Shown here piece by piece: positions 1 through 64,000 of a DNA stretch of 64,000 bases (the stretch's first letter is position 1; each line of letters starts with the position of its first letter). The position numbers and the translations under genes were made by a program. The notes below the pieces were generated by a model. It saw only the letters and a list, made by a program, of their open reading frames with translations, was not told the origin of the DNA and made no database searches. The stretch spans positions 62,001-126,000 of the forward strand of contig VCMS01000071.1 of assembly GCA_022539475.1 (NCBI GenBank), given 5' to 3'. This stretch comes from Gracilaria domingensis (lineage: Eukaryota; Rhodophyta; Florideophyceae; Gracilariales; Gracilariaceae).

Positions 1-114
1 GCGCGCGAACAGTCGCGCGCCGTCGGCTGCGCGCGGACTCGTCGTCGTCGTCGTCGTCGTCGTCGAGCGCGTCGGCCGCGTGGGGGCGCTCGTCTGCTGC
101 CTGCGTGCTTCCGC

Positions 115-1173
115 ATGGTGTCGCGCCGCTTCGCTGTGCGGCTGTCGGCTGCGGATGAGTTCGACGCCGGCGCGCAGCGCGCCGCTTCCGTCGCGCACAG
201 CGCGGACGACGCCGACTTCCCGGACTTCTTTCCCAGCGTGCCGTTTCGCTCGGTGGGCGCCTTGACCGCGCGCATGGGCGCCGACGCCGCGCAGTTTGTC
301 GACGATGCGCGTTTACCGCCGCCGAGTCAGACGCACGCTGTCGCGCTCTCGCGGAGGCGGCGCTGTGAGATTTGCTTCCATCCCGAGTCGGGGCCGCTGC
401 GGCCGTGCCCGCAGTGCAATGCCACCGCGTGTCATCATTGTCTGCGCTCGTGGCTCAGGGTCAGGATAGAGGACGGCGACGTCAACCATCTGTCGTGCTT
501 TCTGTGCCATGAGCTCATCCCGGACAGCGAGGTGCGAAGCATTGTGGGCGAGCTCGAGTTCAACCGGTGCCTTTTCTTTCGCTCCAAGATAGAGCATGGC
601 AGCGACTCCACTGCCGCGTGGTGCCCGAAAGTCGGCTGCTGGAAGCTTTTGCAATGCAATGTGCGCAAAATCAACATGCATGCGTCCACCATTACATGTC
701 CAGACTGCCACACCTCCGTGTGTCCGCGCTGTTTCAGTGAAGGTCATGGCGATGAAAAGTGTCCGGTTCCCACTGTCGCCGTGCGGGAGAAGACGCTCTC
801 CAGGATCTGGGAGAAGTTTCACACCAAGAAGTGTCCAATATGCCGCGTCAAGATCGAGAGAGCTGGCGGCTGTTCGCTCATGCGCTGCGCAAACTGCCGG
901 ACCAAGTTCTGCTGGAAGTGCAAGGGGCTCATCAACAGTGAGGACGAGTACACGCGCCGCAATCGACGCACCTTTTCGCACAAGTGCTACTGCACCAAAG
1001 TAGATAACGTCTTCATGTGGATATCTGTCACTGGAGGCGTCATCGTTGTGTTGCCTGTTGCCGTCATTGGGCTCGTTTTAGCTGGGCCTCCCGCCCTCAT
1101 CACTTACGCGCTTCTTCCAAAGGAAAGAAAGCGCGTTGTACGTGCTCAACTGGCTGAGGCCATAACCTTGTGA
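115..1173 (+). CDS. RBR-type E3 ubiquitin ligase with C-terminal membrane anchor
   Basis: A 352-residue RING-between-RING ubiquitin ligase, expected to take ubiquitin from an E2 onto a cysteine of RING2 before passing it to substrate. Cys/His clusters follow the family order: RING1 about residues 84-131 (starts CEIC), IBR about 150-216, RING2 about 240-269 (CPICRVKIE, then GGCSLMRC). The Cys in GGC (about residue 253) sits where the catalytic Cys of Parkin and HHARI lies. A hydrophobic stretch at about 299-333 suggests a tail anchor, as in RNF144/RNF19-type ligases. The first ATG is used; it follows a (CGT)n run at about 41-66. An upstream exon outside the window cannot be excluded. It faces the RHD3-like gene (convergent). 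The exact subfamily and substrate are unknown. Confidence 0.85.
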   Translation: MVSRRFAVRLSAADEFDAGAQRAASVAHSADDADFPDFFPSVPFRSVGALTARMGADAAQFVDDARLPPPSQTHAVALSRRRRCEICFHPESGPLRPCPQCNATACHHCLRSWLRVRIEDGDVNHLSCFLCHELIPDSEVRSIVGELEFNRCLFFRSKIEHGSDSTAAWCPKVGCWKLLQCNVRKINMHASTITCPDCHTSVCPRCFSEGHGDEKCPVPTVAVREKTLSRIWEKFHTKKCPICRVKIERAGGCSLMRCANCRTKFCWKCKGLINSEDEYTRRNRRTFSHKCYCTKVDNVFMWISVTGGVIVVLPVAVIGLVLAGPPALITYALLPKERKRVVRAQLAEAITL

Positions 1174-1405
1174 GCCACTGCCACCTATGTTTATCCCTCG
1201 CTTCTTTCTGTGCACCGCTCACAAATTTAACTTCGAGCGCATGCTCAAGTGCTGCTCACACAACTTTGTTTTAACATCACTTAGTGATGAACACCTTAAC
1301 TGCATTCAATGTGCAAAAACGAAGTGCCAGCTTGGCGTAAGGTTCTGCGATCAATACACTTAGCATTGCCCCTTTTTACTGCGACACCACAAAATATGAC
1401 TATAC

Positions 1406-3013
1406 CTAAAGATCAACTGTCGTGTTAATTGTAGGTTGGATTCGGAAGAATGGAACTTGCCCTTGTCCTTCTTGCTCCGCAGCATCTTTGTCATTCACTA
1501 ATGTGAATTGCATGGAATGCGGACCATGATTGTATCCAGTGATAAGCTGGAAATTCCCAAAGCCGCTAGGGCGACAGGCTGCATTGATTCCGAGGCCAAA
1601 CTCTATGTTGCGCTGCCTGGGCGGCGCCCGCTGTGCCTGTCTTTCCATTTGTTGCATTGCCTGTAACTGTGCAGTTGGAGAGTTTGCAAAGCCCTCACCG
1701 TAAGTGTGCAATGCATTCTGCACCTCCTGTCTCGCCGACCGGAATGAAAGACGCATCGACGGCACGAGCAAAAATTCAGCATGTCTGGCAAACCACTCAT
1801 CCACGTTGCGCAGCGCTATGGGCGTTTCAGTCTCGTACATAGGATTTGCGACCTTGGACAACAAAATTTTCTTGAATCGCTGCAGCGCGGCGTTCTGCAA
1901 TAAAAGTATTTGCTTGTTGAACAACGAACGTACCCGAGACTGCAGAGAAGACTGCAATTCGGATCGCTTCTTCGCGCGAATAGGTGAGGAAGCATGAGCC
2001 AACGTGTCCCTGTCGTATTTCTCCAACGCGGAATCAAGCAAATTGGAGGCCTTCACACCAAAATCTGGCACTGTGTTGCCCCTGTCCACTTCAGAAGTCC
2101 ATCTATTGAGCTGAGCCAAAGAGGGACGCTGCTGGGCATCATAAGCCACATCACACCGGTATGCAGCAACCAGATCTTTCTTACCTGGCAGCTCAACCGA
2201 CTTGTCCTGCTCGGTATCCTTCCACACAATATCGGCGTAGTTGTATAGACCTTCAATCGGGATCTTTCGGGAGTAGTCTGTGTTAAGCAAATACCCCGAG
2301 TGGTTCGGATTGCAAAAACGCTGCGACAGATCGGCAACGGCTTCATCGAACTCGTCCTTGCGATGGCGAATGTGAGGCAATGATACAAATTCAAAGTCGA
2401 ACAAATCGGACAAGGAAGCACCATTGGCGTCTATATCTTTCCACATGGATTCGATATCATTGATGAGGATACTCTTGAGGGAATCCAAAGGCGAATCATC
2501 GTCATGGTCACGAATGACAAAAACAATCAATGTCTTGACAGGCTCTCCCTGAAAGATACGAATGTGTTCGGTAAAAATAGTCCTCAACATCGAATAGCCC
2601 GCAGCCTCATAGCGTCCGAGATCAGCGGCCCACAAATTGAAAATGAGAGCATCTGCTAGCGCTAGGGACAGCGTCGCGACACGCGCAACCTTGTGATTTT
2701 CACCATCTCGCCCATCCGAGCCCTGCGAGTCCAAAATCAAATAGCGCGAAGAAGAGACGGCTGCCACGCAACCCTGCGTACCACGGCCGGCAAACGGCCG
2801 AGCAACAGCAAAGTCGGTTTGAAACAAACGATTGGCCAAGGTGCTCTTGCCAGAACTACGGGAACCCAATAGCGCGACGGTGACCAGATTGGCGTCCTGA
2901 TCGGTTTGATCCTCTGGAAAGTGTTCGGTGGCAAACTTCTCGAACTCCTCCGAGTTGAACTCGCCGCGCGCGTTGACGAGTTGGAGCACGGAATTTGACG
3001 ACGCGATGTCCAT
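1406..3013 (-). CDS. RHD3/Sey1/atlastin-like dynamin-superfamily GTPase, lacking the membrane hairpin
   Basis: A 535-residue protein with the GTPase domain of the RHD3/Sey1 family, which fuses ER tubules. The P-loop GSRSSGKST is at residues 50-58, the G3-like DSQGSDG at 95-101, and an RD dipeptide of G4 type (VIRDHDD) at about 168. The stretch DALIFNLWAADLGR (121-134) matches the plant RHD3 motif that places the protein at the ER. Family members are about 750-850 residues and end in a helical bundle, two membrane helices and an amphipathic tail. Here the bundle is short, and the C-terminus (from about 430) is Gln/Arg/Pro-rich with no hydrophobic hairpin. Either the gene has lost the fusion machinery or a downstream exon is missing; none is obvious before the convergent RBR gene ends. 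Confidence 0.75.
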   Translation of the reverse strand: MDIASSNSVLQLVNARGEFNSEEFEKFATEHFPEDQTDQDANLVTVALLGSRSSGKSTLANRLFQTDFAVARPFAGRGTQGCVAAVSSSRYLILDSQGSDGRDGENHKVARVATLSLALADALIFNLWAADLGRYEAAGYSMLRTIFTEHIRIFQGEPVKTLIVFVIRDHDDDSPLDSLKSILINDIESMWKDIDANGASLSDLFDFEFVSLPHIRHRKDEFDEAVADLSQRFCNPNHSGYLLNTDYSRKIPIEGLYNYADIVWKDTEQDKSVELPGKKDLVAAYRCDVAYDAQQRPSLAQLNRWTSEVDRGNTVPDFGVKASNLLDSALEKYDRDTLAHASSPIRAKKRSELQSSLQSRVRSLFNKQILLLQNAALQRFKKILLSKVANPMYETETPIALRNVDEWFARHAEFLLVPSMRLSFRSARQEVQNALHTYGEGFANSPTAQLQAMQQMERQAQRAPPRQRNIEFGLGINAACRPSGFGNFQLITGYNHGPHSMQFTLVNDKDAAEQEGQGQVPFFRIQPTINTTVDL

Positions 3014-3290
3014 CGTGAACGTAGCAAGACAGGGAACAACGAGCGAGACGCACGGGCGCGAGGAGTAGGAGACGGGCGGCGTCCACAGACAAATCGTAAC
3101 AGCCGTCCCGACGTGGCTTGCGCGGCACCACTTGAGCTCACAACCGCAGATCGCACATTGGAGCCCAGATCCCTTTCCATCGAATTGATCCCCAGAACAC
3201 GTGGCAACGCAGTTCTACTCCCCACGTCTGCCACGGATCATCCTCTCCTTCGCCAAAAAAGCTCCGTATTTTCTGGATCAAGGATCACTT
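3014..3290. other. Upstream region of the RHD3-like gene
   Basis: This is the presumed promoter and 5' UTR of the minus-strand GTPase gene. I see no further gene and no clear TATA box. Similarity to the repeat family of this region begins at about 3290. Confidence 0.4.
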
Positions 3291-5180
3291 TGGCGCGGAC
3301 TCCTTGTGCCTCAACGCCCCCTTACCTTCACCTGCGCATGACATTTGCACGCCCCACTCGCTCACCAGTTGAGCGGACATTTAGTATCACCATTGCTCAT
3401 CACTCACCACGTCCGCTTTTACATACCCTTTCGCGCACACCACGAAAACGTTTCTAAATTGACTTTATTAGAGCTAGTGTTTGCGCTGCATGGTCGAACA
3501 GTTTTTATCTTGTACATATCGGAAAATTGAGCCACCACTCCAGCATCATCAGTCATGTAGCTTTCAGATGTTGCACGCAGTAATTCAACATCAAGGATTA
3601 GAATTGGCACCCATGTCAACCAATTTGATCATTACTTTAAAGATCAAGTTGAGCCAAACTATAGAGTCAATTGCACCAATCTACGCTTTAAATTGCGTGC
3701 TTCACCGCAACTTTGCCAGCGCCGGGGGTAATGTCCCGGTGCGACTGGCCGAGTGGGAAGATAATTGGAATTCAACCTGGAGACCCCGGAATCGAACACG
3801 CAAGCACAACAAATAAAATGAATCGTAACAAGTAGCAAACAATAAACTGAATTGAAACGAACTGACAAAAAAACAATAACCGGACATTGTGGGATAGGGG
3901 CGGGTACCCCAGGTCAGGGCCCGGGGGTAGGCGAATCTGGGGAGTAGGACCCCCGGAACCCCGATCGTGGCGGAGTTTCCCGAGCAGCGATTGTAGATTG
4001 TGATTGCCTACACTGCCGGGAGATACCTCCCGATCGGCCCTGGGCTCGGGTCTGGAAGGGGATCCTGGGGTATAGAGCCCCCAGGACCCGGACGGGGCGG
4101 GCCATGCCCGTAGCCGTGGCCTAGGGGCGGGTAGGGCGGCTACTGGGAAGGGCCTCAACCGATCCATGGAAGCTTGAGTCCCTGGGGAGGTCATTGCCAC
4201 CAGAAGGGGGATGGGGGGTGACGACCCTAGTCCCGGGCGCCGGCCCAAAGAGCACCGGGGGGTGGCGGCCCCGGTAGCTTTATGCTACTCTTCACAATAA
4301 ACGTGGCAACCTTTATTTTCTTGTTTGGGTTTCGTCTCTCAGCAGAAAGAGCGGGGCTGTCTTCTTGTACGAAATCTTCTACTGTGATGCCCATAAGCAA
4401 TTTTAAACTTTTTGGCAGGAACGATAGAGGAGGACAATCAAACCACTTGCAGTCAAAGGATATGATAAAAAGCCTTTGCCCAGTCTCAATGCGCATCTAA
4501 TAGCCAGAGCCAAATGGAAGGTAATAATGAACCTCTTCATATCTGTGTTATTCTGCGTTGGGATTAAATACCTTCTGGTACAAATAGACTGCTGCGAATG
4601 TATATGTGCTAATGTTACCAAGCGAAAACATGCAAAGCTCTCACATCGTGTCTCATTTATCAGTTATGCAGCCTTTGAAAAACGAGGCGGCAGTTAAGGA
4701 AGAGTAATCTGTGGTACCACTATGTTTCGGAAGCATAAGGCAATAGGGGTTACGCCTCCTTTAGAACATTGGCAAGTTCGAGGTGATTCGCTCAAACGGG
4801 CCCCACCCTGGACCCTGTCGATGCCCAAGAGAGATATAAAATCACAGCTCTCAGAAAGTGGGCCAATGACGTCTTCTTCGCTCAATACAAGAGTTAGCCC
4901 CAATATCTACGAACTGTACCAGAAAAACTGAACTCCCCTAAGGGTGCCATATTCTTGTCATAGGTTTTTGGTTCAATATGCTACGTACATCAGTATCCAC
5001 GTTCAGATCGCAGGGGCAACTTGGTCCTGACTGCTACTGATGGAGCTAGATCCTCCGCAAACAGAATGCTAATATCCGGTCAACATCCTTGGAAAACGCA
5101 TAGAATTCCTTGCATTTTCTGGTTCTTCGACTTCTGTTCATCGTGAAGCTTTCCCACCAACGGCTCTTGGTTGCTCATTC
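3290..5180. repeat. Wider degenerate repeat copy 1 (diverged flanks of the core)
   Basis: Both flanks of the near-identical core can be aligned by eye to the flanks of the second core, but only as patchy, strongly diverged matches. Upstream, short words around CTTACCTTCA and ACATTTGCACG are shared with 9190-9225. Downstream, phrases such as CTACTGTGATG and TTCCTTGCATTTTCT (5105) match 10310 and 10480. Copy 1 carries extra sequence between about 4430 and 4990. No intact gene is visible. It looks like an old duplicated element or segment. Confidence 0.5.
3519..4311. repeat. Core of a dispersed repeat, copy 1 (GC-rich, ~790 bp)
   Basis: Nearly base-for-base identical to 9437-10229 in direct orientation (offset 5918). 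I count fewer than ten differences by eye, for example at about 3557, 3612, 3637 and within 4190-4220. It begins near a TATCGGAAAATTGAG segment, runs through a very GC-rich central part (3890-4280) and ends at CGTGGCAACCTTT. No long open frame with protein character is present. A perfect A-box-like motif (TGGCCGAGTGG) lies at about 3747 on the + strand, and a B-box-like TTCGATTCC lies on the opposite strand, so it does not form a tRNA. It is probably a non-autonomous element or part of one. Confidence 0.85.
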
Positions 5181-7500
5181 GCGACGCTCGTGTTCTTAAA
5201 AACAGAAACCGGGGAGAAAAACAACTCGCCGCCTGTGGGAGGACGTCAACCATCATTTGGAAAACACACAGTGCCCCATATGTGCGAGTAACGAGAGAGA
5301 GAAGACGTGCACGACAACTAAACCTACAGCACAACCTTCCTATCCCACGAGGTATCGTTAGAGCACAAAGTCCAATGCCATACATTCGAACGCGACCTGG
5401 AATCAACGCAAATTCCGATTCGTGATATAGAAACCTTAAAATTATTATAGGTCTCGTTCCGCAAACGGAGTCGAGAAAATTTTCTTACAAGCTATGAACA
5501 CGGTTCTCAACAAAAAGGCTGAAGGACTGCCGCGCATCCCAGAGGATGCAGTATCCAAGTTCACTTCCAGAATTGGGAGCCATATCGACGCCGCCCTTGC
5601 ACCCGCTGTTATCCCAAACTGTGGCAAATCAAGCCCTAGAACAACGATACGGCACCAAAGAAGAGAGTGTCAGCGGGCTCTCTGCCTCCTCCCCGACCTC
5701 CTCCTGATCGCGAATCTCCGCGATCAGGTGCCTTTATGGTAGTCTCAGGCTGCCGCTCAGGCCAAGCCAATTCTAATTAAACCACGGAGCGTTTCTCTAG
5801 CTATATAGTTTCTAATTGGACCTAAGTCTACGCTTTCTATTGTAATACAAACCACATGCTAAAATATGATTACCATCTTGACCTGTCCCTGAACTTGATG
5901 GTGTGGAGAAAGACGGGGGCAACCAAAGCCCGCATCAGGACATAGAGCTTGCGCCTCATGATAGGTTTGTTACTGTGCGCAATCGTGCCGTTCAAAAAGT
6001 ATGGCGAATTAGTGATATGGTACAAGCATTTCGACAAGGTTCCGGTGGGAAGCTGTTTAGATTAGCAGTTTGGGCTCGTGGTATCGTTCGGCCCAAGGAC
6101 TTGGGACACTCATGTCGTCCTATTCGTGCAATGTGTGACAGAGGCGTTTTGTGTAATGACTGTGGATCGCACAGAAAACTGTGGCCGTTTGTGGAAAATT
6201 TGTTCTGGAGGAACGGTCTCCCGGAGCCTCAAGCCTCAATAGAGAGCTGGGTCATAGAAAGGATGCGGAGCGATTGCTTGGACTGCAAGCGTCAGATCAT
6301 CGCCTGAACGACAGAAATGTGATGTGCTAAAGTGCAAACTTCGAACCCTTCACGCGGCTATAAGCGTGGTGAACTGTTTAGTGGTTCGGCGTGAATACGA
6401 AGATGACATAGGCCAATGCCTACAGAGAGTTGCACGTGCCCTGAAGGGAGCTCGACTGCTTCCTTAACTGTAACGAGCAACCTAACTACACAACGAGCAA
6501 CGGGTAGTCATGGATTGAGATTCATGCCCATGCCTCGGTTTGAGCGTTTTGTACAAGGGTATGCATTCGGGGCTGTCTGAAGATGTTCTGTAGGAGCATA
6601 ACACCGCTCCAGTGCATGTAACCCGTGTACCGCGGAGCTGTTATCGTGACTTCTTGTCACTGCCATCGGCAGCTGACAGCACTACACATTGGAAGAAGCG
6701 AATGCATTGAGAAGCAAGCCAAGTGAAATTCATGACTTCTTCGCCATACGGCGACATTCGCCCAGTGTCTTCTTCTTCCCTCTCGCTTTCTTCATTCCTC
6801 CATTTGCATGTGGCTTTTTACTTCTGTCTCCTTGTCGTGTCGTCGGTCGCCAGGGGTTCTCCTTCGCAAACACAATGTCAGCATACTTTTGGAAGCGATT
6901 ATCACTATCCAGTTGTTCGAATTCGATTAGAACAATCGGATACTCTCTCTCACCATCGTCCTCAACTGTTCGTCCCCGCTCCTTCAACCGTTGCTCTAGT
7001 AAGCGACTGTGGGTCTGAATTTCCTCTTTCGATTTTCGCTTCTTTTCCTGTTCTCTTTCCAATTGCTCGCCATGTAGCTACCGCACATCAACAGCGAAAG
7101 TTGGCGTGCATCCATTTTCTTCACTGTAGATGTCGCTTAGGGTGTAATCTAAAACGGAGCATTTGAAAGGACAGGACTGACAGAACGCAAACCTTCCTCT
7201 ACCACTCAGTATACTAGCAGTAGCTGTAGCAAGCACAGGTGATCGTGTAGAGACGCAAGCAAGAGACGGTGTTTATTGCGTAGAGTAGCGGCTCTAACTC
7301 CTGTGGTAAGCGAAACCTGACGGCCCTAGCGGGGTCGTCAGTGTCGTAGAACAGCACCCATGTCGAGGGGTACCAGTTAGGACGGCGCACAGGCGCCGAA
7401 CGGCCTCACGAGAAGCGTTCACTGCAGAATAAGAGCACGATGGCAATAAACGACCTTCTGAAACTCTGACCATGAACAGCAGCCGCGATTCAACGCGTCG
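4312..7500. other. Gene-poor, repeat-like DNA
   Basis: No frame here has the length, composition or motif content of a gene I recognise. The longest readings are 5903-6307 (+), rich in Cys/Trp/His but matching nothing I know, and 6730-7062 (-), a Lys/Glu-rich coil-like frame. Both could be chance or remnants of elements. Part of 4990-5170 is related to 10350-10560, as described for the repeats. Confidence 0.5.
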
Positions 7501-7859
7501 CACCATAAATACCACTCTAAAAGAGACAGAACAGAACCCCGTACAATCTCCGGCCATATCTCCCATTGTCCCGATAGCTTATCGATCCACAGATCGAACG
7601 TTGCAGTCGAACAACTGCTCAAAGAATTCCGTAGCTACTTCTATAATCCTCCGACAAGCTGGTGGAGTCAACATTTTGAAATGTTTTGGCACTTCAGAAA
7701 CAAAGAAGTCTCCCGTTTTCTGTAGGGATTTCCAAAACTCAACGTTATGGTATTCGCTTTATATGGTCAACTCTGCCGTCTTCTTTAACTTTTCCCGAAT
7801 AATTCTTCTCATCTCTGCTTTTACTAGCCCCGGAACACTCTTGGAAAACCATTGCTCTA

Positions 7860-8560
7860 CCGTCGGTGGTACTCGTACTCCTTTGTAACAAACAACTCAT
7901 CAATCGAATAGAAAGGATGAGCCATTCAATATTGCTTGGTCCGAAAAAGGCTGGGTCCTCAGTACCCTACCAAGCCTCTGTATACGTCAAATTGATTTCA
8001 ACAGGCAAATTGCCCGTACTCAAGAACGTATTCCATTTGTGTTTCTTTCTTGCTTCAACGAGAAAATAAGCATGCTTGATTGCATGAAAATCGTCTGCAA
8101 TGAATCTCTCGAAAGAGCAAGAACAACGCTTCTGGCTTGAAGTTCTTTTGAGCTTGTACCATATTCAGCCTTAGTGTCAAGCAAAACTCTCCCTTTTTCA
8201 TCATCAAGCCTTTCAATGCTGTTCACACTCGAATCGAGGATGACCTTATGCCGTCCAAGTTGAGAGAGCATTGTGCTTGACAGCGAATTAAACTCTTTCC
8301 CGAGGTCATGAGCAGGGCCTGACAAGGAATAGCAAGGAGAATTTGTATTGCAACTTTAGCATACTCACGAGCGAAAATTGCGTCGGAGAAGTCTGAAGTT
8401 GTGTAATGCATTGCGATAAATCCATGGAATAGCCATCCGAAGAATATATGTTCCATAACCACAAGTCCTTTATCATTACGATATCCCACTTGTAATCAAG
8501 GCGAAAGATCTGCCAAAACTCTTGGTTGTGAACCTCTGGTTCTGGAAAAGGCGAAAACAC
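7860..8560 (-). pseudogene. Decayed or mis-spliced flavin amine-oxidase-like gene fragment
   Basis: The minus strand reads from about 8560 as a Trp/Tyr-rich segment (EFWQIFRLDYKW). A GT-AG intron at about 8318-8363 (46 nt) then joins it to a segment containing GRHKVILDSSVNSIERL and ARSVVLALSRDSL. This layout resembles the part of FAD-dependent monoamine/polyamine oxidases where the substrate-domain strand is followed by a Rossmann strand and a pro-rich loop. Further along, about 7990-7900, another frame reads NLTYTEAW and then GTEDPAFFGPSN, separated by a stop. No FAD-binding GxGxxG N-terminus was found nearby, so this is likely a remnant. The family assignment rests on pattern only. Confidence 0.33.
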
Positions 8561-9129
8561 TGCGTTCTCCTAGCTCGCAGCAATCTTCTGAAAGAGTTGC
8601 TCGATAAGGCAGGATGGTCTCAAACCGCTTTTTCCCTTTCTCAAATTCAAGGGCTTGTTCTGCTTGTTGAAGTGTTTAGATTGCTCATGTGGTTCAAAGT
8701 GAACCGCGTCCCACCATGTTCTGCATCCAGCAAGGATTCTTGTTCGAACGGTAATATCGACAAGCAAACGGCCCCCAACTCGGTTCACTTTTCAAATAGT
8801 ATGATACTTCTTTTGGGCTCATTCTGTAGACAGTGGCCGACGATGACGATGCTAGAAACGCGTGCATGATGAGCTACGCGTCGGCGCCTATCGCAGCATG
8901 ATGTGCGCTGGCGTGCGAGGTCAGCGCGACGTAGCCGTTTTCGAGAAGAAGTGCCCCGCCCCCTTGAGTGTTTCGTCGCGGTCGGCGGACGTCCAGCTGA
9001 AGTAGCCCTCCATGGCGCCTTTGCTTCTTTTCTTTGGGGAGGGTTCGGGGGGTGGTGGGGTGAGGGAATGTGGCGACGCTTTGATTCAAGATATGCTTCA
9101 ACTGACGCGAACTGCGCAGTTAGCCTAGG

Positions 9130-10560
9130 CTACCTTCAGTGAATCTGCCAAAGTGCGCCACGCGTACACGTCCAGAATTATTTGTACCCTCAACGCACCT
9201 TACCTTCAACTGTGCTTCACATTTGCACGTTCTGCACACAATGACGTGGTGTGCACATGTCATGTGCAAGCTCGCAAAATGAGCGCGCCATTGGTACCAC
9301 CGTTCCTCATCACACGCTTCCTTGACGGTGCTTGTACCTCTCTTCTCTAGCAAGCCAGGAAAGCATTCATAAAGGAGCTAGTCTGTTAGCGCTAATGTTT
9401 GTGCCCCATCGTTGAACAGTTTCTATCTTGAACATATCGGAAAATTGAGCCACCACTCCAGCATCATCAGCCATGTAGCTTTCAGATGTTGCACGCAGTA
9501 ATTCAACATCAAGGATTAGAATTGGCATCCATGTCAACCAATTTGATCATTACCTTAAAGATCAAGTTGAGCCAAACTATAGAGTCAATTGCACCAATCT
9601 ACGCTTTAAATTGCGTGCTTCACCGCAACTTTGCCAGCGCCGGGGGTAATGTCCCGGTGCGACTGGCCGAGTGGGAAGATAATTGGAATTCAACCTGGAG
9701 ACCCCGGAATCGAACACGCAAGCACAACAAATAAAATGAATCGTAACAAGTAGCAAACAATAAACTGAATTGAAACGAACTGACAAAAAAACAATAACCG
9801 GACATTGTGGGATAGGGGCGGGTACCCCAGGTCAGGGCCCGGGGGTAGGCGAATCTGGGGAGTAGGACCCCCGGAACCCCGATCGTGGCGGAGTTTCCCG
9901 AGCAGCGATTGTAGATTGTGATTGCCTACACTGCCGGGAGATACCTCCCGATCGGCCCTGGGCTCGGGTCTGGAAGGGGATCCTGGGGTATAGAGCCCCC
10001 AGGACCCGGACGGGGCGGGCCATGCCCGTAGCCGTGGCCTAGGGGCGGGTAGGGCGGCTACTGGGAAGGGCCTCAACCGATCCATGGAAGCTTGAGTCCC
10101 TGGGGAGGTAACTGCCACCAGAAGGGGGATGGGGAGTGGCGACCCTAGTCCCGGGCGCCGGCCCAAAGAGCACCGGGGGGTGGCGGCCCCGGTAGCTTTA
10201 TGCTACTCTTCACAATAAACGTGGCAACCTTTTTTTCTCGTTTTGGTTGTTTGTATCAGTAGAAGAGGCAGCCTGTTCTTTCTACATCCACCCACTGTGA
10301 TGGTCACAGAAAGCAACTTGATGGAAAGGCTGGGTAAGGAAGTGTAGTCGCAACGCAGTATCCACTTTCAGCTCGCGAGGGAAACATGATCCTGACAGCT
10401 ATAGATGAGACTGGATCCTCCGGAAAGGTAATACGACTCTCCAGCCAACAGCTTTGTAAAAGGATGTAGAATTTCTTGCATGTTCTCGTTCATGAACTTC
10501 TGGCCATCATGGAGCCTTTATCGTACCAACGGCTTTCATGTGCTCTGGGCTACTGTCGGC
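9130..10560. repeat. Wider degenerate repeat copy 2
   Basis: Second copy of the repeat family. It encloses the near-identical core at 9437-10229. Flanks align patchily with 3290-3518 and with 4312-4420 plus 4990-5180; the extra segment of copy 1 is absent. No gene recognised. Confidence 0.5.
9437..10229. repeat. Core of a dispersed repeat, copy 2 (GC-rich, ~790 bp)
   Basis: Direct-repeat partner of 3519-4311. It has the same ends, the same A-box-like motif and the same GC-rich centre. The few differences include CATCCATG for CACCCATG and GGTAACTG for GGTCATTG. After CGTGGCAACC both copies enter a T-rich stretch and then diverge. Confidence 0.85.
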
Positions 10561-10876
10561 TGATATTTACCTTCGTATCACCTTCGGGATAGATTCATTG
10601 TGAAGGCTATAAGGTTAGCCTGGCCTGCCCTCTCGTCATTGGTCCAGTATTGCTGCCTGCCATCATCAACGAAAGGCTGCTCAAAGGCTGTAAGACGCTG
10701 AGAGAGAGCACGCCGGGAAAGCATTCTGAAACTTTCGAAGTGCTCATGATATGCTATAAGCTGTTTGTGAGCGTGCCTAGTGCGCTGGAGCGTCTGAAGA
10801 GACGATTTAGATTGCATTACTGCGATACGGACAGCTGAATTTCACCCTGTCGATTTGTCAGCCTGTTGGACATCAT
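10230..10876. other. Intergenic, repeat-derived
   Basis: It holds the diverged right flank of repeat copy 2 (to about 10560) and about 300 bp with no recognisable feature. Confidence 0.4.
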
Positions 10877-11279
10877 TTAAAGTACTGAAACTTCTTCAGA
10901 GACTGGTCTTTGATACTGTACGGTTTGTATGTTGTGGTCTTCACTTCGAACATGACGTTTACCATCAAAGCACGACCAATGCAACCCTGCTGCCAACAGA
11001 GAATCAGGAATAGCACCAATCCCGTGCATTTCTTGCCTCTTCCAGAGATCTTCGAGCAATGATATTGACAGTGTTGTGTGATGATCTGTGGGACGGTTGA
11101 TCCATGGGTCAAAAGATGACCCATGGATGCTTGACCGTCAAACGCGCCATTTCTTGCTACACTGCGTTGCTCGCAGTGACGTGGCTTTCTTGACAGCACA
11201 TGCGTCACAATATCGGTCGTAAATTGGAGCTCCCTTTCGCGGAAATTGATCCTTTTCGTACGTGTCAACGTCATCCATA
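10877..11279 (-). CDS. Candidate small spliced gene, unknown product
   Basis: An ATG at 11279 opens a frame starting MDDVDTYEKDQFPRKG with a CDAC motif (about residue 24). It hits a stop after about 47 codons. A second coding-like frame, containing SLLEDLWKRQ and AAGLHWSCFDG, runs from about 11080 to a stop at 10877. A GT-AG intron between them would restore frame: donor in the CAGT/GTAGC context near 11160, acceptor at CCCACAG near 11090. That intron would contain the long hairpin at 11100-11128. I recognise no family. It is divergent from G6PD, about 520 bp away. It may equally be a remnant. Confidence 0.3.
11100..11128. repeat. Perfect 12-bp inverted repeat with 5-nt loop
   Basis: ATCCATGGGTCA (11100-11111), loop AAAGA, then TGACCCATGGAT (11117-11128). 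The arms are exact reverse complements. It lies in the presumptive intron of the 10877-11279 gene, about 670 bp upstream of the G6PD start. Confidence 0.9.
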
Positions 11280-11795
11280 GGTCCACGCATGAACCCCGTT
11301 CCTCTGCTCGTGCTTCCGCTCTGTCAGGTTATCCATTTTATCTATGGTAGTATCTCAAGGCGTCCAATGGCGAACGGCCAGGTGTACAAAGGCGTTTAAC
11401 TGGCCGTTCGAGCCGCCTTCCAATGGCGCACGAGCCAATCAGCAGCGCACACGTCGCGGTGGAAAATGCCTTGTTTCGGGCGGCCTCATGCAAATCGCGC
11501 TTAAACTTTCGCAATCGATCAGGGCCCTGGATGACGGCGGTGTCCATGGCGCTGTGCACAATCTCCGCGCTTGCGCCGTGTTCAAATGGCCCGCATGCGC
11601 CATCACTTCCGCAGCCGCGCCGCTTGAGCACTCCTGTTGCTGCTCTCTTCTGCGACCGCTTCTGTTGCTGCTGGGGGGTTGGGCGCCAAAACCCCTGCTT
11701 TTGAGTCGAGCACTGCTTGTCGCTGTGTATCACCGTTTTCTTCCCGACGTCAGCTCTACTCGACTTGTATTTCCCGGTCTTGGTTGCCGTTCAAT

Positions 11796-13502
11796 ATGGC
11801 GTTTGTTACTCCCGTGTCCAGTGGCAGCTTTGTGTTCAAAAGATCTTCTTCTGTCTTCAAGACCTGTGAGAAACCACTGCGACCGAGTACTACTGCTCGT
11901 GTGCCGCGCATGGTAGCTCTCCCAGACACTCCTCAATCTTCCAAAGAGACTGTACAGTCACCTAGTTCAATTCAGTCCTTTTCCATCCATCCTACAGACC
12001 ATGGTCTTGCCCTGATGGACTCGGTTCATCTCCGAAACGCCAAGGTTCGCGGCGAGCCCGTTGCCATTGTTGTCCTTGGTGCCTCTGGCGATCTCGCCAA
12101 GAAGAAGACATTTCCTGCCATTTTCAGTTTGTATTACCATGGCTTGCTTCCCACTGATTTCATTCTCTACGGTTTCTCTAGAAGCAACATGTCCAACGAG
12201 GAATTCCGCGAGCTGATCTATGATACGCTCAGTTGCAGAGTCATCGATGGCGAAAAGTGCCAGGAAAAGATGGAGCTGTTCCTGCCAAAATGCTTTTATC
12301 ACAAGGGAGATTATTATAGCTCTTCGTCCTTTGGAGAGCTAGACACCATTCTCAAGAATCACTTTGAAGTGGAGCTCCCGAAAGCTAATCGCTTGTACTA
12401 TTTGGCCATCCCGCCAAAGGTGTTCAACGCTAGCTGCACTAACATTGACAGCAGTGGTCGCGCCTCAAGCGGATGGACTCGAGTCGTAGTTGAAAAGCCG
12501 TTTGGACATGATCTCTCGTCGTATCGAACGCTTCGCTCCAACTTAGCATCCGTGCTCTCAGAAGAAGAGACATTCCGCATTGATCACTTTCTTGCTAAGG
12601 AGCTCGTGCAGAATCTTATGACTCTACGCTTCGCAAACGCCATTTTCGAACCGTTGTGGAACAGACATAATATCAAGAGTGTCCAGATTACTTTCAAGGA
12701 ACATTTTGGTGTGGAAGGTCGTGCTGGATATTTTGATCAGGTTGGTATCATTAGAGATATCATGCAGAATCATCTTCTACAAGTGCTAGCCTTGCTGGCC
12801 ATGGAACCTCCAGTCAGTTTGTGTGCAGAGGATATCCGGGACGAGAAGGTTAAGGTGTTACGTTCTATTGCACCGTTGTCTGCTGCTGACTTTGCCACAG
12901 GTCAGTATGCGGGAAGAGATTCTCTGTCTACTGGTTATTTGGAGGATGAAGGTGTTCCCGAAGACTCTCTTACGCCTACGTTTGCATCTTGCGTTTTACA
13001 TTTGAATAATGCACGCTGGGATGGTGTTCCTTTTCTAATGCGAGCAGGCAAGGCTCTGGATGAAAGAAAAACGGAGATTCGCATACAATTCAAACATGTA
13101 CCGGGCGCATTATTCCCAGTCACGAACGGTGCGGAAAATAATGAACTTGTAATGCGGGTGCAACCAGATGAGGCAATTTACATGAAGATTGTATCAAAGG
13201 TACCTGGTCTGACATCAAGAATGGAGGAGGCGAGATTGAATCTCTTCTATCGCCATGCATGGGAAGAATCCAAGGATATTCCGGACGCATATGAACGTCT
13301 AATCTTGGATGTGATCCAGGGAGAGAAATCACTCTTTATTCGTGATGACGAACTTGAGGCGGCCTGGACAATCTTTACTCCTGCTCTTGAAGAGCTCGAG
13401 GGGCCTACTGCCTCGAAGCCAGAGTTGTATCAGTATGGGAGCAGTGGGCCGCAAAGCAGTAATGACCTCGCTTCAAAATACGGTGTGGAATGGTCAAATT
13501 GA
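11796..13502 (+). CDS. G6PD: Glucose-6-phosphate 1-dehydrogenase, plastid type
   Basis: A 568-residue enzyme that oxidises glucose 6-phosphate with NADP+, the entry step of the oxidative pentose phosphate pathway. The dinucleotide-binding GASGDLAKKK is at residues 95-104, VEKPFGHD at about 232-239, and the active-site loop RIDHFLAKE at 261-269. Most homologues have RIDHYLGKE, so Tyr and Gly are replaced by Phe and Ala while the catalytic Asp-His remains. NHLLQVL follows. The ATG at 11796 is preferred over earlier non-ATG codons in the same frame. It gives an N-terminus (MAFVTPVSSGSF...) that is Ser/Thr/Arg-rich with an early Phe, typical of transit peptides of red-algal plastids. No intron. 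The TGA stop is at 13500-13502. Confidence 0.96.
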   Translation: MAFVTPVSSGSFVFKRSSSVFKTCEKPLRPSTTARVPRMVALPDTPQSSKETVQSPSSIQSFSIHPTDHGLALMDSVHLRNAKVRGEPVAIVVLGASGDLAKKKTFPAIFSLYYHGLLPTDFILYGFSRSNMSNEEFRELIYDTLSCRVIDGEKCQEKMELFLPKCFYHKGDYYSSSSFGELDTILKNHFEVELPKANRLYYLAIPPKVFNASCTNIDSSGRASSGWTRVVVEKPFGHDLSSYRTLRSNLASVLSEEETFRIDHFLAKELVQNLMTLRFANAIFEPLWNRHNIKSVQITFKEHFGVEGRAGYFDQVGIIRDIMQNHLLQVLALLAMEPPVSLCAEDIRDEKVKVLRSIAPLSAADFATGQYAGRDSLSTGYLEDEGVPEDSLTPTFASCVLHLNNARWDGVPFLMRAGKALDERKTEIRIQFKHVPGALFPVTNGAENNELVMRVQPDEAIYMKIVSKVPGLTSRMEEARLNLFYRHAWEESKDIPDAYERLILDVIQGEKSLFIRDDELEAAWTIFTPALEELEGPTASKPELYQYGSSGPQSSNDLASKYGVEWSN

Positions 13503-14053
13503 GGCGCTTGGGGTTGGTGAAAGCGCCTAGGTCCGCCATAACCACAGCCTGACGGGTGTAAAGATTTTTGATAGCGCTTTGTCGTCTGCGAACCTTCAAC
13601 GAGCCGATAACAGTTAGTTTCTTAACATAGGTACCTTTGCTCTCAATGCTACGTCTGCCAAGAAACCGATCAGACTGCAGGAAACGGGAACACGAGTAGT
13701 CTCCCTCCCAAAATGAGGTGTAGTTACTATTACACTGTAGTATGATATTCCAGTGTTCCTCGTTATAAAAAGCCCCTCTTCGTTCCTCTTGGGACAGAGT
13801 GATTGGAACATCTGGGAGTCGAAATAGAGCTATGAGACACCACAGAGAAGAGGCGTTTCAAATAAAGGCCTGCAGCTTCGTTTTCTGCTGATTCTTTCAT
13901 GAGCTTGACCCGGTGTTTCGTGAAATGAGAACAAAGTGCAGTCTCACGCACAGGAACATGGTCTCTCCGTACCAAGACGCCTTCAGCTCTTGAACGCTGT
14001 TGCAGCAGGGTTACTGTTATCCGCGCTATATTTACACTCTTTTGGATTTCTCT
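13503..14053. other. Intergenic between convergent G6PD and eIF3f
   Basis: Contains both 3' ends. I see no gene or RNA in it. Confidence 0.5.
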
Positions 14054-14935
14054 TTAGTACTTTGGTGTAGTATCTACGCAGAGCAGCTTCTCGGCAACAA
14101 TCAGTTGTGTTTGCGTAAGTTTGCATAGGTACGCCACCATAAGAAGATCACGCATATTGTCTCCAAACAATCTCTCGAAATCAGATGCGTTCATCCTGGG
14201 CACCATTGTCAAAGTTTCTGCCAAAAATCTTCCGGTCGTGACATCACCCTCCACCTCTCCAGCAACAACAGCATCCACATTCTTTCCAATAGTATCCAAA
14301 AGGTCCAGAAGTCTTTCCATCGACTTCTCGAGGTTTTCAATTTCGGACGCCATTACAGGGGAGGTAAGATCGCCTTCTTCCCTTCTTCTGTTCTTGAAGA
14401 GAACATCAAGCCCAACTTTTTCAGCCTTTTCTGGTTTCATGCAAACTGGAATGGAGCGAAATTCGGAGCTAAGAGCAAGCTCGTCAATCTTGTACGCGGT
14501 TGAAACGAAAGCGCTCATGTCAAATCGGTCGCTTGATAACTCAGCATCTACTAGCAGATGAACCGGATTGACGCACTCTCGCCCATAGAACTCATGAATG
14601 ATGACGGATTTTAGATCCGTTTCAGTTCCAGTTGCGTACCATCCAACAAGCTCCTCCGCCGAATTCACTCTATTATGAAGGTCATACATGTTCTTATGAT
14701 ATTCCGTATCAACTGCGACCTCGTCCCCACTTTCTGAGTGAGGTAAGGGAAAGGAATCAGTGACATTAACCGTACCAGATGTTGTAAAACGACCCAACAA
14801 AGTTCCAATCACTCGCTTTTTGCCCTCTGTCCGACGAATGAAATGATCCAACACATTGAACAAAACAACTGGTGAAACTCGAACCTCACGTACCCCGCTA
14901 TCTTCCCCGCCAAGGAAGATATCAGTCGACTCCAT
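14054..14935 (-). CDS. EIF3F: Eukaryotic translation initiation factor 3 subunit F (MPN domain)
   Basis: A 293-residue protein matching eIF3f, one of the two MPN-fold subunits of the eIF3 octamer that binds the 40S ribosome. The MPN domain starts at about residue 18 (VRVSPVVLFNVLDHF) and contains KRVIGTLLGR, the GWYATG turn and IHEFYGREC. The JAMM zinc ligands of active deubiquitinases are absent, as in eIF3f of most organisms. The C-terminal half (VMASEIENLEKSMERLLDLL and LFGDNMRDLLMVAYL) forms the helices that pack in the eIF3 bundle. One exon. The start ATG is at 14935, divergent from the ATP synthase delta gene. Confidence 0.93.
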   Translation of the reverse strand: MESTDIFLGGEDSGVREVRVSPVVLFNVLDHFIRRTEGKKRVIGTLLGRFTTSGTVNVTDSFPLPHSESGDEVAVDTEYHKNMYDLHNRVNSAEELVGWYATGTETDLKSVIIHEFYGRECVNPVHLLVDAELSSDRFDMSAFVSTAYKIDELALSSEFRSIPVCMKPEKAEKVGLDVLFKNRRREEGDLTSPVMASEIENLEKSMERLLDLLDTIGKNVDAVVAGEVEGDVTTGRFLAETLTMVPRMNASDFERLFGDNMRDLLMVAYLCKLTQTQLIVAEKLLCVDTTPKY

Positions 14936-15513
14936 GTTGGGTGAACAGTTCAGAATATGCAGTGCAGTGCTTCTGTGGTCGTCTCGTCCCTCGGTTGTTT
15001 ATCCGCGGTTCTTAAATCAGCTTTCGCCTCCTCACCGCTCGCCTCAGGAATTGTATCTCTTATAAGGCGCAGTCGTGCAGAGATTTGCTAAAGGAATATT
15101 GTGGTCAGAAACTTGATCCTCACAAACCGTTGAGGGCCGACGACGGTCACCGGCGAGCATTGCCCGGTGTGAAACGCGAGAGAATTGGTGCAGTGGTTTT
15201 GATGAAAAATCTATTTGCGGACGTGACCCAGATGGGCCACGGGGTATACCAGAAGTGGTCCGTATGCCCCATACGTGGATGTGATCGGGACATTGGGGGC
15301 CACGTCGGGTCCATCGCCTGGCTTCGAACGAGGAGAACCACCACCAAACAAAATGGCACCAATGCATCCATCCGCCAGTCACATCGACCTCCGCACGACG
15401 CTCGTTGCTCGCACGTTTACGTTCTTGCGCGAACGCGTCCATGAGATAGAACGTGGGATCGAGATACCCGCATCTATTAAGCTTCATCCGTTCCCCAACC
15501 AGTTGCTCTCACG
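14936..15513. other. Divergent promoter region eIF3f / ATP synthase delta
   Basis: 578 bp between two start codons. A minus-strand frame from about 15449 (MDAFAQERKRASNERR) looks partly coding and is followed in another frame by PITSTYGAYGPLL. I could not make a convincing spliced gene, and it matches no family I know. No other feature seen. Confidence 0.35.
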
Positions 15514-16267
15514 ATGCTGTCAAGAGCCGCATTGCTTCGACGTGTCGTAACAAGCGCGTCTCGATTTTCAGTGCCGCGACGCATGCTTGCTGAGGAAGCT
15601 GTAGCAGTCGAAGGCAGCAAGTTGAAGTTCAATTTCTTTTTGCCGCACGATACGATCAAACATAATGCGGAAGTGGTATGTTTCTGAATGCGGTTCGCAT
15701 GGCAGTAATACTCAGCGCTGCTTGGTAGCACGAAAGCAATTCGCTAACAAAGTGTGCGATTTCGAACTTTTCTTATGCAGGACATGGTAATCGTCCCGGC
15801 TTCAAGCGGTCTTATGGGTATCTTGCCGTCTCATGCCCCAACTGTCGCTCAACTGCGATCTGGCGTTGTCGAAGTGCACAATGGGGAAGGGAAGGAAAGC
15901 TATTTCGTTTCGTCAGGTTTTGCATTCGTGCACAAGGATCGCACCGATTTGTGCGCTGTAGAAGCAGTGAAGGTAAGTTGAATGAACACATCTGTCAACG
16001 TTCATTGAATGGAATTGCTAACTAGAGCAATGATTTTCGTCACCTTTTCGAAATCGCTCTCCTCTTCAGTTGGATGATATCGATCCCGATGCGGTTGCAA
16101 AAGGGCTCTCGGAGTCAGAGGCTGCTGTGGCGTCCGCAAAGGATGATCTTGAGCGCGCTGAGGCGCAGATTGGCGTTGACGTATATATGGCTATGCAAGG
16201 CGCACTGGCGACATGTGTTTGTGAGTTAGATATCATGATACTGACGACGAATTCATTTACGATCTAG
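15514..16267 (+). CDS. Mitochondrial ATP synthase subunit delta (F1, bacterial epsilon type)
   Basis: Three exons, 15514-15675, 15781-15972 and from 16070. Both introns are GT-AG (GTATGT...ATGCAG and GTAAGT...CTTCAG) and keep phase 0. The product is the central-stalk subunit that couples F1 rotation to the c-ring. The N-terminus (MLSRAALLRRVVTSASRFS) is an arginine-rich mitochondrial presequence. The beta-sandwich follows: KFNFFLPHDTI, DMVIVPASSGLMGILPSHAP, then VSSGFAFVHKD. The C-terminal helical hairpin has ASAKDDLERAEAQIGVDVYMA. The extreme C-terminus is uncertain. Reading on gives a stop at 16265-16267. A further intron (GTGAGT at about 16221 to TTCTAG at about 16280) would instead add about ten other residues. 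Confidence 0.88.
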
Positions 16268-16433
16268 CTAAAACTTCTAGGCAGCAGTACGAAGGATGCT
16301 CCAGCTTTTTGAGCGTCCGTCAAGATATGTGCGAACGCAGGCTTCGGCCTTTTCCTCGCAAACACTTTCGTGAACCATTTGGCTATGATGACTGTTCAGA
16401 CTGATTGACGTTTACCACGCGGATGGGCTTTCG

Positions 16434-16850
16434 TTAGTTATAGAACAATTCCAGTCCCTGGCCGTCCTTAATTTCATAGTCACTAATCCAGTGGCATACC
16501 ATCCGTAGTTCAAGAACTTTTGTTAGCTTTTTTGTCTTGTGCAACTAAATATCTCGTCGATGACATATGTTGAAGAAGGGGATGAAGTACAAACTCACGC
16601 TAGTGTTATATGGTCCTTGTACACAATGTTTGCCCTTTGAATACGGAGCTTCTCTGCTCGTGTCCCAGTCAGAGCAGCAACGAGTAGCTTTAGCTGGCCT
16701 ATGGTATCGTCGGGCTCGCATTTGACGCGAACTTTCTGTCCTGCGGAGAGAAGACGAGAAACAGCCGCAACGTTAGGACAAATCGCGAGTATTGACGCTC
16801 TGCTGAATTCGCCACATACCAAGTCGGTCGTTAAGTATGACTTCAATCAT
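16434..16850 (-). CDS. UBL5: Ubiquitin-like protein Hub1/UBL5
   Basis: Three short exons, 16820-16850, 16599-16740 and 16434-16482. GT-AG introns are GTATGT...CCGCAG and GTGAGT...GATTAG. Joined, they give a 73-residue protein, the family's usual length. It starts [11 protein letters not shown], contains [15 protein letters not shown] and [13 protein letters not shown], and ends LELFYN. Hub1 is a ubiquitin-fold modifier without a C-terminal Gly-Gly. It binds Snu66 and other spliceosome proteins non-covalently and tunes 5' splice-site choice. Asp22, which makes the salt bridge to the Snu66 HIND element, is present. The usual terminal Tyr-Tyr is Phe-Tyr-Asn here. It is convergent with the ATP synthase delta gene, ends 170 bp apart. 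Confidence 0.93.
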
Positions 16851-17367
16851 CCCCGGTAGTGGCGCCTGATTATCCCGCCGAGCTTCCGAATAAACAATAG
16901 CAGTGCTTACGAAGATATGCCAACGCCGTCAGGTTTCGTACGAACCAGGAAATTCGTGACGAGTCCGCACGTGGTTCAGATATAGGAAAACAGAACAAAG
17001 AGGTTCATCCGGATGGGAAAGTTTGTTTGATCTTCTAATCATTTCCTTTTTAATACGTGTAAATCAAAAACACAGCTAAATCAGGGCATGTTCCAGCGCG
17101 AGGAACACATGCACTGATGGAATGAAAGCATGCTCGTGCTCCCTCATCAAAGGGGGGTGAACAGACTTCATCATTAGCCGCCAACCAGTATCGCCATTTT
17201 ACTGAGACCATACAGCAACTCCGTCATCACCTGCCCTTGGCGACGAGAAGCCTGGATCTTGAACTGCGCAAATTCAGCAATCGTTTTTACTCCCGATCCA
17301 CGTCTCAGCCCGCATCACATTATCGAAGAAGCCAAGAGCTGGTCAGTGACAGGACGTTTAAAGAGCC
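16851..17367. other. Divergent promoter region Hub1 / proteasome alpha
   Basis: 517 bp between two start codons, AT-richer than the genes beside it (16990-17070). No extra gene or RNA recognised. Confidence 0.45.
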
Positions 17368-18123
17368 ATGAGTCGCGGAAGTAGTGCCGGGTACGATCGC
17401 CATATTACTATTTTCTCTCCAGAGGGTAGATTGTTCCAAGTCGAATATGCCTTCAAAGCGGTGAAGGCCCCCGGTATAACATCCATTGCCGTACGAGGCA
17501 AGGATTCGGTATGCGCTGTAACACAAAAGAAGGTACCCGATAAACTCATAGATCCGTCCTCAGTCACGTCGGCTTTTCAGCTCTCAGAAAACCACGGCTG
17601 TATTGCAACCGGGGTCATCACGGATGCTAAGGCGATGGTACAAAGAACGCGATCGGAGGCGGCAGACTTCAGATTTGACTACGCCTACGAAATCCCTGTT
17701 GAGTATCTCGCCCGCCGAGTTGCTGACGAAAACCAAGTGTATACCCAACACGCGTACATGCGTCCTCTTGGGGTTTCAATGATCATCATGGGTATGGACG
17801 AAGAAGATGGACCATCGCTCTTCAAATGCGATCCTGCCGGTCACTACGTTGGATACAGAGCTTGTGCTGCAGGTGCCAAAGAACAAGAGGCACTGAACTT
17901 TCTGCAGAACAAGTTCAAAACTAAAGAGGGGGAAACGCCGGTTGAGTTGTCGGAGGATGACACTATTCAAACAGCGATCGCGGCATTGCAGAATGTCTTG
18001 TCTGCTGACTTTAAGCCGGAAGAAATTGAGGTTGCTCTCGTTTCAGAAAGAAAATCGAAGTTTCATTTGCTAACAGCGAAGGAGGTGGAGGACCACCTCA
18101 CCGCATTGGCCGAAAGAGATTGA
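17368..18123 (+). CDS. PSMA6: 20S proteasome subunit alpha type 6 (alpha1)
   Basis: A 251-residue alpha subunit of the 20S proteasome. The N-terminal alpha signature SRGSSAGYDRHITIFSPEG, then RLFQVEYAFKAV, is at residues 2-32. This SAGxDRHIT form distinguishes alpha6/PAA-type subunits from the other six. RGKDSVCAVTQKKVPDKL, YTQHAYMRPLGVSMI and the C-terminal DHLTALAERD also match PSMA6. Alpha subunits form the outer rings and gate, and lack the catalytic Thr. One exon; standard length. The stop is TGA at 18121-18123. Confidence 0.95.
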   Translation: MSRGSSAGYDRHITIFSPEGRLFQVEYAFKAVKAPGITSIAVRGKDSVCAVTQKKVPDKLIDPSSVTSAFQLSENHGCIATGVITDAKAMVQRTRSEAADFRFDYAYEIPVEYLARRVADENQVYTQHAYMRPLGVSMIIMGMDEEDGPSLFKCDPAGHYVGYRACAAGAKEQEALNFLQNKFKTKEGETPVELSEDDTIQTAIAALQNVLSADFKPEEIEVALVSERKSKFHLLTAKEVEDHLTALAERD

Positions 18124-18332
18124 TAGCTAAGTTTTGCGTTAAGATAAACTGCGGCACGATTTCATTTGCGAGGAAAGAATCTAATATCTGTAATCCGGCT
18201 TCCCCTTCAATGTTAAGTCTTGTTAGGAACAAACCGCTGCTGTCTCATAAAGCAAACGTTCTGTGCGGACTTTAAATATCTATCAGAATCTCCGACCTCT
18301 GATGACATTAGCTGAAGAGGGATACCAAAAAG

Positions 18333-19370
18333 TCACCCCGGAGCGATCTTGCCACTAGGTGCCTTTTTCAACCGTTCACGAAGCTCTTTTCTGAAAGAGC
18401 GTAAATTGTGATATGCAGCCCTTGGCATCTCTGAAACCCGAGCGGGTTGGATTGCGCCACCAAGATTTTCTCGATTGGCTGCAAAGACGGTTCTAACTCG
18501 ATGGTCTGATTCAGCTCCAAAGAAGTTCCGACTGCTCTGAAACACCGCTGTATTCTGCGGCAAGGGGTTGCTTTCTTCTTTTCGTCTCCTGGATTGACTC
18601 GGGATGTCCGACTCAGATACTATTGCAGATGTATCAAATCTTGGTACTGGTATTAGGCTCGATAACCCACTGACTGCCATCCTTTGCAACAAATAAGCAG
18701 CGAGTTGACGAAAGGCCTCATCGAGATCAGCTTGCGTGGCTCTAGCACGTTGAAAACGGTCTTCAATTTCAGCTTCGTTTGCTTCATAAACGGGAACAAG
18801 GTTTGTCTGGTATACATGGCAAGAAACTGGTAGACGACGACCGTAGCAAAGAAGTACGAGAAGTGGCGCCCGCGCGCAAGAGATCAGAACTTGTCCATTG
18901 AAAGGAACAAGGTAAAGAGCGAGGATTTGAGAAATGAACTGAAGTGCGCCGTAGACAGCCCAGAATCTGATGAGGATCGGAGCCATGGAAGGTCCGACCG
19001 CCCCAGATCTTCTTTTGACTATATACAAGAATCTATTGTTCCGAAAAAAAATACAACGGAAAGTTAGCATGTGGATACTGCAACATTCACAGGAGGCGCA
19101 GGTCACTTACGTCCGAGCTAACATAGCGCAAATGAGTAAGAAACTGATAATGTTACACAGAAGCGGTAACCGTCGCCATGGAATTGCTTTGACCACGCTT
19201 GTTAGAAAAGGGATTGTCATCCAGACATTGGAAGCTGCAGCATTATAACTGTCGGGGTCTCGAATGAGTGGAGACAAATTCACTTGAGCGTAGTTCGTGG
19301 TGCCGAGATTTGGGGGTATAGACATTTGCAGCAAGAAAGCTTGCACTGGAGACAGCTTGGTCACCTCCAT
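18333..19370 (-). CDS. HVA22/TB2/DP1 (REEP)-like membrane protein
   Basis: Two exons, 19111-19370 and 18333-19077, joined by a 33-nt intron (GTAAGT...TTGCAG) in phase 2, giving about 334 residues. The middle part has the REEP/HVA22 pattern: YIVKRRS, RFWAVYGALQFISQILALYL, then a second hydrophobic segment and HVYQTNLVPVYEANEAEIEDR. A first hydrophobic pair (RLPLLCNIISFLLICAML) lies just before the intron. REEPs insert as hairpins and curve ER tubules. The tail (from about 210) is Arg/Ser-rich and probably disordered. It is longer than HVA22 (about 180 residues). The family call is moderate because the TB2/DP1 match is partial. It is divergent from the kinase gene. Confidence 0.55.
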
Positions 19371-19713
19371 TGCGCTTTCTGTTTCTGCGCGTGAATGTGA
19401 ATGAAAGCAGTCAAAGTTGGTGCTGAAGAATCAATTGCTCGCGCAGGTAGAGACACTGACATTTGCTCGCGAAAACCCTCCTATGGGAGACACGCCGGAC
19501 GTTGGATGGAACTTGTGAGGGAGCATGAGTCACATCGAAAGTGTTTTCCGGAAGGAAGGACGGCGGGGGGTGGGCGCAGGTGTAGGCCGCCTGCGGCTCA
19601 CGACCCAAAAACTCGTCAGGCTCTGGTGATGCACCCGCCACCTGCTCGCAGACAAGCCATCAAAGGCGGGGCTTCATAAATTTTGGTTAAATTAATCGCC
19701 ATCCGCAATAGGG

Positions 19714-19764
19714 CCCCTATTATAGGGGAGTGGAGTATAAAGAAGCACTGTGGATTCCACAGTG
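19714..19764. promoter_or_regulatory. Two perfect palindromes flanking a TATA box upstream of the kinase gene
   Basis: CCCCTAT-T-ATAGGGG lies at 19714-19728, a TATA-like GTATAAAG at about 19735-19742, and CACTGTGG-ATT-CCACAGTG at 19746-19764. The TATA is about 150 bp upstream of the kinase ATG and about 365 bp from the divergent REEP-like ATG. Spacing fits a core promoter with dimeric factor sites. No factor can be named. Confidence 0.5.
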
Positions 19765-19889
19765 TGGATGACGCCTACCGCAGACGCGAATGGCTGTAGC
19801 GGGAGTCAGCACGCAGTTCGAGTTAGATCCTCGCCCTGCAAGTGCGCTCCTTCAGCCTTCCGCGCTTTCCTTTCTCCCCGCCGACGACA

Positions 19890-22862
19890 ATGACGTCCGG
19901 CAGAAAGCGGTTCACTCGAGTCGAAGATTTCTACATCCTTGAGACGCTAGGCGTCGGTGCCTTCGCCAAAGTGCGGCTGGCAATCCACAGCGGAACTCAT
20001 CAACGCTATGCCTGCAAAATTCTTGATAAGAGCTTTATCCGGCAGCGTGAGCAAAACCGCCATGTCAAGAATGAGATAGATGCCTTAGCTCGTCTTAACC
20101 ACAAGAACGTAGTTCAATTGGTCGAAGTTATAAACACTGCAAAGCGTATTTACATCATCATGGAACTCGTGTCTGGTGGAGAGCTCTTCGATGTAATCAC
20201 CAAGAACAACAGACTAACTGAACCCCAGGCTCGCTATTACTTCCACCAACTGGTAGAAGGTGTACACTACTGCCACAGGCGAGGCGTCTTTCACCGTGAT
20301 CTCAAGCTCGAGAACATACTGCTCTCCACCGATGGTGAGGTCAAGATAACAGATTTCGGTCTGTCGCAGCTGTTAGCCGGCCGGGCCGATGGCATGGATT
20401 CTGTCAACAGCTCAGTCCTGCTGAGCACTCAATGCGGAAGCCCATTTTACGTCGCACCGGAAGTTGTAGTTATGAAAGAAACGCGTTATTCCGGTGCAAA
20501 GGCCGATGCGTGGGCATGCGGAATGATTCTATATGTTCTGGCAGCTGGGTCTCTGCCATTTCATATCCCATTCTTTGAATTCACTCCTAGTGGGAACAAC
20601 GCCCTCATGTTTAAGAAATTCATTGATGGCGGCATGAACTTCCCTGAGTCCTTCACTGAAGAACTGAAGGATCTTGTTCTTCACTTGCTCGAAGTAGACC
20701 CTGCCAAGAGATATGCTATGCCCGCTGTAAAGAAACACCCATGGTTCAATGGTCCCTGTGACGACCCCGGTCGACATCGCTCAGAGAACCCAAACACGCG
20801 ACTACCTCAGGTTGTGGCCGCTAGCTTGGGATCCGTACCTTTGACACGGAAAGTGAATACTCATTCGTCAGAAGATGAGATTCAGAATGACGAGTCAAGA
20901 ATGCGAGCCGAAGAGGACACACTTATGGAAACTAGCGACAGTCTCAATCTTGGAAAGCGAGCAGATTCATTTGAAGGAACCGCGCCGGCTGTCTTGCTTC
21001 CGATGGCCTCACGGTATAGTGATGTCCCCGAAACCGACAACGACATAAGCGAATTCCAAGAACAAGATTACGACTCGTACAAATTACAAGAACACGAACG
21101 CGATGCTCAGAAACTTGTTAACGGTGTGCATCCGATGGTGGCGAAAACGGCTTCGACAGGTCGCGATAGCACACAACAATTTGGTCCAGATTACGTAAAC
21201 AACTCGCATACGGTTTCTGAACTAAATGAAGGAGCAACGACCACACAAGATGTCGCTGCATTTCCTCTTGATGTTGAACTGTCATACTACAACGAAGAGG
21301 ATATTATTGTACATAACTGGAATGTTCTTCCTACTGATTTCGAGATTGGAGAACATACATACCTCTTGTCACAGGAAAGTGTAGAAGTATCGGACGAGAA
21401 GGACGCATTGCGTAAAACGAATTCCATGGACAGTCGGATGAGTAGATCCATAGTGCTGCGGTCGCAATGTGAAAGAAGTAGATCGTTGCCGACTTTCAGA
21501 CCAAAACCATCCGTGAGTGGCAATGTCCATCCGTTTCGGAACCTCCCTTTAGAGTCGAAGAAAGGCACGGTTAGACAACAGCTATGGGAGCTTTCCATAA
21601 ATCAGTGGCAGTCTGAAGATATCCATGAACCTCGACCATGGGGGAACACTGAAACAGCAGACGCTGAAAATTCATTTGCAAACAGAAAAACCGTTGACCA
21701 TCAGGACGAAGACTATCACCTAGTAGCTGACTCCGTCGAGTTTGGGGTACCTGATGAAGAATTGAAAAAGTTATGGACTGAAGAAGCTGTTTTTGGTTTC
21801 ACTCATGAGGATACAGAAGTGTTGAATGATGATCGACCAGTTCCTGAAATCTATAGTCAGAATGGTACGGTGCTCAAAAAGCGCACGGAAAGTGGCTCTA
21901 CCTCAGCGTCTCACGTGCAAATCTCGAATACATACACCTCCAACGATACTCAGGTTTCAACACAACCGAATGGACATCATTCTTCGGATATGGCTCTTGG
22001 CACACAAGATTCAAGAGGCCAGGGCTACTCATCACGCAATGGTTCATCATCAACAAATCAACGCTCAGGACAAGGAAGTAGCCGATCACCGGAGATTGAA
22101 CGGTTGAAAGCTACTGAAAAAGAGTCGTTGAGCACCCGGCACCTGCTAAGAACGTCATCAAGTCGAGATCGTCGAATGCCGTCTTCTCCGCGTACACCTC
22201 GAAGCAACAAAGGTTCGAGAAGATTTAGAAGTGGGCATTCTGTTGATAAGGCTTTACTTGACTTGTCCGGTGACCTTGAGACTGACCAAGGCGCTCTCCG
22301 TGCAACCAACTCAACACATCAAAGCAAGCCGCCGTCGTCATCGAACATGGACACGTACCATGAAGCGCAGGCTCACCTGATTATGAATCCATTCGCATAT
22401 GAAACTATTCCAGGGCCAGGTGTATTATTTCCCAAGGCGAATCCGTTCGCATCGTTTCTGCCGGAAGGGATGACGTACAAGACGTTCATCTCAAAGTTGC
22501 GACCGCAGATTAAGCCGCATCGGCAGCTGCTGTTCCGCTCGCTGCTAGAGCCGGCGGGGTGCCGGGATATCTTGGAAGATGTGTTGAAAGAGTACGGGTG
22601 CACGAAAGTTAGCTCGAAAAAGACCGGCAATCGATATAGAATCCGATGTAGCTCCGCGCGCGGGGAGACAGACAGCTCGGCGACTCTGACAGTTTTCAAA
22701 GCGGATAAAGGGCTAAGCAGCATCTACTTCGAGAGCAGAGGCAACGAGTCGTCGTACGTGCACGACATCTACAAGGCGGTGACGACGGGCTTCCGCGCCA
22801 GGACAAGTTGGAACACCACGAACGCCGTGAGCTCGGAGAGAGAAAGCAACGACGACGAATAG
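19890..22862 (+). CDS. SNF1-related (CAMKL) Ser/Thr protein kinase with long tail
   Basis: A 990-residue kinase. The catalytic domain is at about 14-270. It has a glycine loop GVGAFAKV (21-28), ATP-binding Lys43 in ACKILDK, catalytic HRDLKLEN (135-142), DFG (155-157) and YVAPE (187-191). All key residues are present, so it should be active. The sequence is closest in feel to SNF1/CIPK/MARK-type kinases. The tail (270-860) is acidic and Ser/Thr-rich, with no NAF motif seen. The last ~110 residues (YKTFISKLRPQIKPHRQLLF, then LTVFKADKG) look like a KA1-type lipid or autoinhibitory domain. The ATG at 19890 is chosen; the frame opens earlier only at a GTG. No intron. The exact subfamily is uncertain. 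Confidence 0.88.
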   Translation: MTSGRKRFTRVEDFYILETLGVGAFAKVRLAIHSGTHQRYACKILDKSFIRQREQNRHVKNEIDALARLNHKNVVQLVEVINTAKRIYIIMELVSGGELFDVITKNNRLTEPQARYYFHQLVEGVHYCHRRGVFHRDLKLENILLSTDGEVKITDFGLSQLLAGRADGMDSVNSSVLLSTQCGSPFYVAPEVVVMKETRYSGAKADAWACGMILYVLAAGSLPFHIPFFEFTPSGNNALMFKKFIDGGMNFPESFTEELKDLVLHLLEVDPAKRYAMPAVKKHPWFNGPCDDPGRHRSENPNTRLPQVVAASLGSVPLTRKVNTHSSEDEIQNDESRMRAEEDTLMETSDSLNLGKRADSFEGTAPAVLLPMASRYSDVPETDNDISEFQEQDYDSYKLQEHERDAQKLVNGVHPMVAKTASTGRDSTQQFGPDYVNNSHTVSELNEGATTTQDVAAFPLDVELSYYNEEDIIVHNWNVLPTDFEIGEHTYLLSQESVEVSDEKDALRKTNSMDSRMSRSIVLRSQCERSRSLPTFRPKPSVSGNVHPFRNLPLESKKGTVRQQLWELSINQWQSEDIHEPRPWGNTETADAENSFANRKTVDHQDEDYHLVADSVEFGVPDEELKKLWTEEAVFGFTHEDTEVLNDDRPVPEIYSQNGTVLKKRTESGSTSASHVQISNTYTSNDTQVSTQPNGHHSSDMALGTQDSRGQGYSSRNGSSSTNQRSGQGSSRSPEIERLKATEKESLSTRHLLRTSSSRDRRMPSSPRTPRSNKGSRRFRSGHSVDKALLDLSGDLETDQGALRATNSTHQSKPPSSSNMDTYHEAQAHLIMNPFAYETIPGPGVLFPKANPFASFLPEGMTYKTFISKLRPQIKPHRQLLFRSLLEPAGCRDILEDVLKEYGCTKVSSKKTGNRYRIRCSSARGETDSSATLTVFKADKGLSSIYFESRGNESSYVHDIYKAVTTGFRARTSWNTTNAVSSERESNDDE

Positions 22863-23567
22863 AGTCTGTTCCATGTACGTACTAACTGTGCTACTAATAA
22901 ACAAAAAAAAGGACGTCTCCGCTGCAAGCTGGCGCGGCCGCGGCGGGGGAAGGGGGGGGGGGGGGGGGGGGGGGGGGGGGAGAGCGGGAGCGGGAGCGGG
23001 ATCGCGCGCATATCGGCGCGAACACGCAGCCATGACGCGCGCGCGCTGGAAGGCGGGCGCGCGCTGACGCGGCGGGGCGCGCCAGGGCGCTCTGGCGGAG
23101 AGACGGTGCTCTCCTTGAGACGCACGGCGCTGCAAATGCACCTGAGGCCGCGCTGCGGCTTTGTCTATGAGCGCGGCGTTAAATTCAAACCGGCAGTGCT
23201 TTTGCGCCGCGTCGATTTTTCGCGCTGTTTGAGCTGCGTCCACGCGCTCCAATGCATCGCAGATTTGCAGGATGCACGCTGATGGCCACGCCCGCGTTTC
23301 CCGCCGCACGCAACAAAGAGCAGTGAGCAGCCGGAGCTCCTCCCCGCCACCGACGCGTCCCGGCGCGTCACCCCACCCCGTGCCACCCGCCGCCTTCCTC
23401 CCTCGTCTCCTCCGCCCGTCCCCCAGGGCGCATCCGCTCGCGTATCGCCTCCACGTAGCACGCGCAGCTTGCGATCGCCTCTTCTTCATGCCGCACCACG
23501 TCTGCTCAGTTGTCAGCTGTACCTCCTAGTCGCGCCCCCACCATCACACGCAGCCCACGCAGAGATT
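22863..23567. other. Intergenic region with a 29-base poly-G run
   Basis: Between the kinase stop and the WD40 gene start. It contains G29 at 22952-22980 inside a GC-rich stretch, then about 450 bp of likely 5' UTR/promoter for the WD40 gene. No gene seen. Confidence 0.5.
22952..22980 (+). repeat. Poly-G tract, 29 G
   Basis: An uninterrupted run of guanines preceded by GGGGGAA. Such runs can form G-quadruplexes and are also prone to length error in sequencing. Confidence 0.85.
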
Positions 23568-24566
23568 ATGAGCTCCACAACGAGTGTGGCTGATGCACTC
23601 GAGTACGACGCCAAATCTATTCTATACAGTCTCGGATGGAGCTACCGCAATGACCAGCCGCCACGGTTAGCCGTTGGCACCTTCATCGAGGAGTACAATA
23701 ACACCGTTCAAGTGCTGCAACAAAACGCCGATTCCCTCGATTTCTTATCTTCGTTTGACCATCCTTACCCCACCACCAAAGTTGCATGGATCCCAGATGT
23801 CAATGCAACCCATTCCGATCTCATCGCCACTTCGGGCGACTTCTTGCGGCTGTGGCAAGTCCATCCAGAGGGCTCGCCCAGAATGAAGTGCCAACTCGAT
23901 AATAACCGACAGAGCGAATGCTGCGCTCCACTCACTGCCTTCGATTGGAATCAAGAGAATCCGGCACTGGTTGGAACGTCGTCAATAGACACTACATGCA
24001 CTGTCTGGGATGTTGAGACACAACAAGCTAAAACCCAACTAATTGCGCACGACAGTGAAGTGTACGACTTTGCGTTTGCTGCTCGTGGCGTCGACGTTTT
24101 TGCCTCTGTGGGTGCTGATGGATCTGTGCGTCTCTTTGACCTCCGCTCCCTGGAGCACTCAACAATAATCTACGAATCACACGATATGACTCCCCTTCTT
24201 CGTCTTCGATGGAACACAAGAAACCCCAATTATCTCGCCACAATCCCACTGGACTCGCCAAAAGTTATTGTACTCGACATTCGTCACCCGTCGTTGCCGC
24301 TGGCAACCTTGGATCATCGGAGCTCCACATCGGACAATTGCGTGAACGCAATTTCGTGGGCTCCTCACTCCGCTGTTCAACTCGCATCAGGCGGAGATGG
24401 TTGTCTTGCTCTGATATGGAACATAGCAAACATTCCGACACGCATTGAGGACCCGGCTTTTTCGTACGGCGCTGGTGACGCCATCAACAATCTTCAGTGG
24501 GCACCTACGGATTCTGAATGGTTAGCCGTCACGATAAGGGATACCGTGAGAGTACTACGCGTCTAG
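23568..24566 (+). CDS. WD40-repeat protein of the DCAF7/WDR68/TTG1 family
   Basis: A 332-residue WD40 protein. Family hallmarks are the N-terminal YSLGWSYRND, RLAVGTFIEEYNN, then LRLWQVH, FDWNQENPALVGTSSIDTTC, TVWDVETQQAKTQLIAHDSE, and the C-terminal INNLQWAPTDSEWLAVTI. Animal DCAF7/WDR68 scaffolds DYRK and HIPK kinases and CUL4-DDB1; plant TTG1/LWD1 work with bHLH-MYB complexes or the clock. The length equals the family norm (about 340). The ATG at 23568 starts the conserved part; the frame is open upstream only from a TTG. No intron. A DYRK- or CUL4-type partner is inferred, not seen. Confidence 0.92.
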   Translation: MSSTTSVADALEYDAKSILYSLGWSYRNDQPPRLAVGTFIEEYNNTVQVLQQNADSLDFLSSFDHPYPTTKVAWIPDVNATHSDLIATSGDFLRLWQVHPEGSPRMKCQLDNNRQSECCAPLTAFDWNQENPALVGTSSIDTTCTVWDVETQQAKTQLIAHDSEVYDFAFAARGVDVFASVGADGSVRLFDLRSLEHSTIIYESHDMTPLLRLRWNTRNPNYLATIPLDSPKVIVLDIRHPSLPLATLDHRSSTSDNCVNAISWAPHSAVQLASGGDGCLALIWNIANIPTRIEDPAFSYGAGDAINNLQWAPTDSEWLAVTIRDTVRVLRV

Positions 24567-25030
24567 ACATTCGTTTCCGCGTTTTCCGGCCCATGCAACC
24601 ATTCCGGAACATGTATAGTTTTGGTGTAAACTCATTTCTAACACACTTACTGGCAACAGCTTTGCGTTCTCCCGCTTGTGAACATGCTTTCTCTTAAGCT
24701 GCGAGTGCTAACCCAAAGATGCCACACTCCTTGCGGAGGCCATGGCACAAGAGTGAAGATGACGGCGAAGACATTGATCCAACGGTCAATTTCCGTGGGA
24801 CATGTCTAAAGTGAGAATGCGGCTCGTATTGACGCATGGGAGCCCGCTGCGCAATCTGTCGGGGTATGGAAAGTGTCCAGAAAACAAGCGTGATGTGTAT
24901 TATGTGTATTTGGTATGAGACAGCAACCTCCCACATATTCACAGGGTAAGAAGTTAGTTTCAAACTATGTTCAAAGTTAAACTGGTACCGACGGTACATT
25001 TGTGAAAGTTACCACGGCAAGTTACGTGTA
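24567..25030. other. Intergenic between convergent WD40 and AVL9 genes
   Basis: Contains the two 3' ends and nothing else I can recognise. Confidence 0.45.
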
Positions 25031-27013
25031 CTATCGAGGCGCCGACTTTGTTCGAGAAGAATCGCTTGTGTTGAGATCTGGGTTTTTCACACGTCCCGCA
25101 GAAGCGGGTGTATGGGGAGAAGGTTGTCCGCCAATATCCATTTTCCCTACTTCCTGTTCAATGCGTTTGAAGAGACTGGATAATCCTTCTGCGGCCTTGG
25201 CAGAGACAATACTCGAAAAACGTCCCAAGTCGGCTACATTTTGCCTCAAGCCCGAAAACCCAGCTGCCACTCTATCCACAGGTATCAGAGCGTCCTCAGT
25301 AAGAGCTTCATCCACTTCTGGTTTCGGAGGCGGGACGAAGACTTTTCGCTGAAGAGGACAGGCTCTCGACCACAAGCCGGCGTTTCTTGTCGTCATCCAT
25401 GAGCGAACGAACTGAATATTGTAGGATTCAAACGATGAGAAGTCAAAGTCGTTCACCATTTCCCCGCTATATGTCTCGCCAGCTAGAGGTCCACCTCGCA
25501 CACCATCAACAGCAGCAACTGATCGTAAAAAGTTGCTCAAATACAACCGAAGGCGCTCACGGATGTAGTCATCCGAACCGATAAATGTTCCCGTAGCTCC
25601 TGACGCAGAAACAGACGCCGATGAAGTGGCTGCTGCTGAAACCATCAAGTCGCGCATGAAGCGTCGCTCTTGTCTAGTTATCCGACAGAGAGGTTCAAGT
25701 GTCCCAGATACAGAAACCTTCCCACTGGATAGATTGACAAGTGCGTCGACAATAGGAACTCCCCCGCCTACGCGTTCGGATGACGGAGACGCGTCTACTC
25801 TCGCATCGCTCGTGAGGGAGATTGGGGTAAAGGGACTTACGGAACTTCTAGAGCCTTCGAGAAATATCGCTTTCCGATTCTTCTCCGGTGTAGCAAACCC
25901 AACAGGAGCCGAACTTGACTGGTTGAATTCACGTGGTTTCTCTACTGAGGTAGAAATTGACTTCCTCTTCGTGGATACCGCTTTTCTTGCTGCTGACGCC
26001 GCTGTGGAAGATAACAGAAGGCCCACATTGTGGGACGTGCCCAGCAAACACGCATTCGACATATTGTTCGGAATTAACTCGGAGATGAGAGGCAGAGGTG
26101 CATGTGGTTGCAAAACGGTACGTCCCTGTGCAGAAAACAGAGGAAGAGGGAAGCCAGCACCGTATTTCTCCGCAGCCTCGAGTGGGGGCATGGTAGGTGA
26201 AATAGAGTCTAGCGCTCCTGGGAAAATGGAGGCCAATGCGATGACGGCGTTTGAAGCGTGCTGCACTGGCTGCGAATATATTACTACTCTGCGCTCAAGA
26301 AGGATTAGCTTAATGACAGCCAACATTTGCGGTCCTAGACGAGAGAGTATCGCTCGCAAGTCGAGTCCATGAAATAATGTGTCGGCATGGTTTAAAGATG
26401 GTCTCGAAAGCGAGACGTTGAGAGAATGATACAGCGATGATAGAACACCAGTACGAGCAAAGTCTGCTTGGTCGAAATATGCGCGTACGGCAGGCACCAA
26501 ACGATCAGAAAGCACTCCAAATAATGGCTTCCTGCACAGAAGAACGACAGACTTCTGCACGGATCCGCGCGCTGCGACTCCTTGTTCGTACAGATGTCCC
26601 GCAGACGCAGAATGGGTTTTTGCATCGACAGCATCAACTTGGCGGAAGTAGGACACGCAATGAACGTCCGGAGGGAGAGTGAAGAAGACGAGGTCTTGAT
26701 GGTGTTCGTGAACGCCATCCGGGAGCGCCATGAGCGGCATAAACGCCCACTCCGCCGGCAAGGTGCCCCATGGTCCCGAGCGCTGCTGAGCGCCAGGCTC
26801 CTTGAGAAACTCGGTGCTGATTCGTCGCGATATTGTGGGCGACACATCAGCCGAAATGTCAGAGGTGTCTGAGATCTTTGGGGAGCGTAGAATTGGCGTG
26901 CCGCGTAGCCGGGGATAGGCGAATTCTATACGATGTCCGAGCTGGGCGTGGAAGCCGACGACTACAACGTGCGCGACGATGGAGGCGTCTGGAGACTGCG
27001 CAGGGGGCGTCAT
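25031..27013 (-). CDS. AVL9-like DENN-domain protein
   Basis: A 660-residue protein with the AVL9/DENN core, about residues 12-320. It has VVVGFHAQLGHRIEFAYP, WAFMPLMALPDGVHEHHQDL, then VLLCRKPLFGVLSDRLVP, LSRLGPQMLAVIKLILLERR and the HASNAVIALASIFPG helix. DENN proteins activate Rab GTPases; yeast Avl9 acts in late secretory traffic. The C-terminal part (340-660) is Ser-rich with a conserved-looking block near FLRSVAAVDG. The start is set at the ATG at 27013, just before the conserved block. The frame extends upstream through a C14 run and the short tandem repeat, which are more likely 5' UTR. No intron. Confidence 0.85.
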   Translation of the reverse strand: MTPPAQSPDASIVAHVVVVGFHAQLGHRIEFAYPRLRGTPILRSPKISDTSDISADVSPTISRRISTEFLKEPGAQQRSGPWGTLPAEWAFMPLMALPDGVHEHHQDLVFFTLPPDVHCVSYFRQVDAVDAKTHSASAGHLYEQGVAARGSVQKSVVLLCRKPLFGVLSDRLVPAVRAYFDQADFARTGVLSSLYHSLNVSLSRPSLNHADTLFHGLDLRAILSRLGPQMLAVIKLILLERRVVIYSQPVQHASNAVIALASIFPGALDSISPTMPPLEAAEKYGAGFPLPLFSAQGRTVLQPHAPLPLISELIPNNMSNACLLGTSHNVGLLLSSTAASAARKAVSTKRKSISTSVEKPREFNQSSSAPVGFATPEKNRKAIFLEGSRSSVSPFTPISLTSDARVDASPSSERVGGGVPIVDALVNLSSGKVSVSGTLEPLCRITRQERRFMRDLMVSAAATSSASVSASGATGTFIGSDDYIRERLRLYLSNFLRSVAAVDGVRGGPLAGETYSGEMVNDFDFSSFESYNIQFVRSWMTTRNAGLWSRACPLQRKVFVPPPKPEVDEALTEDALIPVDRVAAGFSGLRQNVADLGRFSSIVSAKAAEGLSSLFKRIEQEVGKMDIGGQPSPHTPASAGRVKNPDLNTSDSSRTKSAPR

Positions 27014-27494
27014 GCTTCGAGGCGGAGGGGGGGGGGGGGGTGGCGGGAGCTGGAGGGGCCTCGCTCGGAGGGTGGGAGCGCCGCAACCGACACACGAGGG
27101 GATGTGCGATGTGCGCGCTGCGGAGCGCTGCGGACGCGGAGAACGCGTGCAGCAGCTCTGGCGGTGCCACGTCTCGCGCGTGCCGGGCCGCGCTGACATG
27201 TCGTGCTGACATGTCGTGCTGACATGACGTGCTGGCATGACGTCTCGCTGGCACGCACCGCCGGTGCTCTGATGGCAGTGCCCTCTACGCACGCTCCGTT
27301 TCAATTTGATCCAACTCGGCGCATGCGCATCATGCTGCCGCCATTTGAGCCGTTATCTCCGTCTTGCGCTTCGAACTTCCCACCCACTATCCACCACGCT
27401 GGGTGCTCCGCCACGTCCGCCTCTTCACCCCCCCCCTCGCCCCCACCCCCACCTTCCGCCTCGTCGTTCGATTTCGATACCCGTCGTTTTCGCG
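27014..27494. promoter_or_regulatory. Divergent promoter region AVL9 / Nup93
   Basis: 481 bp between two start codons. It holds G14 (27027-27040, read as C14 just 14 nt before the AVL9 ATG) and a short tandem repeat at about 27191-27241. A C-rich pyrimidine tract (27430-27460) precedes the Nup93 ATG. Confidence 0.5.
27191..27241. repeat. Short tandem repeat, ~14-bp unit
   Basis: About 3.5 copies of GCTGACATGTCGT with the last copies changed to GACATGACGT and GGCATGACGT. It lies in the divergent AVL9/Nup93 promoter. Confidence 0.8.
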
Positions 27495-30098
27495 ATGGAG
27501 GATATCGTCGCGCTTTCCAACAGTCTGCGCAATCGGCACTCCTCCGCGAGAGCCACTGACATCGACGCCATTCCGCCCCTGGTGCGCACCTTGCCGCAGG
27601 TTCATGCCGAAACAAACCGATTGCCGCACCTGCAAACCCAAAATGCCGCAGCCTTGCGACTGTTTTCCAATCTCGGCTTTGAGGTGGAGAATCTTCGCCG
27701 CGCCATATCCCGCCTGGAATCCACGTCTGTCACAGAGGCTGTTCATGTACCTGAGCCCCCCTTTCAACGCCCAGACTGGCTTGCGCAGATGGCCTCTGAG
27801 GAAACTCGCGTCTGTCTCAACACGGAGCTCAGGCAGCTCAGCGCTCAGGTTTTCCACAAGGAGACCAGGCACGCCTCTCTCCGTTTGCTCAACAAACTTC
27901 GTACATTACCCATTCCCGAAGCTCTCGCCACTCTTCACACTCCTCAAACCTTAAAAACGAAAATGACACAGAGATCTACCTACACGCCGGCATCACCCAT
28001 GGCTACCCCTGGTGCCCCCGCTCATTTACCGTATTTGTCGGCGATTCGATCCATCGTGCAGAATGGCGATGCGCCCAGTGCGCCGTCCTTGATGCATGAA
28101 ACAGCAGTCAATATCGGAGACGATTGGCACTTTGTGGAATGCCTGGCCATCGCCGCATGTGTTGCCCGTCACTCGCCGTCAAACCAACCCCCGTTGCCTG
28201 ACGTTGTGGTCTGGGGGGCCCGAGTGGTTCTGGAGGATCAGTTTGGCGAATGCATTCCGGGATTGCCGTCCAAGCCGCGCTTAGCTAGCCCAGCTGCGGT
28301 CATTCCACCGATCGTGGATTTTGTCAAGCGTAAGTACAATGAGTTTTTTGCGGACAATATCGCCTGGGCAGTCGCCTTCTATTGCTTGCGAGTGGGGCAC
28401 GTACGAGCAGCGCTACAGGTTTTGCAGGATGCCCATCTTTCTGCTGATGAACATGCGAAATGCCTCAAATGTCTGGATAGGTTCGCCGACGGCAGCTCTA
28501 CAATTCGAGAAGCATTCTTGACGAAGAGAAGAGCGCCTTTTGATGAAGGACAATCTATGCAGACTGATTTCAACTGGGAGCGGGATCTACCCATGACCCC
28601 TGGTTGTCTTCTGAGCGAAGAGGATCACAGAGATCTGGCAGAAGAATATCAGCGAGTCGCATGGTACGCAAGAAAGCCGTTTGTTCGTCTGGTTTATGTC
28701 CTGATTTCTCGGTTGGAGCTTCTACCTTTTTTTGGATCGGCCACTGATCATGCTTTGCCATCAAACTTGGAACTCTCTAAACATCCCACTCCTGGGAAAC
28801 ATGAGCAGTTTTCCATGGCTCTGCCAGAGGAAGATGTGACAGAGCTGCTGCCTTCTGTTGAAGATTACGTGTGGTTTAGGTTATGGCTTTGTCGAACACC
28901 GGCAGAGTCGCAAATGCTTTCGGTTTTATCCAACTCTAACTTTGTAACTCAAGCCCAAATACAAGAGGATATATCTGCGTACGGCGCTAACCACTTTGAC
29001 CCGGATGGTGAACAACCTTTAGTCTATGCATTTGTTCTCGTGGCCATCGGGATGTATGAAAGCGCTTTCTCTTTTCTCTTTGCCCATTCTGATGAGAGAT
29101 GTCTTCAATACGCTATACACTTCGCGATTGTCCTGTATCACCTTAACTGGATGAAAGATGAAGACTCATTCCATAAACAACTAACAGAATTTGTGTCCGT
29201 GTTCTCGAGCCTATATCCCGTCGAGGCTGCATACTATCTCATGATCGTCAAGGACCCTGAAGTTCTTCAGCGCAGCCTGAAAGAACTTGTCATATCTACA
29301 GGGGAATACGAAACATTGCTCGGGAGGATTGGACTGGACCTTGAGTCCGACCAAACTGGTTCTCTCACAGATATTATCACCGCAGCTTCTGTACCTCTTC
29401 CATCTGGTTTCAGTCAAAAGCATCTTCAGGTTGTCAGAGCAGAAGCTGCAATGTACGGGGCCACGTCTGCAGCGTCGAAATGCGACTACGCCTCCGCAGC
29501 TGAGCTGTATAGTTTGGCAGGGGAGCCCAAGAAACGAGTGGAAATGGTTATGCTGAATCTGGCAGATGTAGTGCACAGATTGTCTTCTTCTGGAAGAACA
29601 CTTGCAGTTGCGGAAGGTAAGAACGCGTTACGAATAATTGAAAGGTCCACTGCATTGCGCATCGCAGAGAAAGTGCTGGAATCTCTGAGAGAACTCATCA
29701 ACATCTCGACAGTTTTTGAAGAGTACTGGACTGGACGTTACGGCAGCGCATGGGATGCGTTGCGACGGATTCGTATTCTTCCTCTTTCGACAGAAGGGTT
29801 TTCGGAGAGTAATCGACCCTCAGTAACGGTCGATGGACGGTTTGACCAATGCGTGGGCAAGTGTCTACTAGATCTTTTGAAGGTCGGACTACACATCGCA
29901 GAGTGTGCCCTCGAGCGAAAATCTGTGGCAAGTAATGCTAAGAAGTCCAGTGAACTAACACGGGAACTATATCCTGGGGAACCGCGCATTCCCGACGCGA
30001 ATGAAGTGAAGAGTCTTTGTATATTTGCCGCCATCTTAGGAGTTACCGATTCAACTATTAATGAGCGTCTTGTTAAGATCGAGGTACTACTCACATAA
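27495..30098 (+). CDS. NUP93: Nuclear pore protein Nup93/Nic96
   Basis: An 867-residue member of the Nic96/Nup93 family, a scaffold of the inner ring of the nuclear pore. The N-terminal 200 residues are helical and basic. The conserved NIC domain follows: WHFVECLAIAACVARHSP, IVDFVKRKYNEFFADNIAWA, FYCLRVGHVRAALQVL, then YVWFRLWLCRTP and YSLAGEPKKRVEMVMLNL near the C-terminus. Length matches homologues (about 820-900). The ATG at 27495 starts MEDIVALSNSLRNR; upstream frame is proline-rich and likely UTR. No intron. With the Nup188/192-like gene at 52.4 kb it belongs to the same inner-ring subcomplex. Confidence 0.9.
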   Translation: MEDIVALSNSLRNRHSSARATDIDAIPPLVRTLPQVHAETNRLPHLQTQNAAALRLFSNLGFEVENLRRAISRLESTSVTEAVHVPEPPFQRPDWLAQMASEETRVCLNTELRQLSAQVFHKETRHASLRLLNKLRTLPIPEALATLHTPQTLKTKMTQRSTYTPASPMATPGAPAHLPYLSAIRSIVQNGDAPSAPSLMHETAVNIGDDWHFVECLAIAACVARHSPSNQPPLPDVVVWGARVVLEDQFGECIPGLPSKPRLASPAAVIPPIVDFVKRKYNEFFADNIAWAVAFYCLRVGHVRAALQVLQDAHLSADEHAKCLKCLDRFADGSSTIREAFLTKRRAPFDEGQSMQTDFNWERDLPMTPGCLLSEEDHRDLAEEYQRVAWYARKPFVRLVYVLISRLELLPFFGSATDHALPSNLELSKHPTPGKHEQFSMALPEEDVTELLPSVEDYVWFRLWLCRTPAESQMLSVLSNSNFVTQAQIQEDISAYGANHFDPDGEQPLVYAFVLVAIGMYESAFSFLFAHSDERCLQYAIHFAIVLYHLNWMKDEDSFHKQLTEFVSVFSSLYPVEAAYYLMIVKDPEVLQRSLKELVISTGEYETLLGRIGLDLESDQTGSLTDIITAASVPLPSGFSQKHLQVVRAEAAMYGATSAASKCDYASAAELYSLAGEPKKRVEMVMLNLADVVHRLSSSGRTLAVAEGKNALRIIERSTALRIAEKVLESLRELINISTVFEEYWTGRYGSAWDALRRIRILPLSTEGFSESNRPSVTVDGRFDQCVGKCLLDLLKVGLHIAECALERKSVASNAKKSSELTRELYPGEPRIPDANEVKSLCIFAAILGVTDSTINERLVKIEVLLT

Positions 30099-30969
30099 CG
30101 AACGCAATATTTGGTCGTGAGGCTGTTCGAACCATAATTCTCCGCTTCGTTGAACTCTAAATCCAAGACTGCAAAGGTAGAAAACCCCACCCACGTTCCT
30201 TTTGTCCAGGTTTCGGAGCTAATCGTGAAGGCGATGTAGTCCCAAGAGTGCTGTCCGCTGAGTTTGACGTACAGGGGGATCAATCGACGGCATAGTCAAT
30301 AGTCTACGAAAGCAACTGAACCAAGTAAACGTACTAACTCTGAGAGCATCATCCTAGCGTAGTAGCAAGGCATCAACATGTCACCGTGATTACAATAGCA
30401 ACATATTGGGTATCATGAACTCTCAACCCATGAGACTTAGATTCCCATAGTCTACGTTTACTGCCAAGGACATATCTATTTGTATGCCTTCGCTTGATAC
30501 TGTACGTATCTATTACGTGCGAGTTCTTGTAATCGATATCACGCAGGCATAATGCATATTGATGCCCCCAAAGGAACGATATGTTCTGCAGAGTATTGTT
30601 TCCGCGAGCATGAGACGACAATACTGAACGCATAACCACCGCGATTGTGCATGAAGTTGAGATACTGTCCCCGTTGTAAGAACTGTTCATTCAAGACATG
30701 TGACATCTCAGATATCATATCTGAGATATCTTACCTCGGTTTGAACGTTCAAAGCCCAATTCTTGTGCCGGTCCTCTCTCTGCATATGAGCGCAAGGGCA
30801 TAACTCCGACATAGAACTGGGCCTAAAAGCACGGTTAAAGAATCTCCCATTCATCCCACTCAGTGAGAGAAGGTTTCGGAGCGCAACGCTCTGCATTAAG
30901 TAATAATTGAACTCCTGACCGAGAGCGAGAGAGAAAGTGAAAGAGAAGCTACCAGAACCTTGTCTTTAC
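30099..30969. other. Intergenic between convergent Nup93 and SET genes
   Basis: 871 bp with no gene I can support. A perfect inverted repeat, CTCAGATAT-C-ATATCTGAG, lies at 30707-30725. Confidence 0.5.
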
Positions 30970-32514
30970 TCAGTAATTTTCATCGAATGCACGTGCTACT
31001 CTACCACCGCTCTCTGAGTCAACAATTTCACTTTCGTCAATGGGTCGAAGTAAGTCTAGAGTTTTCAGTCGTCGTTCGGCATAATACTCCAAACCATCAA
31101 GCGAATCTATTCGTCTCTGGTATGTCCTCTGCAAGCTCTCCAGGATCCCCTTTTCACCGTCCACAATGCACCTCGCTATTCTTTGTCTTTCTGTGATGTC
31201 ATTCTCTTCCATCTGACTGAAAGCATCGGAATACTCCTCAAGCAAATCCGTGGAGGCATTGATTACCAATTCACAGAGGGCCTTCTCATTTTCCGCACTA
31301 ACAGGGAGCCCCATGAAGTCCCAGACCTCTCCTCGAAAGATACCTTCCAGGAGAAAAGCGTCAGTCCCTGTTAGGCAGAGTAAACGAAGAAAGGAGTCCA
31401 TGTCTTCCGGTGCTTCATATTCACCACTTTGACTTCCACCAACGATTTCAAACTTTGGATTATTCTCACCATCATATGATGCCAATATATCTTGCTTATC
31501 CTCGTAAAACCGGTCAAGTGAGGATAACTCAAATGATAAGCTCACAGAATTGTAACGTGAATCCTCAATTGTGAGCCCCTTTACGAACGCAAGTTCAGCG
31601 TTTCGCATGCTTTGTCCATAGCTGACAGTAACAGAATCTCCTTCTCTCACGTCTTTTTTTGCAGTGATAACTAGCTTCCTCTTCGCGAAAAACATTCCTC
31701 CGGCTAGTTCAGCTTTAACAGTGGGAAGGAGTTTCGGCTCTGGGGGGTTTAAAAGGGAAAGAATGGGCGCAAGGACCGAAGGTTCTGCCTGACTGACATA
31801 GAAGCTACGAGAAGAAGATATGCACAAGGCCCATCGATAGTCACGCAATGTGAAAGACTCTTCTGGGAAGACACCCCTATTCTTCTGAAAAAAGCCATCG
31901 TCAAGGGCTTCCCATTCTTCTTCTGTGCTCTTCAGCCAGTCCTTCACGTCCAGGTAAACGGTCGAACCGCGCAAGAGTTCATGTTCTTCAGTGCTCCACA
32001 AAGGTATGCAGTCTAGATGCTCCCGTTCCGGCAGAGTCTTCAGAAACGGTGCAAAGTACGAGTTCGAACCTTTGCTTCGCTCCAATAGTAGGGCTAATGC
32101 TACATAATCACCACTTTCCGTTACGGCTCCGGAGGACGAAAATCCTGGAGAAGCTTCATCAAGAAGCTTCTTTGCTTCCTTCATGCCTAGATACGTTCCT
32201 TCGGGAAGAGTTACCATTTCCGTTCTCTCTAATATCTTCTTCCCAGCTGAGACACCTCGTTTTGAGCGCGTTTCCAAAAACGAGAAATCGAGCACATCTT
32301 TGACATTGCCAGAGTTCGACTTAAGCCATGTAATGCACTCATCAACTGCAGTTGACTTCACCGCACTCATTTCAACTCTATAAGCCATTCGATTCGTAAA
32401 TTGTCTCAACCTTCTTCTATGACGGGGAGCAAATGAAGAGCGAAAAGGTTCGCTTGTCAAATTGGCCCGCCCAACTACTGAAGCTATGTTTGTGCATGAT
32501 ATGAATGCGCTCAT
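30970..32514 (-). CDS. SET-domain lysine methyltransferase, Rubisco LSMT/SETD3-like, plastid-targeted
   Basis: A 514-residue protein of the LSMT class, which in plants trimethylates Rubisco large subunit and plastid aldolases. Seen in order: YLGMKEAKKLLDE, SYFAPFLKTLPEREHLDCIP, ELLRGSTVYLDVKDWL, LRDYRWALCISSSRSFYV, then VREGDSVTVSYGQSMRNAEL and FVKGLTIEDSRYN. The last two carry the SET-core Tyr-Gly and Asn-x-Glu-Leu. The Rubisco-LSMT Asn-His motif normally found before this core is missing; the segment reads APILSLLNPPEPKL instead. The N-terminus (MSAFISCTNIASVV, later Arg-rich) resembles a plastid transit peptide with early Phe. Activity is therefore uncertain. One exon; ATG at 32514. Confidence 0.85.
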   Translation of the reverse strand: MSAFISCTNIASVVGRANLTSEPFRSSFAPRHRRRLRQFTNRMAYRVEMSAVKSTAVDECITWLKSNSGNVKDVLDFSFLETRSKRGVSAGKKILERTEMVTLPEGTYLGMKEAKKLLDEASPGFSSSGAVTESGDYVALALLLERSKGSNSYFAPFLKTLPEREHLDCIPLWSTEEHELLRGSTVYLDVKDWLKSTEEEWEALDDGFFQKNRGVFPEESFTLRDYRWALCISSSRSFYVSQAEPSVLAPILSLLNPPEPKLLPTVKAELAGGMFFAKRKLVITAKKDVREGDSVTVSYGQSMRNAELAFVKGLTIEDSRYNSVSLSFELSSLDRFYEDKQDILASYDGENNPKFEIVGGSQSGEYEAPEDMDSFLRLLCLTGTDAFLLEGIFRGEVWDFMGLPVSAENEKALCELVINASTDLLEEYSDAFSQMEENDITERQRIARCIVDGEKGILESLQRTYQRRIDSLDGLEYYAERRLKTLDLLRPIDESEIVDSESGGRVARAFDENY

Positions 32515-33160
32515 GATGAACTGATCCCCCCCACGAGAGGTGTGCTTCCGAGCATAGAGAAAAACCTGAAGTCTCTTCCGAGTGACTTTGATGCAGTTTA
32601 TTGCAATCCAATACTGCGCCCTTTCTCGTGCATAACTCGAATATATTAACGAACAAACCTTGATTCAAGGTGATTTCATGGTTCCAAGGCGGCTGTGGAG
32701 AAGTTTTGATATGCCAGAACACAAAAGAGCAGACCTGGCTTTTTGTGGTTTGTTCTCAAGCGCAGAGATCTCAATTAGCGACACGTGGCTCTTTATCTAC
32801 GGGAACAGGAGACCCTGAGCTGTGAAGTCTGGTTCTCAAGCAGCAGTAGTTCTTCGATGTCCGATAGCTTCGGTGCCATCGATTTGTACGCCAACCTCGC
32901 AAGTGGCAACTGCCTTTTGCCACCAATTATGGCGAATTACTACTAGACAATCACATCATAATAAGCGGTTGCGACGATGAATGCTTGATTGTTTTTCAAC
33001 TCGGTACGCCCATCCTCCCCTGCGCATTGTTTACTTTTACCATAACTCTTGTTCCTTTCCTCCGAAAAACAATTACCGATGTAGACCTAACATCATCTGA
33101 AGTTAGCTTTAGTAAAGAGAGAACTGTGGTTATTCAGAAAAGATAAAAAAAAAGAGCGAG
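32515..33160. other. Intergenic upstream of the SET gene
   Basis: 646 bp between the SET start and the end of the SUMO-ligase gene (same strand). No gene recognised. Confidence 0.45.
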
Positions 33161-36040
33161 TCAGTCCGAATCGATTGCAATGACATCACAGGGCCAATTC
33201 TCTTTGTCACCGTTAGCAGTTGACAGATGTTGGACCCTCGAACCATTACCAGCTTCTGATACGTCACCCCACGCATAGTCGTCTACGCTAAAGCTAAACA
33301 CCATATCTGGATCGCCCATTTCATTGTCATGGATGGCATTTTGGGCAGTATGGACCCCATTTGCACGACTTTGTCCTTGTCCCGGGGTCCCAGCTCGACT
33401 CCCAGGTCCACTACTAGATACAACAGCAGGTGACTCGTCGTCGCTATCCAATGTGAGATCTACAACCTCACAAGTTTTAGCAGGTGATGGTTTCGGTCGC
33501 TGTTTTCCGGAACTCGATTTAATCCCGTCCACCTTTGAATCTTCCTCATCATCAGAAGCAACACCAGTCATTTTGCGTTCGACTTGAACCATGGTACCGT
33601 CCGCAAAGATTTCTACTTCGTCGCAATCGAGGTGCTCCTTGAGGGCATGCTCAATGTATGGCGAAACAACAAGCATCGCCGGTTGTGCTGTAGCCTTGTT
33701 ACAGACGGGACATTCAAACTTTGAACTTCGCCTTGAGTACTCCAAGAAGTTGTCCAGATCAAAACATTGAACGTGTTGGCATCGCTTTCCTTTAACTGGT
33801 GTCTTTATGCGAGTCAAACCCAAGGGGCAACGTAATGAAACCTTCATGGATGATACAGTCAGTCCATCCGGATCCGTCAGAAACAGCATAACCCCCTTCC
33901 TCGCCATCTCAAACTCTGAGGTGTTCTCATTTATGTTTCCCTTTTCAATTTGTGTTCGTCGGTACTCGTTCCAATACTTTTCGCTTGCCTCGAAGACGGA
34001 CTTGGTCATCGTTTCATGACTGCGAACCAGCACTTGTTGCGCAAGAAGCACATACTGGCCACTAGAAGCACTCGCACTGTTCATTTGCCTCCGCAGAACG
34101 ATCATGTTGTTTACGTTGGGTCCAGCCGGCTTGTATTTTCGAAGATAAGGAGTTATATTGGTGGCTGAATCGCGTCCGGCCAATTTGCCATTTGTATATC
34201 GCTGAGCTTGATTCAAAGCAATGTTGTTTCCATTGACGCGGCATGTAGCAGGGAACGGCCAAGCTTGCTGCCATGACGTTTTGGGCTTTTCAAAATCAAC
34301 TCGCAAACATCGAAGGTGGACTTGCACATCGCCGCCTTTGACCTCGGGTCGAGCCAGCGGGTCGATGGGCGGCGGCGTCATGAACTTTAGCACAGGATCG
34401 TCATTTCCTCGAGTGAGCTGCATTGCTGTGAACAACACGAAGCGCGGAAAGCCAAGAGGTGCATTGAGCGGCTTGTTGAACGGGTTTTCTCCTACATCAA
34501 ACGAGAAGTCTGAAAGCGCTTCATTGCAAATGTTCTGCATTTGTTTATCTCTGCTCTGTTGAGCACTCCCAGATCTCGGGTTCGATATTTGGCGCTGCAG
34601 GTTGTCGAGCATTCGATGAGCGTTGACGGCGGTGGCTGTGTGAGTCGCTGAGGATTGCAAACCTAAGGAGGGCATGTTGGCGCGTGGGCGACCTAGCTGC
34701 GCAGCGCGCGTATTGGTGTTGACGTACTGCGCGCTTTGATTGTGTCTGGCGTGAATTCTAGACGGAATCATTGGTTTCTTGCTGCTGGACGGAATGCGAT
34801 ACTTGAGTGGCGACATCAAAGATGACACAATCCGTTTGGCCACATCGTCCTTCCTACCATGTTTGGCGACGCAAAAGACCCAGGCAAGGATATCGAGATC
34901 ATGCTTGTTCAAGGCGCTGAGCCAGCGCGAGTTGGGGCTCGAGGAGCACGAAAAGCCGTTGAAGTTCAAAATATGTTCGCGCTGCATCTGCTGCGTGAGG
35001 TTGAGTCTACCCGTCTGCAAAATGGTTTGCGCGAGCGCCACCAGCACAGGGCTGCCGTCTCGAAACAGAGCGAGAGCATCCTTCATTGGCTGGATGTCGC
35101 GTATTGACATGGGCGCTCCTTCCCCCCCGCGCGGCGGGTGATGAGTGGAGGCATTGGGCGGTCTGGGCGCGGAGGACGCATGATGCGGGGTGTGGCGCGC
35201 GCTGGCGGTGCGAGAAGCTGAGGTGAAGAGCTGCGGCTGGGTGCCGTTCTGGACGGCAGCGTGTGCAACAGATGGCTGCTGCGACGAAAGGCCCGTGGTC
35301 GAAAACGAACGCGAGGAGTTGTTGCGCATGTTGGTGAACTGCGGCATGAAGCGCATTCGCGGCGTCTTGGGCGTGGGCGGCGCTGACGTCGGGGCGGCGG
35401 CGGGCACGGAGGGCGATCGCGTTTGCGGCTGGTTGCGGTACGGGCGGGAGGGGAAGGGCATCGGCACGAACGGGGGCAAAAATTGTGGCGGCGACGGAAC
35501 GGCGGCCGGCATCGGCGGCACGAACGGCGGCGGGATGGGCGTCGGAAGGTTGTTGTACGGCGGAAACGGCTGCGGCGGCGCCGGCGCCGGCTGCGGCGGC
35601 GCCGGCGTGGGCGACGCGGCGTGGCGCGAGCTGGGCGCAGAGGCGGTGGGCGAGTTGATCATGTTGGCAATGGCGGACAGAGAGGCGCGCTGCTGCGCGG
35701 ACAGCGGCGGCGGCGGCGGCGGCTGCGGCTGCGGCGGCGGCGGCCACAGCGGCAGGCCGCGCGGCGGCGAGCGCGCCGCGCCGCTGGCCGGCGGCGCGCG
35801 GAACGGCGGCGGCGGCGGCGAGCGCGCGGGCGGCTGCGGCGGCTGCGGCGGCTGCGGCGGCGCCGGCGGCGCGCGCGCGCGCGGCGCGCGCGAAGGCGGC
35901 GGCGGCGCGGCGGACAGGCGCGAGTACGCGCCGCCCGCGAGCGCGCGCGCCGGCGGCGGCGGCGGCGCGCGCGGCGGCGGCGGCGCGTCCTCGCAGCGCC
36001 GCCGCTTGTGCGCGAACGCGTGCTCGCTCTGGGGACGCAT
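33161..36040 (-). CDS. PIAS/SIZ-type SUMO E3 ligase with long proline-rich N-terminus
   Basis: A 959-residue SUMO ligase. A SAP-like segment lies at about 360-410 (LSALNKHDLDILAWVFCVAK), a PINIT-like region at about 500-690, and an SP-RING at about 737-800. The SP-RING has CPLGLTRIKTP, then CQHVQCFD, FLEYSR and CPVCNK. The SP-RING recruits Ubc9; PINIT picks substrate; SAP binds DNA. A SUMO-interacting motif may be the acidic EVVDLTLDSDDE near the end. The first ~330 residues are almost entirely Pro/Ala/Arg/Ser, encoded by GC-rich trinucleotide repeats, after a basic HKRRR motif. The ATG at 36040 is used; a still longer open frame upstream is low-complexity (GC)n and unlikely to be coding. No intron. 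Confidence 0.88.
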   Translation of the reverse strand: MRPQSEHAFAHKRRRCEDAPPPPRAPPPPPARALAGGAYSRLSAAPPPPSRAPRARAPPAPPQPPQPPQPPARSPPPPPFRAPPASGAARSPPRGLPLWPPPPQPQPPPPPPLSAQQRASLSAIANMINSPTASAPSSRHAASPTPAPPQPAPAPPQPFPPYNNLPTPIPPPFVPPMPAAVPSPPQFLPPFVPMPFPSRPYRNQPQTRSPSVPAAAPTSAPPTPKTPRMRFMPQFTNMRNNSSRSFSTTGLSSQQPSVAHAAVQNGTQPQLFTSASRTASARHTPHHASSAPRPPNASTHHPPRGGEGAPMSIRDIQPMKDALALFRDGSPVLVALAQTILQTGRLNLTQQMQREHILNFNGFSCSSSPNSRWLSALNKHDLDILAWVFCVAKHGRKDDVAKRIVSSLMSPLKYRIPSSSKKPMIPSRIHARHNQSAQYVNTNTRAAQLGRPRANMPSLGLQSSATHTATAVNAHRMLDNLQRQISNPRSGSAQQSRDKQMQNICNEALSDFSFDVGENPFNKPLNAPLGFPRFVLFTAMQLTRGNDDPVLKFMTPPPIDPLARPEVKGGDVQVHLRCLRVDFEKPKTSWQQAWPFPATCRVNGNNIALNQAQRYTNGKLAGRDSATNITPYLRKYKPAGPNVNNMIVLRRQMNSASASSGQYVLLAQQVLVRSHETMTKSVFEASEKYWNEYRRTQIEKGNINENTSEFEMARKGVMLFLTDPDGLTVSSMKVSLRCPLGLTRIKTPVKGKRCQHVQCFDLDNFLEYSRRSSKFECPVCNKATAQPAMLVVSPYIEHALKEHLDCDEVEIFADGTMVQVERKMTGVASDDEEDSKVDGIKSSSGKQRPKPSPAKTCEVVDLTLDSDDESPAVVSSSGPGSRAGTPGQGQSRANGVHTAQNAIHDNEMGDPDMVFSFSVDDYAWGDVSEAGNGSRVQHLSTANGDKENWPCDVIAIDSD

Positions 36041-36528
36041 GCGGCGGCGGGGCGCGGGGGCGCGGGGGCGCGGGGGCGCGGGCGGGCGGGCGGGCGGGGG
36101 GCGCGGGCGCGCCGCGGTGACCGGCCGGTGGGAAGCGCGCGCGCTGCGAGCGGCGTGGCCGCGGGCGCGCGCCGCGCCGCGCCCGCGCCGCCGCGCCGCG
36201 AATAAAACGCGCAAAACCGCCGCGCAAAGTTTGCGCGCGCCCGGCCGTGCGGCGCGCCCTGTGGCGCGGCGCGGCGCGGCGCGGCGCGGCGCGGCGCGCG
36301 CGGCGGCGCGCTGCGCGCTGCGCGCGCGCGGCGGCGCGCGCGCCTTCGACGCGCGGCGGCGGCGCTCGCGCCGACGGCGCCAGTGCGCGCCCACACGCGA
36401 CGCGCCCACACGCGGCGGCGGCGCGCGCCACGGGGCGGGCGCGCCGCGCGCGCGCGCCTTGATGCGCGCCGGCGGCGGCGCGCGCGCGCACGGCGCCGCC
36501 GTCCGGCCGCCGGCGCGCTCGCCGCACT

Positions 36529-36558
36529 GCGCGCGCGCGCGCGCGCGCGCGCGCGCCG
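36529..36558. repeat. (GC)15 dinucleotide tract, Z-DNA-prone
   Basis: Strict alternation of G and C for about 30 bases. It lies about 490 bp upstream of the SUMO-ligase ATG. Confidence 0.9.
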
Positions 36559-36949
36559 GGCGGTGCCCACTCCGCCCGCGCGCCGCGCGCCGCCGGCCGC
36601 GCCGGCTATGAGTCGTCGCCGTTGATTCAGCGGCGCGCGGCGCGCAGCAGCGCCGACGTCTCATCTCGCGCAGCGCGCGCGCCGACGCCTGCGCCAGCGC
36701 GGCCGAGCGCTGCGCGCGCGGCTGCGCGCGCGCCGCATGCGGCGTGCAAGGCGGTTACAGCCTCGTTTCGCAGCGCGCGCGTCTCGCGCCTGCGCGCGTG
36801 CTCGCGTTGCAGACGCGATCACGGCGGCAGTGATTGACGGCGGAACATGTGATGATGTGAGATCACATGATGTGGCGGCGTCGATACCGACCGAACGTAC
36901 GCGAGTCTCGTGTCAAAAAGTCGGCACTTCTGCCTGCGCGACGCACCCA

Positions 36950-36968
36950 CCCCCCCCCCCCCCCCCCC
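36950..36968 (+). repeat. Poly-C tract, 19 C
   Basis: Uninterrupted C19 preceded by CACCCA. Similar G or C runs occur at 22952, 27027 and 59908. Confidence 0.85.
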
Positions 36969-37256
36969 GCCCCGCTCGCACCGGCTGCAGCGCGCTGCAG
37001 CGGCGCAGCGAGTAGTACCACTCGCCACCGCGGCGACAAGCGCAATCGAAGCAGCAATGACAGGTTATGTACTGTGTGTGTTTTATATATGTGCAAAGTG
37101 CGTTGAGCACTCCTCTCGGTGGTACGCTCTTTGGTCGCCGACCGAGCGCAATAGCCGATTGTTTAGACACAGCAAGTCAACATGGCGGCCGGCCGCACGC
37201 GTTGTGCAGGTTCACACAGCACGAGCGCTGCTCAATGCGGCGCGCCGCCAGCTGCA

Positions 37257-38731
37257 TCAGCGTGGTGTGCTTTGATTTGACGCCGCTTCAGCCGCGCTCA
37301 AGTGGCACTGCACCTCGTCAATGCCTTCCTGAATCGCAGCGCAGCGTTGGCTGTACGAGCGCGCCTCCCGCAGGCACAGCGCGAGCGCCCTGTTCATGCT
37401 GCACGCCGCCTTTTTCAGGTCCTGCAGCCTCGAGCTCGACGTGCTCGCGCGCTCAAAGTACGCCTTGCCCACGCACTCGCACAGCACCGATTCCAGCTGG
37501 CGCAGCTGGTCCGACACGCGCAGCTCGCCGTCGCGCAGCTTTTCCACGTCCATGCGCAGCTGCTCCAGCATGATGAGCAGCTCGAACACGTTCATGCCGC
37601 ACGTGCGCGCGCCGTTGCGAGTGGCGCTGGCGCTGGCGCGCGTTTTTCTCAGAAAGCGCAGCGTGAGCTGCGCCACGCGGCACGACAGCCACATCACGTT
37701 GACGGGCGACTGCAGCGCCGCCATCTTGGACAGCTGGATGGCGGCGTTGTAGCACTCGCACGCCGCGCAGATGTTGTCGCACGCGGCGCCGTCGCTGAGC
37801 AGCGAGTACGCGTCGCCCAGCGTGACGCACACGTCGTACTGCAGCTTGGGGTCGCGGATGGCGTACAGCGCCACCTGCGCCGCCTTTGCGTGCGCAATGG
37901 CCTCCGGCACGCGCGACAGGTCGCCCACGCTGAGCAGCTCGCGCGCCTTGAGCGCGTTGAGCGAGGCCACCAGCTGCGGGAACAGCCGCTCGCGGCCGGC
38001 GGCCAGGTCCAGGCCGCACTGGCAGTACGCGATCAGCTGGTCGCTTGGCGCCGAGCGCGTGGACGCGTAGAACGACGCCAGCGCGGCGTACGCCTCGATG
38101 CGCACGTTGGAGTGCGGCAGCGACACGGCGTCGCGCTCGGCGCACAGCGTGCGCAGCGCGCTCTCCAGCGCGGCCATGAGCTTGTTCCTGGCGTCGGCGG
38201 ACAGGTCGGGCGCCTTGACGGCCTGCAGCGCGCGCGAAAACGCCTCGGGGGACGCTGGCGACAAAAAGAGAGAGCACGTCAGCACGCGGCAAACAAACAG
38301 CGCTGCGCGCGGTGGCGGCGCGCGCGCGCGCGCGCGCGCAAAACTTACTTTGCTGCAGCTGCTTGAGCAGCGAGTCGTACGAGGTCTCCGCCGTGATGTC
38401 GCTGTCGTCGTCCAGCAGCGGCCGCGACTCGGAGCTGGAGTACGAGCGCGGCTGCGACGGCTCCGCGGCGCTGGGCGCGCGCGCCGCGTGCGGCGGCGGC
38501 GGCGGCGGCGCAAACGCGGGCGCGGGCGTGAGCGTGTGCGACGAGTCGGTGAGGTTGAGCACGACGGTCATGTTGGCGTTGAGGTCGTGCAGGAACGCCG
38601 ACGGCGCCAGGCCGGCCAGCGCGCTGACGTCGCCGCCCGTTTGCGGCGGCGGCGCCGGCGGCGCCGGCGCGTGCGGCGGCGGCGGCGCGTGCGGCGGCGC
38701 GTGCGGCGGCGCCGGCGGCGCGTCGGGCGGC

Positions 38732-38777
<46 letters not shown>

Positions 38778-38804
38778 TGAGCGACGCGCTGGCCGTGACG
38801 TGCA

Positions 38805-38865
<61 letters not shown>

Positions 38866-39018
38866 GCACTCGCAGGCGCACGCGGCGGACGGCAGCACGA
38901 ACACGCACGGCACGCAGAACACGCGCAGCGCGCGGCGCTCGCAGCCGCAGCGCGGCGGGTGCATCGGCAGCGGCTTGCGCGCCTCGCGCGCGCGGCGGCG
39001 CAGGCACAGGGCGCGCAT
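37257..39018 (-). CDS. Uncharacterised proline-rich protein with C-terminal helical (TPR-like) region
   Basis: Two exons, 38349-39018 and 37257-38254, with a GT-AG intron of 94 nt (GTAAGT...TCGCCAG) in phase 1. About 555 residues. The N-terminus is basic, then a Cys/Val-rich hydrophobic patch (about 33-50), then a long polyproline run from (GGC)n, an Ala-Pro hexanucleotide repeat and further Pro-rich stretches. A short acidic stretch (LLDDDSDITAETSYDSLL) precedes the intron. Exon 2 is all-helical, with TPR-like spacing: EAYAALASFYAST, LVASLNALKARELLSVGD, YDVCVTLGDAYSLLSDG, ALCLREARSYSQRCAAIQ. I recognise no family. The helical half looks genuinely coding; the start codon is less certain because the GC-rich frame stays open upstream. 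Confidence 0.6.
38735..38866. repeat. (GGGCGC)n and (GGC)n coding microsatellites
   Basis: About seven copies of GGGCGC (38735-38776) encode Ala-Pro. About twenty GGC triplets (38805-38866) encode polyproline on the minus strand. Confidence 0.85.
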
Positions 39019-39242
39019 GGCGGCGGGGGGGGCGGGCGGCGCGGCGGCGGCGGCGGCGGCGCGGCGGGTGCGCGCGCGCGGCGCGGCGGCAGCGCGGCGC
39101 GCCGCGGCGAGCGCGGTATAAGAGCGCGCGGTCGCGGCGCGGAGAGAGGAAGGCGGCGGCCGGCAAGGCGCCTGGAAAGCTGTCGCCAGCCGATGGACGC
39201 CTGCCACGCCTCGCCGCGCGCCGCGCGCGGCTGACAGCTCGT

Positions 39243-39285
<43 letters not shown>

Positions 39286-40331
39286 ACGCTCAATTCAACT
39301 TGCGCGCGCCGCCGTCGCCTGGCGCCGGCGCCGCCGCGCGCGCGTTCGGCGGCGCGCGTTCGCCGGCGCGGCGCGGCGTGGCGCGGCGCCGGCGCCGGCG
39401 CCGGCGCCGGCGGCCGGCGCCGGTGCGGAGGCGGCGACGGCGCGACGCATGATGCGGCGGCGGCGGCGGCGGCGGCAGCGCGGGCGAGCGTCTCCGGGCG
39501 CGCGCGCGCGCGCACAACACGTAAGATGGGCGGCGTGCCGATTCGATGCCTAATAATGGATTATTATTGCGCGGCGCTGGCGCGAGGCGGGCGCGCGCGC
39601 GCGCGCGACAAGCTGTCTCGCGCGCCGAAAGCGCCGCAGGCGGCGAATGGACGCGCAGACGCGTCGCTTGCTGTGCAATGGACAGTGTCCATCGCGCTGC
39701 GCCGTGCCGCTGTGCTCAGCGGGTGCAAGCACTCGAGTTGTGTGCGCCCACCCGCAGCGTTCCTGCCCGCGCTTCCTTCCCTTGGCGCCATGATTACGCG
39801 CCGATGTGCCACTTGGCGTGCCGAGCAGTCCACCGCACAATTCTATAACGCCACGCCTTTCCACACGAGTTGGTCCATATCAAGTGTGCTGCAACCAAGC
39901 GTGGTCAAAACCGTGCACAGAGTTCGTCCCAACACATGCCTCGTGCCTCTCGAGCCCCCCTAAAAAAAAACGTACCGCAGCATCCCCAAGCCGTTTGAAT
40001 CAAAAAAAAAAAAACAAAACTGTTGTCGTTTCCAAAACGCCTGCCCCACTGTACCTTCGCCGCCTATAATAATAGCCAGATAACTGCTCGTGGCTTGGCG
40101 TTGCTCACAAACAGAACAAACAACCGAGCAAAATTAACCGAGCCTCACACAACCACCAAACAGTACCAAAACGCTATCGCCAAATCTCTTGTTCTCCTCT
40201 ATACCCCGCTTGTACTGCATGACAACCATCAAACTCCACCGTTGCCGACCAAACACTTGCGCCCAAAACGACGATTCGTACCTTCCCGCCTTCGCCGCCA
40301 CCACGCCCTCATGTTCCCGTCCACTAGCCGT
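39019..40331. other. GC-rich to AT-rich transition, no gene
   Basis: 39019-39530 is extremely GC-rich, with (CCG)14 at 39243-39285 and GGCGCC palindromic runs at 39390-39425. Composition then falls sharply to AT-rich by 39960 (poly-A runs). No frame I would call a gene. Confidence 0.5.
39243..39285. repeat. (CCG)14 microsatellite
   Basis: Uninterrupted CCG triplets, about 225-270 bp upstream of the proline-rich gene's ATG; non-coding as annotated. Confidence 0.85.
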
Positions 40332-40353
40332 ATGAATCACAAGCTCCGCTCAA

Positions 40354-40395
<42 letters not shown>

Positions 40396-40463
40396 AAGTG
40401 GAAGCAATCTCCCACAAAACTCACTCTTGTCAGTTCGTGCTCCCTACACCGCTCGACTTGTGA
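40332..40463 (+). CDS. Candidate small secreted peptide with polyleucine signal-like core
   Basis: An ATG at 40332 opens a 43-residue frame: MNHKLRSI, then thirteen Leu from a (CTG)13 tract (40356-40394), then QVEA and a short polar tail with one Cys. Charge, hydrophobic core and small residue (A at about 25) are laid out like a signal peptide with a cleavage site. A longer frame opens upstream, but this ATG gives the sensible form. It could be a first exon, or simply a microsatellite in intergenic DNA. No homologue known to me. Confidence 0.25.
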
Positions 40464-41164
40464 ACAACACATATCCTGTAACATCACACATGCATGCTAC
40501 AATTTGCAAATCCTTTTTTACCTGAAAAATAAAAACGTTTAATGCAAACCGCACGCCACGTGCATATCTGAATATATCGTCGATATGTGCATCTGTACAG
40601 TACCTTCAAAACCAAGAATCTGTGAAAACGAAATTTACTTCCCTTCTCATGAAAACTTCATGCTATGGTTGTTCCGTTACTTGATACTTCTCAGAGTGAT
40701 CCATAGTACGGATCAATGTACTGCAAATCGGAAACGTATCGCTTTCTGTGCACCTCCGTGCTAAACTTATTACGAAAACAACACAAAGTGTTTGAAAACG
40801 TTCTTTCAAGCAAAATGTATGACCTTTCAACGTCAGTATTACAGTTTTCTTTCGAAAACTGTAACCTTTATAGCTGCAAAATCAAAATATCTGATCTCGA
40901 GCTCTTGGCGGCAGATCAGCATTAAGTATACTCTCTTTCTTGTAGTCTTGACTTGTTGCGCCATATTGCACAACAAAAGAAACAAAATCCAATCATTACA
41001 CTGTGCACTTTTTCTTCCCTTTGACATTCTTCCAGAACTATCTTGCAAATCTTTTCAGTCAAAGAGGGAGTCGCAAACATCTTTGATCATAAACAAACGT
41101 GCGCTGCGTCTATCCTCTATTCAACGAACAGAACTGCTGCTTTTCATAGCCAAAACAGTTCTAC
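40464..41164. other. AT-rich flank of the hAT element
   Basis: No gene seen. Presumably contains the 5' end of the transposon. I could not find convincing terminal inverted repeats or an 8-bp target duplication by eye. Confidence 0.4.
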
Positions 41165-43480
41165 ATGCCTGAGAACCAAAGCCATACGAGCTCCAACGGC
41201 AGCACCTTGTCGTCCAAGGCGAAAGGTGGTCGACCCAGAAAATGGTGGATGAATCAAAACTTCGAACGTAGCCCTTTACCACTACCCAACGGAGAAGATG
41301 GTCCTATTTCGTGGGCTTGCAAGACGTGCAATTACCGTTCCAGATCCGCCAGACCTAACGCGTCACAGTTTGGCGAGCACCTTCTTATCTGCGTTGGAAT
41401 TGACACTGAAACAAAGCAGCGATTACTAGAGGACAACCGACTTAAGGAGCGTTATCAGGAAATGGGTTCAAAGTCTAGTGTTTTTGGGCATCAACTGACT
41501 CCGATAAAACTGGTGAAGAAGCGAAGAAGCGCTTCGCTGGATAGAAGTCTTACAGGCCATACGAAAGCGCTAAGTATGTTACGGGCTGCTGCTGGTCCTT
41601 CGACCGATTCTGTTCCATTAGGAACACAATTTCACGAGCAAGTAACAAAATTGATGGTTAATCGCTTACTTCCATTTTCTTTACTGTCTCGTTCGAAAAA
41701 TGAAGACCACTTTTTTCGTGTTCTGAAACTGTTGAACCCGGAAATGGCGGAAGAACTACCGACACCAACGAAAATGAGTGAGGTTTATTTGAAGAACTAT
41801 CATCGACATATGAAGAATATTGTGTCGCGTTCTGTGTCAAATGCTTTTGAGGAAGGTTATGGCACTTTAGTTTTTGATGGTTGGACAGATTGTACGGGTG
41901 CCAGCATTGTTAACGTATTACTCTCAGTATTTGGAAGCCACGAAGCAAGGAAGACATTCTTTTTGAAGTCCATAGTGACCGGATCGCAAAGATGTAACGG
42001 GATGTTCTACGCGGATGCTTTGGAGGAGACGATAATGGAGTTTGGAGCGATGAGAAACATATGTGGGGTTGTCAGCGATAACGCAAGTAGTTGCGTTAGT
42101 GCCAAAGAAGAATTGAAGATGAGACATGACTTTTTAATCTCCTGTCAGGACCAAACGCATCTTGCTAATCTGCTTATGCAGGATCTAGGCGGTTTGCAGT
42201 GGATTGACAACGTCGTGAAGCAAGTTTCAATGGTCACGTCAGACGTACGAAACCGATCAAAGCTATATCATGCGCTCAAAGTGGCGAAAGAAGGGCATAA
42301 TGCCAACTTATTTCTGCGAGGGGAAGCTGATCACGCAGAAGATTTCGACGCGTACAATAGAGTGCAACTACCGAAAACCGCTGTTCTTCCTAAAACAATG
42401 GCAACAACTCGATTTGCTTCTTGTGAGACGATGCTATCTGCTTTTCTAAGATGTCGTATTCTTTTGAAAGAACTCGTTGTGCGTCATGATTTCACTCAAA
42501 ACCTGTTTGGCGCCAGAGACCCACTACGCCGCCAACGTTTCATCGCAACAGTTTTTGATGACGATTTTTATGATAGCGCGTTGGATGTATTTCATATAAT
42601 GCGCATTGTGAGACAATATCTCAGATTCTTCGACGACGAGTCTTCGTTGATTTCGGAAGTTCTTCCGTTGACCCTAATCTTGCGCAGAAAGCTTTCGAAT
42701 CTGCCTCTAACACCTTTCTATACGTCAGAGCGGCGCTCGGAAATGCTTGCTGCTTTCGAAAAACTTTTTACTGGTGAGGGAAGAAAAACACCTCTCTTGC
42801 AGGATACGCATTATGTTTCGTTCTTTCTTGATCTACGCAGTGCGCTTGTTGAGTCTACCGAATCAGATGTGCGTATAATGCAATCAATTGAGACTTTCGT
42901 TCGTTCTTCAGTTTTCCCGGATAGTGAGAAAAGTGAAGAGCAAGGAGGGGTTAATGGTGCTGTGCAGAGGATTTTTAAAGAACTCACTCTTCTTCGTGCG
43001 AGCTGGAAAGAAGATCTTACAAGTAACGACTCATCTATTAACGTTCTTTCTATGTTTTTGTCTATGCCGGTCGTGTATTGGTTGAAGTATGAGAAGAAAT
43101 CGCAATTACGTTCTTTTGCCCTTCGACAACTTTGTTCAAGTCCGTCGTCTGCGACTGCTGAGCGCAGTTTTAGCCTGCAGCAACGAATTCGAACGCAAAC
43201 GAGAAACCGACTAGCCGATGAGAAGGTTCAAATGCTCGTTTTCTGCGCTATGAACGATCGTCTTTCTTCCTTCAAGTCCGCTGGAAATGAAAAGAAATGG
43301 AGACGATTTGTGGGAAAGATTTGGGAACAAACGTTGATAGGCACCTCTGCTGGCACAGAATCTGAACATAATCAGTCGGGGATTGAAGATGCCTTGGAGG
43401 GATCTGCAGAAGCTGTTGTTCTTGACTACGATACGGAGGATGATGTTTCTCTCCTTCCTGTGATGAACGTCTCCGATTGA
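41165..43480 (+). CDS. hAT-superfamily transposase, apparently intact
   Basis: A 771-residue transposase. A basic stretch (GGRPRK) and a BED-like zinc motif (CKTC, then a later His and Cys, residues about 55-75) come first. A DUF659-type catalytic region follows, then a hAT C-terminal dimerisation domain (PSSATAERSFSLQQ, RTQTRNRLADEKVQM). Catalytic-type acids are visible: Asp238 in FDGWTDC, Asp305 in VSDNASSC and Glu666 in TAERS. The frame is open from the ATG at 41165 to TGA at 43478-43480 with no intron, so the copy could be active or recently active. hAT transposases cut and paste DNA flanked by short inverted repeats with 8-bp target duplications. Confidence 0.92.
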   Translation: MPENQSHTSSNGSTLSSKAKGGRPRKWWMNQNFERSPLPLPNGEDGPISWACKTCNYRSRSARPNASQFGEHLLICVGIDTETKQRLLEDNRLKERYQEMGSKSSVFGHQLTPIKLVKKRRSASLDRSLTGHTKALSMLRAAAGPSTDSVPLGTQFHEQVTKLMVNRLLPFSLLSRSKNEDHFFRVLKLLNPEMAEELPTPTKMSEVYLKNYHRHMKNIVSRSVSNAFEEGYGTLVFDGWTDCTGASIVNVLLSVFGSHEARKTFFLKSIVTGSQRCNGMFYADALEETIMEFGAMRNICGVVSDNASSCVSAKEELKMRHDFLISCQDQTHLANLLMQDLGGLQWIDNVVKQVSMVTSDVRNRSKLYHALKVAKEGHNANLFLRGEADHAEDFDAYNRVQLPKTAVLPKTMATTRFASCETMLSAFLRCRILLKELVVRHDFTQNLFGARDPLRRQRFIATVFDDDFYDSALDVFHIMRIVRQYLRFFDDESSLISEVLPLTLILRRKLSNLPLTPFYTSERRSEMLAAFEKLFTGEGRKTPLLQDTHYVSFFLDLRSALVESTESDVRIMQSIETFVRSSVFPDSEKSEEQGGVNGAVQRIFKELTLLRASWKEDLTSNDSSINVLSMFLSMPVVYWLKYEKKSQLRSFALRQLCSSPSSATAERSFSLQQRIRTQTRNRLADEKVQMLVFCAMNDRLSSFKSAGNEKKWRRFVGKIWEQTLIGTSAGTESEHNQSGIEDALEGSAEAVVLDYDTEDDVSLLPVMNVSD

Positions 43481-44270
43481 GGTGAAAATGAAATGCACAA
43501 GGTGACGATGACGGAGGGCACATACGTGAATAGTTCTACGAAAGAAGCAAGTGATAAGGCAGCGCGCCGTGAACGTATGGCGTATCAACGATGCTGGCTC
43601 ATCGAGTAAAAATGACGGGCTCTTTCGCGTCGGTACGGATGCTTACAAAGGTTTCCTTTGGCACGCTGAAGCTGCAGCGCTTGTACGAGTTTAAAACACT
43701 ATCACGGGGATTGGATTTGCTTTTGTATCGGTTTTCAAAGTGGTTCGTTTACTTTCGAATCCGTTTGGAGATATGTGGAGAGCTAGTTTAACATAGGTGG
43801 CAAGACGGAGACAGAGAGTGAACGAAGGGTGTGTAGCCCAGGTGGAAGTTCATAGTGGAGCGCGTTCATAGTGGAGGCCAGAGGTAGACTGTATCGGATG
43901 AAGGTGAAGTGCGACTGTTTAGGCTATGGGTAGACCTGGAGCTTACTTAGATAGGTTGAATAGAAATGACTACAGAAGATTGCGAACTGCGTATGACTGA
44001 AAACACAATGGTGCTTTAGAAACTCATTGACGAGCCCCCAACGCACAACACTCCAGTGCCGCACTCAGCCGCACTCAACGACGGCGAAGCGTGCAACTTG
44101 ACGAGAAGAATGATCAAACTATAGAGCTCGTTTCATATAAGATGTGTCTGGCGCGCCGGTGTTGTGATGATTGAGGCGGTGGGCGTAATTGGCAATGTTT
44201 GACAGGTGATGGCGATGTGCCCCATTTCAGATTACTTGCTTTCCGGGGACGAATGTAGCGAGAGGCACGA
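43481..44270. other. 3' flank of the hAT transposase
   Basis: About 790 bp without a recognisable gene; likely includes the right end of the transposon. Confidence 0.4.
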
Positions 44271-45090
44271 TCAGCGTACATGATTGATTAGTGCAGGAGA
44301 GGAAATCATTACGATGTTCAACTCACCGAAACTCCACAAGAGCCTTTGAATGCCGAATTTTGGTATGACTATGCATGATGCGTACCCATTCCAGAAGCTG
44401 AATGGTTCCTCTGTCTGTCCGTGCAGGTCTATTACGCCGTTCTTATTCTCATCGGAGCGACAAAGGGGGTCGAGAAAGTGCGCGGAAAGGCTCTTGACGT
44501 TGTTTTCAATCTCCTTTGCTCTTTTATGATGCGCAGACTTTCGAGTATTACTCGCGAAAACACTGGCTTCGAAAAGCAGCTTATGGTCCTTCCACAACTC
44601 TCGGCGCAAGTGGACAAGTGCAGCCTATTCGCTGACGCATCGCGTGAATGGTGACTCATTTCGGCAGCACCAATTTGTCGAAACGACTCGAGAATGACCT
44701 CTGGACGCATAGTGTCCGTGTGGGTAGCGCTGGTCGCAGCTCGAGAACCCAAACGCCCGCGGCTCATTGACGGGGAACATGGGGAAAATCTTCTCTTCCA
44801 CCAACTCGATGCAGCCCTGGTACTTTTCGAGCAAGCGTTGAATGCGCGAGCGCGGCATCCAGTGATACTTGTCACAAAGCTGGTCAAGCTGGAAGCAGCG
44901 TCCAATGTTGTTATTGGTCTAGGCCCCCTGCGTACAAGGTGGACGTGTCGTGGACGCTGAGGCGGACGGCTTTGGGACGGAAAGTGGCGCGACGCGTCTC
45001 GATGAGCGATGGGTGATGGCGGAGGGCTGCGGGGGCTCGATTCTGCTCGCGCACACCCTGATCTGGCTCCTCGTTCTGCGTCTCGGGCAT
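44271..45090 (-). CDS. Candidate spliced gene, unknown; EF-hand-like loop
   Basis: Three coding-like blocks on the minus strand can be joined by short GT-AG introns. Exon 44956-45090 starts MPETQNEEPDQGVREQ. A 37-nt intron follows (44919-44955). Exon 44688-44918 has LLEKYQGCIELVEEKIFPMF. A 63-nt intron follows (44625-44687), then a last block from 44624 (RRELWKDHKLLFEASVFAS, HHKRAKEIENNVKSL). The last block contains DENKNGVIDLHG (44418-44453), which fits an EF-hand loop except that position 12 is Gly rather than Glu. It could alternatively be read as the start of an Smr-type DLHG motif. Donor consensus is weak and the 3' end is unresolved. No firm family. Confidence 0.33.
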
Positions 45091-45710
45091 AAGGCGGGGT
45101 TGCTGAGTGCAGGCGGGGGAAAGAAGAAGGCAATGAGGAGTGGGGGTGGACGAGGGGAGACATTGGTCAGAGGAGGCGCTATGCGATGGAGTAGCAGGAG
45201 GCGAGAGCACGCGGAGATATGCAGCGCGGGCAGCAAGCATCGCCGGCGCGCACAAAACCGGGTTAAAAAAAGCGCGGGTAGGAAGAGTGAGCGCGGGTGA
45301 GATATGAGCGGCGAGCAATGAGGTGGGGGTGGGGAAGTGAGGCGGGCGGGGATGCGGCAGCACGCGCAACGCCGGCGCTTGGACGGGGACGTCGGCGCGT
45401 GGTGGCACGCGGCGGCAGAACGGGGGTGGGGGAGGGAGCGAGAGGAGGCGTCAACGGCGCGTTGAGCGGCAGCGGACGGCGACGACTAAAGCGGCGGAGC
45501 CGCCACCTTGGCATGTGCCCGCGCGTGCGCGCCTCGTCCCGTGCAAAGCAGCGCGCCCCTTTTTGGAACAAGGGGCGGCGCACGCAACGTAAGGCAACAC
45601 AGCGCGCGGCACGCGTCGGGCCACGTGCGGCACTTGTGCGAGCCGCGCGCGAGCGACAGCGCGCATCCGCACAAGCGTTCATCGCGCGCGCCAGACGGGC
45701 GTTGCGCGGT
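45091..45710. other. GC-rich intergenic region
   Basis: Upstream of two divergent gene models. Open frames on both strands are compositional. No feature recognised. Confidence 0.4.
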
Positions 45711-45986
45711 GCAATGCGATGAGGCGCGACGTCGATGACCGGCGCGGCGCTGGGGCACGCGTTTAGCGGCGCGCCGGCGGCGCGCGGATGGCGGCGCGCG
45801 GCGCAATGCGATGAGGCACGATGTCGATAACGGGCGCGGCGCTGGGGCGCGCGTTTGGCGGCGCGCGGGCGCCACGCCGCTGGCGCCGCGCGACGCAATG
45901 CAATGCGGCGCGACGTCGATGAGGGGCGCGGCGTTGCAGCGCTCGTTTGGTGGCGAGCCGGCGCCGCGCGGCTTGCGCGCCGCGCT
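45711..45986. repeat. 92-bp tandem repeat, three diverged copies
   Basis: Units start with GCAATGC at 45711, 45803 and 45895, exactly 92 bp apart. Shared landmarks per unit include CGAYGTCGAT and GGCGCGGCG followed by GCGTTTRGCGGCG or its variants. 92 is not a multiple of three, so the repeat is not a protein repeat. The third copy overlaps the start of the DUF1640-like gene. Confidence 0.85.
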
Positions 45987-46620
45987 TGGCGCACGCTTCG
46001 GTGTCGCGCGCCGCTGCTGCCTGCCCATGCATGGCGACGCGCATGCCGTCGAGTTGCACGCGTCGCTCACGCCCGAGATGGAGCAAGCCATCTTCATCGA
46101 GACGCGGCTGACTTTCGACATGCATCGCATGGGACGCTTCGCCCCCTCTTCTCCCTCGTTTTGCGCGAGCGAGCGCGCGAGTGCTGTTCTGACGGCTGTG
46201 TAGATCGCGTTCGTGAGACAGGCGGGCTTTGCGCAGATGCAGAGCGAGGCCATCATGGACGCCATGATGCGCGTGTCGCAGCACGCCAATCGCCATCAAC
46301 AGAACCAGATGGTGACCAAGAACGAGTGTGTGAGCCTGCGCTCAGAGCTCAGCATTTTGGACAGAGCCGATTTTGTGCTGCTCAAGACCGACACCAACGA
46401 TATTGAGAAGCGCATAGAGAGGTCGCTGGCCGAGATTTACACTGCCGTGGAGCGCGTAGAGAATCGCGTCATCAAGTGGTTCATTGCCGTCGCCAGCGCC
46501 ATTGGGCTGGCCATCATTCGCCTCACCACCACTTTGAGTAGCGCGGCCGCCAACAAAAGCACGGGCCATCTGCCGCCTTCAAACGTGCTCGACCACGATA
46601 AGCGCGTGTTGGTCACTTGA
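45919..46620 (+). CDS. DUF1640/CCDC90 (MCUR1/Fmp32-like) mitochondrial coiled-coil protein, frame interrupted
   Basis: From the ATG at 45919 the frame gives MRGAALQRSFGGEPAPRG and further Arg/Ala, a classic mitochondrial presequence. The family's FDxH motif (FDMHRM, 46114-46131) follows. After an interruption (46132-46203, 72 nt, ending in an in-frame TAG) come AFVRQAGFAQMQSEAIMDAM, SELSILDRADFVLLKTD, a coiled coil, and a C-terminal membrane helix (VIKWFIAVASAIGLAIIRL). Removing exactly 72 nt aligns FDMHRM with the next block with no gap, as in CCDC90 proteins. Yet the segment begins GGACGC, not GT. Family members sit in the inner membrane and affect calcium uniporter or respiratory-complex assembly. 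Interpretation of the gap is open: non-canonical intron, error or nonsense mutation. Confidence 0.72.
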
Positions 46621-46918
46621 TGCGCGCGCTACTGTACTTTTTGTCATTTTCTTTGCGTTAGCTTCGGCTTGATGGGTGCGTCGCACAATGGACATCGGTT
46701 TTCGTACAGAAACCATTGCTCGATGCATTTTCTACGCGTCGCGACAAAAACAACAACAACCACAACAGCAACAAAAGCAACACACACGGTTAATCGTCTA
46801 GCCTATGGTTTTGTACAAATGGTATACATGTAATATATATATATACAGAAGTCCACTTCAAGTGCTCAGCGTGTCCAAGCAGATGGTGCAGTTGACTTGG
46901 CGTGACCTGGAGCGATCA
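46621..46918. other. Intergenic between convergent genes
   Basis: Contains an (CAA)n-like stretch and (TA)n at about 46832-46844. No gene. Confidence 0.4.
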
Positions 46919-47491
46919 TCAATGGGATCCACGCCCTGTAACGACGCTGCGAGAGCCGGGTTGTAAATAGCGTCGCGCACGAAGACGGCTGATACCCTGT
47001 CCTAGGCTGAGAAACCAGGTGCTGGTTGCGCCAAGATTCTCGTCACCAATGTGGGACCAAGCGAAACAGATGCGAAGGGCGACGTCGCTCTCAAACTGAT
47101 GGGCCCACTGTTTCACGGACAACTCGACTGGAACCTTGACGTCCTCGGAGGTGTTCGGAGAGTAGTTGACGAAAATAACGGACTTGTCGCCAGGGATGGC
47201 CACGCGGACGTTTGAACTGATGTACTGCTGAGTGGACTGGGTGGATTGGTGGTCGGCGGTCAAAAGGTGGTGTTCGGGATCGATTCCGGGTATGGGCAAG
47301 CCCATGGAACGCAGAATTTGCAAGTCAGAGGTTGGTTGTTTAGGGGCAGTTAGGTATCGGGGAATGAAGGAGCCGTTCGGTTGTCGTTCGTGAGCAAGCT
47401 CGCTGTAGAAGGTGTACAGCGGATTGTAGATTACATGTTGAGAAAGATTGAGCAGTTGTTGCAGGCGTTGATGCCCTCCATTGTCAAGGTA
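46919..47491 (-). CDS. Last exon of an uncharacterised gene
   Basis: An open frame of about 190 residues begins directly after a CACTAG acceptor-like site at 47492-47494, so the first exon lies upstream and was not found. Seen: HQRLQQLLNLSQHVIYNPL, FYSELAHERQPNG, IPGDKSVIFVNYSPN and VALRICFAWSHIGDENLGA. Codon choice and mixed composition suggest true coding sequence. I recognise no domain. The frame ends in TGA at 46919-46921. Confidence 0.4.
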   Translation of the reverse strand, partial: YLDNGGHQRLQQLLNLSQHVIYNPLYTFYSELAHERQPNGSFIPRYLTAPKQPTSDLQILRSMGLPIPGIDPEHHLLTADHQSTQSTQQYISSNVRVAIPGDKSVIFVNYSPNTSEDVKVPVELSVKQWAHQFESDVALRICFAWSHIGDENLGATSTWFLSLGQGISRLRARRYLQPGSRSVVTGRGSH

Positions 47492-48156
47492 CTAGTGCAC
47501 GGTTTGTTGGAGCGAAAGAGATTAGGCGAGCAGGGCGTGCTGCCTGGACGACGGTATGAGGCAGGCGGTGCAATCGAAGTTGAATAGCAGCAACAGGACT
47601 GGAAGCAGGGCGGCGCGGCGACGGCGACGCTCCATGTGTTCAGCGCAGCGTAACAGAGAGCGAGGAGGCGGCGCGCGCGGGCGGGGAAGAAGGCGGCCGG
47701 GGGGCGCTAGGAGTTGCGGAGGAGAGGGCTGCGGCGAGAAGCGAGCAGGAGCAGCCGGCGTGCGGCGCCGAAGACTCGCGCGGGTTCACCCCGCCGGGGT
47801 GGCACAAAAGCGCGGCGCCCTTGTGCGGCTGGGGAAGGGCAGCTGTAAAGCGCGCGTGGAGAAAATGCGCGTGCCAAGCGAGCGGCAGCCCGCAACGTCA
47901 ACCACTAGCCGCGCGCGCCGTACGCTTCGCGGTGCGCGCGGCGACGGCGGCGGCAGCCGGCCATTGGCATTGCCAATTTGGCAGCCGACATAGCTGATGC
48001 GACCTTGCTCAATAACTTGAACTCCCAAGGTTGAACTCTATGCACCCAGCGCGCAACACAACGTTTAGAATCATTAGCGTTGGCCAAGCATAGCAACTCT
48101 TTGAGTGCTTGCATTTCTTTTCGCTTCGTCTTTACACTGAAATACAACTTTCCAGA
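47492..48156. other. GC-rich intergenic region
   Basis: Presumably holds the missing 5' exon(s) of the 46919-47491 gene and the promoter of the next one. No feature supported. Confidence 0.35.
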
Positions 48157-49641
48157 ATGTCGTACGTCACCATAATCTCGTTGCTTCTACCCAGGTTTCT
48201 TACTAATGTTCATCTGTTTTGTACAGATTATCTAGTCTGTTGGCAGAAAATTCTTATTCCGATCCATTAGTAGATCTTCTGAAAACTTCTACTCATGAAT
48301 TTTCTGAGAGCATGTATGAGCGCTTGATGTTATCTCTCACTAACTTTCTGTGGGTAAACGTTCTGCCCTTCGACGTCACTGAGCCTGCGTACAAATACAT
48401 ATCAATGCGGATTGCGGCAAAACATTCATGGTGGGAACAGGAGGATGTTACAACGCTAGAAGTGATGAATCTTGTTCAGGAAAACTACAACTACATACAA
48501 AAGAATAACATCAAATACATTCGTCGCGTTGTTGCCGCACCCTCGTCGCACATTCTTAGTGTTTATATTCATTCTCTCTATCATTCAGATGGAAAGGTAG
48601 TACTCACTTTCATCCTTGACATTGATCGGTCGGAAAAGTTCAGAATTCACCTTGGATCAATTTTGGTTTTCTACAAGGAGACTACTTATAACATATTTTC
48701 AGAAAGAGTTCAGTCACTCATTGAGGAATTTGTCGCGCTTGAGGATGTGACGCTCATTGCAGGAACTTCATTTGTTTGCGATGGCTTCTTTGATTTGTTT
48801 TGCTCTGAGCACAGCATTATCAGGTACCGTCATTATGGAGCTTCAAATTGCATCGCTTTCTTGATGTTAGAGAAGCTCTCAGTGAAAACTTTGGATATTT
48901 TCAGCGATCGAGTTCCGAAGCATCTTCGAAAGCTTTACTTGTTTGGTTTGTGGAACTTAGCACTGAAGTTTCCGCGAAGTTGGGGACGCTTTTATTTTGC
49001 AGAAAGTCGTGACATATTTGCTGTACGTTATCTGTTTCTGTCTCGTTAATACTATTTTAGTTGTATATATTCTGACCATCATCAACATTTCTCATAGTTA
49101 CCTAAGAAGAGTTCAGAGCGCTCGTGAATTTGTCCCCTTTACAGGAATCAAAGAAGTGGAACTGTTGGAGCAGCATGCCATAATAAAACATAGCCCTATG
49201 GCTGAGCTCGTTTCCGAGAGTAACCAGATCGACAAGTATGCATGGCATATTCAGCTTGAGAGGGGTCTTGATGTCATTGGATTTCTTCCACAACATTCGG
49301 TTCCAGACAAGCTCTTCCTTTCTCCAGTAGATGTTGTCCTTCCTATGCTAGGCTGCGAACCGGCGGAACGCTTCATGCAAAGCCCTGTTCTCGCGCTGGC
49401 TGCCGAGAGAATAGGCATACTTGCGAGACCTGTAGTGTCGGAGAGAGGCGCTCCAACTCTGGCGTATCTCTGGCGAAGAATCGAGGTCAACAAGGACACT
49501 TCGACGCTAGAGAGGTGTTTTTTGTTCATCGTCAACATACCTATGAAGGAACACATTCGCTACTTTCCGTTCGCCAGTCTTGATGACTTATACAAGGATA
49601 TTCAGAAGAAGGCCGTTGATACCATGGACAGCTTCATTTGA
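48157..49641 (+). CDS. Uncharacterised spliced gene, possibly one unit with the protease gene that follows
   Basis: Three exons by frame continuity: 48157-48194, 48227-49022 and 49117-49641. The first intron is only 32 nt (GTTTCT...GTACAG, with ACTAAT branch-like motif). The second is 94 nt (GTACGT...GTTCAG). Joined, they give about 452 residues: MSYVTIISLLLPR, then helical Leu/Phe/Tyr-rich sequence (LTNFLWVNVLPFDVTEPAY, IRRVVAAPSSHILSV), and ending VDTMDSFI. No family recognised. The stop TGA at 49639-49641 is in frame with the next gene, whose ATG is 30 bp on. A 75-nt intron (49577-49651) could remove the stop and fuse the two. Which is right cannot be told from sequence. Confidence 0.5.
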
Positions 49642-49671
49642 AGTGCGTTAGTTGATGTCGATGATGACACA

Positions 49672-50754
49672 ATGGATGACTCTGACGACGAAGACGAACC
49701 AATATGGCCCTCGGAGCTTGGCAACCCGAATTTGGATTGGTTTCATACATGCATTATTCATAGGGCTCTGGCTGGACCAGAAGAAACCGATTGGCCACCT
49801 CTTGCGCAATGGCATCGCGACTTAATGGATCCGATGCATTATCTCAAGAAGTATAACAACGAGCAATTTGAAAAGAACCTGGACGAGTTGAGCAAAGTTG
49901 TGCCGTTGACACCCGTACCATCTAAAACGAAAAAGTTCAAGCCAGTCCATCAGGCGGTTGCTGGAGAGGACACAGTACTTCGCGAGTACCTTCCTAGAAA
50001 TGAAACGGAAAAGCCAGAAAGAGACGAGGAGGATGAAGAGCATCAAGACGGCTTGGAAGTTAACTACAATCGTGAAAGTCTACAAGACATGGATCAAGTT
50101 GCCTCTCATATAACAGACGAGGGGGTGAAGGATATCAGTGAGGAGCATCCAGAATCGGACTTTGCAACTTTACTCGAAAGGGATGGAATGGTGTTTGCGC
50201 TTACTTCTGCACATGTGGCTGCTCCGCATAGATACGAGAATTACTTTCCACACGAGTGGTTGCGTCATGTGCAAGATGGGAACTGCAGAAGTTTGATTGA
50301 AACAAGAGGAAAAGATGGGAAGGAAGTAAAATCGACTATTTGCAACCTGCCGCTATCGTCAGGGTTCAGACATTCCGCTCTAGATGTGGCCGCGTTTGCA
50401 CTTGATGAGACGTCAGAGAAATTCATCAGAAGTCAGAATATCTCTATATGGAAGATCGATGATGCTGAACCCCAGGTTGGTGCAGAAACGACAATAGGGA
50501 ACTTCCGATTGCTTGGAGAAAGCGGGTCTGAAACAAAAGCAGTTTTTGAGGAAACTTTGGACGGCAAGGTATCAGAAGTCATGAAATCTTGAGCTTTCGT
50601 GGACACTGGAGAGAATGAAAGCGAAATGGGGATGTGCGGCGGACCTGTGGTCTCAAAGGACAGCCCGGAAAAGTGCTTTGGAATTCTAGAGGAGCTTGTG
50701 CCGCGGGTTAAAAAAGGCCAAGACGCTGGGGGGGTTCATCTTCGAGTTTCATGA
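49672..50754 (+). CDS. Chymotrypsin-fold protease-like protein with Cys in the nucleophile position; in-frame TGA
   Basis: An acidic, disordered N-terminal 160 residues is followed by a trypsin-like domain. His181 lies in ALTSAHVAA, Asp238 in HSALDVAAF, and the oxyanion motif is GMCGGPVVS (Cys at about 322), where serine proteases have GxSGGP. After this comes CFGILEELVP, as in the substrate-wall strand. The triad would thus be His-Asp-Cys. The reading meets a TGA at 50590-50592, just before the nucleophile. Translation past it stays in frame to TGA at 50752-50754. A 45-nt GT-AG intron (50569-50613, donor AAG/GTATCA) would also remove it. Otherwise it is a nonsense mutation (CGA to TGA is one step). 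Role unknown; related uncharacterised proteins are, to my recollection, common in fungi and algae. Confidence 0.6.
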
Positions 50755-51115
50755 CATTCAGTTCTTGTTACGGCAGGCGAATTGCAGATGTTTTTGCACG
50801 ACATAGAAACGGAAATGGCTCGGGCCAGTAGCTCTGAACGAGTGAAGAAGTACACGGTTCAAACGTTTGCCCGCAGTGTAATATAACACGAGCCGGAGTA
50901 TAAAGATCAAGACAGGTTGGGTTTTTTCTTCGCAAGCTGAAGAGCTGGGATTAGAACTACTATTTTTTCGGTTGTGTTTCCTGTTATGCTGAAGATCCAA
51001 AGCGAATGGTTGAAAAAAAGGATGAAAAGAAGGCTGTAACTTCGTTTTGCTCCGCCTATTGCACAGCACGGCGATTCACACGACGGAAAACCTTCTTGCG
51101 GTGAGCACGGGCGAA
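50755..51115. other. Intergenic between convergent genes
   Basis: 361 bp, no recognised feature. Confidence 0.4.
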
Positions 51116-51934
51116 TTACAAATTACGTAGGCTCTTCTCCTTTTTAAGATCTCTTCGACAGCGCATGGTAATGGTAGCCACTGTGGGCATGATTAGTGCT
51201 TCCACTGATTGGAGTTGTGACAGAGGGAGAGTTGAAAGCGCCTTGGCAGAGGATGTGGGCAGCGGGAGTGCGTTGACGAATGCAAAGTTCATTGTGGTGG
51301 CAGGGGTAGAAGCGGAGGTCAAATACTGCAAACTGATGTTGTTGTAGATCAAGCGTTAGCTCAGCCGCACGTAAGGGAAGAACTTGGTCAACAGATTCGA
51401 AGGAACGCGTGCTTCTACTCCTTTAAGTTGTTTGTACAAAGGTATGGCGTCGAGAGTGAACGCGCATTCGAACTCTGCGACGGAGATCGAGAGCAGATAA
51501 AGTTCAGATGAAGAACCCTGTGCGACTGAGCAGTGCTCTGAAAGCGAAGCAGCGGGCACGAAAGTCCCTCCCAAGCGGTTGCCTCCACGACAACTCCCGT
51601 CGAAGGACCGGTTGGAATCTTGATTAGCGTAGCTGCGCAGCGCGAGATGCGCAAGTTCAGTAGCCGAGGAGCGCAGTCCAGCAATGCACAGCACTAGCGG
51701 TGCAAGTGCCAGAATTGCTGACACACTCCCCCCCTTGCCCGTGATATTACGGGCCAAGAATTTCGGGGCGGTCTGTCCTTGAAATGTATAAATGACGGGC
51801 GACGAGCCGCAAAGCCTGGCTGCGAAGCCATGGCAACGAAGGCAGCACTCGTAACCGCGCCAACCAAGCCACAAGGCGGCGACGCAAACGCAGCGAGAGC
51901 TCGTCGCGCGCGCAATAGCTGAACCAGTAGGCAC
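51116..51934 (-). CDS. Uncharacterised spliced gene, 5' end unresolved
   Basis: An open frame read from about 51934 contains a hydrophobic helix (VSAILALAPLVLCIAGL), then SELYLLSISVAEFECAF and LYKQLKGVEARVPSNLL. A 45-nt intron at 51326-51370 (GTGCGG...TTTGCAG, with GCTAAC branch-like motif) joins phase 0 to a Ser/Thr/Leu-rich last exon ending KKEKSLRNL at 51116. The intron removes an in-frame TAA. No ATG opens this frame, so an upstream exon or a frameshift at the G7 run (about 51727-51733) is needed; MASQPGFAARRPS from 51831 is a possible start in another frame. One membrane segment, no known family. Confidence 0.4.
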
Positions 51935-52435
51935 CGGCTAGACCTCTTCGGGGGTGATGCCCGAGTCCCGATACACTGTGGGAAGCGACGGCTGCGCGGC
52001 GGGCTAAAACTAGCGTCTTGTATCGTCTGTTGCGTGCTTAATCACAGCCCTGCCATTAGGTAAAGGCTACCATGGGCTGGCTACTGATCCTCTGATCATT
52101 GTTAGTCCTTACAAAACAGAGAGTTCAAATTGAATTCAAAGATCTTCTTGTGTGCGCCCTGGATCATGGGTCTCGAAGTAGGCATATTCGTATCGAAGAG
52201 AGCGTTTGGTTCGTATCAAGGTAAAATCGTTATCCGTCCTTCGTGTTCGCTCAATACGCCGCAGAGAGCCACACCAGGGTACGATTCTGTGAATCTTGCC
52301 CACGGGCTTTTTTTAACTTTCACATGAACCTGTCTGCGCACCTGCGCATCGTTATTGTTGCGGAATCTTGAACAGCTTACTATTCGTCCCATTATCGCGG
52401 CGAAATAATCTTCCGGCCATCAATCTGGAACAAAA
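51935..52435. other. Intergenic, divergent
   Basis: 501 bp with no recognised feature. Confidence 0.4.
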
Positions 52436-55400
52436 ATGAGACAAGAACACGCAGCAAGCTTCTCTTTTATTTCTCTTTGCGCCCGACTACGTTCCGCAAG
52501 ATTGAATCGCACAGAGCTGAAGTCAATTCTGGAAGATCACGTAGAGGACTTGCTTCGCGCCGTTAACATTCAACAACTCGGGAAAAATGCTGATCTTGAC
52601 TACGTTCGATATCGCAAAGATGCAGCTGAGACTTTGGAAATTCCAAGGCCAACAGATGCGGGGCTTGATTTCATCCCGTCTATTGAAAAAGAGCTGTCAT
52701 TGGGCCAGTATGATGCTGCCTTGCTGCCGCGCGATTATCTTGCCTATGCCGAAGTCGATGATGTCACCGATACGATTCTTGGCTATCGCACTGATTTGAA
52801 ATCTAGTACTGCGATTCAAGCTCTCGAGCAGTTCTGGAAGAAGCAGAAGAGAGCTGCGTTTTCTGCCCTTACGACGATTCTTATCCTATCGCAAAAGGAG
52901 GAGGGTCATGTGTGCTGCGAGCAGTTCTCAGAATTTGTTTTGAACAACAAAGAAAACATTCAAAACATCATCATCGGAAGCGTTATCGCTGTGCTGGACG
53001 CCCAAAAGAATCAAAACGCGTCAACCGCACGTACCATCGAAGTCGTGGAGCATTGGTGGGTTCTAGAATCTTATTTGCGTTTTCTGTCGTGGTGGGACTT
53101 GATCCGCAATCGAAGGAAAAAATACTTTCCAAGTTAACAGAGATCGTTCAAGCGCGAAAAGACCCGTTGAATCATTCTCCTTCGCTTTCGAACTCCATCA
53201 TCCATGGTCGGGAAGGCACAATTTTGTTTGCTGCAGCTCTTAATTGGTCGAATCATCTATCATCTGTAACATACCCAGAGGATCCAAGTGATAATACCAT
53301 GGTAGAAGACGAGGAGCATAAAATTGTTTTGTCCAAGAAAGCTCATGAGGACTTAGAAACGTTAAACAAGCAGTATAGCTCGCTCCATGTTTCTCCTTTC
53401 GCAGAAAACGCCCATCTCTGTTTTTCTTGGTCATCAAGGGTTCAGTTTTTTTCATCGTACGTAAGAAGAAAGAGCTCTTTAGGGGTACAGATGAACCCAA
53501 ACGGCGTTACACATATGGCATATGGTCTAAGCGCAAATGTTTTCCCCACACTTCAGGATATCTCTAAAAGGAACATGGGCATCTGTCAATCTTTGGAGAG
53601 TTACGTGTTTAGATGTTATTGGGATGATATCGCAGCGTTTCGAACCATGTTTTCTCCGTCTAACTTTACATCCTCACAAGTTTTGGAGATTGTTGAATTG
53701 TCAGCTGCTGTTCTCACCCGGAGTGTAGAGAGCACATGTGTCACAGTGGCTCAAACGCTATGGCAGAGTACGGAGCTAGGGTTCGAGCTCAAAGGGATCA
53801 ATGTGTTACTTCACCTCGCCTCTGGGATTTTTCCATTATCATATGCACCTCTTATCAAGTTGCTGTCAGTGCTTGTCAATGATAAGAAGAGTGCTGCTCA
53901 TGCATTTTTTTATCTTGAGAATTGTTTGGACACAGTGACTAAAGTGTCAGATGGTTATCGAAACAGACTCATTGTGATTGACGAAGAACCGAGCACATAT
54001 CGCAGTCTCTTGCAGAACAACGCGGCGGTGAAATCAATCGGGTCGCATCAACGTTTTCCATAGTTCAACCGGGTGAGGGTGATGTTGTTTTTGTTCAATG
54101 TTCAGAGGATCTTCCGGCGCATAGGTATCGATCAGTTCCTCCCTGTGGCTCTCTTGGTATTGGAAGCATGGCCCATTCTATCGTAACTTTGTTATGTCCA
54201 TTCAATGGTCTTGATGCTGTGTTGTACATTATTGACATGCTTCGGAGAATATTAGTAGAAGATGATGTATGTTTGAGTTCAGATGAGACCGTAATCGATG
54301 AGCTGGTTTCGTCGGGTTTGGTAAGTATGTTGCTTATTGATAGACTCTGTAGGAAGGCCTCACCAACGCTTCATGTTCACATAACAAGAGACCTACAGCT
54401 CACTAGCTTGATAGCCAAGATCTTCCGGGAACTTGCTGACCCTTCAGAAAGAGTACTGAACTCGTGTCTATCTAAAATACGACACGAGGTGCTGCTCACA
54501 GCTTCCGCATCATGCTTAGCATCAATCGCTATTGGATCGCGAGAATGTGCAGTGATTGCTTTGGAGCATCTCGAATCTACGGAAAGAGGCATGTACCTAC
54601 GTACGGCTATAGCAGCACTTGGTGAGGGTGCATTCCCTGCGCTTGCAGCTATTTCTCTAGTTACTGACCCATGGTCGGCAACTGGATCTCCGTCAGAACG
54701 CATAATGGACGTTTTGCAAACTGCGTCACAATCTCTGATTCAAAGAGCAGCATGGGAATTTCTTGAGCGTTTTCGAGCAAGCCAGAAGAAGATTCACGAT
54801 TTTCTTGCTTCAACCGCGCTTGCTTTATGGTTGACCACACCAAGGTACGAATCCACACTGCGGCAAACAGCAGAACTTCACTGGCGTCTACCCGCATGCA
54901 GTTTGCAATTCTTTTCTTGCAGTCCGGATTTGTTGCTGAGGGAGTCAACGGTGTGCGCTGTTTTTGGAGAAGTTGTAAGCAGTTGTAACCAGCTGCTACA
55001 AGCTCAAGATTTTGAGAGAGGCAGATACCTTTTTGTTCCCTGCATTGTGGGGAGGGCTTGCGGCCTGCGTTGAAGCACTTCAGTTGCGGAATGGATCATT
55101 ACAAGCTAAGAGAGATAAAACCTCGAAACTTGGAAGTTTCTTGGAAGATGATGCCCCTACCATACTAGAAAGGGTGCTATTGAGCCCTGAGGTAACCTAC
55201 GCGATGACCATGATTGCTTCTGGGAACGTTCGCATTCTGTCTTCTGCAGAGTTATACAAGAGATGGGAGTGATCTCAGTTCAAGCACCTGTTTAACACTA
55301 TCGACAGGGATTGGCTCCTGAGCTTAACTAGTGGTGCAGAAATCACAGATGATCAATACGTTTCCGGCTGGCCCTCGTGGATCCCGGACATGAGTGCGAG

Positions 55401-55749
55401 ATGCCTTTCGCTACAGTTTTCTTGTCTAAGGCATATTCAGAGAAACGGGTCTACAATTCAAGTTCCATGGCCAAGTCGGCAAATATCGGCACTTGGTTTG
55501 TGGCGTGGTGGTAGAGATACTGTTTGTAGCGGGTTTGCTCGACGTATTCAAGAGGAAAGGTCCGTGGCCACGATTGAAATGTTAATGCAAGTTCTCTCCA
55601 GTAGACAACGTGCGGCTTCGAGGTCACTAATGGAATCCCGTAGGAGAGATGATTCCTTTGCGCAAACATCTCAAAGAAGGTGGCCGACGAGCGCACAACG
55701 CTCTACAAAAGCCACGCACCATCCGCATATCGCAAGTGCTACTGCGTGA
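52436..55749 (+). CDS. Nup188/Nup192-like nucleoporin, multi-exon
   Basis: A large alpha-helical protein in five exons: 52436-53078, 53141-54004, 54064-54974, 55021-55250 and from 55308. Introns are 62, 59, 46 and 57 nt, all GT-AG. All phases agree, and together they remove every stop and frame change. Segments such as LASGIFPLSYAPLIKLLSVL, HAFFYLENCLDTVTKVSDG and TLLCPFNGLDAVLYIIDML fit the solenoid of Nup188 or Nup192/205, inner-ring partners of Nup93. The insert before the last (SVPPCGSLGIG) could be the SH3-like domain of Nup188. About 1000 residues are visible, short of the usual 1700-1900. The part after about 55480 is doubtful, so the 3' end is truncated or unresolved. The family call is moderate. 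Confidence 0.5.
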
Positions 55750-55933
55750 AGAAGTTCTTGACGCGGCGACGGCGTAGGAACGCTTATGAAGGTGTAGCGC
55801 AACGACGTATATCTTGTACAGGCACGAACAACAAGACGGTTTCGCAAGGAGAACATCATTTACAACTCTATCTTAGAAGCGTTCTTCATCATACCAATTC
55901 TCAATTGCACCGTAATCGCAAGTCGGAAACACA

Positions 55934-56520
55934 TTAAACGCAAGTTATAACCCGAAATCTATGCCCCTCTCCTGAATCATGAAAATCATACCGATCTGCA
56001 CCTACCATTCGATGAGAGGACAAACCAACGCGGCTAACTCTTCCTGTACTATGCTGCACAAGACTCGTTTGAGTTTGACGCGGAATTTCTTCCTGACGGC
56101 CTTGCTGCGTCTCGCGTCCCACACGCAGACATTACTGTCGTACAATCCAGATGCACTGACTCTGCCGTCCGCGTGCATAGAAACGATAGTCACGAGCTTT
56201 TCCTGGCAGCACAGCGGTCTGCCAACGGCGCGCACCAGTATGTCGTAGCCGCAAGACAAGAACCGCCGCCCCTACTTGCTCAATGACACGCAAGGCACAA
56301 AGCAGCAGTGCCGGCGTAGCATCAAGGGTAACAGAGTGCCGCTGTCGTCGTCCTGTCTCCGAACTGCCTCGTCGAAAAAGGTCGTCGCGATCCGCTGCCC
56401 ATCCCCAGTGGCGAACACGCTTAGCATCTTCGCGTCATGCAAGTTCTTGCAATAGTATGAATTTGCGCTTTCCTGGTTGTCATATCTTACATTCAAAACT
56501 TTCCGTCCCTACACATGCAA
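55934..56520 (-). pseudogene. WD40-like gene fragment
   Basis: Two minus-strand frames with repeat-propeller character lie end to end. AKMLSVFATGDGQRIATTFF (about 56430-56370) is followed in another frame by VTIVSMHADGRVSASGLYDS and NVCVWDARR (about 56200-56120), the latter a good WD-repeat end. A stop and frame change separate them; no clean intron was found. It is probably a fragment of a WD40 gene or a poorly resolved exon set. Confidence 0.35.
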
Positions 56521-57753
56521 AGTCTCTCTGACCCATCACCAGACTCACTCCAGTACGAAGCTCGTTTGCCCCCCGCAAACAAAAGTCTTCACAGTGTCTC
56601 TATTGACATACCCCAACATCACGAGCGTTCGTCTTTAGACGCGCAAAAGAATCCAGTTTGGCGCAGCATACGTTGCTGGGCTAAACCAGTTTTTAAGCTC
56701 CATCTCAGCAATACAAAAACACTGTTTAGTCTTTGCATCTCAAAGAAGCACTCTATAAAGGTTTGATTTCAAAAGACCAAAGCTGCTGAATAGTCATCAT
56801 GACAAAGTAGTTTTGCAATGTAAATATGGGAAGGATTATAGAAGATGTCAGCTCCGTTCTGCGCTCCTTTCGTTGCGGCTGAGGAAAGTGACGGTGTGAT
56901 CAAGAAATGTGGTTTAGAGAGTGAAGTACATTCAAAAATCTGTGCACGTGGGAGAACTGCTTCTCTTCTGTGCGTTTCGGTCTTCATTGGTATTGGTGCA
57001 CCTTCGAATAGATCTAATTTGATCCTTTAGTTAAGGGTTCTAGTTGTTTTCAGACACGTGGCGGTTCTTTTTGGTGGCATGCGAAATTTTCATTTAGACA
57101 GATTCTTGGCTTCAAAACGTGCGCATGTGTGCTGCACATTTCTTGCCTTCTGTCCAACCCGTTAGGTCCCCATTAAATTACAATAACCAGTGTGCAACCA
57201 GCAAGCTGCTTCGTATCTACCATCCAGTCTTGTTGCACATGCGCTGCACGGCTGCCCATTTTGTACCCAAGTCGTCGCATTGTACTCACGCTATCATACT
57301 TGCACATGCTTCTCACCACCAACACAATGGTTTTAATATTTTTCTTCATAAAAAAAAAAAAAAAAACGAGAAAACTCTCTATTTACATCCCACACATATA
57401 ATCCAGCAACCAACGATAAACGATAATAGTTTTATTGTAAAAAAAACTTAATTAACGACATAGCGACATAGCAACTTACTATCCAAAACATCATGACCAT
57501 CAAAGTACCAAACCTGCTAATTTCAATAGCCTTTTACATTTTTTTACAAGCCAAAAATATCTTATAATACTTACTATTGGCTTACTTTTGAGATCCTACA
57601 CAAAAACATAACTTACATAATTTCAAAATGCTATTGTCGATTCTCTTTTGCAGAAAAAAGCTACACATTGCTTAATTTACCTAAAAACTCTTTGAAACAT
57701 TTGAGGAGCTTTTTGAAATTTTCTCGTAACTTGAGTGTGGTGGCGTTTCTTAC
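56521..57753. other. AT-rich gene-free DNA
   Basis: 1.2 kb becoming strongly AT-rich from about 57340 (an A-run at about 57350 and many A/T homopolymers). No gene or RNA recognised. Confidence 0.5.
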
Positions 57754-58190
57754 GGGGTGTCCTACCGTCTCAGGGACACCCCCGAAGAATTTTTTTCTTA
57801 TATCTCCGCGGGGAGATACGCGAAGTGCAGCGTAGAAGCTGCACTTTACATCTCCCCCGCCTGCTCCGGCGCCAGCTACAAGACAGGAGCATACTGCCCG
57901 TCGAGCCGCCGTGGCGCGACAGCGCACAAAAAAAGGCTTCTGCCAGTCGCACCGCTGCGGCGCGACTGCACAGGAGCGTGCTGCCCGTCGCGCCGCCGTG
58001 GCGCGACAGCGCACAGGAAAAGGCTTCCGCCAGTCGCGCCGCCGTAACGCGACTGCACAGGAGCGTGCCGCCTGTCGCCCCGCCGTGGCGCGACAGCGCG
58101 TAGGAAAGTGAACGCGACGCGCTCCCTTGGCGCGACGGCGAGATCGAAGATGGTGCCGCGCGTCGCGTCGCCGTGGCGCGATGACGCGGA
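57754..58190. repeat. Cluster of consecutive hairpins with an 87-bp tandem period
   Basis: Stems in order: GGGGTGTCC (57754-57762) with GGACACCCC (57774-57782); TATCTCC with GGAGATA (57801-57818); AAGTGCAGC with GCTGCACTT (57823-57846); TGCTCC with GGAGCA (57862-57891). A row of GTCGCGCC...GGCGCGAC-type hairpins follows at 57900-57920, 57945-57967, 57987-58007, 58032-58054 and 58074-58094. Alternating members repeat at exactly 87 bp. Two degenerate ones follow (about 58110-58185). The spacers are also repeated (AGCGCACARRAAAAGGCTTC, TGCACAGGAGCGTG). It begins abruptly at the edge of AT-rich DNA. Long frames cross it on both strands but are compositional. Confidence 0.85.
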
Positions 58191-58437
58191 GGAAGTGGTC
58201 ACGTCGCTCACCAGGACCGTTAGAGGTGGCACAGTTGCTCATCACGCTGAGGCTGTAACGGGCACGAGCAGGCGTGTTCGCTCGCCAGCTGTCGCTTGCT
58301 GTCGCTAATACTGCTTGCTGGTGCGCGCTACATGACACGGCCATATTGGGTAAGCAGAGAAGCAATTTTTATCGGTGTGTAACAGCAGAAGTGCGCATGA
58401 AGATTCTAGGCATAGAGAGGAGAGCGAGGCTCGTCAT

Positions 58438-58887
58438 TCATCCGTCAATTATTGCATCAAGATCTGCCAGTAGCAGACGAACCGGGTCTAAGTTGTCACG
58501 ATGACGGGCGATGAGAACGAAGGAGATGCCGTCATGAAGGCCTTGCTGGTAAGGGAACGGCGCATCCCTCACGTACTCGCGTACTTCTTGGGCAGCGCCG
58601 GGGGCCCCACCTGCAACTCGGGGAAGCAATAGATGGATACGAATTAGCATATCAATAGCAAGTTCCACGTCGGTTTCATGGAGCGCGCTAGCTGAAGTCG
58701 CGTCGGAATCCCGCTCGGTTTCCTCCAAAGAAGAGTCGTCATCATTTCCAGCAGTTCCCTCCACTGCTTCTAAGTCCAAGACGTTACTGGTCGGCGTTGA
58801 AAGTGGCTCCCGAGAGGACGCGGCGGGATTGGAATCATCCGTCATGGACGCAATCTGTTCGGTCACGGTAGGCGGTTCGCTGCTCAT
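58438..58887 (-). CDS. Small acidic protein, unknown, paralogue-like to its neighbour
   Basis: A 149-residue frame from the ATG at 58887. The first ~75 residues are acidic and Ser/Thr-rich. The rest is compact: DVELAIDMLIRIHLLL, REYVRDAPFPYQQGLHDGIS, LDPVRLLLADLDAIIDG. This C-terminal half aligns loosely with that of 59044-59469 on the same strand, suggesting a tandem pair. No known family. It sits between the hairpin cluster and the LTR retrotransposon, so it may belong to an element. Confidence 0.45.
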   Translation of the reverse strand: MSSEPPTVTEQIASMTDDSNPAASSREPLSTPTSNVLDLEAVEGTAGNDDDSSLEETERDSDATSASALHETDVELAIDMLIRIHLLLPRVAGGAPGAAQEVREYVRDAPFPYQQGLHDGISFVLIARHRDNLDPVRLLLADLDAIIDG

Positions 58888-59043
58888 GGCGATGCAATAT
58901 GAAAACCACGACGCTTGCACTCTCTGAAACCGGGAGACCATTTGTACCCAGAACAAACACTCGAGGCTTAAGAAGTCAGGACACCGGCCCTGTACCTGGT
59001 GCCCTCCTCGGGGATAGTGTGGGAACGCGAGACCATGTATTAA

Positions 59044-59469
59044 TCACATACGAACGCACACAGGGCGGTCATTTTGTTCAATCACACGAGTCTTAAGAAG
59101 CTCTAACACGCGCATGATGTCACCTTCATGAACCTGGATTCCGGCTGAAACACCGAATGTCACGCGCAACCCCAGCAACACGCCACGAAGATAGATCGTT
59201 GGCAGACGACTGACTAGGATGCGCAACACATTTTCGGTGGAGCCGAAGGAGACGGTACCTCGGGAAATGTCATGTAGAATTGACTCGAACTCACCCATCA
59301 ACATTGGCGACCAGGTTATATCAGGACCTTCGCCAGGGATAGGCCGGGAATGACACAGATCCCAAGATGCGCTGCCCGGTGAGCTACAGACGAGGGTTAG
59401 ATAATCGGTGTCGTCCGCAGTGACGGCGTTAGCAACGGCCGCCTCAGTGTTGCGTGTAGTTGTTGACAT
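59044..59469 (-). CDS. Small protein, unknown, tandem paralogue-like
   Basis: A 141-residue frame from the ATG at 59469 (MSTTTRNTEAAVANAV). The C-terminal half reads FESILHDISRGTVSFG, VLRILVSRLPTIYLRGVLLG, then DIMRVLELLKTRVIEQ. It shares the order 'VRxxVxxxPxxYxxGxxxGxxF ... VRxLLxxL' with the 58438-58887 product. The pair is 156 bp apart, same strand, and antisense to the LTR element that follows. No function can be proposed. Confidence 0.45.
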   Translation of the reverse strand: MSTTTRNTEAAVANAVTADDTDYLTLVCSSPGSASWDLCHSRPIPGEGPDITWSPMLMGEFESILHDISRGTVSFGSTENVLRILVSRLPTIYLRGVLLGLRVTFGVSAGIQVHEGDIMRVLELLKTRVIEQNDRPVCVRM

Positions 59470-60540
59470 GATTCCAACAAAGGTTAACCAGCCTTGAAGG
59501 ATGAGGACGGCCATCACCAGGACAACACGACCTTGAATGATAACGAGAACCAAGGAGAACTATCCCAAGACAACTGAGGAAGGGTTCCACCCCCCAGTTC
59601 CGGGACAGCATCGTTCAATACCAACAGAAATGATGGAAGAGCATGGAACACGAACGATACCTGGAAATTCCCTAGAGCGACCTAACACCATCTCATCACT
59701 GGCCAATCACCAGCCAACATAACGAGGAACCGTACGTTAACATCCCTACCTACTATGGACATGGTGAGCAACACTAGGTTATTTATCACAAGATAACGAT
59801 CATGCTACAACTTAGGCATACGAAGCATCACAGTTGTAGATATAAACCCCCGAGTTCGAGGCTCCTCAGCCAACTCGACTCGGGTAGACCACTCCCCCCC
59901 TCGACGACCCCCCCCCCATCTTTGCCTCTCTCGCCTTTTTTCCTCCCTTTCCGTCGTCACCAACCTTCTTTCCTTTGGCACTCCCACCTTCCCTCAGCGC
60001 AGTCTGCGCCTCCCTGCCACCAACCTTTCCCCCTACATTTCCTTATTCCCGGCGGCCCGGTCTCCCGCCGCTCCCTACCCAGTCGCCTTGTGCTGCCCTC
60101 CATTGGGCTCGTCCGCACATTGCGATCATATCTACACCCCCGTTCCCCCGGACGGACGTGGGAAGTGGTACGCATTGCACGGGTTCCCTTCCTGTCGTCA
60201 CCTCGCCTGGTTACTAGGTTTATGGTGGTATCGACGACAGGATCGAACGCCTTAGCCCTGCCCATTCTACTGTTCCGCCGACAACCTTGGTGTGTTGGTC
60301 TGTTGGCGCTGCATTCTGTCGTTGTGTTGGCATTCGGCATCGAACGCCGAACCACACTCTCGTTTAATTTCTCTCCCCGCTTCCTGTTAGCGGAGAGTTT
60401 CTACTATCTTGGGGTTATCTTGTCTGTCCTGCAGGCATCTGAGCTACGTTAACTTGTCGCCCCTTTTGGGCTGGTACTCTCGAGCATTTATTGTGTCGCT
60501 CTCCTTGGGTTTGTCACCACCCGCGCTGTTTCCCCCAAAA

Positions 60541-62502
60541 ATGGCGTCCACATGGTACTCTCGAGGAGGGCCTGGCTCTCCTGATTCTGGTCTGATTTCC
60601 TTCGATGGTTCTGCCGTCGACGTAAGGAAGTTTCTGTTTTACTTTGAGAATGTCGCTACCCCCAACGAAGAGGATAGTGTTCGGGCTATGAAGTTGCTCG
60701 GCTATCTTGAGGGTGAAGCGTTTGACTTCTACTATGACAACTATGCTGTTGATGGCTCTCTTTCAATTGAAGCAAAGGACTATCAGAATGTGAAGCTTGC
60801 TTTGATCGAACGTTTCGGTGCAATCGAGGAACCGGCGGAGAGGATTCGCCGGGCAGTTTCGGCACGTTTAGATTACGTCGATCTGCTAGAGTCCCTGAAG
60901 AAGATGGACTCTTTCTTCGATCAGGCAGGTTTTAACTCGAAAGCTAAGTTCGGGTTACTACGAAACGCTGTCATGGAGTTTGCAGATCTTGCGCAGTTTG
61001 TCATATTCCGTGGAGCAGATGACTATGAATCCTTGAAGGTCCTCGTTAAGGACTTTGTTGGCGGAAAGAAAGCTCTCGGGTCGTATGGTACCCTTAACGC
61101 TTTCCCACCGGCAAAGCACATTCTTCAACGTGCTAAGGAGCCCGCTCGTCCAAGTCCGCTGGAGTCGAAAGTGGATCACATGGCTGACCAGATGGCACAG
61201 TTGCACCTCCTAGTGAAGAAGACTCAGAGCGCTGCGACTGCCACCGGACGTCAGGATACGGAAAAAATTTGTTCGTATTGCAGCCAACCCGGTCACTTTG
61301 CGGCACGTTGTGAGCTTAATCCACATCGAGGCACACGATGTGGTAATTGTGGCAAGTTAGGTCACTCTACAGCTACGTGCTGGAGGAAGAATAACACCGA
61401 TGTTGTGCGAAAAGTTGCATTTGAAGGTGTGAAATCCGAATCAGAGAGAGAGAGGTTGCTGAGTGAGAAACGAGGTTCCCAGAACACAGATGGGAACCAA
61501 GTCTCAGTTGTGATTGCTGACCCTCTAGATGATGAAGATCCCGTTACAACCGCAAAAAGAGACGCAGAAGGGGAGCCTCTGCCCAAGCAACCACGAACTG
61601 GCCCTCTCTCAGGGATTTCCCCCGTAATGTTTCCCGAATCCCACACCACCAGGACTGCTTCTCAGCAAGCCAAAAACCCTCCCAAGAAGTCGACAAGGAC
61701 TAGGAAGGGCACTGGGAAGAAGTCTAAGGGGAAGTCCCGGAGACTGAAGATCCAAGAACACGTTGGGAAATATAACATTTACGAAGAATTGGCGAGAGCC
61801 CCTTCTGGCATCACTTTTGGTCAACTAGTCCGCGGTGATGCGGACGAGGCCAAGAAAGACATTCGGCGCATTCTTTCCGGAGGTTTTTCGTCAAGGCGTG
61901 TCAGTTACGCTCATACTCATTCACTCCCTCAGACTCTCAAAGTGGTGAATGTTACTGTCTATGGCACTAGTTCCCAGGCGCTGCTGAACTCCGGTGCTCT
62001 CCCTAATCTTATGTCTATTGCGTTATGCAACCGGTTATCGTTGGAGATGAAACCGTCGAGTAGGAGGATTGTCGTTGCCGACGGAACCAAATCCTTAGTT
62101 CGCGGAAGCCTGCACGATGTTCCCCTCGAGTTTGGTTCTCTCCGCGTCCCGTTGAATTTCCTGGTCGTTGAGAAGCCTCCCTTCAATGTGATCGTTGGCT
62201 GTCCTGCTCTTGAGTCACTCCAAGCCTGCTTAGACCTCGGTACTCAGCAAGTTTCTATGCAATTTGACGGCGCATCTGTTGTTTTGCCTCTCGACTACCA
62301 TCGCCCTACTGTAGTGTTCGACAAAGAGAATGAACACACCGACAGTGAGGATTTCACTTCCGCTTCAGAGTCGTTCTTCTCTGAGAGTTCAGAGAGCGAC
62401 GACGATGGATACGCGATCGCTTTCTCGAAGGGAAAAGTTGACACGTCGGTATATGCTTTGAATACTATGAATGAAGAACAAGACTCCTTACAACCACTCT
62501 AA
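60541..62502 (+). CDS. Retrotransposon gag-protease (two CCHC knuckles; protease Asp replaced)
   Basis: A 653-residue frame from the ATG at 60541. The capsid-like retrotransposon gag domain (AMKLLGYLEGEAFDFYYDNY) comes first, then two CCHC zinc knuckles. These are CSYCSQPGHFAARC from residue 244 and CGNCGKLGHSTATC from residue 267. A Lys-rich stretch and a retropepsin-like domain (about 470-570) follow. The active-site motif reads LLNSGALPN at 61981-62007: Asn483 stands where catalytic Asp is expected (GAC to AAC would be a single change). The flap and second strand (VADGTKSLVRG, FNVIVGCPALESL) are present. A TAA ends the frame at 62500-62502, though the same frame continues as the next segment. 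Confidence 0.85.
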   Translation: MASTWYSRGGPGSPDSGLISFDGSAVDVRKFLFYFENVATPNEEDSVRAMKLLGYLEGEAFDFYYDNYAVDGSLSIEAKDYQNVKLALIERFGAIEEPAERIRRAVSARLDYVDLLESLKKMDSFFDQAGFNSKAKFGLLRNAVMEFADLAQFVIFRGADDYESLKVLVKDFVGGKKALGSYGTLNAFPPAKHILQRAKEPARPSPLESKVDHMADQMAQLHLLVKKTQSAATATGRQDTEKICSYCSQPGHFAARCELNPHRGTRCGNCGKLGHSTATCWRKNNTDVVRKVAFEGVKSESERERLLSEKRGSQNTDGNQVSVVIADPLDDEDPVTTAKRDAEGEPLPKQPRTGPLSGISPVMFPESHTTRTASQQAKNPPKKSTRTRKGTGKKSKGKSRRLKIQEHVGKYNIYEELARAPSGITFGQLVRGDADEAKKDIRRILSGGFSSRRVSYAHTHSLPQTLKVVNVTVYGTSSQALLNSGALPNLMSIALCNRLSLEMKPSSRRIVVADGTKSLVRGSLHDVPLEFGSLRVPLNFLVVEKPPFNVIVGCPALESLQACLDLGTQQVSMQFDGASVVLPLDYHRPTVVFDKENEHTDSEDFTSASESFFSESSESDDDGYAIAFSKGKVDTSVYALNTMNEEQDSLQPL

Positions 62503-64000
62503 GAGGAATCCGTGAACGAACTGGAGAATATTGGTGCTACGAGTCTCGATCAGGAAAGCCCCTCCCCTGCTGATCCTCAGGATTTGGAGGAAGGTATGAG
62601 ACAATTGAATGTGAATGATGTTGAACCGGAACTTGCTATTACTACTCCTCACGCCCCTGGGGAAGCAAATAGAGAATTTGAGAACGATGAAGAATCGGAG
62701 GAAAGCGCAGACGACAACGACTCCGAAGGTTCTCCATCGGATGGAGGGCACGAACGCGATCTCGTTGTCCCAGTCAGGGATGACTTTGTTCTTCTACGAG
62801 CCGAAGATGTGAGACGACAGCCTGATTATCTTATCTTTCGAGTCTACCGTCGTTATCCTCAGCCACCGGACAGAGAACAACTTCATCCACACATCTCTGA
62901 ACTTCCGTACGGAGAAATGGGTGTCCTAGAGCTGGACAACAGCTCCGAACCAGTAGTTCGTTTCGGAGTAGGCTGGCCTATACCTGCACCGGCTGATGAA
63001 GAACGCTTCGCGGTTCCATCGCAAAGTGAAGCTCATGAAGACCATGTGATGGTTATAAGTCTTGATAACAGTAACGATGAGGCCGATAACCAACTGAGCG
63101 GTTTAGCTGAGCCGAATGACGATCAGCACCACTCGGTCTATCACGCCGCGAATCCCTCGTCTTTTCAGAGTTCCATGACAGACACTAGCCTTCAACCACC
63201 TGATTCCCCCTTTTGTCATCTGACAATAATGGAGAAGGTGAAGAGAGGAACTCTGGAAGGGACGACGAAGAAGATGAAGATTGTGTAGAAGTAGAAGCAG
63301 AAGTTCATGAAGCAGAAGTAGAAGTAGAAGAGGAAGTGGTGAATAATGGAAATGAAGATGATCATGAAGAAGATGAAGATGGTTCCTCACCAGAAGAATT
63401 CGAGCTGTCTGGTACTCCTCTCTACCGCGACCGTGTCCTCACCATCCCGATTACGGACGAGGTCACTTTGCTACCACCTGAAGAAGGGGAACTTATCAGC
63501 GACTTTCTTTTGGTTCGTGTCCAGATTCGGTACCCTGTACCCACTCCAGCGCACCACCCTCACCTCGGCGTGCACAACATGCCTTTCGGTCGTACCGGGC
63601 TACTGGAGGAGGATGACGACGGCCGCTACGTGATTGCTTTCGAGGAAGAGCTTCCTCAAGAAGAGTTGTCGACGCAGGTGCCCCCACCACCTGTTAGAGA
63701 GTTGGAAGATCAACCCGACCCCTCGCAAACAGAGCCGCGTACCACTGGCTCTGGTGAAGGACACTCTACTTCACGTGATAGTGAGCCGAAGGTTGCGTGT
63801 CCCGCTCCTGAGATCGAATACTCCCTGTTAGATCCTGTCGCGTTTGATGGCAAGGGTCGTATACTGGATCGAAGAGATTACCCTCCTGACACGAGTCACG
63901 AAGAAGTCATCCTCAAAAGGCTTTCACACTTGCCCAGCGGGGAGCAACAGGAACTACTTCGTGTTTTACTTGACCTTGGGGTGGTCGCCTGGTCTTTGTA
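62503..64000 (+). CDS. Retrotransposon polyprotein continuation: duplicated spacer domain and start of reverse transcriptase
   Basis: After the TAA the gag frame stays open to 63288. Coding character then moves to the -1 frame at about 63205-63220, across a C5T4 run, and runs open to the window edge. The end reads HLPSGEQQELLRVLLDLGVV, the usual entry of gypsy reverse transcriptase ('S.eqr..l..lL..f'). Between protease and RT lie two copies of a ~60-residue unit (about 62779-62986 and 63459-63657). They share LL..E, the (R)V..RYP.P block, HPH, P.G..G.LE.D and a final F...P. Acidic linkers surround them. The stop and frame change mark either decay or recoding; I do not reconstruct an intact protein. 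Confidence 0.7.

What the first reader, a model, noticed from the sequence alone, without database searches (positions are those of the whole stretch)
57754..58190. Dense cluster of consecutive hairpins with 87-bp period at an AT/GC boundary
At least nine stem-loops follow each other within about 340 bp (11 with degenerate ones in 440 bp). Four have unrelated sequences but similar size, and the rest are GTCGCGCC/GGCGCGAC-type hairpins in an 87-bp tandem array. Perfect or near-perfect arms in unrelated stems argue for selection or generation of structure, not mere GC bias. It could be a structured non-coding RNA, a fold-back element, or a recombination/replication site. Two unknown paralogous small genes lie next to it.
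Basis: seen in the sequence. Interest (0 to 1): 0.8.

Follow-up and report, generated by a model that had tools for sequence, protein, structure and literature searches.

The report
Hairpin cluster inside a retrotransposon LTR
The row of hairpins is the starting edge of the long terminal repeat of an LTR retrotransposon in a 78-megabase eukaryotic genome; related elements in that genome keep a similar layout, part of it as hairpins whose two arms changed together and part as a conserved palindromic motif repeated about every 41 to 46 bases, so it is probably a control region of the element rather than a separate RNA gene.

Summary
In detail: 57754-58190 has more hairpins than shuffles and an alternating 41+46 bp (87 bp) array. 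It is not a free-standing RNA gene or fold-back element but the first 455 bp (U3 edge) of a 2,817-bp LTR, 57736-60552, of a Ty3/gypsy element whose right LTR starts 9.9 kb downstream (TG..CA ends, TSD TTGAG). The AT/GC boundary is the insertion point.

Two layers. (1) Terminal hairpins HP1-HP3: in 9-12 hand-picked family representatives (36-85% identical) native arms pair better than arms swapped between families. (2) A GC array of the dyad GTCGCGCC-N5-GGCGCGAC, 111 distinct units: arms are conserved in sequence and their mutations mostly uncompensated, fitting a double-stranded protein-binding site better than an RNA stem.

Between the two LTRs of one element this part diverges several-fold faster than the rest (87/2152 vs 56/6457 sites, five pairs).

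Best reading: a cis-regulatory palindrome array plus a structured U3 edge, analogous to Sirevirus LTR palindromes but in Ty3/gypsy; host perhaps a red alga (unproven). Function is inferred; no RNA or chromatin data. The LTR also carries two antisense ORFs.

The parts
57731..57735 (.). Target-site duplication TTGAG, left copy (right copy follows the right LTR, outside the window)
   Evidence: 11 of 13 copies examined have a perfect 5-bp duplication
57736..60552 (+). Left LTR, 2,817 bp, TGTGG...CCACA; the right LTR, C71:129643-132546, is 2,904 bp, 87 bp longer
57747..57789 (+). HP1: 16-bp stem with 2 mismatches, 11-nt loop; core GTGTCC/GGACAC
57790..57799 (+). T-rich run between HP1 and HP2, seen by eye in most related LTR starts read
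57801..57818 (+). HP2: TATCTCC gcgg GGAGATA
57823..57846 (+). HP3: AAGTGCAGC gtagaa GCTGCACTT; in the minimum-energy fold of the whole stretch the HP2 3' arm pairs downstream of HP3 instead (alternative fold)
57862..57891 (+). HP4: TGCTCC/GGAGCA, absent from the right LTR
   Evidence: read
57883..58190 (.). GC array: seven dyads of the type GTCGCGCC-N5-GGCGCGAC (up to 3 mismatches) starting at 57900, 57946, 57987, 58033, 58074, 58116, 58162
   Evidence: GC 0.71, CpG observed/expected 1.48
58438..58956 (-). Antisense ORF A inside the LTR (172 aa), no Pfam family
59044..59553 (-). Antisense ORF B inside the LTR (169 aa), no Pfam family
59839..59851 (+). TATA-like motif GATATAAACCCCC; a match with up to 2 mismatches lies in 17 of the 20 loci L009-L028 scanned (not in L014, L017, L024)
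60541..62502 (+). gag (CCHC knuckles read by eye) plus aspartic protease; the ATG lies inside the last bases of the LTR; a TGG that could begin a primer-binding site follows the LTR at 60553

Best explanation
The cluster is the U3 edge of an LTR of a Ty3/gypsy retrotransposon (shown). It has two parts. The GC array is a row of sequence-conserved dyads, most likely read as double-stranded DNA by a symmetric host DNA-binding protein and serving as an enhancer or silencer of the element (inferred from conserved arms, variable spacers, regular repetition and a position upstream of a TATA-like motif). HP1-HP3, within 111 nt of the LTR edge, are kept as paired arms (arms co-vary between families, shown). 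Their likely role is in the transcript, where the 3' LTR copy puts them right after the polypurine tract, or as further dyad sites; this is inferred and the two are not separated. The whole region accumulates differences faster than the rest of the LTR after insertion (shown for five LTR pairs pooled), which could reflect instability of palindromic DNA or host silencing aimed at it (inferred).
For: Direct LTR copy, TG..CA ends and TSDs; PR-RT-RNaseH-integrase order in a sister copy, L011. A similar layout at the LTR edge in divergent families. Arm-swap test: permutations reaching the native total energy were 0 of 20000 for HP1 (12 families), 120 of 20000 for HP2 (9) and 5 of 20000 for HP3 (9). 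GC array: 111 distinct units; at the 8 arm positions native pairing is close to shuffled partners (for example 95 vs 95.9, 99 vs 99.4, 94 vs 94.2). G.T and A.C mismatches in the arms are about equally frequent (45 vs 38, summed by me), so there is no sign of a one-strand RNA. Spacing: 46 bp in 61 of 116 intervals, 41-44 bp in 28. The TATA-like motif is shared.
Against: No transcript, small-RNA, methylation or binding data. The distance from array to TATA is not fixed: about 1.65 kb here, about 0.3 kb inferred by offsets for the C8 family, so the position is fixed to the LTR edge, not to the promoter; steps of 41 and 46 bp are 3.9 and 4.4 helical turns, so sites are not strictly phased. Hairpins in the array region exceed all 30 shuffles in only 13 of 47 copies, and four C20-family copies have none. 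Two arm positions hint at compensation (100 vs 96.7, P 0.022; 96 vs 93.2, P 0.059). Wobble counts show no strand preference for HP1-HP3 (32 vs 34), which does not favour an RNA role. The arm-swap test uses families and search ranges I picked (HP2 and HP3 only where a hairpin was visible), does not correct for relatedness, and several single families fold no better than many chimeras. Most copies are decaying, so lack of compensation inside the array may partly be neutral decay.
Confidence: 0.55

Rival explanations
1. The whole cluster works as RNA: stem-loops in the 3' UTR of the genomic RNA (U3 of the 3' LTR) for export, packaging or plus-strand priming next to the polypurine tract.
For: Roughly fixed distance to the LTR edge and hence to the polypurine tract; arm co-variation in HP1-HP3; HP3 keeps a GAA-containing loop in 8 of 9 family representatives while its stem changes (read); fold z -5.98.
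Against: GC-array arms show almost no compensation and there is no strand-specific wobble excess; both strands fold in excess of shuffles; no Rfam match.
Confidence: 0.25
2. The palindromes are made and perfected by mutation (template switching in hairpins during reverse transcription or replication) without selection on function.
For: The region is unstable: the two LTRs of the window element differ by one 87-bp unit (2,817 vs 2,904 bp) and the hairpin part diverges faster.
Against: In 5 of 5 LTR pairs the copy with more derived changes folds more weakly over the first 125 nt (differences 0.2 to 7.2 kcal/mol), so changes after insertion do not perfect the stems; cores and positions persist across families 36-85% identical. 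Template switching during reverse transcription itself is not tested by this.
Confidence: 0.15
3. The hairpins chiefly mark the element for host silencing: folded transcripts feed small RNAs and methylation at the hairpins, as reported for maize LTR hairpins.
For: Precedent in PMC10760457 (passages read); excess divergence in the hairpin part at CpG (2.6-fold) and other sites (5.6-fold); 22 of 33 polarised changes in the first ~150 nt are G>A or C>T.
Against: Transversions are raised too (31/2152 vs 22/6457, from the types), so deamination alone does not explain it; sequencing or assembly error in GC hairpins is not excluded; being a silencing target does not explain conservation.
Confidence: 0.15

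Closest known systems
Sirevirus LTR repeated palindromic motifs (RM boxes; PMC2829016, passages read; the 2016 Genome Research study is not held, and is known to me only through its citation)
   Same: Many copies of a short dyad-symmetric GC motif inside the LTR, forming a CpG-rich block upstream of a TATA box, conserved while the rest of the LTR diverges
   Different: [quoted passage not shown] here the element is Ty3/gypsy, the dyad is GTCGCGCC-N5-GGCGCGAC at 41-46 bp spacing, the TATA-like motif is about 1.65 kb away, and a separate set of terminal hairpins sits at the LTR edge
[quoted passage not shown]
   Same: A stem-loop at the U3 edge next to the polypurine tract
   Different: There one arm lies upstream of the PPT; here both arms lie inside the LTR and there are up to three hairpins
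Hairpins in maize LTRs (PMC10760457, passages read)
   Same: LTR-concentrated hairpins proposed to have cis-regulatory roles and to attract small RNAs
   Different: Reported there as concentrated in LTRs of Copia elements, with Ty3 elements generally lacking an obvious peak
Antisense ORFs of Retand elements (PMC11963269, passages read)
   Same: Recurrent ORFs antisense to gag-pol in a Ty3/gypsy element
   Different: Retand ORFs lie between pol and the 3' LTR; here they lie inside the LTR itself and match no Pfam domain

Membership tests
Ty3/gypsy LTR retrotransposon | Two direct LTRs with TG..CA ends and a short target-site duplication | tested here: met
   (TTGAG; 11 of 13 copies examined have perfect 5-bp TSDs; C187 and C15 do not, and C297 ends CCACC)
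Ty3/gypsy LTR retrotransposon | Protease, RT, RNase H, integrase in this order | tested here: met
   in sister copy L011 (two overlapping frames); in the window element pol reads in several frames, with RT and RNase H clear and integrase core below Pfam's cut-off
Ty3/gypsy LTR retrotransposon | Primer-binding site and polypurine tract | tested here: inconclusive
   TGG follows the left LTR in 4 of 4 left LTRs and a purine-rich stretch precedes the right LTR; no tRNA was matched
Sirevirus palindromic RM boxes | Multicopy dyad-symmetric motif in a CpG-rich block of the LTR, upstream of a TATA box | tested here: met
[quoted passage not shown]
   about 1.65 kb between the last dyad and the TATA-like motif
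Sirevirus palindromic RM boxes | CGG-CCG core | tested here: not met
   the conserved core is GTCGCGCC/GGCGCGAC
Sirevirus palindromic RM boxes | Carried by a Ty1/copia element | tested here: not met
   gypsy domain order
Known structured RNA family | Match to an Rfam model at gathering score | tested here: not met
   whole window, 0 matches
Fold-back element | Long terminal inverted repeats bounding the mobile unit | tested here: not met
   copies are LTR direct repeats; only short TGTGG/CCACA ends are inverted

The most novel reading that the evidence does not exclude
A previously undescribed two-part U3 edge module of a Ty3/gypsy lineage: co-varying hairpins tied to the LTR end plus a dyad array that binds a host protein. 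It is kept across families although it diverges several-fold faster than the rest of the LTR after insertion, and it shares the LTR with antisense protein genes, so that even a solo LTR would carry target array and genes together.
Probability: 0.25. Interest if true: 0.65.

Novelty: new variant of a known kind. Interest (0 to 1): 0.5.

Why it matters
LTR control regions are usually too divergent to compare. Here dozens of copies from several families in one genome keep a similar plan, so the question whether LTR palindromes act as DNA sites, RNA structures or silencing targets can be tested in one species. It also extends the palindrome-array LTR, described for plant Copia elements, to a Ty3/gypsy lineage, and points to protein genes hidden antisense inside LTRs.

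Tried and rejected
Stand-alone ncRNA: Rfam gave nothing at gathering score. Antisense-gene 3' UTR as the reason for the array: the C8 family keeps an array, while the space I infer between array and TATA (about 0.3 kb; not all of that LTR was fetched) is too short for such an ORF. One-strand RNA selection: wobble counts show no strand preference, though decaying copies make this a weak test. CpG decay alone as the cause of fast divergence: non-CpG sites are raised more than CpG sites. Flank positions of the GC units (-1/+1, -2/+2) pair better than shuffled partners, but so do slid controls (-3/+4, -4/+5), so this was not counted as evidence. Structure of ORF A: weak model (mean pLDDT 68.2, six sequences), helical C-terminal half, no PDB match at E 0.001 or better. 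Host: the assembly size, 77.9 Mb, resembles the 78 Mb given for Gracilaria domingensis in PMC10388701 (passages); this is a guess, not a test. Papers: the listings (titles and starts of abstracts) showed no description of such a U3 module in red algae or Ty3/gypsy elements; 'not described' rests on these alone.

Full report
What was checked. The hairpins at 57754-58190 are real and in excess: fold z -5.98 (+), -6.85 (-), and -4.40 with DNA parameters (+), 0 of 100 shuffles as good each time; 7 hairpins of score 7 or more against a shuffle mean of 0.93, maximum 3 in 60 shuffles. The array has an 87-bp period made of 41- and 46-bp steps between 21-bp palindromes.

What it is. The window is part of a 77.9-Mb assembly. 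The sequence from 57736 recurs genome-wide: 47 matching stretches for a 551-bp query, 33 for a 151-bp query over the LTR start; some copies give more than one stretch. The copy 9.9 kb downstream is the right LTR of the same element. The LTR runs 57736-60552, begins TGTGG, ends CCACA, and is flanked by TTGAG on both sides; 11 of 13 copies examined have a perfect 5-bp duplication. Gag and protease follow; a sister copy shows protease, RT, RNase H and integrase in Ty3/gypsy order.

Family comparison. A pattern for the LTR start hits 84 places against 4 for the control. I held 65 candidate starts (29, 4, 20, 12). Seven looked unrelated to LTRs by eye (C4, C16, C25, C49, C53, C91, C167) and serve as informal controls; the choice was made on the same sequences, so it is not independent. 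Their fold z for the first 125 nt lies between -1.67 and +1.61. The LTR starts visible in the output mostly lie between -8.5 and -2, with weak ones at C187b -1.61, C90 -1.31, C134R -0.68, C17b -0.47 and C134L -0.04 (the middle of that output was cut, so I give no full count). Of the 58 remaining starts, C555 and C205 lack the true start and C46a lacks the array.

Layer one, HP1-HP3. Families with as little as 36% identity to the window family in the first 125 nt keep a hairpin near LTR positions 12-55, usually a T-rich run, and often a second hairpin with TATCTCC/GGAGATA-like arms; HP2 was not seen in C35, C77 and C218a, and HP3 was not found in the C8, C20 and C35 families. Arm-swap test: I picked 12 representatives of the 58 starts for HP1, and for HP2 and HP3 the 9 each in which the hairpin was visible, with hand-set search ranges. 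Permutations of the 3' halves reaching the native total energy were 0 of 20000 (HP1), 120 of 20000 (HP2) and 5 of 20000 (HP3). Single families go against this: chimeras equal to or better than the native number 13 of 22 for C41, 12 for C34, 9 for C20b, 8 for C218a, 7 for C35 and 6 for C151 in HP1; 14 of 16 for C41, 10 for C71R, 9 for C85 and 8 for C151 in HP2; and 9 of 16 for C118 in HP3. The test does not correct for relatedness. In HP3, pairs 6, 8, 9 and 10 from the loop each show both A-T (or T-A) and G-C (or C-G) forms, at pairs 8 and 9 in a single sequence (C77) (that table anchored the loop on GAA, so loop conservation is read instead, 8 of 9). G.T and A.C mismatches are balanced (32 vs 34 over HP1-HP3), which does not point to RNA of one strand.

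Layer two, the GC array. 132 units (111 distinct) within 3 mismatches of the dyad were found in the 58 starts. Arm columns are conserved, and within-unit pairing equals shuffled-partner pairing at most of the 8 positions; arm pair 2 (100 vs 96.7, P 0.022) and arm pair 6 (96 vs 93.2, P 0.059) are the only hints of compensation. This is what independent half-sites of a DNA dyad give, though neutral decay of dead copies would look similar. Spacing is 46 bp in 61 and 41-44 bp in 28 of 116 intervals (up to 4 mismatches allowed). The exact dyad occurs at 69 places in the genome, control 0. Not every family has it: four C20-family copies have no array hairpins in the 291 nt examined, the C8, C35 and C77 families have other GC palindromes, and only 13 of 47 copies exceed all 30 shuffles in hairpin number.

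Fast divergence. Between the two LTRs of one element, the hairpin part differs more than the rest in C71 (32/455 vs 17/2362), C144 (18/500 vs 9/1250), C181 (11/497 vs 9/1285) and C134 (20/270 vs 20/1350), Fisher P from 7.8e-15 to 0.011; in C8 it goes the same way without significance (6/430 vs 1/210, only the first ~640 nt compared). Pooled: non-CpG sites 57/1463 vs 37/5341, CpG sites 30/689 vs 19/1116. Among transitions, A/G differences outnumber C/T 39 to 17 in the hairpin part but not in the rest (16 to 18), which I cannot explain. In the first ~150 nt 22 of 33 polarised changes are G>A or C>T. The window element's LTRs also differ by one 87-bp unit. Assembly or sequencing error in GC-rich hairpins is not excluded.

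Reading. The array fits a cis-regulatory dyad block like the Sirevirus RM boxes (PMC2829016, passages), upstream of a TATA-like motif that is found in 17 of the 20 loci L009-L028 scanned, but 1.65 kb away rather than close by. HP1-HP3 fit a structured LTR edge. Which molecule reads them is not settled here.

Neighbouring genes. Two ORFs run antisense inside the LTR. ORF A has 29 matching places in the genome and ORF B 36, its own two LTR copies included, and several have stops. The LTR context of relatives was seen for C154 and C85 only. Against the C85 copy, differences fall on codon positions 1/2/3 as 0.31/0.24/0.51 for A (152 codons) and 0.36/0.24/0.56 for B (86 codons, with a stop in C85). 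One comparison each, this suggests past protein-level constraint.

Noticed in passing
window 58438-59553 (-): Two antisense ORFs inside the LTR, without Pfam family; ORF A has no homolog found outside this genome and relatives 50-61% identical without stops elsewhere in it (L045, L216, L217, L221; LTR context seen for L045 only)
   Followed up: partly
window 57736-58190 vs L010 3643-4184: The hairpin part of LTRs diverges several-fold faster than the rest between the two LTRs of one element
   Followed up: partly
hairpin part of five LTR pairs: Among transitions A/G differences outnumber C/T 39 to 17 in the hairpin part but 16 to 18 in the rest of the LTR; unexplained
   Followed up: no
window 60541-60552: The gag start codon lies inside the LTR, so a primer-binding site right after the LTR would fall within gag
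   Followed up: no
LTR starts C15, C134, C78, C90, C17b (L046, L049, L054, L052, L026, L069): A group of LTRs carries an extra hairpin (TGTCCTG/CAGGACA type) between HP1 and HP2
   Followed up: no
window 35500-39500: Very GC-rich, low-complexity tract (GC up to 0.82 per kb) with many short palindromes; the dyad scan gives only two 3-mismatch matches there
   Followed up: no
window 45704-45985: Three copies of a 92-bp GC-rich tandem repeat; no match to the LTR dyad within 3 mismatches
   Followed up: no
LTR copies C154, C172, C318, C78, C90, C136: Single LTRs with matching target duplications directly at both ends, i.e. apparent solo LTRs
   Followed up: partly
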